Part shown: piece after piece, positions 1-64,000 of the stretch
How positions within the stretch are numbered: position 1 is the first letter of the stretch
How the letters are laid out: each line of letters begins with the position of its first letter
Source: Candidatus Bathyarchaeota archaeon A05DMB-4
Lineage (GTDB): Archaea > Thermoproteota > Bathyarchaeia > Bathyarchaeales > SOJC01
Assembly: GCA_019685575.1 (NCBI GenBank)
Contig: JABFQO010000002.1
Location: forward strand, 62,001 to 126,000
Direction: 5' to 3'
DNA: 64,000 bases
The notes under the pieces: generated by a model
Databases searched by the model: none
What the model saw: the letters and a program-made list of their open reading frames with translations, nothing else
What the model was told of the DNA's origin: nothing
Program-made: the position numbers and the translations under genes

Positions 1-1
1 G

Positions 2-67
2 CCTGCGTTCGGAGATGGGAAATTAATCTTCGAATCAGTCGTCGAGTATATTACAAAGAAGTTTTAG
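2..67 (+). CDS. C-terminal tail of a plus-strand gene entering from the left (partial)
   Basis: From base 2 the plus strand is open for 21 codons and ends at TAG (65-67), five bases before the convergent pfkB gene ends. The tail begins PAFGDGKLIF and ends in a helical stretch with two lysines, which reads like the end of a normal protein. The other two plus-strand frames give either an early stop or arginine-rich, less natural sequence. I do not recognise the family from so short a piece. Only its existence is proposed. Confidence 0.35.
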   Translation, partial: PAFGDGKLIFESVVEYITKKF

Positions 68-72
68 TTAAT

Positions 73-984
73 TTAAACGAGTTCCCTCGGCAATTGCGAT
101 TTGTGTGGTAGCCCAGGCCGCGGTCCAACCTTTGTGATGCATCTTGAAGCGACGAAATTCCCAAGTTTACCGCATTGTTCCAAGCTCTTCCCCTTTATTA
201 GTCCGTAAAGGAAGCCTGCACAGAAAGCGTCGCCTGCGCCAGTTGTGTCAACAACCTTTACTGGGTATCGTGGGATGAGGTGGCTTTCTTTGCCGTTAGT
301 GACGTAAGAGCCTTTTGAACCAAGCTTAACGGCGACAATTTCTATACCTTCACCAAGCAACATTTTTGCGCCTTTTTCGTATCCCTCGCCCGTCAATAGT
401 TCCAACTCGTTTTCGTTCGGGAAAATCACGTAGCATCGCTTGATTATCGGCTCCAGCGCGTTTAAGCCCTTTTCGGCGTATAAATTGCCGGGGTCTAGGC
501 TTATTTTTACGTTTTTGGCTAGTGATTTCACTAGATTTTTTTGAACTTTGAACGCTTCTTCGCCCGCGAACGAAGTGACATGCATAAAGTCTGTGTTGTT
601 GGCGTATTGAGGGTTTATTTCGTTTAGAGTTATGGTGCTGTTGACGCCTGCGTCTATGTAAAGTGCTCTTTCGCCCTTTTTATCGACAAACCCGATGACG
701 ACGCCGCTTCTGCCACTCTTGGCTATTACAATGCCCTCAGTGTTTACTTTTTCTTTTTCAAAATCACCAAGCAGAAGACGCCCTTCACGGTCGTTTGCCA
801 CTTTTCCGATGTAGCCCGTCTTTAACCCCAGTCTTGCCAGACCCACGATGGTGTTTGCTGCTGATCCGCCGCATGTTTCTACGCAGTCTAGGATCGTGCC
901 TTCGCCGTCTTCTTTAGCGATCTGTTCTACCAAGTATAGTCTGTCTACGTTAAGCGCTCCTATTCCTATAACGTCAAACTTCAT
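73..984 (-). CDS. PfkB/ribokinase-family sugar or nucleoside kinase
   Basis: A 303-residue PfkB-family kinase, the usual length. The N-terminal part carries the GGSAANT substrate-side motif (residues 39-45). The C-terminal PfkB signature DTTGAGDAF lies at 246-254, with Asp252 as the expected catalytic base and the GAG turn as the anion hole. The family phosphorylates a hydroxymethyl group of sugars, nucleosides or related compounds with ATP. The substrate cannot be read from the sequence. The ATG overlaps the ftr stop codon (ATGA, 981-984), so the two are probably translationally coupled. It is the last gene of the minus-strand chain purF-purD-HAD-ftr-pfkB, which invites a link to purine or pterin-type cofactor chemistry, but that is inference. 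Confidence 0.9.
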
Positions 985-1895
985 GGGAACAACTCCCGCA
1001 GGTTTATCTTGTATTTGCCAAGTTTTCCGCCATAATTCCCCGCAGAAATCTTCACGACATCCTTAACTTGGCAAGCGGCTCTGATGCCTTCTCTCATAGC
1101 GTCTTTTACTGCTTTTAAAGAAACTCCGTTGATCACGATTTCTGGAATGTACTTCACGCCATTAGGCACAAGCGATTCTTTGCCTAACTTCTTCTTTAAC
1201 GATGGACAGTAGAGGTGATTTGTGGTCGGCCCTATTTGAGGAAATTTTGTTTCCGTCTTTGACCCAGCAGAGCACACGTCAAAAGGTGTGATAACACCCT
1301 CAATTTTGTGTACGGCTTCAAGCACCTTTTTTCCAGCCTCAACCAGTGCCCTTTTTGTTTTGCACATGTACCAAAAGTTTGCGCCAGAAACTCCTCGCGC
1401 ATAGCCTATGTACCGTTCTATTTGGAAGTCGGGCACCATGACTGGGACGATTATCATTCTGCGTCCGAAACGCTGCTCTTCCCATTCGTAGCCGTCGCCG
1501 CAGTGCCCCACACGTTCCATCATATCCAGTTTTCCTTCGGCTTTCGGAAGCGCGTCGAATAGGGCAGTGAAGGGCTTTACGAGTATGTCTTGGCGGATGC
1601 GGTGGGAGAGTTCTTTTTCAAACTTTTCTAAAGACTTCTCAAACGGTTTTTCCTCGTCAATCTTTCCCCAAAACTGTAAGATGGCGCCCAAGCGTTTGTC
1701 GGGAGTCTCTTTTTTTGTGAGCCATTTTTCAACTCCGCCTTCGGTTCTCCCTATGACCACTGAGGGCGTGGCTGTTGCGTTTTCGGCGGCTTGGCGAAGC
1801 GTTTTTTTATCGTCGGCTGTGACGATAATTCGGCAATAAAGCCCCTCGAACGCTTCAGCGTACGTGTCTTCGATCACGACTTTCATGTGCTTCAC
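981..1895 (-). CDS. ftr: Formylmethanofuran--tetrahydromethanopterin N-formyltransferase
   Basis: A 304-residue protein of the Ftr family (usually about 297). It starts with the typical [11 protein letters not shown] stretch. It also has the family's [20 protein letters not shown]-type strand-helix and the C-terminal block [14 protein letters not shown]. Ftr moves the formyl group between formylmethanofuran and N5 of tetrahydromethanopterin in the cytoplasm, the second step of the archaeal methyl branch of the Wood-Ljungdahl or methanogenesis pathway. A second in-frame ATG at codon 4 is also a plausible start. It follows the HAD gene by 42 nt and overlaps pfkB by 4 nt. Its presence says the organism uses methanofuran/H4MPT C1 carriers. 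No other gene of that pathway is in this window. Confidence 0.93.
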
Positions 1896-1937
1896 GTGGA
1901 AATTACACTTGTAACCGTTGTGCTTAAGAAGATTTGG

Positions 1938-3023
1938 TTAACCCAGCCTGCCGATTGCTTCGCCCCTGACGGTTTTACGAAAGGCAATGCTTTCTTTTGC
2001 CAGCGATTCTTTGTTGTCGGCTGTTATTATTTCGACTCTTGGAAGAATATTCGGGTACAATTCGTGGACACGGTTCAACAATGTCGGTGTCACTTTATGC
2101 TTTTTTAACGCCGTAAAACTCCATTTTTCCGCCAATTCCAGCACTGCTTCTTTACCAAGACGCGCAAAAACGTCGGCAAGAATCGAGGTTACGACGGTGT
2201 TTTCTGACATTACAGCGACTTCGGCTTCTCTAACCGCGTACTCGTTGCCGTTAAAAGAAACGGTTAACCCGTCGCCTTTTCTTACGAACTGAAAACATTC
2301 CACGTCTGTTATGCTATCGCCCACGTACATTACACAGTCAACGTCGCAGCCAATTTTTGCTACGATTTCCCGCACCGCGTTTGCTTTTTCTTTACCTCCG
2401 ACCGGGTTTACCTCGCAAAACATTCTGCCCACGGACATCTTGGGAATTATGCGCCAAAAAACTTCGTCCAACCGTTTGATGGCTCTTTGGTCGCGAAAAG
2501 AAAAATCTTTCAGCGTTCTAGCGTTTTTTGGGATTTCAATCATGGGCATCGCGGCGATTTCTTTAGCTATTCGCTTCAGAGTTTTGGTTTCGGTTTCTGT
2601 TATTTCGTATTTGTCGATGTCGACTCGTGTGTGGTACGTGTTTTCAAAAGGGAAACCGATGACTTTGCAGAGAGCGTAAAGATAATGCTCATAACTGGTA
2701 CTCACAATAAAGGATGCCATGATTCTTTGCACGAACTGCATCGTGTCCCTAGCGCCAGCGACGAGTAAAACGTTTTTTTCTGAAAAGGCTTTCATTCCCC
2801 GATTAGTCACGCCGTAGGTTTTAAGGAAAGGAAGAATAAGTTTTAAAGTGTCGCCGGCTTTGTAGCCTTCTCTTTTGAGAACATCCGCTAAAACATCATC
2901 ATACTTGCTTATCACGGAAAATAGTTTGGCACCGTCTGGAACAAAGTGGCAGGTCAATTCGTAAGCGTTATCGTTTTTTGAAATGGGCCCTTCACAGTCA
3001 GTGACAAAAACCTTACTGGTCAA
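1938..3023 (-). CDS. Archaeal HAD-superfamily phosphatase-like protein (EhaR/COG4030-like)
   Basis: About 361 residues. I start it at TTG 3023 because this codon overlaps the purD stop as TTGA (3020-3023) and because the conserved domain begins immediately after it; a longer reading from ATG 3104 would run through purD and adds a non-conserved, basic leader. HAD motif I is DCEGP near residue 9, so the second acidic residue is Glu, not the usual Asp. Motif IV reads YVGDSITDVE. The family is known from methanogens, where a member is listed as energy-converting hydrogenase subunit R, a name that rests on gene order; its substrate is unknown to me. Here it lies between purD and ftr, so a phosphatase role in purine or pterin metabolism is a reasonable guess only. 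Confidence 0.75.
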   Translation of the reverse strand: MTSKVFVTDCEGPISKNDNAYELTCHFVPDGAKLFSVISKYDDVLADVLKREGYKAGDTLKLILPFLKTYGVTNRGMKAFSEKNVLLVAGARDTMQFVQRIMASFIVSTSYEHYLYALCKVIGFPFENTYHTRVDIDKYEITETETKTLKRIAKEIAAMPMIEIPKNARTLKDFSFRDQRAIKRLDEVFWRIIPKMSVGRMFCEVNPVGGKEKANAVREIVAKIGCDVDCVMYVGDSITDVECFQFVRKGDGLTVSFNGNEYAVREAEVAVMSENTVVTSILADVFARLGKEAVLELAEKWSFTALKKHKVTPTLLNRVHELYPNILPRVEIITADNKESLAKESIAFRKTVRGEAIGRLG

Positions 3024-4438
3024 TGCCCTTTGCCTCGTAGTTGCTGCATGTGGCTTATGCTTTTGTTGATGTGTTCTTTTGATGCAATGTCGGTTCGGTT
3101 CCACAAGGCCCCGCCTTTTATGGAGTTTATTCCTTCGAGCGAGATTTCTCGGGCGGCTTGGATGTTGTCGCCTATGCCGACTACGCAGACTGCTCTCGAC
3201 CGTAGGGCGTAGGCTTGGTCGTCTCTTTGTTCCATCGAGGCGGGATAGACTCGGATGTTGTCGCCGTATTTCTTGTTTAGGTTGTATGCTTGATTCAAGA
3301 ATACAGGCGTATCGATCTCGTTTGTTTTCGCTTTTTCTCTGAAGACGTCGATGTAACCTCCGTAGGTGGGCGGAACCTTATACGTAACTACCGAAGCCTT
3401 CTTGTCCATTTCTACTCGTGTAAGGATTCCTTCAAGCATCCTGAAACACACGTCAACAAAATCTTCTTTCAACAACGGTAAAATGTTGATTATTTCCGGG
3501 TCGCCGGGGCGGCTGTTGTTTTCAAGAATCTTTAAGCCGTCCTTTGTGTGGATGAATGCCACGTAAAAGGGCACGCCGAGCAAGGCGACGTTTCTGGCTG
3601 TTTTTCCCTTGATTTTTTCGAAGATTTTGTTCACGACTTGAACCTCTTTTTCCCTGTCGATGTTCGTCATAAATGGAAGCACGTCGCCAACATCCTTGTA
3701 TGAACCCATGCCACCCGTGTTTGGTCCTTTGTCGCCATCAAACGCCCGCTTATAATCCCTTGTTTCAGGAAGGGGTACAAGGTGTCTTCCATCACAAAAG
3801 GCTTGAAAACTCGACTCTTCGCCCTCAACTTTCTCCTCAACTATAACAGCGCCGTGTTTAAAATTATCCAAGAAATGCTCGAACAACTGTTCTCGCGTAG
3901 TAAAGTGGTCGCCCCACACGCCGACGCCCTTGCCCGCCGCGGGCGTATCGGGCTTTACTGCAACTTGATTTTCCAACTCGTCGAGCCAACTAAACAATTC
4001 CCTTTTCACTTCTTCGGTGCCACGGTACTGCGTTGGGTAGAAAACTTTGAATCTCGGGTTTACTTCGGGCACGACTTTTTGGAAAAGGTTTCTCTGTGCA
4101 ACTTTGCTTTTTTCTATGGCGTACTCTTTGGCGGGACAGATTATGGGAATTTTTGTCTTTTTTTCTACGGTGTCCCGTACGCCGTCGATTATGGGTTTTT
4201 CTGGTCCGACTATGCCAAAGTCGAGTTTGTCGGCGTGTTTTTCGGCGAATCGGCAGATTTCGTCAACGTTCAAATCTGAGATTACAACGTGCTCGGTGGC
4301 TTTTTGCACGTTGAAAGGGTTTTTTTGCTTGTCGGCGACGTACATCCTAACCTTGTAATTAATGCTTCGGCTGAAAGCGTCTACTATTGCTGCTTCTCTG
4401 GCGCCGTACGCAACTATGAGAACGCCGACTGATTCCAT
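3020..4438 (-). CDS. purD: Phosphoribosylamine--glycine ligase (GAR synthetase)
   Basis: A 472-residue ATP-grasp ligase. The N-terminal Rossmann-like domain begins VGVLIVAYGAREAA. The central ATP-grasp region has the substrate/Mg loop GPNTGGMGSY and the late motif LENNSRPGDPEIIN. It makes glycinamide ribonucleotide from phosphoribosylamine, glycine and ATP, the second step of de novo purine synthesis. PurF, which supplies the unstable phosphoribosylamine, is encoded 44 nt upstream on the same strand, so the two sequential enzymes are co-expressed. The N-terminal glycine loop is GARE, not the common GGREHA form, which fits the longer archaeal variants. The end overlaps the HAD gene start by four bases. 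Confidence 0.93.
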   Translation of the reverse strand: MESVGVLIVAYGAREAAIVDAFSRSINYKVRMYVADKQKNPFNVQKATEHVVISDLNVDEICRFAEKHADKLDFGIVGPEKPIIDGVRDTVEKKTKIPIICPAKEYAIEKSKVAQRNLFQKVVPEVNPRFKVFYPTQYRGTEEVKRELFSWLDELENQVAVKPDTPAAGKGVGVWGDHFTTREQLFEHFLDNFKHGAVIVEEKVEGEESSFQAFCDGRHLVPLPETRDYKRAFDGDKGPNTGGMGSYKDVGDVLPFMTNIDREKEVQVVNKIFEKIKGKTARNVALLGVPFYVAFIHTKDGLKILENNSRPGDPEIINILPLLKEDFVDVCFRMLEGILTRVEMDKKASVVTYKVPPTYGGYIDVFREKAKTNEIDTPVFLNQAYNLNKKYGDNIRVYPASMEQRDDQAYALRSRAVCVVGIGDNIQAAREISLEGINSIKGGALWNRTDIASKEHINKSISHMQQLRGKGH

Positions 4439-4482
4439 AAAACCACTGCCCGAACTTTATTGAAAGCGTACAGTATTTTAAT

Positions 4483-5994
4483 CTATTTGCCCAGACGGTT
4501 TTGCACCAAATCTGGCAACTCGTAAATTCTGCCCTCTTCTTTGTAGCCCTTCTCGAAATACTCCCGCATCCACTTAGCCAGCCTATTCGCAAGCGGAGTC
4601 GGGTAGTCTCCAGTAGCACACCCGAAGCACAACTCTTCTCTGCGTAGTCCCGTGGCTTTCACAAAACCCTCGAAAGACTGATAATTCACCGAGTCAGCGC
4701 CTATTTCTTTGGCGATTTCTTCGGGCGTGCGGGTTGAGCCGATTAATTCACGGTACGTCGCCATGTCTACGCCGTAGAAGCATGGTCCAATTATGCGCGG
4801 AAAAGTTATGAACATGTGCACTTCTTTTGCACCCATCTTGCGGAGTTTTTCGACGACGACTTTGGTGGTGTCGCCTCGGACTATGCTGTCGTCGACGACT
4901 ATGATTTTTTTCCCTTGAAACTTGTGGTCTAAAATGTTAATCTTCTTGTCGATGGTGGCGTATCTTTCCTGCGGTAGAAGGATGAAGGCTCTTTCGCTTA
5001 CGTATCGGTGTCTTCTAATAGCCCGTTCCCACCGCAGACCAGTTTCCTCGTGCAGGCCGAACGCCGCGTCGTCGCTTGTTTCGGGTAACGAGATAATCAT
5101 GTCGCATCTTCTCACGATGTCAGCGTATTCTCTGCCGAGGCTTCTTCCAAACGCCTCCCTAACTTCGTACACGAATTTGCCATTCATTTTAGAGTCTGGA
5201 CGCGCAAAATAAGCAAACTCAAACGCGCAAAGCGCCTTTTTTCCGCTGTTCACTAGTTGTTCCCGTTTAAAACCGTCCTTCGTCGCGAGTACGAATTCGC
5301 CTGGCTTTAACTCAAAATTGTGCTCTAGATTGTTAATGTTCAATCCCACGGTTTCTGAAGAAAACGCGCAAATTTTTCGGTCAGCACTGCATCCGCTGCA
5401 CAACGGGCGTATTCCGTAGGGGTCTTTGAAAGCGAACAATTCGCCGTTCTGCGTTATTCCGACAACAGAAAACGCACCTTCAACTTCCTTCATGCAAGTC
5501 TTAACAGAAGAGACCAAATCCTTGCCGCTCTTCAACTCCTTGAGAAGTTTTCGGCTAATAAGTTCTAAATCGCAGTCGTAGGAAAAGTTTGGGTTTTCGC
5601 AACGAATCTCGTTGACCAACTGTGTCGTGTTAACCACGTTACCGTTGAAAGAAAGCGCAAACCTGTGCTGTTCGTTTTCTCCGATTACGGGTTGCGTGCC
5701 CCGGATCATAGATTCCTCGTCTCTTCCGCCCGACGTAGTGTACCTAACGTTCGCGATGCCCAGACTGCCCGGAAGCCTCTCGAGCCATTCTTGAATCTCT
5801 GTTTTCTTGACTTTTGGAATCAAGTCCAAGCCTTTGTAAACGTTAAATTTCCCATTGAACGTCAAAAATCCGTACGACTGATGTCCTCGATGATTTTGCG
5901 CCCGCATTCCCCAGTAAAGGGTTGGGAAAATATAGTCTTCTGAGAAATTGACCGCTCCGAAGGCGCCGCACTCCATTTTTACATGGTCGTCCAT
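4483..5994 (-). CDS. purF: Amidophosphoribosyltransferase
   Basis: A 503-residue PurF. The N-terminal glutaminase domain has its nucleophile at Cys9 in MECGAFGA, so eight residues would be removed, or translation starts elsewhere. The phosphoribosyltransferase signature VVDDSIVRGDT is at 366-376. Cys256, Cys405, Cys456 and Cys459 match the four ligands of the structural 4Fe-4S cluster known from the Bacillus-type enzyme, so this is the iron-sulphur, oxygen-labile class. It converts PRPP and glutamine to phosphoribosylamine, the first committed step of purine synthesis, and in this family is feedback-inhibited by purine nucleotides. It heads the minus-strand operon, with a TATA element about 35-40 nt upstream. 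Confidence 0.95.
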   Translation of the reverse strand: MDDHVKMECGAFGAVNFSEDYIFPTLYWGMRAQNHRGHQSYGFLTFNGKFNVYKGLDLIPKVKKTEIQEWLERLPGSLGIANVRYTTSGGRDEESMIRGTQPVIGENEQHRFALSFNGNVVNTTQLVNEIRCENPNFSYDCDLELISRKLLKELKSGKDLVSSVKTCMKEVEGAFSVVGITQNGELFAFKDPYGIRPLCSGCSADRKICAFSSETVGLNINNLEHNFELKPGEFVLATKDGFKREQLVNSGKKALCAFEFAYFARPDSKMNGKFVYEVREAFGRSLGREYADIVRRCDMIISLPETSDDAAFGLHEETGLRWERAIRRHRYVSERAFILLPQERYATIDKKINILDHKFQGKKIIVVDDSIVRGDTTKVVVEKLRKMGAKEVHMFITFPRIIGPCFYGVDMATYRELIGSTRTPEEIAKEIGADSVNYQSFEGFVKATGLRREELCFGCATGDYPTPLANRLAKWMREYFEKGYKEEGRIYELPDLVQNRLGK

Positions 5995-6026
5995 ATTTTC
6001 ATCAAATCATCAATAGTTATTTAACA

Positions 6027-6037
6027 GTTTTTATACA
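6027..6037 (-). promoter_or_regulatory. TATA-type promoter of the purF operon
   Basis: Read on the minus strand this is GTATAAAAAC, a good archaeal TATA box, 34-43 nt before the purF ATG. A start site about 25 nt further on would give a short leader. No repeat or hairpin that would suggest a riboswitch is visible in the leader. Confidence 0.5.
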
Positions 6038-6172
6038 TCATCATGTCAAACTCTAACTCAACAGACTATGGGGAAAATATGGATTTCTCGGAAGTTTTCG
6101 TGTTTTGGTTATGGATTAATAAGCACTTGTGACATGTTTGGCACTATTAATGGATGAATTATTCATTAGGCA

Positions 6173-6457
6173 TCACTTCTGGGTTATGCTTGGGTATTTT
6201 TCCCTTATTTTTTCGTCGGCGATTTTTGCAATCATGGCGTTTGAGATTAGAACGTATTTTACTCCCGTGAGTTCGGCTATGTCGGCGGGTTTTTGGTCTT
6301 GCGTTACGAGGAGCATGTTGTTTTTCTTTGCATATTCCACGATGTCCTTGTCTTTGGCGCCCTGTAACCCTGCGTCTTGAACCGTAACTGCCGTCCAGCC
6401 TAAAGTTTCAAAATATTCTTTCAAACCAGCGTACATTTCATCGAGCAAAAGTTTCAA
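6173..6457 (-). CDS. DUF5615/Mut7-C-like PIN-fold protein
   Basis: A 94-residue protein beginning KLLLDEMY, with VTQDQKPADIAE in the second half. Both acidic clusters and the size fit the small PIN-like DUF5615 group, whose members resemble toxin nucleases. No antitoxin-sized gene is attached directly: the next upstream gene on the strand is a CBS-domain regulator 68 nt away. It could be a stand-alone RNase, or a solitary toxin paired with that XRE-type regulator. The acidic residues are visible; nuclease activity is inference. The 170-nt gap to purF holds only the purF promoter and an AT-rich perfect palindrome at 6154-6166. Confidence 0.6.
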   Translation of the reverse strand: MKLLLDEMYAGLKEYFETLGWTAVTVQDAGLQGAKDKDIVEYAKKNNMLLVTQDQKPADIAELTGVKYVLISNAMIAKIADEKIREKYPSITQK

Positions 6458-6525
6458 CTAACTCACTCCGCCTTGTCTTTACTCTTGCGTGTTCTACGTA
6501 TTTATGGGCTTTTTCTCCGAAACGG

Positions 6526-7068
6526 CTAAAGAGTTTTTGAAACAATCTTCAACAAATCCGACCGCGTGATAATGCCCACCACATTGCCTTTTTTCGCCAC
6601 CAAAACACCCGGGTGATCCTCGAGCAACGGGCGAATTATGCTTACGCTTGTTTCTTCTGGCACGATGGGTAGGGGAGGCTCCATCACTTGGGCAACAGTT
6701 GCATCTGCGATAGTTTTGCTTAGATTTCGAATGATGCTTTCTTCAGTTATCGTGCCGATTACTTTGTCTCTTTCCACAACAGGTAGTTGTGAGACGGCGT
6801 TTTTCATCATGATTTCGCTTATTTTCAAAATCTTATCAGTAGGCCTAGCAGAAATCACGTTTTTTGTCATGATTTCTCTGCATTTTTTTCCTTCACCCTC
6901 AGTTAAGACTTGCAGAATCTTGTTCACCGTGGACAATCGTGGGTCGACTTTGTTGTTTTCGATCTTCGCTATGTGCGCTTGGGTTACGCCGATCAACTGC
7001 GCAAGTTGTCCTTGAGTTAAACCTGCGTCTTCTCGAAGTTTTCTTACCATGGCGCCCGTAATAATCAT
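6526..7068 (-). CDS. XRE-family HTH regulator with two CBS domains
   Basis: A 180-residue archaeal regulator. Residues 6-55 form a Cro/XRE helix-turn-helix (LTQGQLAQLIGVTQAHIAKI). Two CBS repeats follow at roughly 62-115 and 120-178, with a typical second-repeat end GVLVAKKGNVVGIITRSDLL. CBS pairs usually bind adenosine nucleotides or S-adenosylmethionine. This gene is transcribed divergently from SAM synthetase across 96 bp, so control of SAM synthesis by an adenosyl ligand is an attractive but untested idea. The start at ATG 7068 gives a complete HTH. Fusions of this kind are common in archaea and absent from most bacteria. Confidence 0.85.
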   Translation of the reverse strand: MIITGAMVRKLREDAGLTQGQLAQLIGVTQAHIAKIENNKVDPRLSTVNKILQVLTEGEGKKCREIMTKNVISARPTDKILKISEIMMKNAVSQLPVVERDKVIGTITEESIIRNLSKTIADATVAQVMEPPLPIVPEETSVSIIRPLLEDHPGVLVAKKGNVVGIITRSDLLKIVSKTL

Positions 7069-7113
7069 TCCTTCATAACCACCAGTTATTTTTATTCACT
7101 ATTAATATCGCAA

Positions 7114-7123
7114 AGTATATATT
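7114..7123 (+). promoter_or_regulatory. TATA box of the SAM synthetase gene
   Basis: GTATATATTT lies 42-51 nt before the ATG at 7165, so an inferred start near 7145 leaves a leader of about 20 nt. The divergent regulator begins at 7068, so its own product could act here. Confidence 0.5.
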
Positions 7124-7164
7124 TGTTGCTTTTAATAAGCGTCCGCCAAGGTTGGATACATTCA

Positions 7165-8370
7165 ATGAAAAACATCATGATCGATTGCCTAAAACAAACA
7201 CCCTTGGAAGAAAAGAATTTCGAAATAGTCGAGAGAAAGGGCATCGGACATCCGGACACTATCTGCGACGCCATTATGGACAGAGTTTCGGTAAGCCTCA
7301 GCAAGCAGTACTTGGAAAAATTCGGCGCTATAATGCACCACAACGCAGACAAGTCCTTGCTCGTTGCAGGAGAAACAGAGCCCAGATTCGGCGGAGGCAC
7401 GGTAAAGGAACCCATGCTTCTAATCTTCGGCGACAGAGCCACGTTTGAAGTTAAAGGCGTCAAAATTCCGGTCAAAGAAATCGCAGTTGACGCGGCAAAA
7501 TCTTGGATCAAAGAAAACTTAAGAATAGACCCAGACAGACACGTACGTTATCAGGTTGAACTGAAGCCGGGTTCGCCTGAACTCGTTGACATTTTCATGC
7601 GTAAAGGCAAGGTACTCGGCGCTAACGACACATCGGCCGCGGTCGGGTATGCGCCGATGACTAGAACTGAGAAAATCGTTTTGCACACTGAACGGTTCAT
7701 CAATTCCCCAGAGTTTAAGAAACGGTTTCCAGAAGCAGGAGAAGATGTTAAAGTGATGGGCCTCAGAAAAAACGGTGACTTGCACCTGACTATAGGGATG
7801 GCATTCGTCGACGAGTACGTTAACAGCGAAGAAGAATACTTCCAAAAGAAGGCACGAATCCTGGAAGAAATAAGCAAGTATGTGCGAAAGAACAGTAGTT
7901 TTGAAAAAATCAACATCAACCTCAACACGCTGGACGTCAAGGGCAGAGGCGTGAACGGCGTATACTTAACCGTGCTCGGAACCAGCGCAGAAAGCGGCGA
8001 CTCGGGCCAAGTGGGCAGAGGCAACCGAGTTAACGGTGTGATCTCCTTAAATCGTCCATTATGCTCTGAGGCAGCGGCGGGTAAAAACCCCGTTAGTCAT
8101 GTTGGAAAAATATACAACCTCTTGACGCATCACATTGCCAACCAAGTGTACAAACAGGTTGAGGGAATTCGAGAAGTTTACATTTGGCTTCTGAGCAAGA
8201 TAGGCGAACCCATAGACAACCCCGCCCTTGCAGCGGCGCACGTTATAATGAAAGACGGCAATTCTTTCAACGACGCCAGCCACCACATAAACCAAGTAAT
8301 CGACTATGAACTTGAAAATATTGACAAATTCTGCGAAGACCTTGCCTACGGACGATTGCAGATATATTAA
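7165..8370 (+). CDS. mat: Archaeal S-adenosylmethionine synthetase
   Basis: A 401-residue methionine adenosyltransferase of the archaeal class, which is unrelated at sequence level to bacterial MetK. It matches the family from its start (MKNIMIDCL) through ERKGIGHPDTICD near residue 25, HHNADKSLL, GRGNRVNGVISLNRP and AAAGKNPVSHVGKIYN. It makes SAM from methionine and ATP in the cytoplasm. The ATG at 7165 is preferred over an upstream in-frame start because family members begin at this point and the upstream extension is not conserved. A T-rich tract follows the stop codon. The divergent CBS-domain regulator could sense its product. Confidence 0.96.
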   Translation: MKNIMIDCLKQTPLEEKNFEIVERKGIGHPDTICDAIMDRVSVSLSKQYLEKFGAIMHHNADKSLLVAGETEPRFGGGTVKEPMLLIFGDRATFEVKGVKIPVKEIAVDAAKSWIKENLRIDPDRHVRYQVELKPGSPELVDIFMRKGKVLGANDTSAAVGYAPMTRTEKIVLHTERFINSPEFKKRFPEAGEDVKVMGLRKNGDLHLTIGMAFVDEYVNSEEEYFQKKARILEEISKYVRKNSSFEKININLNTLDVKGRGVNGVYLTVLGTSAESGDSGQVGRGNRVNGVISLNRPLCSEAAAGKNPVSHVGKIYNLLTHHIANQVYKQVEGIREVYIWLLSKIGEPIDNPALAAAHVIMKDGNSFNDASHHINQVIDYELENIDKFCEDLAYGRLQIY

Positions 8371-8383
8371 AATCTGAAAAAAC

Positions 8384-8398
8384 TTTTTTATTTTCTTT
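8384..8398 (+). terminator. T-tract terminator after SAM synthetase
   Basis: TTTTTTATTTTCTTT begins 14 nt after the TAA stop. Archaeal RNA polymerase releases at such T tracts without needing a hairpin. Confidence 0.5.
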
Positions 8399-8404
8399 GA
8401 GGAA

Positions 8405-8530
8405 TTAGTTTTCGACGGGCAAGCGTCGCCACGCATCTGGGTTTTGGAATCTAACCTCGGGGTCGCGATGGGTTCTAAGAGCCCGCCATAAAGATTGAAA
8501 CTCTTCTGAAGACAATCGTCTTTGACTCAT
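8405..8530 (-). CDS. Candidate 41-residue basic small protein
   Basis: A short reading frame on the minus strand, ATG at 8530 and TAA at 8405-8407. A GAGG element stands about 8 nt before the ATG, a good ribosome-binding site. The product begins MSQRRLSSEEFQSLWRAL and is rich in arginine, tryptophan and acidic residues, with no membrane segment. It lies alone in the 382-bp space between SAM synthetase and the GTPase gene, convergent with the former. I do not recognise a family. The intact ribosome-binding site and the non-random composition support it; the short length argues for caution. Confidence 0.4.
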   Translation of the reverse strand: MSQRRLSSEEFQSLWRALRTHRDPEVRFQNPDAWRRLPVEN

Positions 8531-8683
8531 TTGGATTCCTCAACAGAATTCTAGAGCAATCCTCTATATTTAAAACAAGTTTCTTGCAAGCCAATATATC
8601 GGAAAGAAGAATATCCAATTTTTGAAACGCTGTTCTGCTTTTTGACAACCAATAGTGCCACCAGTGCTGGATTCTGTTAAAGG

Positions 8684-8695
8684 TTTTTATATAAC
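8684..8695 (+). promoter_or_regulatory. TATA box of the GTPase/cyclophilin-like operon
   Basis: TTTTTATATAAC lies 58-69 nt before the ATG at 8753. With a start near 8718 the mRNA would have a leader of about 35 nt carrying the strong Shine-Dalgarno sequence AAAGGAGGA. Confidence 0.5.
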
Positions 8696-8752
8696 GATGT
8701 TTGGATAACTATCTACCCTCCTTAGAGATTATTTTCAAAGGAGGACACCATC

Positions 8753-10078
8753 ATGGCAAAAACCAAAGTCATCATTATGGGCGCAGCAGGAAGAGATTTC
8801 CATAACTTTAACGTGTACTTTCGGAACAACACCAACTACGAAGTCGTGGCTTTCACCGCCACGCAGATTCCAGGCATAGAAGGCCGCGTCTATCCCCATG
8901 AACTCGCTGGACCCCATTACCCCGGTGGCATACCTATCTTTCCAGAAGAACAACTTCAACAATTAATCAAAAAACACAACATCGACCAAGTCATTTTTGC
9001 TTACAGCGACGTCTCGCACGAGTACGTCATGCACAAGGCTTCCATTGCTCTCGCGAACGGCGCCGATTTTAGGCTCATGGGGCCCAACACTACGATGCTA
9101 AAGGCAAGGGTTCCAGTTGTTGCAGTGTGCGCGGTCAGAACTGGTGCTGGGAAAAGCCAAACCTCGAGAAAAATCAGCCGACTTCTTAAGAGAAACGGCT
9201 ACAATGTGGCGGTTATTCGTCACCCCATGCCGTACGGTAATCTGGCTGAACAAGTCTGGCAGAGGTTTGCAACTTACGAGGACTTGGACAAGCACAAATG
9301 CACGATAGAGGAGAGGGAGGAATACGAGCCTCACATCGCCATCGGAATAATTGTTTATGCTGGGGTTGATTACGAAAAAATTTTGAGAGAAGCCGAGAAA
9401 GAAGCGGACGTAATCGTCTGGGACGGTGGAAACAACGACATTCCGTTCTACAAGCCCGACCTTCACATAACCGTCGCTGACCCGCACAGGCCTGGACATG
9501 AACTTACCTACTATCCTGGAGAAACAAACTTGAGAATGGCGGATATCGTTGTGATTAATAAAGGGGACACGGCAAACCCGAACGACATCGAAACTGTGAG
9601 AAAAAACATAAAAACAGTTAACCCAGACGCCGTTATAATCGAAGCAGCATCACCCATAACCGTGGACAAACCCGAGGCAATAAAGGGCAAGAAAGTTTTG
9701 GTTGTCGAAGATGGCCCCACATTGACTCATGGAAACATGCCGTACGGCGCGGGCGTAATTGCTGCGAAGAAGTTGGGTGCGAGCGAATTAGTGGATCCTC
9801 GTCCTTACGCTGTAGGCTCGATAGTGAACGCGTTTCAAAAGTATCCTCATCTAGGTCCATTGCTGCCGGCGCTTGGCTACAGCAAAGAGCAAATACAGGA
9901 GCTTCAAGAAACGATAAACGCCACGCCTTGCGACATCGTTGTTATCGGTACGCCCATCGACCTAAGGAGAATCTTAAAAATCAACAAACCCGCGGTTAGG
10001 GCTAAATACGAACTTCAAGAACGCGGTTCGCCCACGCTCGAGGATATACTTAACAAACGTTTTCCTCCTAAAAAATGA
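8753..10078 (+). CDS. P-loop GTPase of the cyclic 2,3-diphosphoglycerate synthetase family
   Basis: A 441-residue protein. The N-terminal Rossmann-like part starts VIIMGAAGRDFHNFN (6-20). A P-loop domain follows, with Walker A RTGAGKSQTS at 129-138 and the downstream VWDGGNND and VINKGDTAN blocks. This is the layout of the archaeal family often annotated as cyclic 2,3-diphosphoglycerate synthetase or simply GTPase. The characterised enzyme of that name makes a thermoprotectant and phosphate store from 2,3-bisphosphoglycerate, but many mesophiles carry homologues, so the reaction here is uncertain. A very strong ribosome-binding site (AAAGGAGGA) sits 7 nt before the ATG. The next gene, a cyclophilin-like protein, starts 20 nt after it and is probably cotranscribed. 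Confidence 0.8.
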   Translation: MAKTKVIIMGAAGRDFHNFNVYFRNNTNYEVVAFTATQIPGIEGRVYPHELAGPHYPGGIPIFPEEQLQQLIKKHNIDQVIFAYSDVSHEYVMHKASIALANGADFRLMGPNTTMLKARVPVVAVCAVRTGAGKSQTSRKISRLLKRNGYNVAVIRHPMPYGNLAEQVWQRFATYEDLDKHKCTIEEREEYEPHIAIGIIVYAGVDYEKILREAEKEADVIVWDGGNNDIPFYKPDLHITVADPHRPGHELTYYPGETNLRMADIVVINKGDTANPNDIETVRKNIKTVNPDAVIIEAASPITVDKPEAIKGKKVLVVEDGPTLTHGNMPYGAGVIAAKKLGASELVDPRPYAVGSIVNAFQKYPHLGPLLPALGYSKEQIQELQETINATPCDIVVIGTPIDLRRILKINKPAVRAKYELQERGSPTLEDILNKRFPPKK

Positions 10079-10098
10079 CAATACCCGAGGCAGAATGA

Positions 10099-10473
10099 AT
10101 GGAACCAAGCGTTTCACGTATTCCAATAAAGTTCATCGTAGAGAACCAAGGCGAAGCGGAAGGCGAACTCATCCGTCACTTGGCGCCAAGAACAGTCGAC
10201 TCTATCGTCAAAAAACTACCGATAGAAGGCCGCGCGGCGCTCTGGAAAGAAGAAGTCTATTTTGAAATTCCGGTGCGAACAGGCGAAGAAAAACCAAAAC
10301 CCAATGTAGAAAAAGCAACGATCGCTTACTGGCCTATGGGAAGCGCACTTTGCGTCTTTTACGGCGAATCGCAACCATACAGCCCCGTTAACGTATTGGG
10401 CAAGGTGACAAAAAATCTGGAATTGTTTAGGCAAGTGAAAAGCGGAACAAAAATTAAAGTAGAAAAAATCTAG
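10099..10473 (+). CDS. Cyclophilin-like fold protein (COG2164/DUF369 type)
   Basis: A 124-residue protein resembling the archaeal cyclophilin-like family: an N-terminal strand IPIKFIVENQGEAEGEL, then PIEGRAALWKEEVYFEIPV, then a glycine-rich turn MGSALCVFYG and an SPVNVLGKV strand. These proteins share the cyclophilin beta barrel but lack the catalytic arginine surroundings of true prolyl isomerases, and their role is unknown. It follows the GTPase gene by 20 nt and ends facing the winged-helix regulator. A T-rich stretch (10489-10504), beginning 15 nt after the stop, probably ends the transcript. Confidence 0.7.
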   Translation: MEPSVSRIPIKFIVENQGEAEGELIRHLAPRTVDSIVKKLPIEGRAALWKEEVYFEIPVRTGEEKPKPNVEKATIAYWPMGSALCVFYGESQPYSPVNVLGKVTKNLELFRQVKSGTKIKVEKI

Positions 10474-10485
10474 CGTTTTTTGGCT

Positions 10486-10830
10486 TTAATTGTTTTTTCT
10501 TTCTATTATTTCTTGGATTTCTTCAAGTTTGGTGGCAACTTGGACGCCTTTTTCGGTGAGTTTAATTACGCGTCTCCACGGGAAATCTTTCTGTGTTTCT
10601 TCTTGAATGAGATTGGTGTCTTTCAAACGTTTTATTATTCCGTAAATAGTTTTTTGGCCGCCTTTTATTTGCCATCTTATGTGACTGATGGGTACGCTGC
10701 CTTCTTTGTGTAAGAAGATTAGAAATCGGATTGTACGGGTATGTTCTAAAACCTCTATACTCACCTTCTCTCCCGTCTTTATTGTTGATGCTTTTGTCTT
10801 ATTAAGGGTTGCCAAATGTTGTATACCCAT
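10486..10830 (-). CDS. Winged-helix transcriptional regulator
   Basis: A 114-residue winged-helix protein. The recognition region reads SHIRWQIKGGQKTIYGIIKR (about 49-68), followed by a wing (WRRVIKLTEKG) and a C-terminal helix that could dimerise. The protein is basic and lacks an obvious ligand-binding domain, so it may act as a simple repressor. Its upstream region carries two perfect palindromes, one touching the start codon and one over the TATA element, which is the classical layout for autoregulation. A candidate structured RNA is read in the opposite direction from the same region. The target regulon is unknown. Confidence 0.8.
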   Translation of the reverse strand: MGIQHLATLNKTKASTIKTGEKVSIEVLEHTRTIRFLIFLHKEGSVPISHIRWQIKGGQKTIYGIIKRLKDTNLIQEETQKDFPWRRVIKLTEKGVQVATKLEEIQEIIERKNN

Positions 10831-10846
10831 TTTAGGTAACCTAAAA
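10830..10846. promoter_or_regulatory. Perfect 17-bp palindrome at the regulator start codon
   Basis: TTTTAGGT-A-ACCTAAAA, an 8+1+8 perfect inverted repeat. It begins on the first base of the regulator's ATG and covers the inferred mRNA start. It is a likely operator for the adjacent winged-helix protein. The left half TTTTAGGTAAC recurs just upstream of malic enzyme (26687-26697). Confidence 0.5.
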
Positions 10847-10861
10847 CGAAAATAAGATTTT

Positions 10862-10880
10862 TATAGAACAATGTTCTATA
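10862..10880. promoter_or_regulatory. Perfect 19-bp palindrome overlapping a two-way TATA element
   Basis: TATAGAACA-A-TGTTCTATA, a 9+1+9 perfect inverted repeat. Its left arm is part of TTTTTATAG, which reads as a TATA box in both directions. One direction would start the regulator mRNA near 10838 and the other a transcript near 10889, exactly where the candidate structured RNA begins. A dimeric winged-helix protein bound here could block both. Confidence 0.6.
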
Positions 10881-10888
10881 TCATTGTT

Positions 10889-10975
10889 GGTGCGGGGTCG
10901 CGTCTCATAGTTAATCAGTATGGCGAGAATGGCGCGATAGTCTCCTTTCCTTTCTCCCGCACCTTTCTTTTTTCG
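10889..10975 (+). ncRNA. Candidate structured small RNA or 5' leader upstream of deoC
   Basis: An 8-bp closing stem GGTGCGGG (10889-10896) pairs with CCCGCACC (10956-10963). Inside, TCGCG (10898-10902) pairs with CGCGA (10933-10937) and TCTC (10903-10906) with GAGA (10925-10928), capped by a 3-bp extension and a 9-nt loop. An 18-nt pyrimidine-rich strand completes it. A T tract (T3CT6) follows at once. The inferred TATA box predicts a start at 10889. The 75-nt size recalls tRNA, but there is no T-loop motif or anticodon arm. It is either a free small RNA or a leader/attenuator for deoC, whose start is 52 nt beyond the T tract. Confidence 0.45.
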
Positions 10976-11027
10976 AAACTGAAATTAACACCCTTAGCTA
11001 TTGTGTAGGCATCTTGAAGTGAACCAG

Positions 11028-11699
11028 ATGATTTCCCGGAAAGAATTAGCGAAAATGATTGACCACACTAACGTGAAACCAACAGCTACAACAGACGATA
11101 TTAAACTATTGTGCAACGAAGCGATTAAATACGGGTTCAAATGTGCCGTGATAAATCCTACGTATGTGCCTTTGGCAGTGAAGTTGTTGAAAAATTCAGA
11201 GGTGTCTGTTTGCTCCACCGTGGGATTTCCTTTAGGCGTCACTCTACCCGAAGCGAAAGCTTGTGAGGCGCGAATACTCGCTGAAAGCGGTTGCAAAGAA
11301 TTGGACATGGTGATTAACCTTAGCGCCTTAAAGTCTAAAGATTACACGACGGTGAAAAACGATGTCAAAGCTGTTGTCGACGTAAAACGATCATATCCCG
11401 ACTTGATAATTAAGGTAATCATCGAAACCGGCTATCTTACGGATGAAGAGAAAATTGTCGCGTGCAAATTGTGCAAAGAAGCCGGTGCGGATTTTGTGAA
11501 GACTTCCACGGGGCTTTTGGTGGGCAAAGCCACGGTCGAGGATGTTCGTCTCATGCGGAAAACAGTAGGCGACAAGATGGGAGTAAAAGCCTCAGCAGGA
11601 ATAAGAACCCTAAAAGATGCCTTGGCCATGATAAAAGCTGGCGCCAACAGAATCGGAACCAGCACGGGCGTTCAAATAATCGAAGAGATTAAAGAGTAA
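11028..11699 (+). CDS. deoC: Deoxyribose-phosphate aldolase
   Basis: A 223-residue class I aldolase of normal DeoC size. With ATG 11028 as the start, which puts the family's opening helix (ELAKMIDHT) near residue 10, Asp93 (ELDMVIN), Lys158 in DFVKTSTG (Schiff-base lysine) and Lys187 in GVKASAGIRT are all in place. It splits 2-deoxyribose-5-phosphate into glyceraldehyde-3-phosphate and acetaldehyde, in nucleoside salvage or breakdown. A longer start at TTG 11001 is possible but not conserved. The M29 peptidase gene follows after 17 nt. The upstream structured element may control the pair. Confidence 0.93.
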   Translation: MISRKELAKMIDHTNVKPTATTDDIKLLCNEAIKYGFKCAVINPTYVPLAVKLLKNSEVSVCSTVGFPLGVTLPEAKACEARILAESGCKELDMVINLSALKSKDYTTVKNDVKAVVDVKRSYPDLIIKVIIETGYLTDEEKIVACKLCKEAGADFVKTSTGLLVGKATVEDVRLMRKTVGDKMGVKASAGIRTLKDALAMIKAGANRIGTSTGVQIIEEIKE

Positions 11700-11716
11700 G
11701 AGGACTTGATGCAAAG

Positions 11717-12802
11717 ATGAGAGGGCACTCTTTTCATGTAACACCCGACTTGATGAAAGCCGCAGACGTCGCTGCAAAACAAGTTTTAGACATAAAGAAA
11801 GGTGAACACGTATTAATCATTACCAACCCAGAAAAAGACGTGTACGGAATCGCCCAAGCAATGTACGTCGCAAGTCTAAACGTGAACGCTTCCCCCGTTC
11901 TTATGGTGCAACCTAAGAAGACCTCATTCGATTACGCCGAACCTGCTGTTATAGATGCCATCAAAACAGTACCAAACGTAATCATTTCCATCAGCGCTGA
12001 AAGAATGGGAAAAGACAGGGAGGCGCTAAAGAACCCTTACAAAGGCACAAACGGAAAAACCTACACGCACATTTTCGATTACTTGCTCTACGAGGCGAAA
12101 AAAATCCGAGCAGTTTGGTCACCAAAAACCACGTTCGACATGTTCGTGAGAACCGTGCCAGTGAATTATGACGAAATGCGGAAAAGATGCGCACGAATAG
12201 CGGACCAACTTCAAAACGCGAACGAGGTTCATGTGAAAACAAAGTTGGGCACGGATGTGGTTATTGGCGTTAAGGGTCGCAAAGCAAAGGTTGATGACGG
12301 CGATTTTCGTACGCTAGGCCGAGGCGGTAACCTTCCTTCAGGGGAAGTTTACATTTCGCCTCAATTAGGCGTCTCCCCCGGCGTCATAGTCTTCGACGGC
12401 AGCATCACCCTAGACGAGACAGTGGTGATAAAAACACCCGTAACCGTGAAAATCGAGAAGGGATTTGTAACAGGGATTGAGGGCGGAAAAGAGGCAAAAA
12501 TGCTGGAAGCCTACCTCGCCAAGGCAGAGGAAAAGCCTTTTGAAATGGCAAAAAACGGCGAAATAGACGAGAAGAAGGCAAAAGAACTCGCAAAAAACGC
12601 CCGTCACATCGGTGAACTCGGCATAGGCACAAACCCCAACGCGAGAATAATCGGCAACGTGCTAGAGGACGAGAAAGCGTTGGGTACGGTGCATTTTGCC
12701 ATCGGAAGCAACTACGACCACGACGCAGTGGCGCTTATTCACTCTGACGGCATCGTGAAAAAACCAACAATCACCGTCGACGGCAAACCTTTGACGCTAT
12801 AA
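11717..12802 (+). CDS. M29-family (AmpS-like) aminopeptidase
   Basis: A 361-residue protein of the thermophilic metalloaminopeptidase family M29 (COG2309). Features include GEVYISP (strand with a metal-binding glutamate), the late block ARHIGELGIGTNPNARIIGN with the conserved glutamate, and HFAIGSNYDHDA with metal-ligand histidines and aspartate. These enzymes remove N-terminal residues from peptides using two metal ions in the cytoplasm. It is cotranscribed with deoC (17 nt apart), and both fit catabolic salvage. It ends two bases before the convergent argS stop. Confidence 0.85.
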   Translation: MRGHSFHVTPDLMKAADVAAKQVLDIKKGEHVLIITNPEKDVYGIAQAMYVASLNVNASPVLMVQPKKTSFDYAEPAVIDAIKTVPNVIISISAERMGKDREALKNPYKGTNGKTYTHIFDYLLYEAKKIRAVWSPKTTFDMFVRTVPVNYDEMRKRCARIADQLQNANEVHVKTKLGTDVVIGVKGRKAKVDDGDFRTLGRGGNLPSGEVYISPQLGVSPGVIVFDGSITLDETVVIKTPVTVKIEKGFVTGIEGGKEAKMLEAYLAKAEEKPFEMAKNGEIDEKKAKELAKNARHIGELGIGTNPNARIIGNVLEDEKALGTVHFAIGSNYDHDAVALIHSDGIVKKPTITVDGKPLTL

Positions 12803-12804
12803 CG

Positions 12805-14754
12805 CTACATTTTTTCGGGTGCTTCTATTCCTAAAATAATCAACGCGTTTCTCAGAACAACCCTCACCGCCTCAACCAAGACGAGCCTCGCTGTGCTTAG
12901 TGGTTCTGGCTTGGCTTTTATGACTGGAAGTTTCGCGTAGAAAGTGTTGAACTTGTCAGACAACGCGTTTGCGTAGTCGGCTATGGAATGAGGTTTTAGA
13001 TTGTCGGCGGCGTCGATGAAGGTTTCAGGGAACCGTGAAAGCGAGAGCACGGTCTCGCGTTCTATTGGGTCGACGAGCAGGGCGAAGTTTGGTTTTATGG
13101 TGGGTTTTGCTGCTTTTCTTAATATGCTGCAGGCGCGGGCGTGCGAGTATTGCAGGTATGGTGCGCTGTTTTTTTCGAAGTTTAAGACGCGGTCCCACGT
13201 GAACACGACGGGTTTTGTGGGGTCGACTTCTGCGAGTGAGTATCTTACGGCGCCGAGACCGACTGTTTTGGAAATTTTTTGTTTTTCGTCTTCGGATAAA
13301 TCTGGCGAGCGTTTTGAGACTTCTTCGTACGCGCGTTTTGTGGCTTCATCCATGACTTCGTCGAATGTTATGTAGTGTCCCTTGCGGCTCGACATCTTGT
13401 AACCCGGAAGCGTAACCAAGTTGTAGGCGAAGTGGGTTAAGTTTTCCGCGTAATCACCATGTTTTAGGGCATACAAAGCCAGTTTCAACTGCATCTGGGC
13501 AAGAGTTTGTTCCATGCCTACGACGTTGATTACTTTCTGGGCTTTTTTGAATTTCCAAAGACTGTAAGCGACATCCCTAGTCGTGTAGAGAGTCGTGCCG
13601 TCCGCTCGCACCAACGTAAGCGAAGGAACCTTGTAGTCATCCCGCAAACCCAGCTTCTTCTTTAATTCAAAGTCCTTCGCGACTTTTTCGGCGTCAAACT
13701 CTAAAACATCCTTTTCCGAGTAAACGTAGGGCGTTTTTTTGAGTGCTTCAATGACGTTGCTTACTTCATTGCTCCATGAGAAGCTGCTTTCCCAATCCCA
13801 CGAGTCGTAGAAGATGCCCATTCTGCTTAAAGATTCTTTGAACCCTTCTAAAACTAGTTCGCAAACTTCTCTGATGAGCGTCTTTGTTTTGGGTTCTCCT
13901 GCCTCATAAGCGCGGTTCAACTCGTTTATGACTGATTCTGGGTCTTCGTCCTTGCTTATTTCTTCTCGGAGTTTCCTGAAGAGTTCGGGGTGTTTGTCTT
14001 CCATTTCAGCTGCGACATCTATCCATTCGTCGAGTTGCTTCTGGATTTTTTGTTTTTCTTCGGTTGGCGTGTTTGTTTTTGTGGTGTTTTCTAGTTGTTT
14101 TTTTAGGCGTTGTATTTCGGTTATGCAGCTTGTCGCGGTGTAGATTATGCCGATGAAATGGTCTGGTTTTCCTTTTGGTTTTGGTTTGCCGAGTTTGAGG
14201 TATCCGTAGGCGATGACTGCGGATTGTCGTCCCACATCGTCTATGTAATAGTGCCGTTTTACGCTGTGTCCCCGTGCTCTTAGCAGTCTCGCTATTGTGT
14301 CGCCTAAGACGGGATTTCGCGCTTGGCCGATTGTTATCGGATGAATCGGGTTCACGCTTGTGTGTTCGACGATGAACGTGTATGGTTTCTCGATCTCTAC
14401 AAAGCCATACTTCTCGTCTAACTCTTTAATCGACCCTAAAGTCAAAGCCGCAAATTTTGGAAAATCTGCATAAAAGTTAATGTAGCCCCCGACGGCTTTA
14501 ACTGAGACAATTAGAGAATACTCTGACACGTCGATCATTTTGGCAATTTTCTCTGCTAATTCGAACGGTTTTTTCCCCGTCTGCTTCGCCAAGTCAAAAC
14601 ATAAAGAAGACGCTAATTCGCCAAATTCAACGCTCGGCGGAGGGTTTAGGCTCAACAAAGACGGCTGAGGCAGATGCTTAACTTTAGCCAAAGCATCTCT
14701 AAGCGCAGCTCCGCATTCGTTGCGAAATTCTCCAAATGGGTTTGTCGAAGTCAA
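12805..14754 (-). CDS. argS: Arginyl-tRNA synthetase
   Basis: A 649-residue class I synthetase of the archaeal type, with an N-terminal additional domain (about 1-120), the Rossmann domain, and a C-terminal anticodon-binding helical domain ending LIILGIEAPEKM. The second signature is normal (YKMSSRKG). The first, HIGH-type signature is not: after VNPIHP the sequence is ITIGQARN, so both histidines of HxGH are replaced (Thr and Gln). The rest of the active site, for example YYIDDVGRQ, is intact. The gene looks undamaged and essential, so the change is probably tolerated in this lineage. A TATA-like GATATATC lies about 55 nt upstream on the minus strand. Confidence 0.93.
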   Translation of the reverse strand: MTSTNPFGEFRNECGAALRDALAKVKHLPQPSLLSLNPPPSVEFGELASSLCFDLAKQTGKKPFELAEKIAKMIDVSEYSLIVSVKAVGGYINFYADFPKFAALTLGSIKELDEKYGFVEIEKPYTFIVEHTSVNPIHPITIGQARNPVLGDTIARLLRARGHSVKRHYYIDDVGRQSAVIAYGYLKLGKPKPKGKPDHFIGIIYTATSCITEIQRLKKQLENTTKTNTPTEEKQKIQKQLDEWIDVAAEMEDKHPELFRKLREEISKDEDPESVINELNRAYEAGEPKTKTLIREVCELVLEGFKESLSRMGIFYDSWDWESSFSWSNEVSNVIEALKKTPYVYSEKDVLEFDAEKVAKDFELKKKLGLRDDYKVPSLTLVRADGTTLYTTRDVAYSLWKFKKAQKVINVVGMEQTLAQMQLKLALYALKHGDYAENLTHFAYNLVTLPGYKMSSRKGHYITFDEVMDEATKRAYEEVSKRSPDLSEDEKQKISKTVGLGAVRYSLAEVDPTKPVVFTWDRVLNFEKNSAPYLQYSHARACSILRKAAKPTIKPNFALLVDPIERETVLSLSRFPETFIDAADNLKPHSIADYANALSDKFNTFYAKLPVIKAKPEPLSTARLVLVEAVRVVLRNALIILGIEAPEKM

Positions 14755-14928
14755 CGTGTCTTTCCTTTCTTATCGTGAGTTTTAACACGTTTGATGAATC
14801 AAGCTTGCGATATATCTTTTTCACTTCAGATATAAGAGGCTTGGCTGTTTGGATTCGGGGGATACGTTAGTGTCATGTGTGTCGTATTCTGCTGTGCACA
14901 TTTGCTTATAGCGATTCGTGATTGAATT

Positions 14929-16051
14929 TTGCGGCAGTGTTCCAAAGTGCCAGCGAAGATTCCTTACGTTAATGTTTTTCTAACTGTAATCGTGGTTATG
15001 TTAATGTGCACTTTGGGCATGGAAAGTTTTTCGAGCATAAACTTGGACAGCGTAGTAGATTATGGGATAACATCAAGTTTCACGGTTTACACCGACGGCA
15101 AAAACTACTACGCGGCAGACAGCACAACGGGAAGAATTCTTCACTAAAGCAGGAACTGCACGCTCGTTGTTGCCGATGCAATCTCCAGTGTCCCAAGAAG
15201 CGCCAGCATCACCTTCAAAGCAGGCGTATATCCTTGCAACATTACGGTGGACAAGAAACTGAGCATTTTTGGTGAAGGCAGAGCGACAACCGTCATCAAG
15301 GAACCATCACGTTTGACGCGACGATGATCGATGATACGCCGGTTAGTCACCATGCTTTTTTGCAGGGCTTGAGAATGGAGGGGCAAAACAGATTCAAGGT
15401 CGGTGTGAAATATGAATCGCTTTTGCCGAGTGTACCTCTGATAACCATACAAAACGTGGATATCGAAAACTACACGGAGTACGGAATATACTTCGCCAAC
15501 GCAAGCGACTGCGTCTTCGACAACGTGGTAATCGGAAACTGCGCTACTGCCATCTACTACACCACAAACCATAATTTTGGCAGAATAACCAACTGCGAAT
15601 TCCTGAACTACCGCATAACCGGGCTATACACAGATGCGCAGATTTTCCTAAGTAGCACGGTTTTAGTTCGATGCAGAACGCGCCAGCCATAGCTGATTTG
15701 GTCTTGGACAACGCGTTTGGAACGATTGGTGGTTGCTGGTTCGAAAACAACAAAGCCTCGCCTTACGCGCCGAACATAGACATGCCGAACACTTGCTATC
15801 GTCCTTTAACGATAAGCGGATGTTTTTTCGCAAACAAGAGCGGCGACATCATCAGAATACGCAACGCGTTCAGTGCCTCAGTAATTGGCAACTTTTTCAC
15901 CCAACAACCCGATTCTGGAAACGGTTGGTGCGTCCATGTAATTCAAGGCACACTGTATTGGAACGGCAACCAGCTAGACCCGGCGTTTTCTTCCACGTTA
16001 AATCTGGTAAAGCTGGAACCAAGCGCGTCGGTGAAAATAGTTTCTCCTTAA
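14929..16051 (+). pseudogene. Exported parallel beta-helix protein, broken by one stop and two frameshifts
   Basis: The gene begins with a membrane or signal segment (VNVFLTVIVVMLMCTLGM) and the SSFTVYTDGKNYYAADSTTG domain common before archaeal beta-helix (pectate-lyase-like) repeats. An in-frame TAA stands at 15145-15147. The same frame then continues as a good beta-helix start (ITFKAGVYPCN) until about 15300, where one missing base in AAGGAACC moves it to the frame running to 15692. Near 15665 a second missing base moves it to the frame ending at 16051. Repaired, it would be about 375 residues. Such proteins act outside the cell on polysaccharide or at the surface. Real decay and assembly errors are both possible. 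Confidence 0.75.
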
Positions 16052-16053
16052 TG

Positions 16054-16758
16054 TCAATTTTCCGTCGTCAATCGTCGAGCAGGAAGCCCTATTAAGGCTT
16101 CATATTCATAGATGATTCTCGCCGTTACAGTCCACGCCTCCAACGTGTCCCGGTCAACAGAAACCACGTAATCAGCCAATTTCATCACTTCCTCCGAAAA
16201 CGTGCCGTGGGGAAAACCCCCAACGATCGCCAGAGGGTTTTTCTTACCTGCGAATTCATAAACCGCCTGTTCCATCGTTCTCGGCGTGCCATCTTGACTA
16301 AACACGATTGTTCTATCTGGTTTCAAATCTGTAATCAACCGAGGCAAACTGATGTTTTTCGTCAGAGTGAGCAGAGACGGGCCTTCCGGAGGAATTCGCC
16401 CTAGTTCGAATAATTGTTCCATAAGCCCGAGGAATCGATTATAGTTTCTCGGCAAACGAGTTTTTTGGTCGACAAAAATAACGTCATTAGAAAGAGTGTG
16501 AACACAAAGCCGCAACATACCCTCTCTATTCAGCGGCGAACCCAAAGCTTCAAGCAACGAAAAATGCACAATGTCGGGACGCCCCTTCTTCTCATTCCCC
16601 TCAAGCTGCATCATAGCGGCATGATGATAAGAACGATCCAAAATTAGAAACTGCGGATGCCTTCTCTTCTTTTCCGCGTACTTCCTAATCGCCGAATGCC
16701 CCCACAATTGCTCAGGTATCGTTTCTAAGGCTGATTCCGCGAAGACAATGGTGAGCAC
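16054..16758 (-). CDS. nep1: Nep1/Emg1 SPOUT rRNA pseudouridine methyltransferase
   Basis: A 234-residue SPOUT-class methyltransferase. Diagnostic are LDRSYHHAAM (about 40-49), HTLSNDVIFVDQKTRLPRNY (about 87-106) and the SAM-binding knot with IVGGFPHGTFS. Nep1 methylates N1 of a pseudouridine in the helix-35 loop of 16S rRNA and assists small-subunit assembly, acting as a dimer. The stop lies two bases beyond the end of the broken beta-helix gene. Upstream of the ATG, 60 nt away, lies copy A of the 88-bp repeat, so its promoter must lie in or beside the repeat. Confidence 0.93.
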   Translation of the reverse strand: MLTIVFAESALETIPEQLWGHSAIRKYAEKKRRHPQFLILDRSYHHAAMMQLEGNEKKGRPDIVHFSLLEALGSPLNREGMLRLCVHTLSNDVIFVDQKTRLPRNYNRFLGLMEQLFELGRIPPEGPSLLTLTKNISLPRLITDLKPDRTIVFSQDGTPRTMEQAVYEFAGKKNPLAIVGGFPHGTFSEEVMKLADYVVSVDRDTLEAWTVTARIIYEYEALIGLPARRLTTEN

Positions 16759-16818
16759 AATTCATCCCTCGCACCAAAAAGGAAAAAGACATTTCAATAA
16801 AAGCATTTACCCAAAAGT

Positions 16819-16906
16819 GAACCGCCGGTTCTCTGTTCATATTTGGGGTGTATTTGGAGCCTAATAGGATCATATATGGAAGAGGGGCCTAGCCAGCGCC
16901 TAGAAA
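16819..16906 (+). repeat. 88-bp dispersed repeat, copy A
   Basis: Identical by eye, base for base, to 23750-23837 in the opposite orientation. One end is the perfect palindrome GAACCG-C-CGGTTC; the other is the CTAGGC-rich GGCCTAGCCAGCGCCTAG. Inside are CCTAATAGG and CATATATG, both self-complementary. It lies in the divergent space between nep1 and the zinc/KH-aspS genes. It codes for nothing visible. The rest of the gap (16907-17092) is A/C-rich and empty apart from the ribosome-binding site of the next gene. Confidence 0.85.
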
Positions 16907-17092
16907 CACAGGCACAAAATCTTACAGCATGACAATAGATTTATTTACTGTCAAAACACCATAAAAGCCAAAAAAAGGTAGCTAAAAAAGGAGAGGCGGA
17001 AAAACACCAAGACAAGAACGAAGGCAAAACAACCAGACAAAAACCAAAACCCAGCCGCCCCTTCCTCGTTCACAAGGAGGCAACACACTCAA

Positions 17093-17602
17093 GTGAAATC
17101 AGAACTCTGCAAATTCTGCCTAAAAAGCGGAATACTCTGCTCCAAATGTCAAACAAAACTTAAAACTGGCAAAATAAGCGACACTGACCTAAAAATCGCC
17201 AAGCTACTCCTATCTCTGGAAGAAAAACACCCACAACTACAAGAAATCTATTTCCACCGAGCAATCGAAACAGACAGCACACTTGCCATAATCGTCGGCC
17301 CCGGCGACATAGCACGACTTCTAAGCGCCGGTGGAAAAATCATACGAGAAATCAGCGACCAAACCGGCAAAAAAATACGACTACTAGAACACGGAACCGA
17401 TACTCGCAAATTTTTGGAAGATCTTTTCGCTCCCTTCAGCATCATGACGATTAACACGATTTGGCTACCCGACGGAACAACAGAAACAAGAGTAATACTT
17501 CAACACAAAGGAAGAAAACCACCCCAAATAGATACAGAAGCATTTAAAGAAATCGCCAAAAAAGTCCGCAACATGACACTACGAATAGAATTTTCAGGTT
17601 AA
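17093..17602 (+). CDS. Zinc-finger plus KH-domain RNA-binding protein upstream of aspS
   Basis: A 169-residue protein starting at GTG 17093, with AAGGAGG about 13 nt before it. Cys6, Cys9, Cys16 and Cys19 form a CxxC-CxxC zinc knuckle. A KH-like domain follows with the GxxG-type loop in LLSAGGKIIREISDQTGKKI (about 81-100), like archaeal NusA-related proteins. The C-terminal strand-helix part (IWLPDGTTETRVI) is of unknown use. It is 22 nt before aspS and is surely cotranscribed. A role in transcription antitermination or in tRNA or rRNA handling is inferred only from the domain and the partner gene. Confidence 0.75.
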   Translation: MKSELCKFCLKSGILCSKCQTKLKTGKISDTDLKIAKLLLSLEEKHPQLQEIYFHRAIETDSTLAIIVGPGDIARLLSAGGKIIREISDQTGKKIRLLEHGTDTRKFLEDLFAPFSIMTINTIWLPDGTTETRVILQHKGRKPPQIDTEAFKEIAKKVRNMTLRIEFSG

Positions 17603-17624
17603 AAAAACAAAGAAGGCGCACTTC

Positions 17625-18944
17625 ATGCAAATCGACCCGCTTGGAAATTGGCGAAGAACCCACTACACAACACAAATCAAACCTGAATTGGACGGAACCG
17701 AAGTCATAATCTTCGGATGGATAAAAGAAATTCGCGAACTAGGCGGAATACGATTCCTGATCATCCAAGACCGCGAAGGCAACGTGCAAGTAACAGTTCC
17801 ACGCAAGAAAGTAAACAAACAAGTACTGGAAAAATCCGAAGCATTACAGACGCAATATAGCGTCGGCGTAAAGGGCACCGTAAAGAAGACAACAATGACG
17901 CCCCGCGGAGTCGAAATAATCCCAAACGAAATTCGCATAATCAGCACCGCACAGCACCCGCTCCCGCTAGATCCCACAGGAAAAACAAGCGCCGAAATCG
18001 ACGTTCGCCTCGACGCGCGGGTTCTTGATTTGAGCCGAGAAGAAAACATAGCCCTCTTTAAAATCGAACATGCGACGCTAAATGCGTTACGTGAGTTTTT
18101 AACTGAAAAAGGCTTTATCGAAATACACACTCCCCGCATCATTGCCACAGCAACTGAAGGAGGCGCGGCATTGTTTCCAGTAAATTATTTCGAACAACAA
18201 GCATACCTTGCGCAGAGCCCCCAGTTGTACAAGGAACAGTTGACACTGAGTTTTGAAAAAGTTTTCGAAATCGGCCCTTTTTTCCGAGCCGAGGAATCGC
18301 ACACCAAGCGTCATCTCAGCGAATTCATCTCAATCGACATCGAACAGGCTTTTGTCAATGAAGAGGACGTTATGCATTTGCTCGAGGAACTAATTTTCCA
18401 CGTGTGCCAAACAGTCAAAGAAAAATGTGAGAAAGAATTGACAGTTTTGAAACACCAAGTTGAAGTGCCAAAGTTGCCTTTCAAACGTTTCACTTACGAC
18501 GAAATCCTTAAAGAACTGGCAAAAGAAGACGTCGAGGTTCAATGGGGAGAAGACATACCAACACCAGCCTACAGAGCACTCGGAAAACTTCACCCCTACT
18601 TCTACTTCATAACACATTGGCCAGCTAAAGCCAAACCGTTCTACATCAAACTTCGCGACAACAACCCAGCCCTAACCGAAGGATTCGATTTGATGTGGCA
18701 TTGGACCGAGATTGCTTCGGGCGGCACGAGAGTTCACGACAAAGAAGTGTTAGTGCGACGGCTTCAAGAACAAGGACTCAACCCCGAATCATTCAAGTAT
18801 CACTTAAAGGTCTTCGATTATGGCATACCGCCTCACGCAGGCTGGGCTGTTGGTTTCGAACGATTGGTGATGATGCTTACGGGAGTCGAGAACATAAGAG
18901 AAGTTGTGTTGTTTCCACGTGACCGTTCTCGACTGACGCCTTAG
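17625..18944 (+). CDS. aspS: Aspartyl-tRNA synthetase, archaeal type (possibly non-discriminating)
   Basis: A 439-residue class IIb synthetase. It has an N-terminal OB-fold anticodon domain (IIFGWIKEIRELGGIRFL), motif 2 with FFRAEES, and motif 3 GWAVGFERLVMM near the C-terminus, ending FPRDRSRLTP. It charges tRNA-Asp with aspartate. Two OB-fold positions known to set tRNA specificity in archaeal AspRS can be aligned by eye: the tryptophan position of strict enzymes is Lys here, and the lysine position appears to be Pro, the residue linked to relaxed enzymes that also charge tRNA-Asn. The assignment to Asp rather than Asn synthetase rests on overall similarity to the archaeal AspRS. Confidence 0.92.
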   Translation: MQIDPLGNWRRTHYTTQIKPELDGTEVIIFGWIKEIRELGGIRFLIIQDREGNVQVTVPRKKVNKQVLEKSEALQTQYSVGVKGTVKKTTMTPRGVEIIPNEIRIISTAQHPLPLDPTGKTSAEIDVRLDARVLDLSREENIALFKIEHATLNALREFLTEKGFIEIHTPRIIATATEGGAALFPVNYFEQQAYLAQSPQLYKEQLTLSFEKVFEIGPFFRAEESHTKRHLSEFISIDIEQAFVNEEDVMHLLEELIFHVCQTVKEKCEKELTVLKHQVEVPKLPFKRFTYDEILKELAKEDVEVQWGEDIPTPAYRALGKLHPYFYFITHWPAKAKPFYIKLRDNNPALTEGFDLMWHWTEIASGGTRVHDKEVLVRRLQEQGLNPESFKYHLKVFDYGIPPHAGWAVGFERLVMMLTGVENIREVVLFPRDRSRLTP

Positions 18945-19025
18945 AATGATGGATTCTTCTAGAAGATTGTTACAAAACAGTTAACAATGAGGTGGTTTTC
19001 ATTATCTTTTCAGAGAGGAGAAGAC

Positions 19026-19475
19026 ATGAATAAAATTCGCTGGGTAAGTATTGCCACGTTAATCGTAATTGTCGCAAGTTTTCTTTTGATTACTTTTCTG
19101 GCGCTGCCTCCTACTGGAGCAGTTTTGAACGTCGAATGCGAACCTGCAACAAACGTGGTGAACAAGAGGCAAGGTGAAGCCTTCGCGGTTAAAGTGAAGT
19201 TCAAAAACACAGGTAACATCACAGGAACGTGGAGCGTCAACATCGCCTTCGAGGGCGAATCAAACTGGGGCTGGCAAGGAACACCCCAAACATTAACACT
19301 AAAGCCTTTCAAAACTGCAACTCTTTCATGGACGGGAAACGTGCCAGCAAATGCAGAAGTAGGCAGTACAGCGCGCTTAATCGTGTACTTTGATAACGAA
19401 ATCGCGCCTCAAGATTGGTGGATACACGTTTTGCCAGATGTTGAGCTCCAGATAATCGAAAGTGAAGTTCATTAA
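19026..19475 (+). CDS. Membrane-anchored protein with Ig/CARDB-like domain
   Basis: A 149-residue protein. ATG 19026 is chosen because GAGAGGAGA lies 6 nt before it. A single N-terminal hydrophobic helix (about residues 5-28) acts as a signal anchor. The rest is a beta-sandwich-like domain with FAVKVKFKNTGNITGTWSV, the alternating pattern of CARDB/NEW1-type adhesive domains. It is probably on the outer face of the membrane. No lipobox is seen. The function is unknown. It is monocistronic, between aspS and a candidate small membrane protein. Confidence 0.7.
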   Translation: MNKIRWVSIATLIVIVASFLLITFLALPPTGAVLNVECEPATNVVNKRQGEAFAVKVKFKNTGNITGTWSVNIAFEGESNWGWQGTPQTLTLKPFKTATLSWTGNVPANAEVGSTARLIVYFDNEIAPQDWWIHVLPDVELQIIESEVH

Positions 19476-19542
19476 AATCCACTTTTTCAAATTGCATCGG
19501 AAATGAATTTTGTCTTTTCTAAATAGAGAAAGAGGATAACGT

Positions 19543-19674
19543 ATGCTATTTCACAAAAAGACGATGCTAACAAAAAATGGCAACCAGTCTGTGCACCAAA
19601 CGCACCTAACGGCTTGTTTGCTTCTACTCTTCTTTAGCCTTGTTTGCCTTCTCGTTACTACTGTTGTTAGTTAA
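19543..19674 (+). CDS. Candidate 43-residue single-span membrane protein
   Basis: ATG 19543 to TAA 19672-19674, with AGAGGA about 7 nt before the ATG. The product has a basic, polar N-terminus (MLFHKKTMLTKNG) and then one hydrophobic segment, LTACLLLLFFSLVCLLVTTV. Its 3' third overlaps, tail to tail and antisense, 51 bases of the winged-helix gene at 19624-19971. That gene's C-terminus is low-complexity, so overlap is tolerable. The ribosome-binding site plus the clean membrane profile favour a real gene; the antisense overlap and size do not. No family is recognised. Confidence 0.35.
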   Translation: MLFHKKTMLTKNGNQSVHQTHLTACLLLLFFSLVCLLVTTVVS

Positions 19675-19971
19675 CGAAGGAAGCACCTGCAATGCTTCGT
19701 CCATCATATGAATTGTGTTGGCGACTTTTTCGAAGTATTTCTGGAAGCTTAGAGTCTTTAAAACTGTCACGCCACGTTCAGTAAGCGCGTAAACCGTCTT
19801 GTTGCCGGAAACTCTTTCTTCAACAAGCCCGTTTTCCATCAAAAAGTCAAGCCGTCGCCGTAGAATACTACAATCCATGCTAGTCTCAAACGCAATTCGA
19901 TCGATACCTAAAGGCCTACGAACCAAAGCGCCTAACACTGCCTCGTATATTTCAAGCTTCGACCTACGCAT
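19624..19971 (-). CDS. Winged-helix transcriptional regulator
   Basis: A 115-residue winged-helix protein. Residues 1-70 read as a helix-turn-helix with wing (LGIDRIAFETSMDCSILRRR, then VSGNKTVYALTERG). A dimerising helix (FEKVANTIHMMDEAL) and an asparagine/lysine-rich tail follow. It resembles the archaeal PadR/ArsR-like predicted regulators. It has no visible ligand domain. It is divergent from iorA (140 bp apart), so control of indolepyruvate oxidoreductase is a natural guess. A perfect AT-rich palindrome lies over its TATA-like sequence. Confidence 0.78.
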   Translation of the reverse strand: MRRSKLEIYEAVLGALVRRPLGIDRIAFETSMDCSILRRRLDFLMENGLVEERVSGNKTVYALTERGVTVLKTLSFQKYFEKVANTIHMMDEALQVLPSLTNNSSNEKANKAKEE

Positions 19972-20009
19972 ACACGCATGCCTCCTTCTTTTCCTACGAA
20001 CTTCAGCAA

Positions 20010-20022
20010 ATAAATCATTTAT
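20010..20022. promoter_or_regulatory. Perfect palindrome over the TATA region of the winged-helix gene
   Basis: ATAAAT-C-ATTTAT, 39-51 nt upstream of the ATG at 19971, matching the spacing of the palindrome before the other winged-helix gene. It is AT-rich, so chance cannot be excluded. Confidence 0.35.
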
Positions 20023-20111
20023 GAATCACAAATCACAAACAACAAAAACACATATCTACCAATAAAACAACCATCATTATTCTACTCTAATCCTTCGGGA
20101 GGAAAACTGCG

Positions 20112-21992
20112 CTGGTAGATTTAAAAAAAGCATTGTTAGACGACACTGTTGGAAAACGTGTGCTTCTTTTGGGCAACGAAGCCATCGCCCGTGGCATACT
20201 CGAAACTGGCATAGGCGTCATGACGACCTATCCTGGCACGCCAGCCTCAGAAATCGCCGATAGTATAGCGCTCGTAGCCAAAGAAGCAGGCATGTACATG
20301 GAATATTCAACCAACGAAATTGTCGCCCTTGAAACCGCAGCAGGCGCCGCAATCTGCAAAGTTCGCGCTTTGACCGCCATGAAACATGTGGGCTTGAACG
20401 TAGCAGCCGATGCTTTGATGACGCTTGCCTACACGGGCGTGAATGCTGGCTTGGTTATAGTAACAGCCGATGATCCTGAATGCTACAGCAGTCAAAATGA
20501 ACAAGATAACCGCTATTATGCATTACTTTCAAACCTTCCTTTACTCGAACCGTCAGATGCACAGGAAGCCAAAGACATGATACATGAGGCAATAAGTATC
20601 TCGGAAAAACTCGAACTTCCATGCTTAGTCCGCACAACCACCCGTGTCGCACATACACGTACACCCGTAACATTGGATAAAATACAAAAACCCGTTATAA
20701 AAGGAGAATTCATCAAAAACCCAAAACGTTTTGTTATGATTCCCGCTAACGCCCGTACACAACACTTGGCTCTGCTTGAAAAAATGGAAAAGGCAAAAAT
20801 CATCAGTGAAGAGTCCTCACTTAACAAAGTCACACATACCAGCACAAAAATCGGCATAATCGCATCTGGCGGAGCTTACAACTATACGATCGAAGCGGTC
20901 AACCTGCTAAACCTTGACGCCGGGATACTTAAACTAGGCATGACTCATCCGTTGCCCAAACAAAAAATCATCAATTTTCTTGAAGCACATTCAAAGGTCA
21001 TCGTAATCGAAGAACTTGAACCATACCTTGAAACACAGATCAAAGCCATCGCTCAAGCTTCTGCGTTAAATGCAAAAATCTTCGGCAAAACCGATACGCC
21101 ATACTTTCCTTACCACGGCGAACTATCCACGCGGCTCATCACAGAAGGCTTAGCAAGAATACTAGACAAAAAACCACCCATAAACTTTACAGAAATCGAC
21201 AAAAAATACGAGCAAGCAAGCGAAATCCTTCTTCCACGCCCGCCTCTCCTCTGCCCCGGATGCCCTCACCGCGCCTCCTTTCATGTAATAAAAACCGCGA
21301 CAGCTAACAAAGCGATCTGCCCAACAGATATCGGATGCTACGCTTTGGGTGTGCAACCGCCATTGCAAGTTGGCGACGTGCTCATTTGCATGGGCGCAAG
21401 CATAGGTGTTGCTGGAGGAGTAAGCAAGGTTACTGGTTTGAGCACGGTGGCCATAGTTGGCGATTCCACTTTCTTCCATGCAGCAGTTCCCGGGCTGATT
21501 AACGCTGTTTATAATAACCATAAAGTTACCCTTATCGTTCTTGATAACCTCACAACCGCCATGACTGGGCATCAACCTCATCCAGGTATAGGCAAAACGG
21601 GGATGGGAGTTCAAACTGTGAGGGTTTCAATCGAAGATGTTGCCAAGGGATGCGGCGTTAAGTATGTGAAGGTGATTGATCCGTTTAACGTGAAGGAAGC
21701 CACATTTGTTGTGAAAGAAGCGTTGAAACAAGAAGGTCCATCGGTTATAGTTTTTCGTTCACTGTGCACCCTGCTTGCTTTGTCTGAAAAGCGTCGGAAA
21801 GGCATCAAAGTAGTTCCTTGCAGAGTTACGGAAAAATGCACAAACTGCATGGCGTGTATAAAGTTATTAGGCTGCCCCGGGCTCGAAGCAAAAGAAGGCA
21901 AAGTAAGCATCAACAAAAACTTATGCACTGGGTGTATGTTGTGCGCCGCGGTTTGTCCGTATCAAGCTATTGAAGGAGAGGTGAGCCGATGA
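20112..21992 (+). CDS. iorA: Indolepyruvate ferredoxin oxidoreductase, alpha subunit
   Basis: About 626 residues with the start proposed here. The N-terminal pyruvate-oxidoreductase-like domain has LLLGNEAIARG and TTYPGTPASEI. The C-terminal part has the thiamine-diphosphate site VGDSTFFHAAVPGLINA. Two 4Fe-4S clusters follow in the last 60 residues (CTNCMAC-x5-C and CTGCMLCAAVCP). With IorB it oxidatively decarboxylates aryl 2-oxoacids to aryl-CoA and reduced ferredoxin in amino-acid fermentation. GGGAGGA at 20097-20103 is well spaced for CTG 20112 but 29 nt from TTG 20133, the only other usable start, and no ATG or GTG is in frame. A CTG start is thus suggested. Confidence 0.93.
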   Translation: MVDLKKALLDDTVGKRVLLLGNEAIARGILETGIGVMTTYPGTPASEIADSIALVAKEAGMYMEYSTNEIVALETAAGAAICKVRALTAMKHVGLNVAADALMTLAYTGVNAGLVIVTADDPECYSSQNEQDNRYYALLSNLPLLEPSDAQEAKDMIHEAISISEKLELPCLVRTTTRVAHTRTPVTLDKIQKPVIKGEFIKNPKRFVMIPANARTQHLALLEKMEKAKIISEESSLNKVTHTSTKIGIIASGGAYNYTIEAVNLLNLDAGILKLGMTHPLPKQKIINFLEAHSKVIVIEELEPYLETQIKAIAQASALNAKIFGKTDTPYFPYHGELSTRLITEGLARILDKKPPINFTEIDKKYEQASEILLPRPPLLCPGCPHRASFHVIKTATANKAICPTDIGCYALGVQPPLQVGDVLICMGASIGVAGGVSKVTGLSTVAIVGDSTFFHAAVPGLINAVYNNHKVTLIVLDNLTTAMTGHQPHPGIGKTGMGVQTVRVSIEDVAKGCGVKYVKVIDPFNVKEATFVVKEALKQEGPSVIVFRSLCTLLALSEKRRKGIKVVPCRVTEKCTNCMACIKLLGCPGLEAKEGKVSINKNLCTGCMLCAAVCPYQAIEGEVSR

Positions 21993-22582
21993 CGGAATAT
22001 AATGTGGTTCTCACTGGAGTTGGTGGACAAGGTGTGCTCTTGTTTGCCGAGGTTCTGGGGGTCGCTGCGGTTAAGGAGGGTTTTAACGTGCGTGTCAGCG
22101 AAATTCACGGCATGGCACAGCGTGGAGGCGCTGTGGTTTCTGATGTGAGAATTGGGGAAAAAATGTTGGCGCCCACGGTTCTCGAAGGCACAGCGGATGC
22201 GATCGTGGGTTTGGAACCCATGGAAGCCCTTCGCAACATTAAATGTGCTAATGATAAAACATTGGTTCTTTTGAACATTGCAACCGTAAAACCTAGTGCT
22301 ACTTCACAAAACACGTCATACCCAGAATTGCGAACCATCATAGAGAAAATTCGCCTATTCACAGAAAACATTGCCACGATCGATTCGACGAGGATTGCAG
22401 AATCATTGGGAAACGTGGCGGTTCAAAACATGGTCATGCTCGGGGCGTTTGTGAAAGTTGGTAACTTTCCCGTTAAATCCGAAACCATAAAAGATAGCAT
22501 CTGCGAGTCTGTGCCTGAACGGTTTGTTGAGCTTAATTTGAAAGCGTTTGAGGCGGGGTACAGGGAAATTTCAAGACGATGA
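21989..22582 (+). CDS. iorB: Indolepyruvate ferredoxin oxidoreductase, beta subunit
   Basis: A 197-residue gamma-type oxidoreductase subunit. It starts NVVLTGVGGQGVLLFAEVLG, and EIHGMAQRGGAVVSDVRIG follows around residue 40, both family hallmarks. It pairs with IorA to complete the active site. Its ATG overlaps the iorA stop (ATGA, 21989-21992), giving equal synthesis. The 3' end overlaps the convergent gene at 22571 by 12 nt. Its coding strand is more G/T-rich than the 5' half of iorA. Confidence 0.94.
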   Translation: MTEYNVVLTGVGGQGVLLFAEVLGVAAVKEGFNVRVSEIHGMAQRGGAVVSDVRIGEKMLAPTVLEGTADAIVGLEPMEALRNIKCANDKTLVLLNIATVKPSATSQNTSYPELRTIIEKIRLFTENIATIDSTRIAESLGNVAVQNMVMLGAFVKVGNFPVKSETIKDSICESVPERFVELNLKAFEAGYREISRR

Positions 22583-22936
22583 TTCAAGGTTTGGCGGGTC
22601 TTTTTCTTTGCCGGAATCCAGAATTGCCTTTATTAGTTTTTTGAATATTCGCATTTCTGAAACGTTTACGATTGGTAGTTGCACGCCTTTTTCGACTTCG
22701 TAGAATTTTGTGTATTTTGGGTATCTTACGTAGCAGATTTGGCTGATCGGGAATTCACGGTGTTTTATTTCGTGTTCGAAGCTTTTGTCCATGACTTCGA
22801 TGCAGAGTAAATAGCCGTCAACCCAGAAAAGACGATTAATGCCGTAGGTTGATGAGCACCATACAAGGTTTTCGAGCGAACGTTGGTCAACGCCGAGAAC
22901 AACAAATTTTTTTGTAGGTGCGATTTCTACGTCCAT
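22571..22936 (-). CDS. Uncharacterised 121-residue protein coupled to an XPF-type nuclease
   Basis: I do not recognise this family. The protein begins MDVEIAPTKKFVVLGVDQRS and has mixed beta/alpha character, with aromatic-rich strands (LFWVDGYLLCIEVMD, ICYVRYPKYTKFYEVEKG). The end is charged and polar. There are no cysteine clusters and no membrane segment. It starts 6 nt after the XPF-like nuclease gene and so is translated from the same mRNA. The constant pairing suggested by this spacing would make it a nuclease partner, regulator or substrate adaptor; that is inference. Confidence 0.65.
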   Translation of the reverse strand: MDVEIAPTKKFVVLGVDQRSLENLVWCSSTYGINRLFWVDGYLLCIEVMDKSFEHEIKHREFPISQICYVRYPKYTKFYEVEKGVQLPIVNVSEMRIFKKLIKAILDSGKEKDPPNLESSS

Positions 22937-22942
22937 GTTTGA

Positions 22943-23653
22943 TTATTCCTCCTTGTAAGGTGTGTTTAGGACTTGCTTGACTTTTTCGCTGATTTTTGGT
23001 CCGAGTCCGTACACGTCTTTTGCCCATTCGTTTACTTTTAGCAATGCGTTCAGGGGGGTTTGATAGGTTTTAAGGATGGTTGCTGCTTTTTCTCTGCCTA
23101 TGTTGGGAAGGCTGGCGACAAAGTAAATTTGGGCTTCGGGCAGGGTCTCGATTTTTTTAGCCATGTGTACAGCGAGGGGACGTTTTTCTACTATTTGTTC
23201 TTGTTTTGCGGCAGTGTAGAGAAAATCGATTGTTTCTTTGTAATTCGTTGTGTGTATCATAGTGATTCCGTTTTTTGCTAATGCGAACATGGCGCCCCAA
23301 ACTGCAGCAGGGTTTATGCGGCTGAATTTGTAGATTATGGGTAGGTATCCTTCGAGGAGTATTATTGGGTTTGAGTATGCGTCTTTTAGCGTGAAGATTT
23401 GTTCGAATAAATAGCGGCGAGTAAGTGTGTAAACAAAATCGTGTACTGTTTTGCGTTCGATGGCGCAGGTGTCGCTGATTATGTAGTCACCTTTCGGGAG
23501 CATTTCGGTTTTTACGTTGGCGCCTTGTTCGATTAATCCTTTGACTATTTTTGGCGATGCAGTGGCTTCTCGGGCGTCGGCGATTATTGTGGGTTGATCT
23601 GTTTTGGGCGGTGCCGCTTTGATGTAGGGCAGTAGCGTTTCTGTTTCTGGCAT
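22943..23653 (-). CDS. XPF/ERCC4-family structure-specific endonuclease
   Basis: A 236-residue short crenarchaeal-type XPF. The nuclease core is complete: DARE at 26-29, GDY at 55-57 and the ERK motif IERKTVHD at 65-72. A tandem helix-hairpin-helix part follows (SLPNIGREKAATIL, VYGLGPKISEKVKQVL). There is no helicase domain, unlike euryarchaeal Hef. It cuts 3'-flap, fork or bubble DNA as a dimer. The classical PCNA-binding tail (QxxLxxFF) is not obvious at the C-terminus, which ends VLNTPYKEE. Copy B of the 88-bp repeat lies about 100 nt upstream in the divergent promoter space. Confidence 0.92.
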   Translation of the reverse strand: MPETETLLPYIKAAPPKTDQPTIIADAREATASPKIVKGLIEQGANVKTEMLPKGDYIISDTCAIERKTVHDFVYTLTRRYLFEQIFTLKDAYSNPIILLEGYLPIIYKFSRINPAAVWGAMFALAKNGITMIHTTNYKETIDFLYTAAKQEQIVEKRPLAVHMAKKIETLPEAQIYFVASLPNIGREKAATILKTYQTPLNALLKVNEWAKDVYGLGPKISEKVKQVLNTPYKEE

Positions 23654-23749
23654 GCGGATTTTCGCCTTCTCTTGTTATTAGTATTCTATGTACGTGTATT
23701 GTTTAGGCGTTTTGGTATTTTTTTATCCTGTTTTTACTGCGTTTGCGTA

Positions 23750-23837
23750 TTTCTAGGCGCTGGCTAGGCCCCTCTTCCATATATGATCCTATTAGGCTCC
23801 AAATACACCCCAAATATGAACAGAGAACCGGCGGTTC
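23750..23837 (-). repeat. 88-bp dispersed repeat, copy B
   Basis: Reverse-complement match to 16819-16906 over 88 bases with no difference that I can find. It lies in the 310-bp divergent gap between the XPF nuclease and a membrane protein gene. The flanks on both sides are unrelated to those of copy A, so the ends are sharp. The remainder of the gap is AT-rich with T tracts and no gene. Confidence 0.85.
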
Positions 23838-23963
23838 TACATGATGGTCTTTTTTTTCTTTGTGTATTATTCTGATTACCAATGTAAACCTAACTTTGCT
23901 GTTCAATGATCAAAGTGTTGGAAGCGAAAGTTATTTAGGTAGTGGTTAGCCGAATACTAATTG

Positions 23964-24632
23964 ATGGCGATGCGTTGGCTAATCTTCGCAATTCTAGGTT
24001 TGATTCTTTTGGCATTAGGGATAACATTGATCGCCTTCGCTGAAAAGATACCCGTCTACTATGCTGGTGGAGGAACAGGAGTATCAATGACTGGCAAAGT
24101 TGTAGGGGGACTAGCGCCCAGTTACTGTGAAATCCCTATATCTACGGTGCCAAATACTATTCATATTCGTGCTCGGTCGATCGAGCCAGTCATTGTTACG
24201 ATCGAAGCCCCGGATGGAACCCTTCTAGAGCAATTTCAAAGTGAAACGGTAAGCGTAGACTTTGGCGTGGCACAATGTGGATTCTGGCGGGTCTATATCT
24301 CACAGCCCTCGAATTATTTCGTATACGGCGAAGTCTTCGTCACCGCGCCGCTGTACGCACATCCCGCGCTCATGTATGCATCTATACCAATCGTGCTCGG
24401 CACCATGAGCCTTCTACATTCAAACTACAAGAGGAAACAAGCGTCCTACCTCGAAGGCATTCAATTTGAGCAGAACATTGGGGGGAAGATGGGTCTTCTT
24501 TTCTTGGGTTCCTATACTTTATTTTATTTCTCAGGCGCCCTATTTTATTCCGAGCTTTCCATTCCTCTATGCTCTTCTGATAGTGGTGACCGTTGCAGCG
24601 GTCTTCTTTTCGTTCGCTCTTGCCTACGTTAA
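23964..24632 (+). CDS. Integral membrane protein, N-terminal part (frameshifted)
   Basis: From ATG 23964 this frame encodes an N-terminal membrane helix (WLIFAILGLILLALGITLIAF), an external beta-rich domain of about 110 residues, and a second helix (LMYASIPIVLGTMSLL). After about codon 170 it enters a G6 run (24480-24485). Removing one G joins it to the frame ending at 24963, giving one 332-residue protein with four helices. The present ending (SELSIPLCSSDSGDRCSG) looks random. The family is not recognised. Confidence 0.6.
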   Translation: MAMRWLIFAILGLILLALGITLIAFAEKIPVYYAGGGTGVSMTGKVVGGLAPSYCEIPISTVPNTIHIRARSIEPVIVTIEAPDGTLLEQFQSETVSVDFGVAQCGFWRVYISQPSNYFVYGEVFVTAPLYAHPALMYASIPIVLGTMSLLHSNYKRKQASYLEGIQFEQNIGGKMGLLFLGSYTLFYFSGALFYSELSIPLCSSDSGDRCSGLLFVRSCLR

Positions 24633-24963
24633 AATATATTTGACAAACAAAGGAGTTTATGTTGAAGCTCCATTCCTCAATTTTCACAAACACTATGAAA
24701 CGCATCAGATCTTAGGATACAGTATTGCGCAAATAAACAAGCAACAGTTGCTCGGTTTCTGGAAAATACCGTCAATACGGCCTAAGAGAGAAGATCAAGT
24801 TACTCTCGTTATGTTGGATCGACTGCCAACACGAATCTGGTTAACGTCATTTGTAACAAGGCTTTACCCTAATAAGATAATTTTTCATCCTAAATCAACA
24901 GAGAAATTCATAAATGCCGCTGAAAAACTAGGCATTACAAATAAAGAAGCCGCTGATCTTTAG
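24466..24963 (+). CDS. Integral membrane protein, C-terminal part (frameshifted)
   Basis: The continuation, in the next frame, of the gene beginning at 23964. It holds two hydrophobic helices (FFSWVPILYFISQAPYFI and YALLIVVTVAAVFFSFALAY) and a soluble end of about 100 residues that resembles a PH-like domain (IYLTNKGVYVEAPF, IIFHPKSTEKFINAAEKLG). On its own the frame has only a weak TTG start and no ribosome-binding site, which supports the single-gene reading. Confidence 0.55.
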   Translation: MSRTLGGRWVFFSWVPILYFISQAPYFIPSFPFLYALLIVVTVAAVFFSFALAYVKIYLTNKGVYVEAPFLNFHKHYETHQILGYSIAQINKQQLLGFWKIPSIRPKREDQVTLVMLDRLPTRIWLTSFVTRLYPNKIIFHPKSTEKFINAAEKLGITNKEAADL

Positions 24964-25291
24964 AATAACTATGAATTTCATACCGGTGTACACGTCGACA
25001 TAACTCTTTACGAGTTTCATTTTTGGCATGTTTGTTTTTAGCAATGCAAGGTTGACAAGATTCGGGCTTTTCCCTATCAGCCCTTGCAAACAAGATAGAG
25101 CAACTTAAAATTGGTGCAAAAATAGCTCTGAGCCTATTTTGGCGCCTAATAGAAAGGTCTAGTCAACTGCTGTGTGCGCCTTACAATCGAAAAGCAGCGC
25201 CTCTACAATGCCTTGTGCAAAAACGATACTATCTCTAGGGAGCGTGTGCACACATAAACACCAAACAACAAGAAAAAAAGAATATGAGAAG
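24964..25291. other. Gene-free 328-bp stretch with a degenerate repeat fragment
   Basis: No credible gene on either strand. Bases 25135-25163 contain TTTTGGCGCCTAATAGAA, close to the TTTGGAGCCTAATAGGA core of the 88-bp repeat, and may be an eroded fifth copy in the same orientation as copy A. A 44-nt imperfect hairpin is possible at 25045-25088 (TGCAAGG with CCTTGCA). Neither is strong alone. Confidence 0.3.
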
Positions 25292-26671
25292 TTAGGAACT
25301 ACCTTTCAGCACTTGCTCTTCGCTTGGTGGCGGCGGAATAAGCCCTTGCTTCATCAAAGCCATCGTTGATTCCCGAGCGTTCTTGATAATCGCTACTGCG
25401 TGGTCCCAGAGTTCTTGACGGCTCGGCTTAATTCGTGCTACGCCTTCTTTTATGCTCTCTAAAGCACACGCAACTGCTTCTCGCGGAAACACTTCCCACT
25501 CTTCCATACGCGGAGTAATGTCGCCTTCGTGGATTCCTCTTTCCTCGGCAAACTTTGCCAGTTCTTCAGCCGCAGCCACGCACATGTCGTCAGTAATAGT
25601 CTTCGCCTTCACGTCCAAGACGCCCCTGAAAATTCCCGGAAAGCCTAGGCTGTTATTAATTTGATTCTCAAAGTCGCTCCGACCAGTGCCCACAACACGC
25701 GCGCCAGCCTCTTTAGCCTCCCACGGCCAGATTTCAGGAATCGGATTAGCACATGCAAACACTATACTGTTCGTCGCCATTCTTGCAACCCACTCCTTCT
25801 TTATAACGCCCGGCCCAGGAGTAGACGCGGCAACGACAGCGTCCACGCCCTTCAACGAATCAGCAAGATTTCCGGTCCTGTGCTCAGCGTTAGTTTTTTG
25901 AGCCAACTCATACTTCCACGGGTCTTCGTCTTTTATGGCTTTGATGTCCGGCCTGTCAGCGGTAACGATGCCCTTCGTGTCGACCATGATGATGTTGCCA
26001 GGCTTGAAGCCAGCCTTTATCATGACGTAAGCCGTGCGGATGTTCGCGGCACCCGAACCCACGAGCGTCACAAGGACATTCTGCTTCTTCTTTCCCACGA
26101 CTTTCAACGCGTTAATCAAACCAGCCAAAATAATCGTCGCTGTGCCTTGCTGGTCATCGTGCCACACGGGAATCTGCAGTTTCTCACGGGCCTTTTCGAG
26201 TATGTAGAAGCATTTTGGCTTGGAGATATCTTCGAGGTTAATGCCGCCGAAGGTGGGCTCGATTAACTCGCAGGCTCTAACGATTTCGTCCGGGTCTTTT
26301 GTGTTTAGGCATATAGGAAACGCGTCAACTCCGCCGAGATACTTGAACAACAAAGACTTTCCTTCCATCACGGGCATGCCTGCCTCTGGTCCGATGTCGC
26401 CCAACCCCAAGACACGGGTGCCATCAGTCACGACTGCCACAAAGTTAGAACGGTTAGTCTGACGCCAAACTTCCTCTGGATGCTCCTTAATCTGTTTACA
26501 CGACGCCGCAACGCCAGGTGTGTACCAAATTGCAAAGTCAGCGGGGCTTCGAATTGGACACTTGGGCAAAACTTGAACTTTACCTTCGTAGAACGGATGA
26601 TAGGCAAGCGCTAGTTTGCTGGGTTTTTTGGCTTTTTCCAACAATTCCTCAACAGTAACTTTCTTAGCCAA
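25292..26671 (-). CDS. NAD(P)-dependent malic enzyme
   Basis: A 459-residue short (bacterial/archaeal-type) malic enzyme. It opens with ALAYHPFYEGKVQVLPKCP (about 21-39), has the tyrosine/lysine active-site region YTPGVAASC and the substrate loop FPICLNTKDPDE, and then the NAD(P) domain beginning LVTLVGSGAANIRTAYVMI. It decarboxylates malate to pyruvate with CO2 and NAD(P)H. The last 100 residues, after the cofactor domain, are ordinary for the family; no phosphotransacetylase extension is fused. A perfect 7-3-7 inverted repeat stands in its promoter, so the gene is probably regulated. Confidence 0.93.
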   Translation of the reverse strand: MAKKVTVEELLEKAKKPSKLALAYHPFYEGKVQVLPKCPIRSPADFAIWYTPGVAASCKQIKEHPEEVWRQTNRSNFVAVVTDGTRVLGLGDIGPEAGMPVMEGKSLLFKYLGGVDAFPICLNTKDPDEIVRACELIEPTFGGINLEDISKPKCFYILEKAREKLQIPVWHDDQQGTATIILAGLINALKVVGKKKQNVLVTLVGSGAANIRTAYVMIKAGFKPGNIIMVDTKGIVTADRPDIKAIKDEDPWKYELAQKTNAEHRTGNLADSLKGVDAVVAASTPGPGVIKKEWVARMATNSIVFACANPIPEIWPWEAKEAGARVVGTGRSDFENQINNSLGFPGIFRGVLDVKAKTITDDMCVAAAEELAKFAEERGIHEGDITPRMEEWEVFPREAVACALESIKEGVARIKPSRQELWDHAVAIIKNARESTMALMKQGLIPPPPSEEQVLKGSS

Positions 26672-26694
26672 CGTTTTTTCACCTTTTTTTAGGT

Positions 26695-26711
26695 AACGTA
26701 GAGACTACGTT
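26695..26711. promoter_or_regulatory. Inverted repeat in the malic enzyme promoter
   Basis: AACGTAG-AGA-CTACGTT, a perfect 7+3+7 repeat 24-40 nt upstream of the ATG. On the minus strand a TATA-like TTATATG lies just beyond it (26718-26724), so the repeat covers the expected start site, as an operator would. TTTTAGGTAAC, the half-site of the palindrome at 10830, overlaps its edge (26687-26697). Confidence 0.45.
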
Positions 26712-26869
26712 CTACCACATATAAGAGATTTAAGGATTATGCCAATGTCTCCTCCAAAAACTCGGGAATTTCGCGCAAATCTGTATTGAAAATTCATAAG
26801 CCTATTAAATACTACTCATCTATCACAGTCAAAATCAGAATAACAAAAACAAAAAAAGGAGAAAACCGA

Positions 26870-28351
26870 ATGAAAACGAGAGCATTAACCGGCATTTTCC
26901 TTATCCTATGCGTAGCGTCTTCGGCAGGCTTGCTACCGATTTCGATGGCAGACACATTAACTGAAAACGACTTTAAAATCGAAGGCGGCTGGAGCAAGAC
27001 AGTCGACTTTTTCAACTACGCACGTGCTTCTGCGCCTCTGTTAAGAAGACCACCAGCAGATTGGCACGCATGGACTTACGTGACATACATAAACACCACG
27101 GGATTCCAGTTACTCTACTGTGGATTAGAAAACGTAACCTTCGGAACCGCTGCTACGCTTACTCTTCCTATTCAAACATTCCTCATGCACTACAAAACTG
27201 AAAACACAAAAACAGACATAGTCACCGCGTCGTCCTTTTTGATGTTGATGGCTTTCAACGAGACCGAAACCACGCTTTTCCAAGGGTCCCCGGACATCAA
27301 CGACGTCTTGTATTCTTCTATAAACCTTGAAGTTGATATATCCGGCAGTTTTGAAGGAGGCACGCCGCCAACACTTAGTAGCAAGACAAAGGTGTTTCCT
27401 TTAACAAACTCCAGCGACGGATTAAATTGGTCTTGGGGAATGCAATACACTAACCTCACGGCAATTTGGTTCAGAACATGGATAAACCCAGACGACCCCC
27501 ACTTTAACAGCGCCCTTGCTGCAATAACAAGGTATGACGAGCTAACTTTCACGTACAATCTGACGATAGACAAAGACACGCATAAAGCAACTTTGATGGA
27601 AAACCACGTAATAGGCAGAATGCGTGACTTGTGGATACCCGCATCATGGTCCTACTACAATAGCACGGGGCACTATGGCTTGTTTGGACAGATTAAGTAC
27701 CCAGACAACGAAACCATCTACAGCTTTTTGGACGAACAAAAAATCGAGATGAGCATAATTCAATATCAAACCACGTTGATGATAGACCATACGACCTTGA
27801 GTAAAGCCGGCACACAAAACGTCACAGACAACGAAGTGGACGTATCAAACGCGGATATCACGACAACAGCAGACACCGGAGAAACCGTGTTCACCGCATC
27901 CTTCGGAACAAAAAAGACCTACAGACTATACAATTTCACACTTGACCAAAACGAAAACACGTACAGCAATTACACGGCAGTTACGAGAACCAGCAAGATT
28001 CGCGGCTTCGCTTTCAACGGCGTAATCCAAAACTGCGTCGCTTTCCTACGGTACGTTCCCTACGCTTTGAGGCACATCAACCAACCCTTGTACAACAAGT
28101 ACAGCCAAGGCGAGACCTTGCTGTTGAACGTAACCGGCGCCAACTACTTCTACATAATCTCGTACCCAACCTACAGCGGCTACAGAATCGAACACGACCC
28201 CACGTACACGTACTACATAGCGCCAATGGAAGAGTCGCAATCGCCACCTTTAGGCTGGGGCGGCGTTATTGTCGTAGCAATAGTGATAATCGCCATCCTG
28301 CTCGTCATCAGCATAGTGATAAGACGAAGGAAACAACAAACACAACCATAA
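26870..28351 (+). CDS. Large exported protein with C-terminal membrane anchor
   Basis: A 493-residue protein from ATG 26870, which is preceded by AAAAAGGAGAAAA. It has an N-terminal signal peptide (about 1-26, ending ISMAD), a long threonine-, asparagine- and tyrosine-rich outer domain with many N-glycosylation sequons, and a C-terminal helix (GVIVVAIVIIAILLVISIVI) followed by RRRKQQ. The topology is type I with the bulk outside. No catalytic motif is apparent and I do not recognise the family. It resembles the surface proteins common in this lineage, possibly cell-envelope or adhesion proteins. A T tract after the stop suggests it is monocistronic. Confidence 0.7.
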   Translation: MKTRALTGIFLILCVASSAGLLPISMADTLTENDFKIEGGWSKTVDFFNYARASAPLLRRPPADWHAWTYVTYINTTGFQLLYCGLENVTFGTAATLTLPIQTFLMHYKTENTKTDIVTASSFLMLMAFNETETTLFQGSPDINDVLYSSINLEVDISGSFEGGTPPTLSSKTKVFPLTNSSDGLNWSWGMQYTNLTAIWFRTWINPDDPHFNSALAAITRYDELTFTYNLTIDKDTHKATLMENHVIGRMRDLWIPASWSYYNSTGHYGLFGQIKYPDNETIYSFLDEQKIEMSIIQYQTTLMIDHTTLSKAGTQNVTDNEVDVSNADITTTADTGETVFTASFGTKKTYRLYNFTLDQNENTYSNYTAVTRTSKIRGFAFNGVIQNCVAFLRYVPYALRHINQPLYNKYSQGETLLLNVTGANYFYIISYPTYSGYRIEHDPTYTYYIAPMEESQSPPLGWGGVIVVAIVIIAILLVISIVIRRRKQQTQP

Positions 28352-28365
28352 CTCTAACAAAACCT

Positions 28366-28380
28366 ATTTTTTTTCTTTTT
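28366..28380 (+). terminator. T-tract terminator after the exported protein gene
   Basis: Fourteen bases, all T but for one C, starting 15 nt after the stop codon. Confidence 0.5.
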
Positions 28381-28401
28381 AATTCATAAACAGCGAATTT
28401 C

Positions 28402-29013
28402 CTATACTCTTGCCTTCATAATTTCAAGCGCATCTCTTAGCCTTGCAGAAGTTAGACCGCCAAGCCCCACCAGTTCTTCAGTCGTCAAAAAACTATTAGC
28501 GTTAGAATCGAACAGAACATTCGCCGACGCGGAGAACTCTTCGTTTTCAGCCCACAAAATAACCGTCAACGGCACAAAAGGAAGAGAATAAATTTTAACT
28601 GAATATTCACCGTAAGCCTGCGGTGTGCCACCTAACAGTTTTGCTGCTTTCATAAACGCTCGAGGCTTGGAACCGAAGGTTTTTGCGAGAGGCTGTATTG
28701 AACGTTCGACGAAAGCCTTATAGTACGCTAGTCCGCCGACGAGTTGATTGAAGGAAACCAGTTTCGCCGTCTCGGGAACCATCTTCGCGTTTGCATAACC
28801 ATAGAGAACAAAATAAACGGTTACGTCCCAACTTGTTAAAGGTTGCCGTCTCAGTTCGTCGTAGATGCTTCCGTCATCAAGACAAAGCCGAAATCCCAAA
28901 AAACTCAAAGCGTTTTCGTCAGGAAAACCAAGATGTCCCCGTAGGCTACGTATCTGGTTTTTGCAGCTGTTCCAGTTCCACAATTCGCGCACTTGGTCAC
29001 GGGGCTTTGGCAA
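28402..29013 (-). CDS. DUF3786 family protein
   Basis: A 203-residue protein with the DUF3786 pattern: LTSWDVTVYFVLYGYA (about 59-74), VSFNQLVGGLAYYKAFVERS, an AAKLLGG turn and LPFVPLTVILWAENEEFSAS. Members are known mainly from anaerobes that use corrinoid proteins, but their role is unknown. Here it lies 19 nt after a cob(I)alamin adenosyltransferase gene and is surely cotranscribed, which strengthens a corrinoid link. No cysteine cluster conserved for metal binding is evident. Confidence 0.75.
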   Translation of the reverse strand: MPKPRDQVRELWNWNSCKNQIRSLRGHLGFPDENALSFLGFRLCLDDGSIYDELRRQPLTSWDVTVYFVLYGYANAKMVPETAKLVSFNQLVGGLAYYKAFVERSIQPLAKTFGSKPRAFMKAAKLLGGTPQAYGEYSVKIYSLPFVPLTVILWAENEEFSASANVLFDSNANSFLTTEELVGLGGLTSARLRDALEIMKARV

Positions 29014-29032
29014 GTTTAGAATGGTTCCCTTT

Positions 29033-29545
29033 TTAGTATTGTATGCCCTTTGTGGTCGGTGTTTTTTCTGGGAATTTTACGGGTACGACTTCGTTGACAA
29101 AGTCTGCGCGGTTGATGAGTTCTTTAGGCGCGTAGCGTCCAGTTAAAACCACTTGGGTACGTCGGGGAACAAGGTCGAGGAACGCTAGCACATCGTCGAT
29201 GCTTAGAAGTTTGCAGTAAAGCGCCAAGTTGATTTCGTCCAGAACAAGTAAGTGTGGTTTTTTCGCTATCATAATCTGCCGTGCGAATTTTAACGCGTTT
29301 TTGGCAAGTTTTCGGTCTTCCTCATTTAGGTTTTTTAGTCCATGCCACCCTTTTCGTCCGAACTGGTAGATTTCGTAGTAGGGTGCGAGTGTTTTTCTTA
29401 TTTTGTATTCGCCCGTGTTTTTCCACCATTTCATGAATTGAACGATAACTACGTGGCGGCGGTGCCCAACGGTGCGGAGAGCCAATCCCAGTGCGTTGGT
29501 TGTTTTTCCTCCTCCTAATCCTGTGTACAGGTAAATGTGTCCCAT
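29033..29545 (-). CDS. cobO: Cob(I)yrinic acid a,c-diamide adenosyltransferase (BtuR/CobO type)
   Basis: A 170-residue P-loop protein of the CobA/CobO/BtuR family. It has an N-terminal IYLYTGLGGGKTTNA nucleotide loop (the family's usual GKGKTT is GGGKTT here), QFMKWWKNTGE, the Walker B-like block LLVLDEINLALY, and VVLTGRYAPKELI near the end. It transfers the 5'-deoxyadenosyl group of ATP to the cobalt of reduced corrinoids in the cytoplasm. It is the first gene of a pair with DUF3786 and is divergent from the translation operon at 29632. It indicates that the cell makes or salvages adenosylcobamides. Confidence 0.88.
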   Translation of the reverse strand: MGHIYLYTGLGGGKTTNALGLALRTVGHRRHVVIVQFMKWWKNTGEYKIRKTLAPYYEIYQFGRKGWHGLKNLNEEDRKLAKNALKFARQIMIAKKPHLLVLDEINLALYCKLLSIDDVLAFLDLVPRRTQVVLTGRYAPKELINRADFVNEVVPVKFPEKTPTTKGIQY

Positions 29546-29631
29546 GTGCTTTGCCTTAAGTACATTCTAATTGCCTCTGTGTTAAAAGCTTTTAAACAAC
29601 TTTGCCTTTGCTTAAGAATAAACATGCATGA

Positions 29632-30054
29632 ATGGCGTTTAAAATGAAGACAGATTACAAACAACTACTGAAACGTGCACAAGAAAAACTCCCGCCCGAG
29701 GTTATGAAGAAGGGAAGGTTTGAAATGCCCACCTTCCAATCGTACAACATCGGCATGCGCACTTACGTACGGAATTTTAAAGAAGTTGCGGATGCGTTGA
29801 ATCGTGATCCACAGCACTTGCTTAAGTTTCTTACTAAGGAGATGGCGACTGCCGCGACGACAGAGAGCGGAAGGGCAATTTTCCAGGGAAAGTTCACGGC
29901 TGAGACGCTGAATTTGCTTCTGGGTCGTTATGTTGACAGGTTCTTGAAGTGCCCCATCTGTAAGGGTTTTGATACGAAAATCGTAAAAGAGAGGCGTCTC
30001 TCATTTTTATTATGTGAGATATGCGGTGCACGGTCGCCTGTACCTCTCGTATAG
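29632..30054 (+). CDS. Translation initiation factor aIF2 beta subunit
   Basis: A 140-residue aIF2-beta. It has an N-terminal helix contacting the gamma subunit (YKQLLKRAQEKLP), the central alpha-beta domain (RTYVRNFKEVADALNRDPQH) and a C-terminal zinc ribbon with CPIC and CEIC pairs. It is part of the trimeric factor that brings initiator tRNA to the small ribosomal subunit. The ATG at 29632 and another three codons on are both possible starts. A TATA-like TTTTAAAC about 35-45 nt upstream serves this seven-gene information operon. Confidence 0.94.
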   Translation: MAFKMKTDYKQLLKRAQEKLPPEVMKKGRFEMPTFQSYNIGMRTYVRNFKEVADALNRDPQHLLKFLTKEMATAATTESGRAIFQGKFTAETLNLLLGRYVDRFLKCPICKGFDTKIVKERRLSFLLCEICGARSPVPLV

Positions 30055-30072
30055 ACGAAAAGTTGCGTTGAT

Positions 30073-30372
30073 GTGTTGGATGTCTACGTAAACATGCGAA
30101 AATGGGGCAAATGCGTCTTATTAGCCACGTGTGACGCTGAACTTTTAGGAAAAACCCTGAAAGAAGGCAAGATAGTATTCCACGTACACGAAAAATTCTA
30201 TAAAGGACCAAGGGTCACGTTGGAAGAAGCCTTGGAACTCATCAAACAATCGACCATCGTAAACATGGTAGGTCACAAAATCGTCCAGAAAGCCATCGAA
30301 AACGGCTTTGTCCACCCAGAGGCGGTTTTAACGATTGAAGGCGTGCCCCACGCACAAATTGTGAAGGTTTAG
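30073..30372 (+). CDS. DUF424 family protein
   Basis: A 99-residue protein from GTG 30073. It matches the archaeal DUF424 (COG2412) family: VNMRKWGKCVLLATCDAELL at the start, GKTLKEGKIVFHVHEKFY in the middle, and NMVGHKIVQKAIENGF with VLTIEGVPHAQ at the end. Its function is unknown, but it is almost always encoded with aIF2-beta and aIF1A, as here, suggesting a role in translation initiation or ribosome work. It follows aIF2-beta by 18 nt. Confidence 0.85.
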   Translation: MLDVYVNMRKWGKCVLLATCDAELLGKTLKEGKIVFHVHEKFYKGPRVTLEEALELIKQSTIVNMVGHKIVQKAIENGFVHPEAVLTIEGVPHAQIVKV

Positions 30373-30434
30373 CGAATGGAATATATTTAAGCCAGATGCG
30401 TGTTTCAATAGTGTTATAGACTGAGTGTGAACTC

Positions 30435-30740
30435 TTGGGAAAAAAGAAAGTCCTAAGCGAAGAAGACATAAACAATTTAGTAATCCCGGCACCGACCGAT
30501 GTGCTAGGTGTCGCCATAAAACTACTCGGTTTTGACCGAGTGCTCGTAAAATGCCAAGATGGCCACGAAAGACTCTGCCGTATCCGAGGCAACATGAAAC
30601 GACGCGTCTGGATACGTGAAGGCGACATCGTCCTCGTTTCACCGTGGGACTTCCAATCCGACAAACGAGGAGACCTTATTTGGCGATACACGAAAGCACA
30701 AGCCGACACACTCCGAAAAAAAGGCTACCTAACCATGTAG
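30435..30740 (+). CDS. Translation initiation factor aIF1A
   Basis: A 101-residue OB-fold protein beginning at TTG 30435. It has the core RVLVKCQDGHERLCRIRGNM with RRVWIREGDIVLVSPWDFQ, the defining eIF1A/IF1 signature. It binds the A site of the small subunit during initiation. A second TATA-like element (TATATTTAA, 30382-30390) lies in the 62-nt gap before it, so it may also be transcribed separately from the upstream genes. It is followed by rio1 after 13 nt. Confidence 0.94.
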   Translation: MGKKKVLSEEDINNLVIPAPTDVLGVAIKLLGFDRVLVKCQDGHERLCRIRGNMKRRVWIREGDIVLVSPWDFQSDKRGDLIWRYTKAQADTLRKKGYLTM

Positions 30741-30753
30741 CAGGGAAAAGAAG

Positions 30754-31548
30754 GTGGCCTACAGAAAACGCCTTCAAAAAAAGCTTCTGCGTAAAGAAAA
30801 AACCTACGAAACTGAACAGTTGATGAAAGAAAAAAGAAGCGAAGAATACGAGGTTTTGGAAGAAGTTTTCGACCGCTCCACGCTTATGACGATTTACGAC
30901 CTCATGAATAAAGGCGTAATAGGCGAAATCTACGGCGTAGTCAAAGCAGGAAAAGAGGCACGAATCTACTGGGGCAAAGCCCCGGATGGAAAAGAACTAG
31001 CGATTAAAATCTACTTGACAATTTCCTCAGAATTCAAAAAGGGTAAACTAATCTACATCGAAGGCGACCCTAGGTTCAAAAACGTAAAACACGACACTCG
31101 CTCACTCGTTTTTGCTTGGGCGCTTAAAGAGTACAAAAACCTTGAACTCGCCGCCCAAGCGGGCGTAAAAGTACCTCGCCCGATAGCCGTCAAAAACAAC
31201 GTGCTTATCATGCAATTCATCGGGAAAAACGGCGACCAAGCACCAGTCTTGAAAGAAATGCCGCCGAAAGACCCAGAAAAATTCTACGAGCACCTACTTG
31301 AGAACATACAAAAATTATATCAAAAAGCAAACCTCGTACACGGCGACATAAGCGAATACAACATCATGATTTGGCAAAACAAGCCCGTACTGTTCGACAT
31401 CGCCCAAGCAGTGCCCTTAGAGCATCCGATGGCGGACACCTTTTTAAGAAGAGACATAACTAACCTTACACGCTATTTCCGAAAACTCGGAGTAGCCGTA
31501 TTAACCGAAGAAGAAGCATACAGGAGGATCACAAGTGGCAACTCCTAG
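30754..31548 (+). CDS. rio1: RIO1-type serine protein kinase
   Basis: A 264-residue RIO kinase from GTG 30754. It has a nucleotide loop IYGVVKAGKEARIYWG, a lysine in LAIKIYL, the RIO1-specific flexible loop segment STLMTIYDL, catalytic HGDISEYNIM and the metal-binding aspartate in VLFDIAQAV. RIO1 acts in late maturation of the small ribosomal subunit, using its ATPase/kinase switch. Its end overlaps the KH-protein gene by 14 nt, and that partner is also a small-subunit assembly factor, so the two act in the same process. Confidence 0.93.
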   Translation: MAYRKRLQKKLLRKEKTYETEQLMKEKRSEEYEVLEEVFDRSTLMTIYDLMNKGVIGEIYGVVKAGKEARIYWGKAPDGKELAIKIYLTISSEFKKGKLIYIEGDPRFKNVKHDTRSLVFAWALKEYKNLELAAQAGVKVPRPIAVKNNVLIMQFIGKNGDQAPVLKEMPPKDPEKFYEHLLENIQKLYQKANLVHGDISEYNIMIWQNKPVLFDIAQAVPLEHPMADTFLRRDITNLTRYFRKLGVAVLTEEEAYRRITSGNS

Positions 31549-32122
31549 CGTGTTTGTTAGAGTTCCAAAAGAACGCGTAGGCGCACTCGTCGGACCTGAA
31601 GGACTCGTCAAAACACGCATAGAAGAAAAACTAAAAGTAAAACTTCAGATAGACAGCGAAACCGGAAACGTTGACATAATCTTATCGCCTCAAACCGACG
31701 ACCCCTCTGTACTTTTTAGAGCCAGAGAAATCGTTACGGCGATTGGAAGAGGGTTCTCGCCGGAGCACGCATTCCGTTTGTTAAACGATGAAGAGGCTAT
31801 TTTCGCGCTACTTGACCTGCACGATGTGGTAGGCAAGTCTGAGGCTGATTTGAAACGTATTCGCGGAAGAGTCATCGGAGAAAACGGCAGAACAAGAAGA
31901 CTAATTGAAGAACTAACAGAAACCCATGTTTCGGTCTATGGTCATACAATCGGCATCATAGGCGACGCTGAACAAGTTGAAATCGCAAAACAAGCCATCC
32001 AAATGCTGCTCAAAGGTGGTCTTCACGCAACTGTTTACCGGTTTCTTCATGCAAAACGAAGAGAACTGAAAAAGAGAAAGCTGGAATTATGGGAATCCCC
32101 GAAGGAAAGGCTCGAGGAGTAA
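31535..32122 (+). CDS. KH-domain rRNA-processing protein (Dim2/Pno1-like)
   Basis: A 195-residue protein with two KH domains, about 5-75 and 85-165. The second carries the intact loop VIGENGRTRRLIEE. The first has LVGPEGLVKTRIEEKL. This is the archaeal homologue of Dim2/Pno1, which binds the 3' end region of 16S rRNA during 30S assembly. It begins at GTG 31535, inside the rio1 reading frame, a tight coupling that is common in archaea. A basic tail (AKRRELKKRKLEL) follows the KH modules. Confidence 0.9.
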   Translation: MATPSVFVRVPKERVGALVGPEGLVKTRIEEKLKVKLQIDSETGNVDIILSPQTDDPSVLFRAREIVTAIGRGFSPEHAFRLLNDEEAIFALLDLHDVVGKSEADLKRIRGRVIGENGRTRRLIEELTETHVSVYGHTIGIIGDAEQVEIAKQAIQMLLKGGLHATVYRFLHAKRRELKKRKLELWESPKERLEE

Positions 32123-32180
32123 CCGAAGCATTTTTCAAACCCACCAGAATCATTATACGCAAAGAAGAGGAGAAGCCCAC

Positions 32181-33704
32181 GTGGTAACCCAGACCTTTGA
32201 AGAAATCAGCCCCGCAGACTTCTTTTACCGTAACCGTGACATAGCGGGATTTACCAATCCGTCGAGGGCAATCTTCGCTTCAATAAGAGAATTGGTGGAA
32301 AACTCGCTGGATGCAGCAGAGTACGTGATGATTCCACCCGACGTTTATGTTCGTCTTTCATACGTTGGAGAGGCAAGCCCAGAATCTGCGATTTACAAAC
32401 TAAGAGTTATGGATAATGGCTCGGGAATCCCCCCGCAGCACATACCTTCCGCGTTTGGACAAGTCTTGTTCGGTTCAAAATACAAACTCAAACAAACTCG
32501 CGGAACTTTTGGACTCGGCGGAACCATGTCAGTGCTTTATGGACAGATTACCACGCATCAGCCCGCCTTTATCGCCTCCAGCACGGGCATCTCAAAAATT
32601 TACATGTACAAAATAATGATTGACATCCAAAAAAACCGTCCCCTCATCTTAGACCGAAAAATTATCCTAAACAAAGAACGCTGGCGCGGCACGGTTATTG
32701 AGTACAGCCTCGAAGGCGACTACATCCGCGCCATGCCGAAAATTCTCGAGTACCTTAAACAAACTGCACTTGTGAATCCTTATGCAAACATCACTTTCGT
32801 CGACCCGAGGGGAAGGTTGTACAAGTTTATGCGAGCAACCACCAAGATGCCGCCAGCACCCCAAGAGACACTCCCGCATCCCTACGGCGTGGACGTGGAA
32901 ACCCTACAACGACTTATACGGTTCACTCGTTGCAACACAATGCAAGAATTCATGAAAACCCATTTCCACCGCGTGGGCGAACTCACAGCCAGCAAATTTC
33001 TAACTTTTGCAGAAATCCCAGCGTCGAAAAGCCCAAAAAAACTAAAACGCGAAGAAATCGTGCGTCTCGTGCAGAACATGAAACGGTTCAAGGAATTCCT
33101 GCCCCCCGATGCCAGTTGTTTGTCTCCGTTGGGCGAAGAACTATTGCGCACAGGCATATTAAAAGAACTAAAACCCGAGTTTACAGCGGTGCGCCAACGC
33201 AAGCCTTCAACTTATTCCGGTCACCCATTCATCGTCGAAGTAGCCATTGCTTACGGCGGCAACATTCCTCAAAAAGGCGATTTTATCCTCTACCGGTTTG
33301 CCAACCGTATCCCGCTCTTGTACGACGAAGCCAGCGACGTTTCGTTCCGCATAATGAAAGGAATAAACTGGCGAAGATACAAAATCTCCCCGGACATGCC
33401 CATCGCCATCCTAGTTCACATCTGCAGCACTAAGGTTCCATATAAAACTGTGGGGAAAGAATTCATCGCCGACCGACCAGAAGTGAAAAGAGAAATTCTA
33501 AACGGCATGCGAGAAGTTGCCCGGGATCTGCAACACTTTTTGTCGAGGCAGGAACATGTTGAGAGAGAAAGAAAACGTTTAGGCGTGTTTTCCAAGTATC
33601 TGCCAAAAATCGCCCAATTCGCAACCAAACTCGCTGGCAGACAAGAGCCACCAGACATTAAAAAATTGTTAGACAAGGTGAAAACCATTGAAGAAAACGA
33701 GTAG
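32181..33704 (+). CDS. top6B: DNA topoisomerase VI subunit B
   Basis: A 507-residue GHKL ATPase subunit from GTG 32181, with GAGGAG about 10 nt before it. Motifs are RELVENSLDAAE (N box, Mg ligand), DNGSGIP and GTFGLGGTMSVLYGQ. A helix-two-turns-helix segment and the transducer domain follow, ending at the helical linker to subunit A. Length and domains match the short archaeal form without a C-terminal Ig domain. With Top6A it relaxes and decatenates DNA by two-strand passage. The gene ends inside the start of top6A (17-nt overlap), ensuring equal synthesis. Confidence 0.96.
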   Translation: MVTQTFEEISPADFFYRNRDIAGFTNPSRAIFASIRELVENSLDAAEYVMIPPDVYVRLSYVGEASPESAIYKLRVMDNGSGIPPQHIPSAFGQVLFGSKYKLKQTRGTFGLGGTMSVLYGQITTHQPAFIASSTGISKIYMYKIMIDIQKNRPLILDRKIILNKERWRGTVIEYSLEGDYIRAMPKILEYLKQTALVNPYANITFVDPRGRLYKFMRATTKMPPAPQETLPHPYGVDVETLQRLIRFTRCNTMQEFMKTHFHRVGELTASKFLTFAEIPASKSPKKLKREEIVRLVQNMKRFKEFLPPDASCLSPLGEELLRTGILKELKPEFTAVRQRKPSTYSGHPFIVEVAIAYGGNIPQKGDFILYRFANRIPLLYDEASDVSFRIMKGINWRRYKISPDMPIAILVHICSTKVPYKTVGKEFIADRPEVKREILNGMREVARDLQHFLSRQEHVERERKRLGVFSKYLPKIAQFATKLAGRQEPPDIKKLLDKVKTIEENE

Positions 33705-34785
33705 AGACGAAAGATTCTCCGCAACCGAGAGAAAAAAAGAAGTCTTGGACAAACTGAGCAACCTTGGCGAAAACCTTTACCAACAAATGGCACAGGGTAA
33801 TTTTCCATCGATAAAGATGCCTAGCCGCTCTATTGAAAACATTTACTACAATCCTGAAGTACGGCAATACGTACTCGGCGACAGAACAGTAAAACGCACT
33901 GCACAAAACATTCGCCATATTAAACCTTTCACTCAACTTGTATGGACCGGCTATTTTGCCCAAGAACTTACAACCAACCGCAAAACCTCTACATTGCGAG
34001 ATGTTTACTATTCCGCGCAAGCGTACGAGATTTCTTTTCAGGACCAAGCGGAATCCGACAACGTCATAACGGATTTAGAAACGGTTGCGGACTGCGCCCG
34101 TGAAGACTTAAACATTTTTCCAGAAGAACGTTCAGCCATCTTCGGCGACCTAACCATAGAATACACTGTGCCGGGTTATGAGGGTAAACAATTAAACCTC
34201 ACTAGCCACCCCGACGGCGTTATGATTGGCCCAGCCTTGACTTACAGTGAATTCGTCAAAACAACCGCCGACAAAGTAATCGCCATCGAGAAAGGCGGCT
34301 TGTTCACACGATTCATCGAAGAAAACGTGCACAAAAAATACAATGCGCTCTTGGTCTTAACGGCTGGGCAAGCGCCGCGAGCCACACGTCACTTCATTCG
34401 ACGCCTTAACAGAGAGCTTGACCTGCCAGTCTACATCTTCACAGACGGCGACCCGTGGGGAATGCACATAGCCATGGTCATAATTAGCGGCTCAGCCAAC
34501 GCCGCACATTTACGCGAGCTAACAACGCCCGATGCAAAATGGAGCGGAGTTTGGGCATCGGACATTGTGGATTACAAGTTGCCTTCCGACCCATTGACAG
34601 AACTCGACGTAAAACGTTTGCATGAGTTACAGCGCGACCCCCGGTATAAGAATGATTTGTGGCAACGAGAGATTAAGGTTTTCATGAAACACAAGCGTAA
34701 AGCCGAGCAAGAAGCCTTTAGTCGGTATGGATTGACGTACATTGTTGACGAATATTTGCCAGCTAAATTGGAAGAAAAAATCTGA
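33688..34785 (+). CDS. top6A: DNA topoisomerase VI subunit A (Spo11 family)
   Basis: A 365-residue Spo11-like subunit from TTG 33688, with AAGGTG before it. The winged-helix (CAP-like) domain carries the cleavage tyrosine in LRDVYYSAQ (107-108). The Toprim domain has the conserved glutamate in IEKGGLFTRFIE and the acidic pair in FTDGDPWGMH. It cuts both DNA strands with two-base overhangs and binds each 5' end. It ends the operon and is followed by a convergent membrane protein gene 17 nt away. Confidence 0.96.
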   Translation: MKKTSRDERFSATERKKEVLDKLSNLGENLYQQMAQGNFPSIKMPSRSIENIYYNPEVRQYVLGDRTVKRTAQNIRHIKPFTQLVWTGYFAQELTTNRKTSTLRDVYYSAQAYEISFQDQAESDNVITDLETVADCAREDLNIFPEERSAIFGDLTIEYTVPGYEGKQLNLTSHPDGVMIGPALTYSEFVKTTADKVIAIEKGGLFTRFIEENVHKKYNALLVLTAGQAPRATRHFIRRLNRELDLPVYIFTDGDPWGMHIAMVIISGSANAAHLRELTTPDAKWSGVWASDIVDYKLPSDPLTELDVKRLHELQRDPRYKNDLWQREIKVFMKHKRKAEQEAFSRYGLTYIVDEYLPAKLEEKI

Positions 34786-34802
34786 AAGCAAGCCCCTGTT
34801 TT

Positions 34803-35393
34803 TTATCGTTTCGTTTCTGTTTTCTTTTTGACTGAAATCTCTTTTGACGGCTGCTTCGGTGGTGGTTGTCTTTTCTGTCTTACCCACGACATGACAACGT
34901 ATGCTACGCAAAATGTTAATAGCCCTATGCCTCCTATAGACATCACTTGTCCCCACGAAGCGTACGGCTTGTCTCGCGTAACGATTGATGGTAGAAGAAT
35001 GACTGTGATGTTTGCGGTACCATCAAAACCCTTAGCCCAGACGGTATAGTTGCTTGGAACCGGAACATGATACACTAACGTCTGGTTTCCTACGTCGAAT
35101 ATGCTCCTCTCATATAACGGCAACAAAGAATCCTCGATAACCAAGACATAGATGGGATTTGTTGAATTGAAATTAACTATTACTATGCTGTTCCAATCGA
35201 GAAATGTGGGCGCCAACAGTTCATGTTCTTGCTGAGCGCTAAAATTGAGACTTCGCTGTGGAAAGGTAACGTCTGGTTCCCAATCCTCAAAATGGTCTAC
35301 AGAATAATTGGAATAGTAGGGACCGAAAACGAAGGCTAAGAGGAAACTAATAAAGAAAAGCACATGGATAATGAGCAATCGTTTTCTGTTCAA
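34803..35393 (-). CDS. Two-span membrane protein with external beta domain
   Basis: A 196-residue protein. The first hydrophobic segment (LLIIHVLFFISFLLAFVFG) follows a basic start and acts as an anchor. An external domain of about 110 residues has the pattern SIVIVNFNSTNPIYVLVIED and TLVYHVPVPSNYTVWAKGF. A second helix (IGGIGLLTFCVAYVVMSWV) precedes a lysine/proline-rich cytoplasmic tail. The layout is like the frameshifted protein at 23964, and both may belong to one poorly known surface-protein group. It lies 42 nt downstream of hypD on the same strand, but nothing links it to hydrogenase maturation. Confidence 0.6.
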   Translation of the reverse strand: MNRKRLLIIHVLFFISFLLAFVFGPYYSNYSVDHFEDWEPDVTFPQRSLNFSAQQEHELLAPTFLDWNSIVIVNFNSTNPIYVLVIEDSLLPLYERSIFDVGNQTLVYHVPVPSNYTVWAKGFDGTANITVILLPSIVTRDKPYASWGQVMSIGGIGLLTFCVAYVVMSWVRQKRQPPPKQPSKEISVKKKTETKR

Positions 35394-35435
35394 ACATTCA
35401 TCGCCTCGGTTACCGTTCTTTCACTATGTAAAGAT

Positions 35436-36536
35436 TCAAAAACCTTCCGACTGCAGTGTCGGCGCCTTATACCTTGCCCAGATACGACACGTACCCTCCA
35501 TAGATACCATGCATGCGCCCCGAGGCGAAGCCGGCTTGCATTCTCTCAAAAACAGCGGACACTCGGCAGGCTTAATTTTCCCAATCATCACCAAATGACA
35601 CATACAACCCGGCAGCAAATCTCTACTCTTTTTCACGCACAAATCATACTTTTTACGCGCATCAAAACCTTCAAATTCTTTTTTCAACGCTAAAGCAGAA
35701 GAAGACAACATGCCTAATCCACGCCAGTTGCCGTCTGCCACGTCAAAGACGCGATTGATTAACTCTTGCGCTTTTACGTTTCCTTCCGTCGACACTGCTC
35801 GGACATACTCGTTTTCAAGTCTTGCTTTTCCGTCGCGCAACTGCTGAAGCAACATCGAAACCGCGAACAACACATCCAAAGGTTCAAACCCCGCCACCAC
35901 AACGGGCATACGGTAAGCCTTTGGAAAAATCTCGTAAGGCTTTAAACCAATAATCGTAGAAACATGCCCAGGCGCGATAAAACCATCTATGTGTAAATCG
36001 CCCACGCCGAGCAACAACTCCATTGCAGGCGAGATTAAACGGTGCGAAACCAAAAAACTCAGGTTTTCCGGCGGCCTGTTTAAAATTTCAACCGCTGTTG
36101 ATGGTGCCGTAGTTTCAAAACCTACTGCAAAAAACACGAATTCCTTCTCTTTCTCTTTTCTAGCCATTTTAACCGCGTCGCCCACGCCATAAACCACGCG
36201 CACGTCGCCTCCACGTGCATGAGCATCCATAAGCGATAATTCTGACCCTGGCACACGCAAGACATCGCCAAAACATGTAACGACCACACCATTCAAAGCC
36301 AACTGCACAGCTTCGTCGATTTCCGCAGCAGGTATTATGCACACTGGACAGCCTGGACCGGCGATTACATCGACGTTTTGTGGCAAAAGTGATCGCAGTC
36401 CATAATGCGTAATTGTCCACTCATGGGTGCCGCATACATGGCAAAACTTGACCAAAGAATCTGGTGCCAAATCTTGGATACGTTTCGCAACTTCTTTCGC
36501 AAGTTTTGGATCTCTAAACTTTAACTGTTCACTCAT
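35436..36536 (-). CDS. hypD: Hydrogenase maturation protein HypD
   Basis: A 366-residue HypD from ATG 36536, which is two bases after hypA; a longer frame from 36608 would run through hypA. It has FCHVCGTHEWTITHYGLRSL with the catalytic cysteine pair, GPGCPVCIIP, and the C-terminal 4Fe-4S cysteines (DLLPGCMCHLVMIG, then CPLFLRECKP). With HypC it carries the iron while CN and CO ligands are attached, in building the NiFe site. It is the last gene of the hdrC-hdrB-hypFCBAD chain. All cluster cysteines look intact. Confidence 0.95.
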   Translation of the reverse strand: MSEQLKFRDPKLAKEVAKRIQDLAPDSLVKFCHVCGTHEWTITHYGLRSLLPQNVDVIAGPGCPVCIIPAAEIDEAVQLALNGVVVTCFGDVLRVPGSELSLMDAHARGGDVRVVYGVGDAVKMARKEKEKEFVFFAVGFETTAPSTAVEILNRPPENLSFLVSHRLISPAMELLLGVGDLHIDGFIAPGHVSTIIGLKPYEIFPKAYRMPVVVAGFEPLDVLFAVSMLLQQLRDGKARLENEYVRAVSTEGNVKAQELINRVFDVADGNWRGLGMLSSSALALKKEFEGFDARKKYDLCVKKSRDLLPGCMCHLVMIGKIKPAECPLFLRECKPASPRGACMVSMEGTCRIWARYKAPTLQSEGF

Positions 36537-36538
36537 GA

Positions 36539-36910
36539 TTATATCATCATTTTGATGTTTTTTATTAAGCAGTCTTTTCCGCCAACCATTTCCACTGTTC
36601 CGCCGCATTTTGGACAGTTAAGAGTTGGCGTTGGAACGTGCATGGCTGGGTCGTCGACGTATTTGAAGTCACCCTCGTAACCGCATTTTGGGCATTTAAC
36701 GACTCCTTCACTTTCTTCAATAATCAACCTTGAGCCCTTCATTATAGTGTCCTTTGTCAAGATTTCATACCAAAAGCGGACTTGTTCAGGATTAAGAAAC
36801 GTTAACTTCCCAATCACTAACTGCACTTCGACGACTTTTTTTGCGTTTCTTTTATTTGCTTCTTGCAAAACATTCTTGACGACTTGTGTGGTTATTGAGC
36901 CTTCATGCAC
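36539..36910 (-). CDS. hypA: Hydrogenase nickel-insertion protein HypA
   Basis: A 123-residue HypA. It starts MHEGSI, with His2 as the expected nickel ligand. A zinc domain with two CPKCG pairs lies at about 73-108. It hands nickel, together with HypB, to the hydrogenase large subunit. It sits between hypB and hypD, with a 2-nt gap to the latter. The length and both zinc pairs are normal. Confidence 0.93.
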   Translation of the reverse strand: MHEGSITTQVVKNVLQEANKRNAKKVVEVQLVIGKLTFLNPEQVRFWYEILTKDTIMKGSRLIIEESEGVVKCPKCGYEGDFKYVDDPAMHVPTPTLNCPKCGGTVEMVGGKDCLIKNIKMMI

Positions 36911-36923
36911 TCTTCAGCAACTC

Positions 36924-37604
36924 CTAGAGCCCCAAAGCCGCCATAACAGCGTCAATGCCTTCGCCAGTTCGACAGTTAGTCGTAACAACTCTTGCACGGG
37001 GATTGATCTTTTTCACGTCAGTTTCCAGGCTTTTCACGTCGACATTCATCGCAGAAGCCAAATCGATCTTGTTGATCACTACCACGTCAGCGTCCATGAA
37101 AATGAATGGATGTTTAACCACCATAAAGGGTCCTTCGGTAACGCTGATCACCACTATGCGTTTGTCTGAGCCTAACGGAAATTCTGCCGGGCAGATGAGG
37201 TTGCCCACGTTTTCGATGAACAGAAGATCGAGGCTGTCAAGCTTTAGCCTTTGCAGAGCCTTCTTAACCAAATTTGCGTCGAGATGGCATTCTTTGCCCG
37301 TGTTTATTGCCACAACTTCAACTTTATGGCGACTAAGCATCTCTGCGTCTATAGTCGTAGTTAAGTCGCCTTTAAACGCCGCAATTCGGTAGCGGTTTTT
37401 CAGTTTTTCAATCAATTTCTCGATAAGCGAGGTTTTTCCAGCGCCGATGGCGCCCATAACATCTATAGCTTTCACTCCATGTTTTTGCAGAAGCGCACGG
37501 TTTTCTTGGGCAAGTTTTCTATTCGCTTCTAGCACATTTTTCTCTAATTCAACGTCAAAAACTTCGCCTTCTTCTGTTTTTACAACATCCTTAAATTTTG
37601 TCAA
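36924..37604 (-). CDS. hypB: Hydrogenase nickel-insertion GTPase HypB
   Basis: A 226-residue SIMIBI GTPase. The P-loop is DVMGAIGAGKTSLIEKL (about 49-65). The metal-site segment TGKECHLDANLV and the guanine-specificity NKIDLA are present. The N-terminus lacks a histidine-rich nickel-storage stretch, so it is the minimal archaeal form. GTP hydrolysis drives nickel delivery with HypA, which is encoded immediately downstream after 13 nt. Confidence 0.95.
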   Translation of the reverse strand: MTKFKDVVKTEEGEVFDVELEKNVLEANRKLAQENRALLQKHGVKAIDVMGAIGAGKTSLIEKLIEKLKNRYRIAAFKGDLTTTIDAEMLSRHKVEVVAINTGKECHLDANLVKKALQRLKLDSLDLLFIENVGNLICPAEFPLGSDKRIVVISVTEGPFMVVKHPFIFMDADVVVINKIDLASAMNVDVKSLETDVKKINPRARVVTTNCRTGEGIDAVMAALGL

Positions 37605-37629
37605 TTTTTCTACACCTTTTCGATTAACT

Positions 37630-37854
37630 TCAATTTTCAGATTGAGCTAGAATTTCCTTCCACAACCGTAGCGTTTCTTCTGCTGATTCTTTGTCTAACA
37701 CTTGAATGGCGTATCCAGCATGCACCAAAACATAATCGCCCAATTTGATGTCAACCAACGTGACATTAACGTCGCGTAGGACGCCCTCGCCGAAATCTAC
37801 TTTCGCCATGTTTTCCTTAATTTCTACGACCTTCGCTGGGATAGCTAAACACAT
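37630..37854 (-). CDS. hypC: Hydrogenase maturation chaperone HypC
   Basis: A 74-residue HypC starting MCLAIPAKVVEI, with the essential Cys2 and the typical beta-barrel VDFGEGVLRDVNVTLVDIKL. It shuttles the Fe(CN)2CO unit with HypD and keeps the immature large subunit open. It is encoded between hypF and hypB, 25 and 53 nt from them. Confidence 0.95.
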   Translation of the reverse strand: MCLAIPAKVVEIKENMAKVDFGEGVLRDVNVTLVDIKLGDYVLVHAGYAIQVLDKESAEETLRLWKEILAQSEN

Positions 37855-37907
37855 TCTTCATCACCTTTTAAGCCGTAACATCAAACTTAAATGCATTCTG
37901 TTTCTGC

Positions 37908-40181
37908 TCACTCCATTCCTAAACACGCCGCGTAGACCTGACCGAAACTAATGCATCCGTCGCCGGCGGGCAATTTTTCATGAACAAGAAAGTTTAGCCC
38001 GTTTTTTTCTATAATTTTTCGTATCGTGCAAGTTATGTGTTCGTTGTAGGCAACTCCTCCAGAAAACCCGACCCGTTTTAAGCCCATTCTATTTGCTTGT
38101 TCAACTGCGATGTGCGCTACTCCCTTGGCTAGGTAAGACTGCGCAGAATAAGCCAAGTCCGCAGTCGAGAACTTGCTTCGTTTTTCAAATAATTCAGTAA
38201 CCAAAACTGTCGTGTTAAGCGTGTTGCCTTCTATTTCAGGCTCCAATCCTAACACATCTTTACCATTAACCGCGGCTGATTCCAACTTCATCGCGGGCTC
38301 GCCCTCATAAGTACGTTCGGTGCATATGCCTAGAATCGCTGCGACAGCGTCCAGTACGCGTCCAAAACTCGTGGTTTTTACCGCAGTTTCTCTTGTTTCT
38401 AACTGTTTTAAAATTATTTTCGCTTCTGTTTCACCGTGAGGCAGGTGGTCGGTGTTGGCGAAAAGCCATTCGGTTATGTCTGTAGTTTGGTGAAGTATCC
38501 CTGCGGCCATCCGTATCGGGTATTGTGTTGCAAGGTCGCCTCCGAGCATTGGTTGTTCTTGTAAGTGTCCGAGACGCTTGAAGCCCGTTGTGTCGCAATA
38601 AAGGATTTCTCCTCCCCACGCCTTTCCATCAGTGCCCAAGCCGAAACCGTCACATGCGATGCCTATCATTTCGTCTATATTATTCTCTCCCATGAGCGCC
38701 GCAATATGCGCATGATGGTGCTGAACTGAAACCGTGAGCGTGTTTAATTCTTTCCCCATTTTATGTGCCAAGGCGGTTGTGGGGAATTTGGGGTGTACGT
38801 CGCAAGCCACGAGTTCAACTTTACTGTTTGTGAGACGGATCAAATGATGTATAGCGTTTTTTAGAAACTCGAGCGTTTCAACATTCTCGACATCACCTAT
38901 GTGCTGAGAGATAAAGGCTTTATCGTGCAAAAGAATGCATGCAGTTACATTCTGCTCCGCACCCAAGCCCAGCGCACAATGTTTTAACACATTCTTTAGT
39001 TGGATGGGTTCAGGTGCATATCCACGTGAACGACGAACCAAAGTTTGACGAGAATCATGCAACCGTGCCACTGAATCGTCGCATCTGTGTGCGATTATGC
39101 GGTTGTGAAACAAGAAATAATCGACGCTGTTGCCAAGTTTTTTCAGTGCCTCCTTGTTGTCGGTTACGATGGGCTCGTTGGGCGGGTTTGCACTAGTCAT
39201 TACGAACGCTGGTTCTTTCACTGGGTCAAACAGCATGATGTGTAAACCCGTGTAGGGAAGCATCACGCCCACGTTATGCAGTTTTGGTGCAATTGCCTCT
39301 GAAAGATAATAGTTCTCACCTTTTCTTAACAACACAATCGGACGGATGTACGAGGTTAACAGTTTCTCTTCTTCAGCACTTACTTCGGCGAAAGTTTTTA
39401 CAGTCTTAAGGTCACGAGCCATTATGGCGAACGGTTTTTGTGATCTGTGCTTCACGTTTCTGAGCTTTTCTATTGGTTCCGATTTAGTGGTCGCCGTGGC
39501 TACGTGAAAACCTCCATTGCCCTTTACGGCGACGATGTAGCCTTCCTCAAGGAGCCTTCCCGCCTCTCTAATCGGATCTTTTTCTTCGAGTGGTTCTCCG
39601 TTGTTGGCTGTGAGGTATGCTTTTGGACCACATTTTGGGCAGGCAATCGTTTGGGCGTGAAATCTTCGGTCAAGTGGGTTCTCATACTCGTGGCTACAAT
39701 GAGTGCACATTTCGAATTTTTGCATTGTCGTGTTCGGCCTGTCGTACGGCAATCGTTCGATAATCGTGTAGCGGGGGCCGCAATCCGTACAGGTTATGAA
39801 GAAATATTCGAAACGTCTGTTTGTATGATCTTTCAATTCTTTAACGCATTCGTTACAAATGGCCACGTCTGGAGGTATCACAGAGCCAGAAAATTCGGTT
39901 TTTTCCGTACTTTTGACTATAGTGAATTTTTCAAATTTTCCCTCGTCTTCTTTGTAGGCAATTTCCATGTCGTAGATGCGTGCTAGAGGCGGTTTCTTGT
40001 CTTCCAAATCGTGAATAAACTGTTTTACTTTGTTTTGATTTCCTTCAACCACGATTTCGGCGGTGGCGTCGCCCCGATTGCGCACAAACCCCAAAAGTCC
40101 ATGCGTCACTGCTAATCGGTAAACGAAGGGACGAAAGCCCACACCTTGAACAATGCCTTTTACTTTTATCTCAGCGCGCAA
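37908..40181 (-). CDS. hypF: Carbamoyltransferase HypF
   Basis: A 757-residue, full-length HypF. It has an acylphosphatase domain at the start (VQGVGFRPFVYRLA), two zinc-finger pairs (CNEC with CTDCGP, CTHC with CPKCGP, about 108-185), a YrdC/Sua5-like domain, and a Kae1-like C-terminal half with HHHAHIAALMGE and IACDGFGLGTDGKAWGGE. It turns carbamoyl phosphate into thiocarboxamide on HypE, the source of the cyanide ligands. HypE itself is not in this cluster. A long open frame antisense to its 5' half is only a shadow. Confidence 0.96.
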   Translation of the reverse strand: MRAEIKVKGIVQGVGFRPFVYRLAVTHGLLGFVRNRGDATAEIVVEGNQNKVKQFIHDLEDKKPPLARIYDMEIAYKEDEGKFEKFTIVKSTEKTEFSGSVIPPDVAICNECVKELKDHTNRRFEYFFITCTDCGPRYTIIERLPYDRPNTTMQKFEMCTHCSHEYENPLDRRFHAQTIACPKCGPKAYLTANNGEPLEEKDPIREAGRLLEEGYIVAVKGNGGFHVATATTKSEPIEKLRNVKHRSQKPFAIMARDLKTVKTFAEVSAEEEKLLTSYIRPIVLLRKGENYYLSEAIAPKLHNVGVMLPYTGLHIMLFDPVKEPAFVMTSANPPNEPIVTDNKEALKKLGNSVDYFLFHNRIIAHRCDDSVARLHDSRQTLVRRSRGYAPEPIQLKNVLKHCALGLGAEQNVTACILLHDKAFISQHIGDVENVETLEFLKNAIHHLIRLTNSKVELVACDVHPKFPTTALAHKMGKELNTLTVSVQHHHAHIAALMGENNIDEMIGIACDGFGLGTDGKAWGGEILYCDTTGFKRLGHLQEQPMLGGDLATQYPIRMAAGILHQTTDITEWLFANTDHLPHGETEAKIILKQLETRETAVKTTSFGRVLDAVAAILGICTERTYEGEPAMKLESAAVNGKDVLGLEPEIEGNTLNTTVLVTELFEKRSKFSTADLAYSAQSYLAKGVAHIAVEQANRMGLKRVGFSGGVAYNEHITCTIRKIIEKNGLNFLVHEKLPAGDGCISFGQVYAACLGME

Positions 40182-40254
40182 CGTTGCTCTACCTTATTGT
40201 TCGCTAAGGCGATTAATGATTTAGAAACTTAGTTTTCTTGGCCACCTAAGAATA

Positions 40255-41139
40255 TTATGTGCCTATCTTTTTAAGAACCGAATCCACTGGCACGGCGTTG
40301 TTGAACAAGCCGAGTTCTTCTGGTTTCAAGCCCAACGCCAAACCGAGAAGTTGAACGTAGTGCAGTATGGGCATGTTAAAACTGGTTCCTGTTCGGTCAC
40401 GGATTTCGATCTGCCCTCTGTCGAGTTGAAGGTGACAAAAGGCGCAAGGGGTTACGATGCAGTCAGCGCCCGCTTCCTGTGCGTTTTCCAGTTTTTCTCG
40501 TGTCATGTCCAGGGCAGTGTCAAGATATGCGGCTCTGACGCCGCCGCCGGCGCCGCAACACATCATCTTATCCTTGTATGAAATGCTTTTAGCACCTAAA
40601 ACTTCAACGAGTTCATCGAAGAATTTTGGACGTTCAGCGCTTTTGATGTTCTCTCTTTCTTTGGTGGGCTTCACGATGTGACAACCGTAATGAACAGCGA
40701 TTTTGAGGTTTAATGGTTTTTTAACCATGCCTTTTATTTTTTCTAAACCTATGTCGTTGTAGAGAACCTCAAGCAAATGTTTGACGTTTATGGTGCCCTT
40801 GAACTCTTTGTTGAATGGTTTGAGCACCTCGTTTACTTCGTTTCGTTTGCCAAAATCATTTTTCAGAATCTTGTTTGTTTCTTTCAACGTACTGTAGCAC
40901 CCGTTGCACATAGTCACAACATCCGCACCAAGCGATTCAGCGATAACCAAATTTCGTGCCGCCAAAGCCAGCCAAGTAGCATGGTCGAAAGATTTGAAAA
41001 CACCGGGCGCTGGGCAGCATGAAGCGCCAGGTAAATCCTTAAGTCCAAAGCCCATGTTTTCCGCAACTTTTTTAATTGATAATTCGATGCCCGGGTATCT
41101 GTTGGGTATGATGCATCCGAGGAAAAGCGCATAGTCCAT
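40255..41139 (-). CDS. hdrB: Heterodisulfide reductase subunit B (HdrB-like)
   Basis: A 294-residue HdrB from ATG 41139, which has AAGGAGG 7 nt before it; the longer reading adds nine codons across that site. Two complete CCG domains are visible: the first around CCPAPG with MCNGC following, the second around MMCCGAGGG with TPCAFC following. In true HdrB these hold the two noncubane 4Fe-4S clusters that split the CoM-S-S-CoB disulfide. Outside methanogens HdrB-like proteins reduce other disulfides. Paired with HdrC 17 nt upstream. HdrA is absent here. Confidence 0.9.
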   Translation of the reverse strand: MDYALFLGCIIPNRYPGIELSIKKVAENMGFGLKDLPGASCCPAPGVFKSFDHATWLALAARNLVIAESLGADVVTMCNGCYSTLKETNKILKNDFGKRNEVNEVLKPFNKEFKGTINVKHLLEVLYNDIGLEKIKGMVKKPLNLKIAVHYGCHIVKPTKERENIKSAERPKFFDELVEVLGAKSISYKDKMMCCGAGGGVRAAYLDTALDMTREKLENAQEAGADCIVTPCAFCHLQLDRGQIEIRDRTGTSFNMPILHYVQLLGLALGLKPEELGLFNNAVPVDSVLKKIGT

Positions 41140-41156
41140 TCTTTTGCCTCCTTTTT

Positions 41157-41693
41157 TTACTTCCATTCATAGCATACGAGTTTATCGAAGCCTTTTTTCT
41201 TTATGATTTCTTGCACTTCTTTCAGGGCTTCGGGATAAGCGTGCACTGTGGGCGGGTTTTCGCCTAGGTTCATGGTTGTTCGTAGTTTGCGTGTGGCTTC
41301 GTCTATGGGTACGGCGTGGCCGAATTTTATTACTAGGCCTGCGACGCGTTTGTGCGGGTCAAGCATGTTGCCTGCTTGAACTGCCATTCTTCGCATGGTA
41401 AGTATGACGTCGGTTGGGTCTACGCCTCGTGGGCATCTTTCTAGGCACGTGTAGCATGTTGTGCATAGCCATAGGTCTTTGTTGTTGAGGATTTCGTCTT
41501 TCAAGCCTAGCAAGCCTTTTCGCATTAGTTGGCGTGTTTTTAGGGCTGTTCTGCGACCTGATGGGCAGCTGGACGTGCATGTGCCGCATTGGATGCATAC
41601 GTTGATTTTCTCTGCTCCTGCTTTGATTATCGTGTCTAGAAATTCTTTGTCCATTTTGTCGATTTGTATGGGCGGTTTTGGTTTTTCGTTCAT
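41157..41693 (-). CDS. hdrC: Heterodisulfide reductase subunit C (HdrC-like)
   Basis: A 178-residue iron-sulphur protein with two 4Fe-4S motifs, CIQCGTCTSSCP (about 33-44) and CTTCYTCLERCP (about 78-89), flanked by helices as in HdrC. It passes electrons to HdrB. It is the first gene of the hdrCB-hypFCBAD set. The start ATG 41693 leaves a normal-length N-terminus. No membrane segment is present, so the complex would be cytoplasmic. Confidence 0.9.
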   Translation of the reverse strand: MNEKPKPPIQIDKMDKEFLDTIIKAGAEKINVCIQCGTCTSSCPSGRRTALKTRQLMRKGLLGLKDEILNNKDLWLCTTCYTCLERCPRGVDPTDVILTMRRMAVQAGNMLDPHKRVAGLVIKFGHAVPIDEATRKLRTTMNLGENPPTVHAYPEALKEVQEIIKKKGFDKLVCYEWK

Positions 41694-41854
41694 TTTTCGG
41701 TTCGCCTTGCCCTGAGTTTTGTGGATGGTTTAGTTGAATTGAGAGTAGATTTTGTTGTTTTTCGAGTTAATAAATGCATGCTTCACGGTGTTTGGTTTTG
41801 GTCAAGTTTTATTAGTTGCTGTGTTTATGTAGAGATGAAGGGTTTTCCTTGGGT

Positions 41855-42925
41855 ATGCAGAACGTTGATGAGAGTTTGAGACGGTTGCTGGGTTCGTTGC
41901 TTTTTGCTTTGGTTTTGTTTCTCATTGCTACGTATTTTATTGCTATGGTTCTTGGTCCGCTTGTGTTTTTTTCCACGGCTGATGGCTTGTCGGTGAGTCA
42001 TCGAACGATTAGCCGTTTGCCGATTATTGTTTTCGGTGCTTATGCGGTGGTTAACGTGGAGATGAATGTGGGGCTATTTTTTCTAGGAATCTGGCTTATT
42101 TTTTTCGCTTGTTTTTTTATGGCGCTTGAGGTTCGCGAGAACATTTTTGTTTCGTTGGGGAATTTGAGTCGTGGCGGAATCATTACTTCGTTTCGTAATT
42201 ATTTGTTGTTTATGCCCTTTGCGGCTAGTTTTTCTTTGGTGAGTGTGATTTTGTTAGAGTGGTTTCTTAGCTTGTTTGGGCTTTCGGTTGGTGCTCCTTC
42301 GGTTCCTGGCAGTGGGGCGCCGGGTGAGTTTAGGCAGTTTTTGTTTTTTCTCGAGGTTTCGTACGCGCCTATTGTTGAGGAAATCGGGTTTAGGGTTATT
42401 CCGTTGGGTGTTTTTCTGGTGGTGTATCTTTTGCTGGTTAAGAGTCAAGGTCGAGGCCAAGTTGGCGGTTGCTCTTGGAAATCGTTGGTTATCGCGCCGT
42501 TTTTTCCTTATAAAGCCAAGCGTGAGTGCGGGTTGGAAAGTGTGGATGGCAAAGGGTTGTTGAAAGGAATAAGCGTCGGCGAATGGGTTGTTATCGGGGT
42601 TGCAGCGGTAGTTTTCGGTTTAGCTCATTATCCGCTTGGTTCGTGGGGTCCAGCGAAGTTTTTTTCTGCGACTTTGGTTGGAGTGGTTTTAGGCGTGGTA
42701 TATTTTGCCTACGGGTTCGTGGCGCCAATTTTGCTTCATTGGTTTTTCAATTATTATTTTAACGTTTTTTCTCTTGCGTCTGATTATTTTGTGATGTTGT
42801 CGCCTTTGATGTTTTTGGCATATTTTGTAAATGTTCTTTTTGGGTTTTTTATCTTAGCGATAGTTGTTTTTGTGTCTGTAAAGCGGTTTGAACGGGTCAA
42901 AAGAAAAACAAGCCAAACAACATGA
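41855..42925 (+). CDS. CPBP-family intramembrane metalloprotease (Rce1/Abi type)
   Basis: About 356 residues with eight or so hydrophobic segments. The catalytic motifs are present in order: EEIGFR (paired glutamates), FGLAHYPLG (first histidine) and HWFFNYYFN (second histidine with Asn). Such proteases cleave peptides within the membrane, as in prenylated-protein processing or peptide-signal handling; the substrate here is unknown. I start it at ATG 41855 because the first helix follows closely; an upstream TTG (41816) is also in frame. The coding strand is strongly G/T-rich, unlike most genes in the window, as is its neighbour nreA. Confidence 0.85.
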   Translation: MQNVDESLRRLLGSLLFALVLFLIATYFIAMVLGPLVFFSTADGLSVSHRTISRLPIIVFGAYAVVNVEMNVGLFFLGIWLIFFACFFMALEVRENIFVSLGNLSRGGIITSFRNYLLFMPFAASFSLVSVILLEWFLSLFGLSVGAPSVPGSGAPGEFRQFLFFLEVSYAPIVEEIGFRVIPLGVFLVVYLLLVKSQGRGQVGGCSWKSLVIAPFFPYKAKRECGLESVDGKGLLKGISVGEWVVIGVAAVVFGLAHYPLGSWGPAKFFSATLVGVVLGVVYFAYGFVAPILLHWFFNYYFNVFSLASDYFVMLSPLMFLAYFVNVLFGFFILAIVVFVSVKRFERVKRKTSQTT

Positions 42926-42976
42926 TTAGGGATGCGCCTCGATTGGGTTTATGAGAGTGCGCAGCGCCTTCTCTCT

Positions 42977-43034
42977 CCCTCTTCCATATATGATCCTATT
43001 AGGCTCCAAATATACCGCAAATATGATCAGAGAA
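42977..43034 (-). repeat. Dispersed repeat, copy C (58-bp core)
   Basis: Matches 58 bp of copies A and B with three differences by eye, in the orientation of copy B. Both end segments of the 88-bp unit, the GAACCGCCGGTTC palindrome and the CTAGGC-rich end, are missing or replaced. It lies in the 195-bp gap between the CPBP protease and nreA, about 87 nt before the nreA start. Confidence 0.85.
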
Positions 43035-43120
43035 TTAGGGGTTGACTTGCCGTTGAGGTGCTGGTTATGCTTTTGTTTTTAAGTGTGCTTTTGTAAGTAT
43101 TTTGTGAGGGTTTAGGCGTA

Positions 43121-44479
43121 ATGGTTCAGACGGTTAAGAAAGGTTTTATTGCGGGTAAGGATAATCTTTGGATATTTGACCTTCTCGACGATGGTGCGGT
43201 TAGGGCGGATTTGGGCGGTAGTGATGTTTTGCGGACGCGGGCGTCTAGGGATGCGTTGTGTGTGGTTTGTAAGGGTAGTCGTATGTTGTGCGGTAAGTCG
43301 CGTTGTCCTGTTGTGGTGCGGGTGAATCAGTTTTTCCGTACTGCACCGTTGTTGAGCGAAGAGGTTGATGGTGCGTCGCCGCCTAGTGTGTTTGTGGGCA
43401 GGATAGGCTATCCGTATGTTTATGCAGGACCGATGGTGCCGCCTGTGCATGAGGATACGAGTTTTTATGATTTGCCCGAGTTGTGGTTCGGAAAGGCGAT
43501 TGACGAAATCGTAGGTTTTAGGAGCATGCTGGTGAGGGGAAAGTATCGTGTTCATGTGAGGCGGTTTGAGGAGGCTGGGAAAATTATGGATTTGACGCGA
43601 GAGTTAGCCTTGGCTGTGGAGCCTACTGACGTGGAGTTGGGGTTGACTCGCAAGCCAAGAGGATTCTTGGTGTTGGACGATGATGTGCAACCGTTTGGTC
43701 CAAGCGCGCCGATACGTGATTTGCGTGTTGGCAACGCCAAGTGGGATCATCAGGTTGAGAAGGCTTACTATGATACGGATTTGCGGGCGGCTGATGCTGT
43801 GCGGGAGTTGTTTACTAAAGGGGTTTTGGTGACGAAGATTCAGCGGGCTTTCAGCGTGGGTGCGTTTGGGCTTGGGGCGGATAGGCGTTTGGTGCTCACT
43901 CGGTGGAGTATCACGGCTGTTGATAGTATTTTGTCGAATGATTTGATGGGCAAGATTAAGACGTTTCCGTTGATTAACGAGTTTCGTGTTTACGAGTCGA
44001 CTTACTTGGAAAACCAGTTTGAAGTGTTGATGTTGCCAGATGCTTGGAGTTATGAGGCGATTGAAGCGTGGTATCCTGGCACGGTGTGGAATCCTTCTGG
44101 AAAAAGCATAGTCATGTTCGGTGATTGGGAAGGCTATGATGGACGAACCACTTACGCTGATATTGGCGGGTGCTATTACGCGGCACGGTTGGCTGTTTGT
44201 GAATTGTTGATGAAGGAAAGGAGACAAGCCAGAGTGATAGTGCTGAGGGAAGCAAGACCGGGTTATATCATGCCGGTGGGCGTGTGGCAAGTCAGAGAAA
44301 ACGTGCGCAACGCTATGCGGCAGCAACCGCTAAAGTATAACACGCTTGAAGAAGCGTTAAAACGAGTACAGAGCCAATTTCACATACCAATCAAGCAATG
44401 GATAAACAAGAGTGAACTCATAAAGAACGCCTTGTATCAACAGAAGATTACGAAGTATATGCGTGCCAAGGTGCCATGA
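43121..44479 (+). CDS. nreA: DNA repair protein NreA
   Basis: A 452-residue member of the archaeal Nre family. The N-terminal zinc cluster is CVVCKGSRMLCGKSRCP (47-63). The FVGRIGYPYVYAGPMVPP block (about 90-107) and the C-terminal LTRWSITAVDSILS and SIVMFGDWEGYDGRTTYADI stretches are typical. NreA takes part in DNA damage repair with PCNA in other archaea, but a canonical C-terminal PIP box is not seen in the last residues (KITKYMRAKVP). NucS, another repair nuclease, is encoded convergently 55 nt away. The coding strand is G/T-rich. An antisense 240-codon open frame is a by-product. Confidence 0.9.
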   Translation: MVQTVKKGFIAGKDNLWIFDLLDDGAVRADLGGSDVLRTRASRDALCVVCKGSRMLCGKSRCPVVVRVNQFFRTAPLLSEEVDGASPPSVFVGRIGYPYVYAGPMVPPVHEDTSFYDLPELWFGKAIDEIVGFRSMLVRGKYRVHVRRFEEAGKIMDLTRELALAVEPTDVELGLTRKPRGFLVLDDDVQPFGPSAPIRDLRVGNAKWDHQVEKAYYDTDLRAADAVRELFTKGVLVTKIQRAFSVGAFGLGADRRLVLTRWSITAVDSILSNDLMGKIKTFPLINEFRVYESTYLENQFEVLMLPDAWSYEAIEAWYPGTVWNPSGKSIVMFGDWEGYDGRTTYADIGGCYYAARLAVCELLMKERRQARVIVLREARPGYIMPVGVWQVRENVRNAMRQQPLKYNTLEEALKRVQSQFHIPIKQWINKSELIKNALYQQKITKYMRAKVP

Positions 44480-44533
44480 GGTACGATGCCTTATGATAGG
44501 GTGAAGAAAGAGACAAACCGCTGGTTCCTTGTT

Positions 44534-45328
44534 TCAAAAATACTCTGCAAGTTTCTTGGTCTTTGTTCTTCGCAGGATTTCGGCGCATTTTTTGGGGTCT
44601 AACGCCTTGTACTCCAAGCCCAGTGATGTTAACAGTCTCTGCATTCCTTTGGCTATGCTCGGTGCGGCTAGGACTCCTCTAACTTCGCGGTTCACTGTGC
44701 TCCTTATCGCCTCCACATACCGTGCCAACTGCAACGCCGCTTCTCTACCCGCGGTTTTGCGTTTAATTTCCACGACCACAAACCTGCCTTCCTTGTCAAC
44801 ACCGTAAACGTCTACAAACCCATGTTCCACCTTCTTCTCATAACTGATAGGCTTGAAACCCGCCTCAAACAAAGACGGCTCCGCCAAAACCGCTCGGTGC
44901 ATGTCTTCTTCGCTCGCGTAAAGTGAAAACTCGCCGCGGTCAACAAGGCTCAAGGCACTCGCCAAATAAACACGGTCAAAATAAACGTGAACTGCTTCCC
45001 GAGGTTGGCGACGTACAGCCCTAACCTGCAACGCGCCATCCACAACCAACGTATTAAAAACGCAACCCGGCGGTTGCCAATTCACGGGCTCGTATCCGCC
45101 TGAACGATGCACCAGCACAGACCCGTCATCTTTTATCATCACAATCCGTTCGCCAGGTTCGAGTCGACTGCTCGCCCGTCCACGATAATCCACCCAGCAA
45201 TTACCCACCAGAATCAAGGCTTTGTGCTGCGCTAAGGCTTCCTTAACCAAACGCTCCGCCTCGGTTAATGAGGGATTCTCCAACGCGACGATGGGCTTCC
45301 GCAAAGACACAACAATTCGCCAACACAC
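44534..45328 (-). CDS. nucS: Endonuclease NucS (EndoMS)
   Basis: A 264-residue NucS from GTG 45328, chosen since it gives the known family length and the extra upstream reading frame would run into the divergent methyltransferase gene. The C-terminal nuclease domain has FVDVYGVDKEGRFVVVEIKR, with the D and ExK catalytic residues, and QLARYVEAI. The N-terminal dimerisation domain (RIVVSLRKPIVALENPSL) is intact. NucS/EndoMS cuts both strands at G-T and related mismatches and acts in the mismatch repair of archaea without MutS/L. The product ends TKKLAEYF, in the position where NucS proteins carry a PCNA-binding tail. Confidence 0.92.
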   Translation of the reverse strand: MCWRIVVSLRKPIVALENPSLTEAERLVKEALAQHKALILVGNCWVDYRGRASSRLEPGERIVMIKDDGSVLVHRSGGYEPVNWQPPGCVFNTLVVDGALQVRAVRRQPREAVHVYFDRVYLASALSLVDRGEFSLYASEEDMHRAVLAEPSLFEAGFKPISYEKKVEHGFVDVYGVDKEGRFVVVEIKRKTAGREAALQLARYVEAIRSTVNREVRGVLAAPSIAKGMQRLLTSLGLEYKALDPKKCAEILRRTKTKKLAEYF

Positions 45329-45367
45329 TTTATCTAACAAACCGTACAAATACCTTTTCGACCGCAA

Positions 45368-45928
45368 ATGACGAGGCGATGGAACGAAAAAAAGAAGACA
45401 ATACGGCACTACGACCAAACTGCGAAAGTTTACGATGAACGCTACGCGAAGGAACAAAACACAAAAATAACCGCTACGCTGGAACACCTTCACCCAGCAG
45501 ATACAACCCTCGTATTGGACGCTGGATGCGGAACAGGACTACTTTTCAGTCACATCGCAGATAAAACCAAACAAACCGTCGGCATAGACACGTCAAAAAA
45601 CCTGCTTGAACAAGCAAAAAACAAAGCCAAAACACGCACGAACATCCACCTTGTGCAAGCCGACGTTGACCATGCGCCGTTCAAGAACAAAACCTTCACC
45701 ACGACATTCGCACTAACGTTACTGCAAAACATGCCCAACCCAGAAAACACGCTAAACGAAATCAAGAGAATCACACAACCAAAAGGCACAATCATAATCA
45801 CGGGCCTCAAGAAAAAATTCTCGCTGAAAAATTTCGTCCAACTACTAAAAAACGTACACTTAAAAATCCTACTTATAAAAACAGACGAAAAACTGAAGGA
45901 CCATATTGCCATTTGCCGAAAACATTAA
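45368..45928 (+). CDS. Class I SAM-dependent methyltransferase
   Basis: A 186-residue Rossmann methyltransferase. Motif I is VLDAGCGTGLLFSHI (about 48-62), motif II VGIDTSKNLLEQAK, and LVQADVDHAPFKNKTF with FALTLLQNMPNPENTL downstream. The substrate is unknown; the fold resembles UbiE/class 11 small-molecule methyltransferases. It is divergent from nucS with only 39 nt between the starts, so both promoters overlap. The last four bases overlap the convergent gatE stop. The coding strand is very A/C-rich, in contrast to nreA 1 kb away. Confidence 0.85.
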   Translation: MTRRWNEKKKTIRHYDQTAKVYDERYAKEQNTKITATLEHLHPADTTLVLDAGCGTGLLFSHIADKTKQTVGIDTSKNLLEQAKNKAKTRTNIHLVQADVDHAPFKNKTFTTTFALTLLQNMPNPENTLNEIKRITQPKGTIIITGLKKKFSLKNFVQLLKNVHLKILLIKTDEKLKDHIAICRKH

Positions 45929-47823
45929 GCAAACTGCTTCAATTTCTTCTTCAACAGTTCACTAACCGATTCTGCTTTGGCTTTGCCACGTGCTTGCTTC
46001 ATTATTATGCCCATCAAAGCGCCAAAAGCAGCCGTGCCACGCTCCTTCACTAGCGCCGCGTTGTCCCGTATGGCATCGTCAATAATTCGTTCTAGCTCCT
46101 CAGGTTTTAGCGTGCCCAACCCGAGATTTTCTACTGCTTGGGCGACGGTTGCGGTTTCGTTTTTTGCGAGCCAACCCAGTACGTCTGGAATTGCCTCCTT
46201 TGCCAGTTCTCCAGAGCCGACTGCCCTGAACAACTCTATAAACTGCTCGTCAGAAACGTTTTCCACGGCGAAGCCCTCACGCTTCAGCGCCTTCAAAGTT
46301 TCAGTCAAGGCAACCGCCACCGTCGTCGCCGAAACCCCACAGTTCTGCACGATAACCTCGAAAAGTTGACTATACTCCGAATCCAAAACCTGCCTCGCCA
46401 ACTTCTCATTCAAAGCATAATCCATCATCAAACGTTGCATCTTCTGCTCGGGCAATTCGGGAAGCTGCGAACGAAGTTGCGCAAGGTATTCGGGTTTGAC
46501 TTGTATCGGCGGCACATCCGTCTCGGGATACATACGCGCTGCGCCCGGGCGAGGACGCATATAGCGGGTTGTGCCGTCAGGGTTGGCGGCGCGAGTTTCT
46601 TCGGGTACGCCTTCAAGCGCTTCTCTCGCCCTTTCCGCGACTGCTTTTAGAGCGTCAAATGCGTTTCCCTTGGAGTCAGCGACAAAAACAACCGCGTCTT
46701 GGTCGGTGGCGTTCATGGTTTTTTTGAGTTTTTCGGTTTCTTCCTTTGTGATGCCGTAGGCGGGTAACTCGTCGGTGTGGAAAATTCCGCCTACTTTGCC
46801 CCAGAACCGTGCGCGGTCAGCCATTTCGCTTCCTAACCGTATGCCCGTGGTTAGTTCTTTTTTCAGTAGCCCAGTGAATTTTGGTAGCTTGACGGCGAAG
46901 ACTTGTTTGCCTTTGCTTAGTGCGGTTTTGATGACTTTGCATTCGGTTTGTTGAAAAACAGGCGTGACGTTCGAGAATTCTTCTTTTAGTTCTTCTTTTT
47001 TTATCGTGCGTTTTTGTAGTTCTTCTTTTATTTTGATGAGGTTAAGTTGTCTTTCCACTTCGCGTTCAATGACGACGGAAACGAGTTCGAGCTCCTGAAC
47101 ACCTTTTATTTCAATGAGCGCGCCGTTCGGAATGGACACGTTTAAGTCTTGACGAATAGAACCCAGCCCCCGCTTTACTTTTCCAGTGGCACGAAGTATT
47201 CGTCCTATAGCAAGCGCAACTTCTTCCGCTTCTTTCGGCGAATAAATCACGGGCGCGGTTGCGATTTCGATTAAAGGTATGCCCAAACGGTCAATTCGGT
47301 AGCGGATTACGTTGCCTTCTTCGCCGGTTTTTCGCGCTGCGTCCTCCTCAAGTCCGATGTGTTGTATCGGGATTTTTTTGTCCTTAACCATGATTTCGCC
47401 GTCCATTGCCACGACGCATGTGCGTTGGAAGCCCGTGGTGTTGGAGCCGTCGATGACGGTTTTTCGCATAACGTAAACTTCGTCGATTGGTTTCGCGTTC
47501 ATCAATAAACCCACCAAAAGCGCGATTTCTAGGGCTTCAGGATTAAGCTGATGCGGTGGCTCTTCGTCCATTTCGACTAGGCAACTGGTTTCGTTGTTTG
47601 CTTCGTATAGGATTTTGACGCCCTTCTGGAACTCGAAAAATGCCGCTGGGTCGATTTGTCCCAGTTCGCTCTGCGTGGGACGCAAGCGTCGGAGGAAAGT
47701 GATGGTGGGTTCTTCAGTGAATAGTTTGGGCGGGCAGTTGCAGAACAGTTTCGCTGAAGTGTTGAGTTGCTGGTGGATTTCGAGCCCTGCTTTTAAGCCC
47801 ACTTTAGCATAGTCAATCGTCAT
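45925..47823 (-). CDS. gatE: Glutamyl-tRNA(Gln) amidotransferase subunit E
   Basis: A 632-residue GatE. It opens GLKAGLEIHQQLNTSAKLFC with the GatB-type catalytic cradle, then IDRLGIPLIEIATAPVIYSP, followed by the archaeal AspRS-like insertion (about 270-410) and the helical tail domain (YALNEKLARQVL to the end). With GatD it converts Glu-tRNA(Gln) to Gln-tRNA(Gln), the archaeal route that replaces glutaminyl-tRNA synthetase. It overlaps gatD by 11 nt. The full domain set and length make the call firm. Confidence 0.96.
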   Translation of the reverse strand: MTIDYAKVGLKAGLEIHQQLNTSAKLFCNCPPKLFTEEPTITFLRRLRPTQSELGQIDPAAFFEFQKGVKILYEANNETSCLVEMDEEPPHQLNPEALEIALLVGLLMNAKPIDEVYVMRKTVIDGSNTTGFQRTCVVAMDGEIMVKDKKIPIQHIGLEEDAARKTGEEGNVIRYRIDRLGIPLIEIATAPVIYSPKEAEEVALAIGRILRATGKVKRGLGSIRQDLNVSIPNGALIEIKGVQELELVSVVIEREVERQLNLIKIKEELQKRTIKKEELKEEFSNVTPVFQQTECKVIKTALSKGKQVFAVKLPKFTGLLKKELTTGIRLGSEMADRARFWGKVGGIFHTDELPAYGITKEETEKLKKTMNATDQDAVVFVADSKGNAFDALKAVAERAREALEGVPEETRAANPDGTTRYMRPRPGAARMYPETDVPPIQVKPEYLAQLRSQLPELPEQKMQRLMMDYALNEKLARQVLDSEYSQLFEVIVQNCGVSATTVAVALTETLKALKREGFAVENVSDEQFIELFRAVGSGELAKEAIPDVLGWLAKNETATVAQAVENLGLGTLKPEELERIIDDAIRDNAALVKERGTAAFGALMGIIMKQARGKAKAESVSELLKKKLKQFA

Positions 47824-49156
47824 ATTGTTTCTCCTCTTCGTACATGCTACACGGAGAAAATTCGTGGGCGATGTTTGTTTTTAAAAGACGCTTTGCCTCG
47901 TCCGTGTTTTTTGTTTGGCCTAAAACCCACATAAGTTTGACCAGAGCAGTCTCAGCGAGCATGTCATCAAGGGGCACGACGCCCATAGCGAGAAGGTCTC
48001 GACCCGTATCGTAAACAGTCATGCCCAACCGTCCCCAGATACACTGCGAAGCCATAGCCACTATCACGTTTTGTTCGATCGCCTTTCGCACGGCTGGAAA
48101 CAGATGGTTCCCAACGTGACCAAGCCCCGTACCTTCGAGGACGATGCCCTTGTAACCGTTCTCCACGTGCCAATCGATCGTTTTCGGGTTCATGCCGGGA
48201 TAAAACTTGACGAGCGCCACTTTTTCGTCAAAATCAGGCTTTAACACGAGTTTGCGGTTGGACTCACGTTTGTTGTAATCTTCCACAAGCATAGACAATT
48301 TTCCGTCTCTTAACCTTGCAACGGGCAAAGCGTTTATCGATTTGAAGGCGTCTCGCCGGCTAGTGTGACATTTTCTAGCCTTTGTTCCGCGATGAAAAAC
48401 AATCGCCTCGTCCGAAATGCTCTCATGCATGCACACAACAACCTCTGCAAAAGGTGCGGTCGCGGCGGCTTGAACAGCGCCCAGGAGGTTTGTCGCTGCG
48501 TCTGAGCTGGGGCGGTCTGCTGAACGTTGCGAGCCGACTAGCACGACTGGGACGGGCAAGTTTTGTAAAGCGAAGCTTAGTGCTGCGGCGGTGTAGCCCA
48601 GTGTGTCGGTGCCGTGTGCAATGACGATGCCTGATTTGCCTTTTTCAATGTGCTTGGCGACGTTTTTCGAGATTTCCGTCCAGTGTTTAGGCGTTATGTT
48701 TTCGCTGAACAGGCTGAATACGATTTCGGCGTCTATGACGGCTATGTCTGCGAGTTCGGGAACCACGCTGTACAAGTCATTTGCGGTCAACGCGGGTCTC
48801 ACGCCGCCCGTTCGGTAGTCGACGCGGCTTGCGATTGTGCCGCCCGTGCTTAAGATGGCAACTTTGGGCAGGTTTTCCTTTTGTTTTGGCAGTGGTGGCG
48901 GTTGAAAGGTTGGTTTGGCGCCGACGCCGATTCTTTCGATCTTGGTGGTCGGGGTGATTTGAACGCCGACGTTGTAGCCGTTTCGCATTTTTAAGACTAT
49001 GTGTTTGTGGTTGCCGTTTTCGCTTCTCGGGATAAGTATGCCTTCGTAGGTTCGGTCGTCCTTAGTCACTCGAAGAATATCGCCAATCTCCGCGCCGGCT
49101 TTTTTCAACGCTTGAAGTGCATCTCCTTTGTAGCCAGAGAGCGTTTCTTTATTCAT
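47813..49156 (-). CDS. gatD: Glutamyl-tRNA(Gln) amidotransferase subunit D
   Basis: A 447-residue GatD. An N-terminal beta-barrel domain (about 1-75) precedes an asparaginase-like domain. The first catalytic threonine lies in ILSTGGTIAS (101-110) and the second in VIAHGTDTLGYTAAAL. It frees ammonia from glutamine and passes it to GatE. The N-terminal domain distinguishes it from plain L-asparaginase. The gene is the partner of gatE, with translational coupling, and follows elp3 by 6 nt. Confidence 0.96.
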   Translation of the reverse strand: MNKETLSGYKGDALQALKKAGAEIGDILRVTKDDRTYEGILIPRSENGNHKHIVLKMRNGYNVGVQITPTTKIERIGVGAKPTFQPPPLPKQKENLPKVAILSTGGTIASRVDYRTGGVRPALTANDLYSVVPELADIAVIDAEIVFSLFSENITPKHWTEISKNVAKHIEKGKSGIVIAHGTDTLGYTAAALSFALQNLPVPVVLVGSQRSADRPSSDAATNLLGAVQAAATAPFAEVVVCMHESISDEAIVFHRGTKARKCHTSRRDAFKSINALPVARLRDGKLSMLVEDYNKRESNRKLVLKPDFDEKVALVKFYPGMNPKTIDWHVENGYKGIVLEGTGLGHVGNHLFPAVRKAIEQNVIVAMASQCIWGRLGMTVYDTGRDLLAMGVVPLDDMLAETALVKLMWVLGQTKNTDEAKRLLKTNIAHEFSPCSMYEEEKQYDD

Positions 49157-49162
49157 GTTTTT

Positions 49163-50755
49163 TTACTCCAATTTTTTTGACATGTACGGCCCATCGTACG
49201 TGTAGCCTCTGCGCATGTAGTACTGTTTTGTCCCGAGCGCACTTATAACTGCAACCTTCTCGCGTCCATAGTCTTCCCTCGCGACTCTTTCGGCTTCGGC
49301 TAGGAGAACGTTGCCGTAGCCTTTATGTTGCCATGCTTTGGATAAACGTTTACCAACGGGAACCAAAGTTCCATAGACATGCAGTTCTCGCACGATAGCG
49401 CATGGCGTTTTGTTTATTTCTGGGCGATGCGCCTTTTCTAATGGAACCCGTAGCCGTAAATAGCCCACGAGCACGTCGTTCTCGATGTCTTCGGCGGAGA
49501 TGAACACGTCTTCACCGTTGTTTGCTGATTGTTTGTGCATCAGAATTTGAATTTTTTCTGAACTTGGACTCACGCCGTCTTGAAGCAACCGATGGCCCAC
49601 TTCGCGGCATCTTATGCAACGGCAACGCACTCCTTGCGCTTCCAGTTTTTTCCGAACGATTTGGCGAAGGTTGCTCTTGTTGACGCCTGCGGCTATGTGG
49701 TCGGCGGGGATGTCTCTTTGAACACGCATAACCCGCACCCAGGGCGGGATGATTTTCTTGACTTCGACGATTAACTCCGCCGCCTCCTCGGTAGTAAGGG
49801 GCTCGTATTTACCGTTTTTCCACCAATCGTAGGCTCTTGTGCCTTCGATAACGAGGCAAGGATAGATTTTTATCATGTCGGGCATAAAGCGGCTGTCAGT
49901 GAAGATAGTTTTGAACGCTTCCAAATCACGTTTAAAATCCGAGCCGGGTAGTCCCGGCATCATGTGGTAAACAATTTTCAAGCCTGCGTCTTTTAGCATC
50001 TGCGTGGCGGTGACTACATCTTCAACCGTGTGTTTTCTGCCCACCAAGCCATAAACGCTGTCATCTGGATTTTGAACACCAAGCTCCACCCGCGTAACTC
50101 CCATGCCCAGCATATGATCGATGTGCTCTTTTTTTGCCCAGTCTGGACGAGTTTCCACCGTGATGCCCACGTTGCGGATTCGGCTGGTTTCTGCCAGTTT
50201 TTTTGCTTCCTGAAGAGAATCAGTTTGTTTGCCGATTATAGCGTCGAGGCATCGCTTGATGAAGTTTTCTTGGTATTCCAACGGCGTTGCCGGGAAAGTG
50301 CCGCCCATGACAATGAGTTCTATCTTGTCCACCTTGTGCCCGATGGCTTCCAACTGGCGGACACGGCTCTGCACCTGCTTGTACGGGTCGTATTGGTTTT
50401 GCATTCCCCGCATCGTAGCAGGCTCAAAACCCGTGTAGCTCTGCGGCACACCGACAGACGGGCCGCCGGGACAGTAAGCGCACGGGTTCGTTTGCGGACA
50501 TGGATAAGGCTTCGTCATAACGGCGACAACCGTCACTCCCGAGATCGTGCGGGTAGTTTTTCTCCGCAGGAGAGGAAGCAGTTTGCGTTTTTCCACGGGT
50601 TTTAAGTAGGTTATGAGTTGTGAGTTGGATGGAATCTGTCCGAGTTTGTGCTTGCCGGCGACGCGGATTTTTTGCAGAGTGACATCTTGCTTGGTTAGGT
50701 TGGAGGTTTTCATGAGGTTTTCGATGATTTCGCGGCAAACAATCTTTTCGCTCAA
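49163..50755 (-). CDS. elp3: Elp3-type tRNA uridine-34 carboxymethyl-modifying enzyme
   Basis: A 530-residue Elp3. The radical-SAM part has PYPCPQTNPCAYCPGGP near residue 84; the cluster cysteines 86, 92 and 95 are spaced Cx5Cx2C, and the YTGFEPATMRG segment follows as usual. The C-terminal acetyltransferase (GNAT) domain holds IVRELHVYGTLVPVG and KGYGNVLLAEAERVA. It puts the carboxymethyl group on C5 of wobble uridine using acetyl-CoA and SAM. It heads the operon elp3-gatD-gatE, three tRNA-function genes. The gap before it holds no gene. Confidence 0.94.
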   Translation of the reverse strand: MSEKIVCREIIENLMKTSNLTKQDVTLQKIRVAGKHKLGQIPSNSQLITYLKPVEKRKLLPLLRRKTTRTISGVTVVAVMTKPYPCPQTNPCAYCPGGPSVGVPQSYTGFEPATMRGMQNQYDPYKQVQSRVRQLEAIGHKVDKIELIVMGGTFPATPLEYQENFIKRCLDAIIGKQTDSLQEAKKLAETSRIRNVGITVETRPDWAKKEHIDHMLGMGVTRVELGVQNPDDSVYGLVGRKHTVEDVVTATQMLKDAGLKIVYHMMPGLPGSDFKRDLEAFKTIFTDSRFMPDMIKIYPCLVIEGTRAYDWWKNGKYEPLTTEEAAELIVEVKKIIPPWVRVMRVQRDIPADHIAAGVNKSNLRQIVRKKLEAQGVRCRCIRCREVGHRLLQDGVSPSSEKIQILMHKQSANNGEDVFISAEDIENDVLVGYLRLRVPLEKAHRPEINKTPCAIVRELHVYGTLVPVGKRLSKAWQHKGYGNVLLAEAERVAREDYGREKVAVISALGTKQYYMRRGYTYDGPYMSKKLE

Positions 50756-50900
50756 CTGGGCACACGACGCTAAGAATATGCACCACAGACCATAAAAATA
50801 AACCTACAGCAAAACAAGCCATCATAGTGCGATGCAGAAACGATACTAGACTAGGAGAAGGCGTGTATGTTCCATCACAAGTTTCTTCAGTAAAAGAGGG

Positions 50901-51095
50901 CTAAATGCTCTGTTTTGGCGACGTTGGGAATTCGTGGCCACATTTTGGGCATTTTATTCCTTCGCAATGGATGAGTGAAGGACAACTTTTGCAGGCGAAG
51001 GCTCTGCCGTAAGAAACGTCGAAGACGAACCCGCATTTTGGACAGCGCACTATGTGTTTTGTTTTGGACAAGCCAACGTCGCCCTCCGCAAGCAT
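50901..51095 (-). CDS. Small double zinc-ribbon protein
   Basis: A 64-residue protein with three CxxC pairs: CPKC (18-21), CKSC (35-38) and CPKC (49-52), forming one or two rubredoxin-like zinc knuckles. It is mainly the binding scaffold with a short tail (FPTSPKQSI). Such proteins bind nucleic acid or partner proteins; the function is unknown. It is divergent from the TackOD1-type gene (51259), which is itself rich in cysteine pairs. The alternative, slightly longer frame in another phase (50887-51099) lacks this pattern and is rejected. Confidence 0.7.
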   Translation of the reverse strand: MLAEGDVGLSKTKHIVRCPKCGFVFDVSYGRAFACKSCPSLIHCEGIKCPKCGHEFPTSPKQSI

Positions 51096-51258
51096 TCATG
51101 TTAAACAGTCGTGTGACAGTTTAAAGGCTTTCCTAATCTTGACCACGAATACTGACGCAGTATTATCAAACCTTTTTAATCATAAAACCTCTACATTTTG
51201 CAGACAAAAAACTATTATAGCCAAAAAAATGAATTTCAGTAAGCCTTGGTAGGTATGC

Positions 51259-52245
51259 ATGTCTGATACGGCTAAAATGCAGAGGTCAGAACTCTATAAA
51301 GACCGCTTAGTCCAGGTGTTTCTCAGCAAGTTCTTAAGCGGAGAAATCACCAAACTCGAGCCAGTCTACGACCTCGAGCATGGATACCGCTATCCTCTGG
51401 TTGAAAAAATTTTAGGCGACCCGGCCAAGGTGGAAGAGTTTCTGAAACGGTTAGCCGACACGGGTGTTCTAAACAAGGAACTCTACGACAAGACTCTCTA
51501 TTGCCCAAAGTGCGGTTCCGCAAAAGTTTCCATCCACTACAATTGTCCCTACTGCAAATCGTTTAACGTTGAAAAAAGCGCCTTAATAGAACACGTAACG
51601 TGCGGGTACATCGACACCGAACAACGTTTCCGCGAAGGAAAAAAACTCGTCTGCCCCAGATGCCACAAAGAATTAACGAACGTAGGCGTCGACTACGAAA
51701 AAGCAGGAGTTTGGTGCACCTGCAGCGATTGCGGCAAAAGCTTCGACATCGCCGTGCCCTCGCATTTCTGCCGTGACTGCCACTTCACGTTCACTTTTGA
51801 AGACGCCGTGTTCAAGGACTTTTACGTCTACACGCTTAGCCCAGAAGCAGAAAAAGAAGCCTCACTAGGCTGGACAATGATAGCACCAATACGCCAATTC
51901 TTAGAAACAAAGGGGTTCAAAGTAGAAACACCGGGCTTTTTGAAGGGAAAATCAGGCGCAAGCCACATCTTTGACATCACGGCCTTCAAGAAGAGCACGG
52001 AGAAAGACTTGATGGTGATAGACGTCGCCACGGCGGCTGAGGAAGTCACCGAACAACCCGTCATCGCACTGTTCGCGAAGATTTACGACGTAGCCCCAGA
52101 AAACGCATACTTGATAGCCATCCCAAAAATAAACGAAAACGGCAAGAAAATGGCGGGTCTGTACAACATAAAACTCGTCGAAGCCAAGAACCAGAACGAA
52201 GCGCTGGATGGCTTAACAAGTTTTTTCAGTAAAATAGCAAAATAG
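51259..52245 (+). CDS. TackOD1-type multi-zinc protein with restriction-endonuclease-like tail
   Basis: A 328-residue protein. Residues 10-75 look like a winged helix. Twelve cysteines follow in pairs (82/85, 96/99, 115, 132/135, 153/155/158, 171/174), including YCPKCGS and NCPYCKSFN with LIEHVTCGYIDTEQRF, the pattern I associate with the thaumarchaeal-output (TackOD1) domain. Residues 215-325 read as a restriction-endonuclease-like fold: HIFDITAF (Asp239) and LMVIDVATA (Asp255), but the expected Lys of the PD-(D/E)xK core is missing, so it is probably catalytically dead. It may be a DNA- or RNA-binding regulator. A role downstream of signalling is inferred from the domain's name and family only. 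Confidence 0.6.
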   Translation: MSDTAKMQRSELYKDRLVQVFLSKFLSGEITKLEPVYDLEHGYRYPLVEKILGDPAKVEEFLKRLADTGVLNKELYDKTLYCPKCGSAKVSIHYNCPYCKSFNVEKSALIEHVTCGYIDTEQRFREGKKLVCPRCHKELTNVGVDYEKAGVWCTCSDCGKSFDIAVPSHFCRDCHFTFTFEDAVFKDFYVYTLSPEAEKEASLGWTMIAPIRQFLETKGFKVETPGFLKGKSGASHIFDITAFKKSTEKDLMVIDVATAAEEVTEQPVIALFAKIYDVAPENAYLIAIPKINENGKKMAGLYNIKLVEAKNQNEALDGLTSFFSKIAK

Positions 52246-52252
52246 CCTATTC

Positions 52253-53128
52253 TTAAGAGTAAACAAAGATGTTCCCCCGTTCAGTAACTGCTTTTAACAT
52301 GTACTGTCCATCGGGAAGACGGATGGTTACGCTGGTGAAAGAAGCGTTCGTTCCAGAGTTAATGTAAAAGCTTACTGCGTAACGGGCGTGGACCGTTGAG
52401 TTTATGACCCACATGGACACGACGTGCGACGTCACGGCGCCGCTGTTTTTGAAGGAAAAATTCGTCACTTTAACTCTTACGCCCAGAAAATCGATTCTAA
52501 CAGTTGTTTGTGCGCTGTCCGCTATTGTGTCATGAAACTGGACAAACATCTTTCCATCGCTGCTTCGCACATAGTCTTGCCATCCGTCGCCAATGCTCAC
52601 TCGGTAGTAGTCCCATCCGGTCGTGGTTGTCGGCGTAAAGCTGGTTACGTTGAATTCATTGTTGCTGTAGGAGTTGGCGGTCCAATTGTAGGCTTTTAGG
52701 ACCCATGCTTCACCTAAATCTGAGGCTCGGAATTTCAGTACGATTTCAACGCCTTGAATGTGGGCAAACTGGAAAGTCGTCAAGTCAATGATAAAAGTTC
52801 CATTGATGTCCAACCTGCGCGGGTTGCCTTCTCGGAACGTTTCGAAGCTCCCGTCGTCGGTTCTAGTGTCCAAGTATGAGCCTGCTGTGCGACTTCCAAG
52901 GTTTATTTGGTACTCGCTTTGAACGAAAAACCATTCTGAATGCGAGGTCACCGTGAAGCTGAGGCTTTCTTGCTTTCTTTCCAAGTCGTATTGGTTCATG
53001 GTATAGCTCCACAAGACGATGTTTGCAACGATGACTACGACTATTACGAGGCTTAGAACCACGGTTATCACGGTGCTGACGCCGTGTTTGTTTTTCTTGA
53101 ATCTACGGAGCCAAGTAATAGTCTGCAA
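52253..53128 (-). CDS. Type IV pilin-like exported protein (large)
   Basis: A 291-residue protein. It has an N-terminal class III signal: a basic stretch ending KKNKHG, then a hydrophobic helix VSTVITVVLSLVIVVVIV, as cleaved by an archaeal prepilin peptidase. The rest is a beta-rich external domain (DLTTFQFAHIQGVEIVLKFR, IRLPDGQYMLKAV). It is the last gene of the five-gene pilus operon and overlaps the preceding pilin by 26 nt. It may be a tip or minor pilin. No prepilin peptidase is encoded in this window. Confidence 0.72.
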   Translation of the reverse strand: MQTITWLRRFKKNKHGVSTVITVVLSLVIVVVIVANIVLWSYTMNQYDLERKQESLSFTVTSHSEWFFVQSEYQINLGSRTAGSYLDTRTDDGSFETFREGNPRRLDINGTFIIDLTTFQFAHIQGVEIVLKFRASDLGEAWVLKAYNWTANSYSNNEFNVTSFTPTTTTGWDYYRVSIGDGWQDYVRSSDGKMFVQFHDTIADSAQTTVRIDFLGVRVKVTNFSFKNSGAVTSHVVSMWVINSTVHARYAVSFYINSGTNASFTSVTIRLPDGQYMLKAVTERGNIFVYS

Positions 53129-53501
53129 CTTGTGTACCCCTGCCAGTTGAAACTATAATGTGGTATAAACTGCTTGAAACCCAGCCGTAAGTGATGTTTA
53201 GCCATCTATGCTGCCCGATTTCTAGCGTGAACGGAGCGATTGACTGTATGCTTGAATTTATGTAAACATTAGACACAGAAATCGCCACTTTACCCACGTT
53301 ACTGATGTAGATGCCTATGCCGCCGGGTTTAAACCACACATCCTCAACAACTAACCGTTCCCCCATTCTTTGATGAAGATTATCCGAAATCACGTAAGCC
53401 GCCGTAGCCGCGAGAGACATAGCCGCAACTGCGACGATTGTAAGCAGAAGACTACTCAAAACTGGCGTAATCGCACGCTTATTCTTGACAAAACCTTTCA
53501 A
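53103..53501 (-). CDS. Type IV pilin-like protein (small)
   Basis: A 132-residue pilin-like protein. The signal KNKRAITPVLSSLLLTIVAV is a textbook archaeal prepilin N-terminus: charged residues, then a helix without interruption. The remaining 95 residues form a beta domain (VWFKPGGIGIYISNVGKVAI). It is a candidate for the major pilin. The gene is 17 nt after the second TadC-like gene, and its end overlaps the larger pilin gene. Confidence 0.78.
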   Translation of the reverse strand: MKGFVKNKRAITPVLSSLLLTIVAVAAMSLAATAAYVISDNLHQRMGERLVVEDVWFKPGGIGIYISNVGKVAISVSNVYINSSIQSIAPFTLEIGQHRWLNITYGWVSSSLYHIIVSTGRGTQVADYYLAP

Positions 53502-53518
53502 TTTTCTCAGCCAGCCTC

Positions 53519-54334
53519 CTACAGAAACAGCTTCAGAGCGAAAAAGCCAATCAGCAGAAGAATCAAACTGTGTTTCAAGCCGCCGTAAAGCGTGCCCTCG
53601 CCCATCTTTCCAGCAACGAGTCCACTGAAAAACGCTTGAATGGCGCTCATGTGGAAGAACAGTCTCTTTGCGGCATCCGGGCTCAAGAGAACATTCCCGA
53701 GCAAAGCGTCTTCGCTGATTTGGGTGAAGAACGACCTAAAAAGCAGAATAATCGTGAAGAGGAAAACGAAGAATGCCACGTAGATGATGGCTAAATAAGG
53801 ACGAGTGCGGGCTTTGCGTTCTTTTTCCAACAGCAAAGTCGACTGCACAAATTTACCTATGGGTTCAAAAACCTTCTCCACGCGGCCTCCTGCATGGCTG
53901 GCTTCGATTACGAGCGGAACCATTCGTTTCACCAGCACAGTGTCTACGCGTTTTGCGAAGGATTCCAGTGCTTCTTCAAACGACGCTCCCCAAGCCATTT
54001 GTGAAACCATCTTCTTCAACTCCTTAGTCAACGGGCCGTAATCCCTCTTCGACGCTTCCTCCAAAGCCTGAGGCAACGTCATACCCGTCTGCTGTGCTTG
54101 CACAATCGTGCGGAAAAGGTCGGGTAAATGCTCGTCAACAGATTTTCGCCAACGATAATCGATAAAATTAATCACGGTTGGTGGAAAAATTATAACCACA
54201 ATGGAGATGACCACGTATTCATCAAACGTCGAGGTACCGAAAAACCAAACCGCCGCAACGGCAAGTATGACGACGCCTAAAGCGACCGAGACGATCCACG
54301 CGGCTTTTTTCTCAAAACTTCCAATTTTAGGCAT
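53519..54334 (-). CDS. TadC/PilC-type pilus membrane platform protein
   Basis: A 271-residue T2SSF-type protein. The cytoplasmic part has LPDLFRTIVQAQQTGMTLPQ (about 68-87) and a coiled region, with membrane helices at both ends (VALGVVILAVAAVWFFG near the start, then YLAIIYVAFFVFLFTIILLF and ILLLIGFFALKLFL). It anchors the assembly ATPase to the membrane. It follows the other TadC-like gene by 2 nt, and such tandem pairs are normal in archaeal pilus loci. Confidence 0.82.
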   Translation of the reverse strand: MPKIGSFEKKAAWIVSVALGVVILAVAAVWFFGTSTFDEYVVISIVVIIFPPTVINFIDYRWRKSVDEHLPDLFRTIVQAQQTGMTLPQALEEASKRDYGPLTKELKKMVSQMAWGASFEEALESFAKRVDTVLVKRMVPLVIEASHAGGRVEKVFEPIGKFVQSTLLLEKERKARTRPYLAIIYVAFFVFLFTIILLFRSFFTQISEDALLGNVLLSPDAAKRLFFHMSAIQAFFSGLVAGKMGEGTLYGGLKHSLILLLIGFFALKLFL

Positions 54335-54336
54335 GG

Positions 54337-55338
54337 TTAATACCTCGGCGAAATCATGTCCAAGATTATGAGGAAGACGATTGATCCGATCGGCAAACCG
54401 ATGTAAGTTAGGAGGTTAAGCAAAAGATTCGGGTTAAGCAGTCCCGATCCGCCGCCTAGCATACCCATGACGGCTAACATGACGACCAGTATTAGCGGAC
54501 CCGCCACTAGTAAAGTTACGTAAAATTCGGCTAGAATCGACAGCGTGTCAGAGAATTTTTTCAGGGCGATGTGTTTTAGTTTCATGTACTGCTTGGAACG
54601 ACTCGTCAAATAAGCCGCCAAATCTCCGCCTGAATGAATAGTCCCGATGAAGCCTTCTAACATTTCCTTAAACTTCTCCGAAGGCGTCCGCTTAGAGGCG
54701 TTTTCTAAAGCGGATATTATGTCAAAACCGAAGAGTTCCACATCGCGAACTATGCTTCGAGCCTTAAGCAACACAGATTTGGAAACATTCGCATCCGCTA
54801 AAGAACGAAAAATACGGTCAGGCGGCACGCCCGCACCTGCAAGAATCGCCATGTAACTTGTCGTGAACGGAAGATTATCCTCCAAATCCCTTTTCGCACT
54901 ATCCAAACGGTAAACCGGATAAAAATAAAACCCGATAATAGTAAACGCACCTCCGAACATGGCTCCGCCTAACCCGAAAAACAAAGCCGGAGTCATTGGA
55001 AGATGGGCTGTAAGCATCAGAACAAGGGGCACAAAGACAAGGATAGAAAAAGAAACCAACAAACTAGCAAGAATCGCCAAGCTCACATACGCCCTAAAAC
55101 TAACCTTTAACTCTGCCCGTTCCAAATTGGAGTCTAAATCCTTGAACAACGGCAGAATCGGCGCAGTTTTCTCGCCCACGAGTTGATAGGCAAGTGCTTG
55201 TGGCTTTATCGCGCCCGTGCCCATGTTCTCAAGCCACCTGTGAACACGTCGAGTTATTGGCGAAAAAGGTGGACGTAAGGCACGAGACACTCGGGTAAGT
55301 AACCGTCTAAATCTCGTTCCCAACCCATTCATTCTCAT
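54337..55338 (-). CDS. TadC/PilC-type pilus membrane platform protein
   Basis: A 333-residue T2SSF-type protein, with membrane helices at about 85-110 (LAILASLLVSFSILVFVPLV), near 120-145, and two at the C-terminus (LILVVMLAVMGMLGGGSG and IGLPIGSIVFLIILDMI). The cytoplasmic helical domain between them starts DLEDNLPFTTSYMAILAGAG. Its start codon overlaps the ATPase stop (ATGA, 55335-55338). It works with the next gene as a heteromeric platform. Confidence 0.82.
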   Translation of the reverse strand: MRMNGLGTRFRRLLTRVSRALRPPFSPITRRVHRWLENMGTGAIKPQALAYQLVGEKTAPILPLFKDLDSNLERAELKVSFRAYVSLAILASLLVSFSILVFVPLVLMLTAHLPMTPALFFGLGGAMFGGAFTIIGFYFYPVYRLDSAKRDLEDNLPFTTSYMAILAGAGVPPDRIFRSLADANVSKSVLLKARSIVRDVELFGFDIISALENASKRTPSEKFKEMLEGFIGTIHSGGDLAAYLTSRSKQYMKLKHIALKKFSDTLSILAEFYVTLLVAGPLILVVMLAVMGMLGGGSGLLNPNLLLNLLTYIGLPIGSIVFLIILDMISPRY

Positions 55339-56855
55339 GCTTTTCCCACCCTTGCCTTTCGGTAAATCCGTGTTGGGTCTGCGTAGTATTCGCGGATTAC
55401 GTTGGCCACATCCGTGTAACGTCTAATGTTGTTCTTCACCATCCATTCCAGCACCGTTTTTCTTCGCATAAGCTCTCTGCGAACTTCGGCTTCTTCAAGT
55501 CCAAATTTTTTCATGGTTCTCTCCAAAATCTCGCTACGGTCGGAATACTGGAAAGTATCGTTTCTCGCGTTCCATCGGAAGACCTCGTTTATCTTGAATT
55601 CTTTTGTTTCTTGGTTGAACCCAGCCATTTCCGCTATTGAGAATACTCTTCTTGCGGGTCTGCCGTCGATCTCGGTTCTAATCTGCACCATGATAACGTC
55701 AATCATAGTTAGCAAGGAACGCGGAATGTTCATCGGTTCCGACTCTAACCTGTGAATGACAGAATCGACCGATTCAGCGTGTATCGTACACATACCCAAA
55801 TGACCAGTCGCCATGGCTTGAAAAAGCGTATACGCCTCTTCCCCTCGCACCTCGCCGACGATGATGTAGTCGGGTCTTTGGCGAACAGCGGCTTTGAGCA
55901 AATCAAAAAGGGTAATCGCCCCCGCGCTCTTGTCTTCAAAACCATAACCGACCCGTATGACTGAAGGTATCCAGTTTTCGTGGGGTAAATTAAGCTCAGC
56001 CGTATCCTCGACGCTGACAACTTTCAATTCTGGCTTGATGAACATGGATAAACAGTTAAGCGTACTAGTCTTGCCCGCTGCCACACCGCCAGCCACAAGA
56101 ACCGAGGCACGGTTCTCAATAATGTACCAAAAATACGCCGCAATATCCGAGGACAACGTGTTAAAGGCTATCAAGTCAGAAATCGTAAGAGGATCAACAC
56201 GAAAACGCCTGATCGTAAACGTGGAACCTCGCCGAGTAATTTCATTACCGTACGTCAGTTGAATGCGGCTTCCGTCGGGTAAAGAAGCATCCAGCAAGGG
56301 CGATGCAATGGAAACGTTTTTTCCAGCAAGGTAGGCAAGTCGGACTATGAAGGAGTTTAGTTCATTTTCTTCTTTGAAGACCAGATTAGTAGGCATCGAC
56401 TCGTATTCGCGGTGCCACACGTACAATGGAATGTTGACGCCGTCCGCAGAGATGTCTTCGATCAAGTGATCTTTCATAAGCGGGTCTATCTTACCGTAGC
56501 CAAGGAAATCGCGAATAACATAGTAAAGAAGTTTGTCAACCGCTTCCTCAGCAATTTTAAGTCGGTAATCTTTAATGATTTCTTTAACCTTTGCCTCAAG
56601 AAACCTCTCGGCTTTTTCTCGAGTCTCCAAATCCTTCGGAGTGATTGAGATTTCCTCCATCAATAAAGACTTGATTTGCTTCAGTTGCGCCTCTTCTTCA
56701 GGCAAAAGAGTAGGCTCAACCACTTCATACCGAGTTTTCTGCGTAGCCGGATCTCTAATAACCGCGGCATACACAAAAGGCTCCTTAATGGGATACACTT
56801 GACGAAAGACCGAAGGCGTCCTTTTCTTACGCGCCTCCTGCTCAACCGCAGCCAA
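55335..56855 (-). CDS. Type II/IV secretion (pilus-assembly) ATPase
   Basis: A 506-residue VirB11/GspE-like ATPase. An N-terminal three-helix domain precedes the core. Walker A is GGVAAGKTS (256-264) and Walker B DYIIVGEVRGEE (329-340), followed by the His box TGHLGMCTIHAESVDSVIHR. It powers pilus growth or protein secretion from the cytoplasmic face. The TTG start is accepted because GAGGT stands 1 nt before it and no other start is near. It leads the operon, with an inverted repeat upstream. Confidence 0.9.
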   Translation of the reverse strand: MAAVEQEARKKRTPSVFRQVYPIKEPFVYAAVIRDPATQKTRYEVVEPTLLPEEEAQLKQIKSLLMEEISITPKDLETREKAERFLEAKVKEIIKDYRLKIAEEAVDKLLYYVIRDFLGYGKIDPLMKDHLIEDISADGVNIPLYVWHREYESMPTNLVFKEENELNSFIVRLAYLAGKNVSIASPLLDASLPDGSRIQLTYGNEITRRGSTFTIRRFRVDPLTISDLIAFNTLSSDIAAYFWYIIENRASVLVAGGVAAGKTSTLNCLSMFIKPELKVVSVEDTAELNLPHENWIPSVIRVGYGFEDKSAGAITLFDLLKAAVRQRPDYIIVGEVRGEEAYTLFQAMATGHLGMCTIHAESVDSVIHRLESEPMNIPRSLLTMIDVIMVQIRTEIDGRPARRVFSIAEMAGFNQETKEFKINEVFRWNARNDTFQYSDRSEILERTMKKFGLEEAEVRRELMRRKTVLEWMVKNNIRRYTDVANVIREYYADPTRIYRKARVGKA

Positions 56856-56908
56856 ACCTCATCAAACTCCGTAAATCACGAACACATGCCGCAAACATAT
56901 TCAGAGAG

Positions 56909-56932
56909 TATTCTCAACAGATATAGAGAATA
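56909..56932. promoter_or_regulatory. Inverted repeat upstream of the pilus operon
   Basis: TATTCTC (56909-56915) and GAGAATA (56926-56932), a perfect 7+10+7 repeat 54-77 nt before the ATPase start. On the minus strand the spacer holds the TATA-like CTATATCT. It could be an operator. Being downstream of aIF5B (stop at 56988), it could also act in transcript ending. Confidence 0.4.
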
Positions 56933-56987
56933 TGCAGACTTAATAAATCCTATGTATCAAAAATACACGAACAGCCATATAAGAATT

Positions 56988-58766
56988 TCAAGCGGCCCAG
57001 AATGGAACCTTTTTCCGCATGAGTTTAAGGTATTCTTCGAAGACTTCTTGTTCGTCGACGGTGAGTTTTTCTTTGAATTTTGTCTGGAGTATTTTGGCGT
57101 GATTTTCTGGGATTTTAACGTAAAGTATGTCCTTTTCGTCGATGTGTCGTCCGACGATTGGTTTTTCGAGGGAAATCGCCACTTGCATGCTGATTCTTGC
57201 TTCGTGTATGGTTTGTCCTTTGTCTTGAATCTGAGAAATCTCACCCACGTCCGCACCGTCTTTCTTCACGAGCGTATATTTCGGTTGTATACGGCCGCCC
57301 AACACTTCCACGCCGACGATAGCGGGTCTTGCTTTTCGGAAAACATAGCCAGGGAGTATTACGATTTTTCCAGGTTTGATCAATTGTTCGTATTCCTTCT
57401 GCAACTGTGTTTCTTGTTGGTTTTTCAGCCAAGTTGTGTAGTCGTCAACAAGGTGATAGATAACGTTACTTTTGAATATCGGAAGCTCGTGGTCTTTTGC
57501 TTCAGCCTCGGCGTCTGGAAGCACTTTCACGTTGAAGGCGAGTATGGCGCCGTAAAGAGGCTCGTGCTCCTTAACAACCAACGCTTCGGTCACGTCACGC
57601 TTGGACACATCGCCCACGTCTGCCAGGCGAATTGGAACATTCACTCGTTTCAAGCTTTCCGCAATCGCTTCTAAAGAGCCCAAAGCATCAGTTTTTAGCA
57701 CTACGCCTTCGATGTCCGTGGCGATTTTTACTCTTTGGACTTCTTCAGAAACCATGCGGACGTACTCGTCTGTGCGGCTTTCATCTGGAATAACGTATAA
57801 CGGCGCGCCGGCTAACGCGTTGTCCAAGTCCGGTGCAACGATTTTTACTCCAACCGCGGCGGCTACCGAATCGACCGAGGTGAATTTGTCTCTGGGGTCG
57901 CGGATTTCGTCTAACGGTTTCGGAAGAAGTATAGCGCGGGTTCTCGTAACTATGGGTTTTTCTTTGCCGCCGATTACGATGGCGTCGCCTTTTTGGAGCA
58001 CACCGTCATAGATTACGGCGTTTACTGTAATGCCCAAGCCGGGTTCTTCTTTAACCTCCAAAACCGTGCCTTTCGCGGGTCCTTTTGTGACTTGGAGTTC
58101 GCTGGTTAAGTATTGTTGTGTTAAGCCAACGAGAACCGCGAGCAGTTCGGGGATGCCTTCGCCTGTTTTGGCGCTTACGGGCACTAAGGCTACGGTTCGG
58201 GTGAAGTCGGTGATTTTGTCGAATCGGTCGACTCTGAAATTTTGTCGGGAGAATTCTCCCATAATCGTGTAAAGCCGGTTATCCAGATCCTCTTTCACGT
58301 ATGGATCTTGGCTTTCATAAGATGCAAGGAATGATTTTTCTGGGTTTGATTTCCAGCCGGCTATGCGGTCAACCTTGTTCACGGCTACTAGGAACGGTGT
58401 TTTCCTCGCTTTGAGGATGTCTATGCACTCGTATGTTTGGGCTTCGAACCCTTTCAGCACGTCGATGACGAGTATGGCGATGTCTGCAGCGCCGCCTCCG
58501 CGTTTTCTCAGATTGGCGAAGGCTTCATGCCCGGGCGTATCGATGATGAGCAAGCCTGGGATTTGGATTTTTCCTTTCAACTTCTCTAAAAGTGGGCCGC
58601 AGATTTTCATCAGTGTCTCTAGTGGGAAGAAACTTGCACCTATGTGCTGGGTCATGCCTCCAACTTCACGTTCTTGGACGCTGCTCTTCCGTATGTTATC
58701 TAACAGCAACGTTTTCCCAGTGTCGACATGTCCAAGAACGCAGACGATTGGTTGCCGAACAGGCAT
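56988..58766 (-). CDS. infB: Translation initiation factor aIF5B (IF-2-like GTPase)
   Basis: A 592-residue aIF5B. It has G1 GHVDTGKT (12-19), a switch I block GGMTQHIGASFF, G3 DTPGHEAF and G4 NKVD, then domain II and the C-terminal RPAIVGVEVLGGRIQPKYTL barrel and helix that bind tRNA. It promotes subunit joining. The length matches archaeal homologues, without a long N-terminal extension. It is a single gene with no partner before it except the tRNA-Cys on the other strand. Confidence 0.95.
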   Translation of the reverse strand: MPVRQPIVCVLGHVDTGKTLLLDNIRKSSVQEREVGGMTQHIGASFFPLETLMKICGPLLEKLKGKIQIPGLLIIDTPGHEAFANLRKRGGGAADIAILVIDVLKGFEAQTYECIDILKARKTPFLVAVNKVDRIAGWKSNPEKSFLASYESQDPYVKEDLDNRLYTIMGEFSRQNFRVDRFDKITDFTRTVALVPVSAKTGEGIPELLAVLVGLTQQYLTSELQVTKGPAKGTVLEVKEEPGLGITVNAVIYDGVLQKGDAIVIGGKEKPIVTRTRAILLPKPLDEIRDPRDKFTSVDSVAAAVGVKIVAPDLDNALAGAPLYVIPDESRTDEYVRMVSEEVQRVKIATDIEGVVLKTDALGSLEAIAESLKRVNVPIRLADVGDVSKRDVTEALVVKEHEPLYGAILAFNVKVLPDAEAEAKDHELPIFKSNVIYHLVDDYTTWLKNQQETQLQKEYEQLIKPGKIVILPGYVFRKARPAIVGVEVLGGRIQPKYTLVKKDGADVGEISQIQDKGQTIHEARISMQVAISLEKPIVGRHIDEKDILYVKIPENHAKILQTKFKEKLTVDEQEVFEEYLKLMRKKVPFWAA

Positions 58767-58900
58767 GTTAAACCCATCCCTCTTCTATAGTAAATGCGAC
58801 AGCAGTTTCGTTTCAACATTTAAAAGTCTGCGTAATAAAGGTTCTCTCTGCAAGATTAAAATTTATTACCCTCGTTAACCCTTGAAAGCGTTAGAGACGT

Positions 58901-58973
58901 GCCGGGGTGGCCGAACGGTTCAGGCGGCAGCCTGCAGAGCTGCTCTATGTGGGTTCAACTCCCATCCCCGGCT
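58901..58973 (+). tRNA. tRNA-Cys (GCA)
   Basis: A complete 73-nt cloverleaf. The acceptor is GCCGGGG with CCCCGGC. The D arm is GCC/GGC. The anticodon stem GCAGC/GCTGC encloses the loop CTGCAGA with anticodon GCA at 58933-58935. The T arm is GTGGG-TTCAACT-CCCAT with one G-U pair. The discriminator is U73, the identity base for cysteine. No intron is present and CCA is not encoded. A TATA-like AAATTTATTA lies about 35 nt upstream. The only tRNA I can find in the window. Confidence 0.97.
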
Positions 58974-59016
58974 TCAGTTTTTGATTGGCCTAGCCTTAGC
59001 TAAACGCATTTTCGGC

Positions 59017-59060
59017 ATATTTGAAGCCTAATTAAGACTCGTATAAAAGAGGGCTTAACC
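59017..59060 (+). repeat. Diverged copy D of the dispersed repeat
   Basis: About two-thirds identical by eye to the core of copy A over roughly 45 positions, with shared blocks TATTTG, AGCCTAAT and AAGAGGG. Most differences are transitions. It lies between tRNA-Cys and EF-2, in the same orientation as copy A. Confidence 0.5.
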
Positions 59061-59103
59061 GCTTTAAGCAGAAGCACGCGACCAGAAATCGATATTCAAC
59101 AAA

Positions 59104-59114
59104 AACTTTTTTAT
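59104..59114 (+). promoter_or_regulatory. TATA-type promoter of EF-2
   Basis: AACTTTTTTAT, with its centre about 25 nt before GTG 59135. A transcript starting at 59135 would be leaderless if GTG is the real start codon. Confidence 0.4.
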
Positions 59115-59134
59115 GCAACGCTTGTCATCACCAT

Positions 59135-61396
59135 GTGAGTTTATTCACCAAAACCATCAACGTAGATGATACAACCATGGGAAGATACAAGCAAATTGAA
59201 GAAATCGTCAAACTCATGAACGACCCAGAACACATACGAAACACTAGCATAATCGCCCACGTCGACCACGGAAAAACCACACTAAGCGACAGTTTACTCG
59301 CAGCCGCAGGCATCATCAGCGAACAAACCGCAGGACAAAAACTGTTCCTCGACTCGTGGGAACTCGAACAAAAACGCCAAATGACCGTGTTCGCATCAAA
59401 CATCAGCCTAGCCCACAACTACAAAGGCCACGATTACCTCATCAACCTCATCGACACACCAGGCCACATCGACTTCAGCGGAGCCGTCACCCGAAGCCTA
59501 AGAGCCGTGGACGGTTCACTAGTCGTTGTCGACGCCGTGGAAGGCCCCATGACACAGACCGAAACTGTCCTCATGCAAGCACTACGTGAAAGAGTGAAAC
59601 CACTGCTCTACATTAACAAGGTCGACAGGCTCATAAAAGAAATCCGACTCACACCACAAGCCATACAAAACAAATTCGCAAAAATCATCGCCCGCGCAAA
59701 CAGCCTTATCGAAAAATACGCACCACCCGACCACAAAAAAGATTGGCAAGTTAAAGTCGAAGACGACCGTGTGGCTTTTGGTTCAGCCTTGCATAAGTGG
59801 GGCTTAAACCTTAGCCACATGAAGGCAAAGGGCATCTCGTTCCAAGACATAATCGACGCCTACACGGGCGAACCCGACGAAGTAGCCCGAAAAGTCGAGG
59901 AACTAAGCAAAAAAGCACCACTCTACGAACCCATACTCGACATGTTCTGCGAACACTTGCCCAACCCCTACCAAGCCCAACCATACCGCCAAAGCCAAAT
60001 CTGGCCGGGCGATCCAAACAGCGAAGTCGGCAAAGCCATGGCAAAAGTCGACCCCAAAGGCCCACTCCTCATGTGCATCAGCACGATTGAAGTTGACCCT
60101 CACAGCGGCGTCGTAGCCATCGGTCGCGTCTTCAGCGGCACAGTGGAAAAAGGCAAACAAGTACGTCTAATTACGGCACGCCAAAGTGGAACAATCCAGC
60201 AAGTTTACATGAGCATGGCCGCCGACCGAGTGATCGTTGACAAGGTTCCGGCGGGCAACATAGCCGCGATTGCGGGGATGTCGGGGATTCATGTGGGCGA
60301 AACTATCGCCGAGGAAGGAGTGGAAACGAAGCCTTTTGAAGGGCTTAAATACGTTTCTGATCCCGTGGTAACCGTTGCTGTTGAACCAGCGGACATTAAA
60401 GACTTGCCGCTTTTCGACAAAGTTATCCACAAGTTGACGCTTGAAGACCCCAACCTAAAATTCACGATAAACAAAGAAAGCGGCGAATACCTCTTGAGCG
60501 GCATGGGCGAATTGCACTTGGAGATCACCGCTTACCGAATGCAGGAAGCCGGGTTGAAGGTTAAAACGAGCAAGCCCATTGTCATCTACCGCGAAACCAT
60601 CAGCCATGACTACAAGGGGCCGGCGATTATGGGTAAAAGCCCCAACAAACACAGTCGTCTCTGGGTGACGCTGCAGAAATTGCCCGATGAAGTGATTGAG
60701 GCTATAAAAATGGGCAAGATTTCGGAAATGCAAAGTCGTGATGAGAGACAAAAAATTCTTCGAACCGAGTTTGGCTGGGACACTGACGACGCTCGAAACG
60801 TAATCGCTATAGAAGACACTAACTTGCTAGTCAACCGAATAAAAGGCAGACAATACGTGGAAGAAGTTATTGACCACATCAAATCAGGCTTCCGCGAAGC
60901 CGTCCACACTTGCGTGTTAGCGAAGGAACCCGCTTACGGGTTAAAAGTTAACCTCGAGGACATTCAAGTTCACGAAGACCCCGTGCACCGGGGACCAGCC
61001 CAGATTCTTCCGATGACTTGGCGGCCGATTTGGTGTGCTTTCTTGCTTAGCGACCCGAAGTTGTTGGAGCCGATTCTGAGTTTTGAATGTAAGGTTCCAA
61101 ACGATTTCGTGAGCGCCGTGCTTGCGATAGTGCAGAAGCGACGTGGCAAAGTGCTTGACATGATTACGGAAGAAGACATGATGGTAGTTAAAGCCGAGAT
61201 GCCCGTGGCGGAATCATTCGGTATCGCAGAAGAGTTACGTTCGTCTACGCAAGGGAGGGCTTTCTGGGCAACTCAGTTCAGTCGTTGGGCACCGGTGCCA
61301 GAGAACATGCAACTCGAAATCATTGGGCAAATCCGTGAACGTCGAGGTTTAGACAAGAACCCGCCGAAGCCTGAAGAATTCTACGAGAGAGAGTAA
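59135..61396 (+). CDS. fusA: Translation elongation factor EF-2
   Basis: A 753-residue aEF-2 from GTG 59135. ATG 59177 (MGRYKQIEEIVKLM) is equally plausible and matches the usual start. Five domains are present, with G1 AHVDHGKT, G3 DTPGHIDF and G4 NKVD. The normal switch-I RGIT is RQMT here. The diphthamide site HEDPVHRGPAQ has its histidine at residue 618 (GTG numbering), so the factor can be modified. It drives translocation on the ribosome. The 5' half of the gene is A/C-rich and the 3' half more G/T-rich on the coding strand. Confidence 0.95.
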   Translation: MSLFTKTINVDDTTMGRYKQIEEIVKLMNDPEHIRNTSIIAHVDHGKTTLSDSLLAAAGIISEQTAGQKLFLDSWELEQKRQMTVFASNISLAHNYKGHDYLINLIDTPGHIDFSGAVTRSLRAVDGSLVVVDAVEGPMTQTETVLMQALRERVKPLLYINKVDRLIKEIRLTPQAIQNKFAKIIARANSLIEKYAPPDHKKDWQVKVEDDRVAFGSALHKWGLNLSHMKAKGISFQDIIDAYTGEPDEVARKVEELSKKAPLYEPILDMFCEHLPNPYQAQPYRQSQIWPGDPNSEVGKAMAKVDPKGPLLMCISTIEVDPHSGVVAIGRVFSGTVEKGKQVRLITARQSGTIQQVYMSMAADRVIVDKVPAGNIAAIAGMSGIHVGETIAEEGVETKPFEGLKYVSDPVVTVAVEPADIKDLPLFDKVIHKLTLEDPNLKFTINKESGEYLLSGMGELHLEITAYRMQEAGLKVKTSKPIVIYRETISHDYKGPAIMGKSPNKHSRLWVTLQKLPDEVIEAIKMGKISEMQSRDERQKILRTEFGWDTDDARNVIAIEDTNLLVNRIKGRQYVEEVIDHIKSGFREAVHTCVLAKEPAYGLKVNLEDIQVHEDPVHRGPAQILPMTWRPIWCAFLLSDPKLLEPILSFECKVPNDFVSAVLAIVQKRRGKVLDMITEEDMMVVKAEMPVAESFGIAEELRSSTQGRAFWATQFSRWAPVPENMQLEIIGQIRERRGLDKNPPKPEEFYERE

Positions 61397-61417
61397 ATCC
61401 CGAAAACACGGGACAAC

Positions 61418-61999
61418 TCATGCAACTAAGTCCGCAGCGATCAACGTTACGTCTTCCAAAGGTTTGTCATTAGCGTCGGTTTCAACATTACCAATCGCAT
61501 CCACAATGTCCATCCCTTCGACCACGATGCCGAAAACCGAATAGTTGCTGTCCAAGTGCAGATTGTCTTTTAGGTTGATGTAAAACTGACTCGTGGCAGA
61601 ATTCGGCGCGCTTGTCTTCGCCATCGCCACAGATCCTCTGACGTTGCTGTGCTTGTTCGGTAGTTCGTCGGGAATTGTTGGCACGTTGATTCCTTTCGCG
61701 CTGGCGTCTCCGCCTTGAATCACGAAGTTATGAACTACTCTGTGAAAAATTGTCCCATCGTAAACTCCGTTCAGGACGAGATTTTTAAAGTTTCCAGAGG
61801 TGATGGGCATGTCGTCATACAGTTCGATAGTTATGTTTCCCATGCTGGTGATAAGGATAACTCTAACTTTTGGTCTGTTAGCCATTTGGTACGCAACCAC
61901 CGCGATGATTCCAATCAAGACGAGAGCTATAAGAACCTTTACTTTACCGGTGAATAACCCGTGTTTCTTTCTCATTTTTAACTTGTATTTGCTGGGCAC
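61418..61999 (-). CDS. Membrane-anchored cyclophilin-type prolyl isomerase
   Basis: A 193-residue protein. A basic start (MPSKYKLKMRKKHGL) and one helix (KVLIALVLIGIIAVVAYQMA, about 20-39) anchor a cyclophilin domain: ITIELYDDMPITSGNFKNLV, FHRVVHNFVIQGGD with the catalytic arginine, MAKTSAPNSATSQFYINL and NYSVFGIVVEGMDIVDAI. It is a peptidyl-prolyl isomerase, probably acting outside the membrane on exported proteins. It is convergent with EF-2. Confidence 0.92.
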   Translation of the reverse strand: MPSKYKLKMRKKHGLFTGKVKVLIALVLIGIIAVVAYQMANRPKVRVILITSMGNITIELYDDMPITSGNFKNLVLNGVYDGTIFHRVVHNFVIQGGDASAKGINVPTIPDELPNKHSNVRGSVAMAKTSAPNSATSQFYINLKDNLHLDSNYSVFGIVVEGMDIVDAIGNVETDANDKPLEDVTLIAADLVA

Positions 62000-62084
62000 C
62001 TTTTACCCTCAGCTTGATGACTAATCATGAATTTTACAGAAACATTTGTTTTAATAAGATTTAAGTAAACATGCGGCTAGTCGG

Positions 62085-63206
62085 CTATTCTTTTTCCACC
62101 CATCGCTTGTAAAGTAGCACGCCGACCACGTAGAGGATAACTGCTGAGATAACAAGCGTGAGTATCGGCTGAAACAACTCGTTCAGCGCAGCGGTTCGAA
62201 TCATTACACTTCTTATCGCTTGGGCTGCATAGGTCATGGGAATGATGCTGCCGATTTGTTGGAGGTAGGTGGGAAGGTATTCCGCTGGGAAGTACATTCC
62301 GATAAAGAATTGAAGCACGATGGCTATAGTTGTTGCGGCGTTTGATGCCTCTTGCGGTGCTCTACCAACGCATGAAATTATTAAGCCTAGCGCGATGCCG
62401 TTTATTGAGCCCAGAAACATGATTGGCACCAATAGCGAGATGTTCCAGTTTAGAGTGGGCGCTAAGAGGAAATAGGCTAACAACGCCATTATAAGGATTG
62501 AAACGGCGGTTTGAAACAGGGCAGCCAAAGTTTTGCCGAAGAGTACGTTTAACGGTCGGGCGGGGGAGGCTCTGATTTTTTTAAGCGTGCCTTTTTCTCG
62601 TTCGTAGACAATCGCTCCCGTGGCGACGACCATGCTTGAAAACAAGAGTGGATAACATAGCATGCCTGGCACTATGTATTCTTTGTAGCCGATTGCTTGT
62701 CCCATCACTGGTTTTTCTTCGTTTACTGTTATGGGCGTTGTATAGTTGATTCCGTAAATTTGGTAGTAGAATGCTTTGTAGTATTCTGAAAAATAGGTTT
62801 TGATGCCGTCTCTGCACAGTCTTGCGACGTCGGGGTTGGTTTCATCCACCACTAATGACACGCTTGCGTTTTGGAAATACAGGTTCTGTGTGAAATTTTT
62901 GGGAATGGTTATGACGGCACGCACCGTGGTTGCATTCAGTTCTTCTCGCGCCTTAATCGGGTTGTCGGTGAAGTTTCTTACTGTAAACACGCCCGTACTG
63001 TTGAGTCCTGTCATTATGCTTGCAGTGACGGGTGTATGGTCATAGTCAACCACGCCTACGTTTGCGTTGAAGGGAATTTCTCTTCCGAATATGGCTGTGA
63101 ACAAAAGCATGATGAGGATTGGGAAGGCTATGGTCCAGAATATGGTTCCTTTCTCTCTAAAAAATACTTTAATGTCTTTAACAGCGATGCCAATTATGGA
63201 GTTCAT
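62085..63206 (-). CDS. ABC-2 type transporter permease
   Basis: A 373-residue permease of the ABC-2/DrrB-like family. An N-terminal helix (IFWTIAFPILIMLLFTAIFG) is followed by a large external loop of about 130 residues, then five helices (SSMVVATGAIVYEREKGTLK, ALFQTAVSILIMALLAYFLL and on). The loop with its fixed start, like LLFTAIFGREIP, is typical of Linearmycin-resistance-like exporters. It forms a channel with the adjoining ATPase, whose stop overlaps its start by four bases. The cargo is unknown: lipid, drug or peptide. Confidence 0.85.
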   Translation of the reverse strand: MNSIIGIAVKDIKVFFREKGTIFWTIAFPILIMLLFTAIFGREIPFNANVGVVDYDHTPVTASIMTGLNSTGVFTVRNFTDNPIKAREELNATTVRAVITIPKNFTQNLYFQNASVSLVVDETNPDVARLCRDGIKTYFSEYYKAFYYQIYGINYTTPITVNEEKPVMGQAIGYKEYIVPGMLCYPLLFSSMVVATGAIVYEREKGTLKKIRASPARPLNVLFGKTLAALFQTAVSILIMALLAYFLLAPTLNWNISLLVPIMFLGSINGIALGLIISCVGRAPQEASNAATTIAIVLQFFIGMYFPAEYLPTYLQQIGSIIPMTYAAQAIRSVMIRTAALNELFQPILTLVISAVILYVVGVLLYKRWVEKE

Positions 63207-64000
63207 TGCGAATCCCCCGAAAGTTTTCTGCCACTTAGCTTAATAAACACGTCCTCTAAGGTGGGTTCGACAATCTCAATTTTTTCGGTTAAGATGCCCT
63301 TAGATGCCAATTTATTTGAAACTTCAGTCATGGTTTTCCATGGGTCTTTCGCCACGATTTGGATTTCGTCGTCCTCTCTTTGTGTGCCGTTATACTCTTT
63401 GAGAACAGCAAGCGCCTGTTTCGTCTGGTTAGCCTTTACTCTCACGCGAATAGAAGCCACGCCTCCAATTGTTTCTTTCAGAACACGTGGCTTGTCAAGC
63501 GCTGCGATTTTCCCTTTTTCCATAATGGCGACTCGGTCACAAACCTCGTCAGCCTCATACATGTCATGAGTAGAAAGCAACACAGTTTTATCAGTGCCCT
63601 TGAGGTTCTTTATTAAATCCCAAAATTCACGTTTAATCGCAGGATCGAAACCAACAGTTGGCTCGTCCAAAATCACAATCGGCGGGTCATGAATTATGGC
63701 TGCTGCAAGATTTGCACGTCGCTTCATTCCGCCAGACAACTGCTGAACTCTTCTGTTCAAGAATTCTTCCACTCCCAAGACCTTGGTGGAAAATTCAACT
63801 CTTTCTTTGAACTTTTTGTGATCAAGGGAATAAAGCGAGGCAGAGAAAGCAAAATTTTCCCGCACACTGAGCAAGTCATACAGCAACGTCTCTTGCGTGC
63901 AGAATCCGATCAAACTTCTAATCTTATATGCGTCTTTCATCAAGTCAAATCCTCGAACAGTTACTCTGCCTTCATCAAATCGTCTCAAGCCGCAAAGAAT
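63203..64000 (-). CDS. ABC transporter ATP-binding protein (partial, cut by window end)
   Basis: The frame stays open to base 64000. The part outside the window holds the N-terminus with Walker A; reading up to the edge gives ILCGLRRFDEG, the helix that follows it. Inside are the Q-loop (GFCTQETLLYDLLSVREN), signature LSGGMKRRANL, Walker B PPIVILDEPTVGFDP and the switch histidine in LLSTHDM. The C-terminal 70 residues form the extra domain usual in ABC-2 drug/lipid exporters. The stop overlaps the permease start (ATGA). Confidence 0.9.
   Translation of the reverse strand: MLCGLRRFDEGRVTVRGFDLMKDAYKIRSLIGFCTQETLLYDLLSVRENFAFSASLYSLDHKKFKERVEFSTKVLGVEEFLNRRVQQLSGGMKRRANLAAAIIHDPPIVILDEPTVGFDPAIKREFWDLIKNLKGTDKTVLLSTHDMYEADEVCDRVAIMEKGKIAALDKPRVLKETIGGVASIRVRVKANQTKQALAVLKEYNGTQREDDEIQIVAKDPWKTMTEVSNKLASKGILTEKIEIVEPTLEDVFIKLSGRKLSGDSQ

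Follow-up and report, generated by a model that had tools for sequence, protein, structure and literature searches.

Three probable small RNA genes in an archaeal genome and their predicted pairing with a cohesin/PKD mRNA start

A 75-nt element in the window (the whole stretch of DNA analysed, 64,000 nucleotides, G000:C19:62001-126000 of a 1.53-Mb genome in 20 contigs) is very probably, to judge by its sequence, a genuine small RNA gene, with two related copies elsewhere in the genome. These lie on contigs C20 and C17, and the three measure 75 nt (window), 73 nt (C20) and 105 nt (C17). We take the genome to be archaeal from its PRK04439-type methionine adenosyltransferase, which is the archaeal type, and its TATA-type promoters. 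What we observed directly is the set of three copies, with conserved ends, a conserved core and a conserved TATA-box placement, and a complementarity to one mRNA that is well above that of shuffled sequences. We regard a three-copy small RNA family, taken alone, as highly probable. The fuller proposal, that this is a lineage-specific family of trans-acting antisense RNAs that would repress translation initiation on the mRNA of a cohesin/PKD surface protein, we consider evenly poised as a whole statement. The features are collected in Table 1.

Table 1. Positions of the features of the window copy, its neighbours and the two other copies
Feature	Position	Strand	Basis or remark
Divergent winged-helix regulator, weak PadR/HxlR-like	10486..10830	-	Pfam PadR 20.6, HxlR 19.3 bits
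TATA-box octamer TTTTTATA	10858..10865	+	31 nt before the first base of the RNA
Perfect palindrome TAGAACAATGTTCTA	10864..10878	.	0 mismatches; sole such site in the window
Window copy of the small RNA gene, 75 nt	10889..10963	+	Matched to the C20 and C17 copies by covariance model and BLAST
Closing stem, 5' arm GGUGCGGG	10889..10896	+	Same sequence in 3/3 copies
Antisense block 1 CAGUAUGGCGAGAAUGGCGC	10916..10935	+	20 contiguous pairs; codons shortly past the cohesin/PKD start
Conserved core GGCGAGAATGGCGCGATAGTCTCC (family form GGCGRGAAYGGCGCGATAGTYTCC)	10922..10945	+	Three-copy alignment
Antisense block 2 UCCUUUC	10943..10949	+	Predicted to pair with GAAAGGA immediately 3' of the AUG
Closing stem, 3' arm CCCGCACC	10956..10963	+	Final 7 nt same in 3/3; eighth pair G-C to G-U once
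T tract TTTCTTTTTT	10964..10973	+	Sequence; absent after the other two copies
deoC, deoxyribose-phosphate aldolase	11028..11699	+	TIGR00126, E 1.2e-81; 64 nt past the RNA end
C20 copy, 73 nt	G000:C20:96580-96652	-	Own-genome search
C17 copy, 105 nt	G000:C17:151034-151138	-	Own-genome search

Conserved ends, core and TATA spacing in the three copies

A BLAST search of the genome with the window element alone recovered the other two copies at E 8e-9 and 0.008. A covariance model matched them at E 1.7e-13 and 6.1e-12, values that come from a model built from all three copies, including the two it then matched; exactly three copies fell below E 1e-11. The window element reads GGTGCGGGGTCGCGTCTCATAGTTAATCAGTATGGCGAGAATGGCGCGATAGTCTCCTTTCCTTTCTCCCGCACC, with the T tract next. 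In the alignment, all three copies begin with GGTGCGGGG, end with CCGCACC and share the 24-nt core GGCGRGAAYGGCGCGATAGTYTCC, and between these blocks they vary in sequence and length. Their flanks are unrelated, the TATA octamer excepted. Finding two more copies in the same genome places the element beyond chance.

The sequence-only reading of this DNA had described an 8-bp closing stem, a second, bulged stem, a T tract and a TATA element predicting a start at 10889, and had proposed looking for compensating base changes in both stems. The stretch 10889-10975 folds at -27.9 kcal/mol (z -2.99; 4 of 200 shuffles were equally good), and its opposite strand gives z -2.2. The closing stem of GGUGCGGG and CCCGCACC is present in the predicted fold of the window copy with pair probabilities of 0.98-1.0, and on the three-copy alignment all of its pairs form in each copy, seven of them without any change and the eighth with one change from G-C to G-U. 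Because it contains no compensatory change, covariation speaks neither for nor against it. The inner stem is predicted in the window copy but is not a family trait, since only 54.5% of its cells are paired on the alignment and six of its eight pairs are broken in some copy. RNAalifold agreed on the closing stem and, within the core, found no more than short invariant pairs. Thus the closing stem was kept, nearly invariant, and the inner stem was not conserved. The T tract lies at 10964-10973 and is a probable transcription terminator of the window copy, but it is not common to the family, as the C20 copy continues into ATGTTTTG and the C17 copy into ATGCCAAACAATG. Of the earlier description, then, the closing stem, the T tract and the TATA octamer stand, whereas the inner bulged stem fails as a family property.

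An octamer resembling CTTTTATA starts at -31 in the window and at -32 in each of the other two copies, and none of 20,000 joint dinucleotide-shuffled sets of upstream sequences scored as high at this position. A TATA octamer 31 nt upstream has the right spacing for an archaeal start at or beside 10889, in agreement with the start predicted earlier. Its conserved place fixes the strand and predicts that the RNAs start at or beside their first G.

We considered whether the three copies are instead mobile or repetitive DNA, a MITE-like palindromic repeat without an RNA function whose inverted ends are terminal repeats. The inverted ends of 8-9 bp and the three dispersed intergenic copies, confined to one genome, are what such a repeat would leave. 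Inspection revealed no flanking duplications, however; the conserved blocks are split by unrelated segments of unequal length, so that decay has not been uniform; and each TATA box sits beyond the repeat at a fixed spacing, amid flanking bases that otherwise differ. We therefore judge a MITE-like origin improbable.

The genes beside the copies bear on whether the element is an independent small RNA or a leader that governs transcription of deoC and the peptidase, both of which had been put forward from the sequence. In the window, deoC runs in the same direction as the RNA, with its start codon 64 nt beyond the RNA end and the T tract in between, an arrangement that a cis-acting leader or attenuator of a deoC-M29 peptidase operon might have. 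The genes downstream of the C20 and C17 copies, in contrast, are convergent, and no co-directional gene is found there, so that these two copies stand alone, as expected of archaeal intergenic small RNA genes, and are not leaders. The alternative inner stem is also not conserved, and we hold the leader explanation to be very unlikely. An independent small RNA is the supported alternative: the three copies are dispersed, agree in their ends, core and TATA position, and in two cases lack a co-directional gene downstream. Control of deoC and peptidase transcription is unsupported for the family, of which the window copy alone precedes deoC. Read-through from the window copy into deoC is possible but would not be a family trait. 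deoC itself had no match among 12 other genomes of the same family, and the locus may have been acquired, or widely lost elsewhere.

DNA and covariance-model searches of 60 relatives, 257 genomes of the class and 398 of the phylum returned nothing convincing beyond the three copies, and pattern scans of GTDB genomes and IMG/VR gave GC-rich chance matches without the surrounding architecture. Rfam 15, at gathering and relaxed thresholds, returned nothing relevant for the window element (a tRNA-Cys elsewhere in the window; about 14 bits as the best local score, on the other strand) and nothing at the C20 and C17 copies, and the earlier remark that the element matches no known RNA class holds against this database. 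A tRNA was ruled out by the Rfam search and inspection, and inspection also rejected an H/ACA RNA (no ANA box after the stem) and a C/D RNA (C and D boxes absent). Our best reading is that the family is lineage-specific and matches no described family tested here.

The core and its aligned copies contain a tandem 9-nt repeat, AYGGCGRGA AYGGCGCGA (10921-10938 in the window), and the C17 copy carries the identical U-to-C change in both repeats. A mini-ORF, AUG-GCG-AGA-AUG-GCG-CGA-UAG, was discarded, as the C17 copy has ACG at both AUG positions. A match at L008 lies within a coding region and was set aside as chance. The plus-strand stretch G000:C20:23849-23917, flanked by a peptidase-like gene and one for an ABC ATPase, holds a core-like GGCGATGAATGGCGCGGTTGTTTCC, then a strong hairpin and a run of eight T (covariance-model E 0.37); it is a weak candidate for a fourth relative, or may be another small RNA or leader.

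Complementarity to the start of a cohesin/PKD gene

Using the window element as the query, we found that the best non-family match in its own genome is C20:144946-144982 (E 2.8e-5, 41.9 bits). The C20 element matched the same site at E 0.008, and a search with the C17 element gave no match there. The site is antisense across the first codons of a minus-strand gene for a secreted cohesin/PKD protein. When the element was replaced by 16 dinucleotide shuffles in the same genome, the matches reached at most 29.2 bits, compared with 41.9. These target statistics rest on own-genome searches and selected genome stretches.

Duplex prediction paired CAGUAUGGCGAGAAUGGCGC of the window RNA with GCGCCAUUCUCGCCAUACUG of the cohesin/PKD mRNA over 20 contiguous pairs. 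The C20 RNA formed 15 and 11 pairs with the target, its second block being 11 nt long, and the C17 RNA formed a weaker duplex of the same two-helix layout, so that all three cores gave two similar helices around an unpaired GAUA. Relative to segments of the same genome, the duplex energies of the cores with the target had z-scores of -8.3 (window), -6.2 (C20) and -3.4 (C17), which are inflated by selection because the target was picked as the best in the genome; a fair assessment rests on the E-value and the shuffle control. The site ranked first among same-genome segments for the window and C20 cores, and the energy of the full-length C17 copy was ordinary (z -1.5). Because the three cores are of shared descent, their pairings are not three independent observations; partly independent evidence comes from bases peculiar to one copy, CAGTAT in the window and the end of block 2 in C20.

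The element has a predicted promoter of its own, as read from the DNA, and complementarity to an mRNA encoded on another contig, as would be expected of a trans-acting archaeal intergenic small RNA. In the mechanism that we propose, three paralogous genes, each independent, would give rise to RNAs closed by the pairing of GGUGCGGG with CCCGCACC at their ends, with the shared core inside. The core would act in trans on the first cohesin/PKD codons through two antisense blocks joined by the unpaired GAUA linker, and pairing that includes the bases directly after the AUG would block translation initiation. We infer transcription, pairing in vivo, repression and the role of the winged-helix regulator (below) from sequence. 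Some findings weigh against an antisense function: part of GAUAGU, which belongs to the most strongly conserved bases, is left out of the pairing; the C17 copy pairs weakly with the cohesin/PKD mRNA; and the predicted inner stem of the window copy would hide part of the core. The complementarity could also have been left behind by an inverted duplication of the cohesin/PKD gene start.

The conservation of GAUAGU suggests another role, such as protein binding. It is conceivable, if somewhat unlikely in our estimate, that the core of a three-copy small RNA family serves to bind other RNAs or a protein, the latter for instance by way of the tandem motif AYGGCGRGA AYGGCGCGA, and that the cohesin/PKD match is incidental or a relic. 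The best conserved stretch, GGCGCGATAGT, runs through GATAGT, part of which is left unpaired in the proposed duplex; the second base is changed from U to C in both 9-nt repeats of C17; and the weak C17 pairing would also be accounted for. Yet the cohesin/PKD match scores far higher than the shuffled controls, falls exactly over the start codon region and reaches into the window-specific CAGTAT, all of which argue against this alternative.

On one side of the target gene is a gene for a beta-helix protein with a dockerin, and on the other side one for an SBP_bac_5 solute-binding protein, whose C terminus looks dockerin-like by eye. The surrounding stretch, G000:C20:141767-147634, is a cluster of secreted cohesin/PKD, dockerin and SBP_bac_5 proteins.

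A GH3-family gene of the relative G003 (L020:1501-1537) contains a core-like stretch (E 0.76), and the GH3 gene of the present genome (L006:1666-2805) adjoins the C17 copy. Duplexes with this own GH3 gene were moderate (-35.3, -31.3 and -20.2 kcal/mol for the window, C20 and C17 core, respectively), and we set it aside as a target, the resemblance being probably a coincidence.

Relation to known archaeal small RNAs

To our knowledge, few archaeal intergenic small RNAs have a known target, and we know of no regulatory RNA elsewhere for a cohesin/dockerin surface system. The present family offers an internal replicate, in its three copies, and a specific predicted target at a start codon; if the antisense proposal is true, it would provide a regulatory RNA for such a system.

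The closest known case is RNA-257(1-4) of Sulfolobus solfataricus, a set of paralogous intergenic RNAs whose common core, of transposase-gene origin, pairs with the 3' UTR of a transporter mRNA and so leads to its decay (Martens et al. 2013, PMC3674436). Both families consist of paralogous intergenic RNAs of unequal length (here 73, 75 and 105 nt) with a common core that is complementary to one mRNA, at a target site limited to one species. They differ in that RNA-257 acts on a 3' UTR and on decay, whereas the site of the present family is the start of a coding region. We found no transposon origin for the present core; its own genome holds no further notable match beyond the cohesin gene start. 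If the proposal is true, this would be a second, independently evolved case of paralogous antisense RNAs in archaea.

The Methanosarcina mazei sRNA154 and sRNA41, which are tied to nitrogen metabolism and have been proposed to mask ribosome binding sites (review PMC5867862), resemble the present RNAs, by description rather than by sequence, as intergenic archaeal small RNAs proposed to act in trans. Unlike in those cases, the pairing predicted here covers post-AUG bases and early codons, not a clear ribosome binding site. The Haloferax volcanii s479 and sRNA132 are likewise stand-alone archaeal small RNA genes with regulatory effects, as described in the abstracts of PMC8155600 and PMC6560208; these abstracts, compared by description, mention no three-copy family. 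By analogy, the present family would work like RNA-257, sRNA154 and sRNA41, if our reading of the pairing holds.

Candidate operators and a divergent regulator at the window copy

The palindrome TAGAACAATGTTCTA between the TATA box and the RNA start occurs only in the window copy, and from its sequence it is a possible repressor operator of the small RNA promoter. A repressor bound there, just past the TATA box, may set the expression of this copy, and it could be the divergent winged-helix protein, for which both the PadR and the HxlR score are under the curated Pfam cut-offs. Another perfect palindrome, TTTTAGGTAACCTAAAA at 10830-10846 of the window, overlaps the start of the winged-helix gene and is a possible autoregulatory operator, again a candidate by sequence.

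The window and C20 copies lie near M29 peptidase genes, a location that is suggestive only of a link between the family and peptide use. We offer as a tentative and fairly unlikely extension that paralogous antisense RNAs with their own promoters, one of them apparently controlled by the winged-helix protein, form a new archaeal RNA family and converge on one cohesin-type mRNA start and couple peptide-breakdown genes with the cohesin/dockerin surface system.

For the winged-helix regulator, we found one distant match, in one order-level relative. A second relative of its gene lies in the genome studied here, at G000:C14:9930-10226, with 36% identity and two TAA stops inside, and is perhaps a broken paralog.
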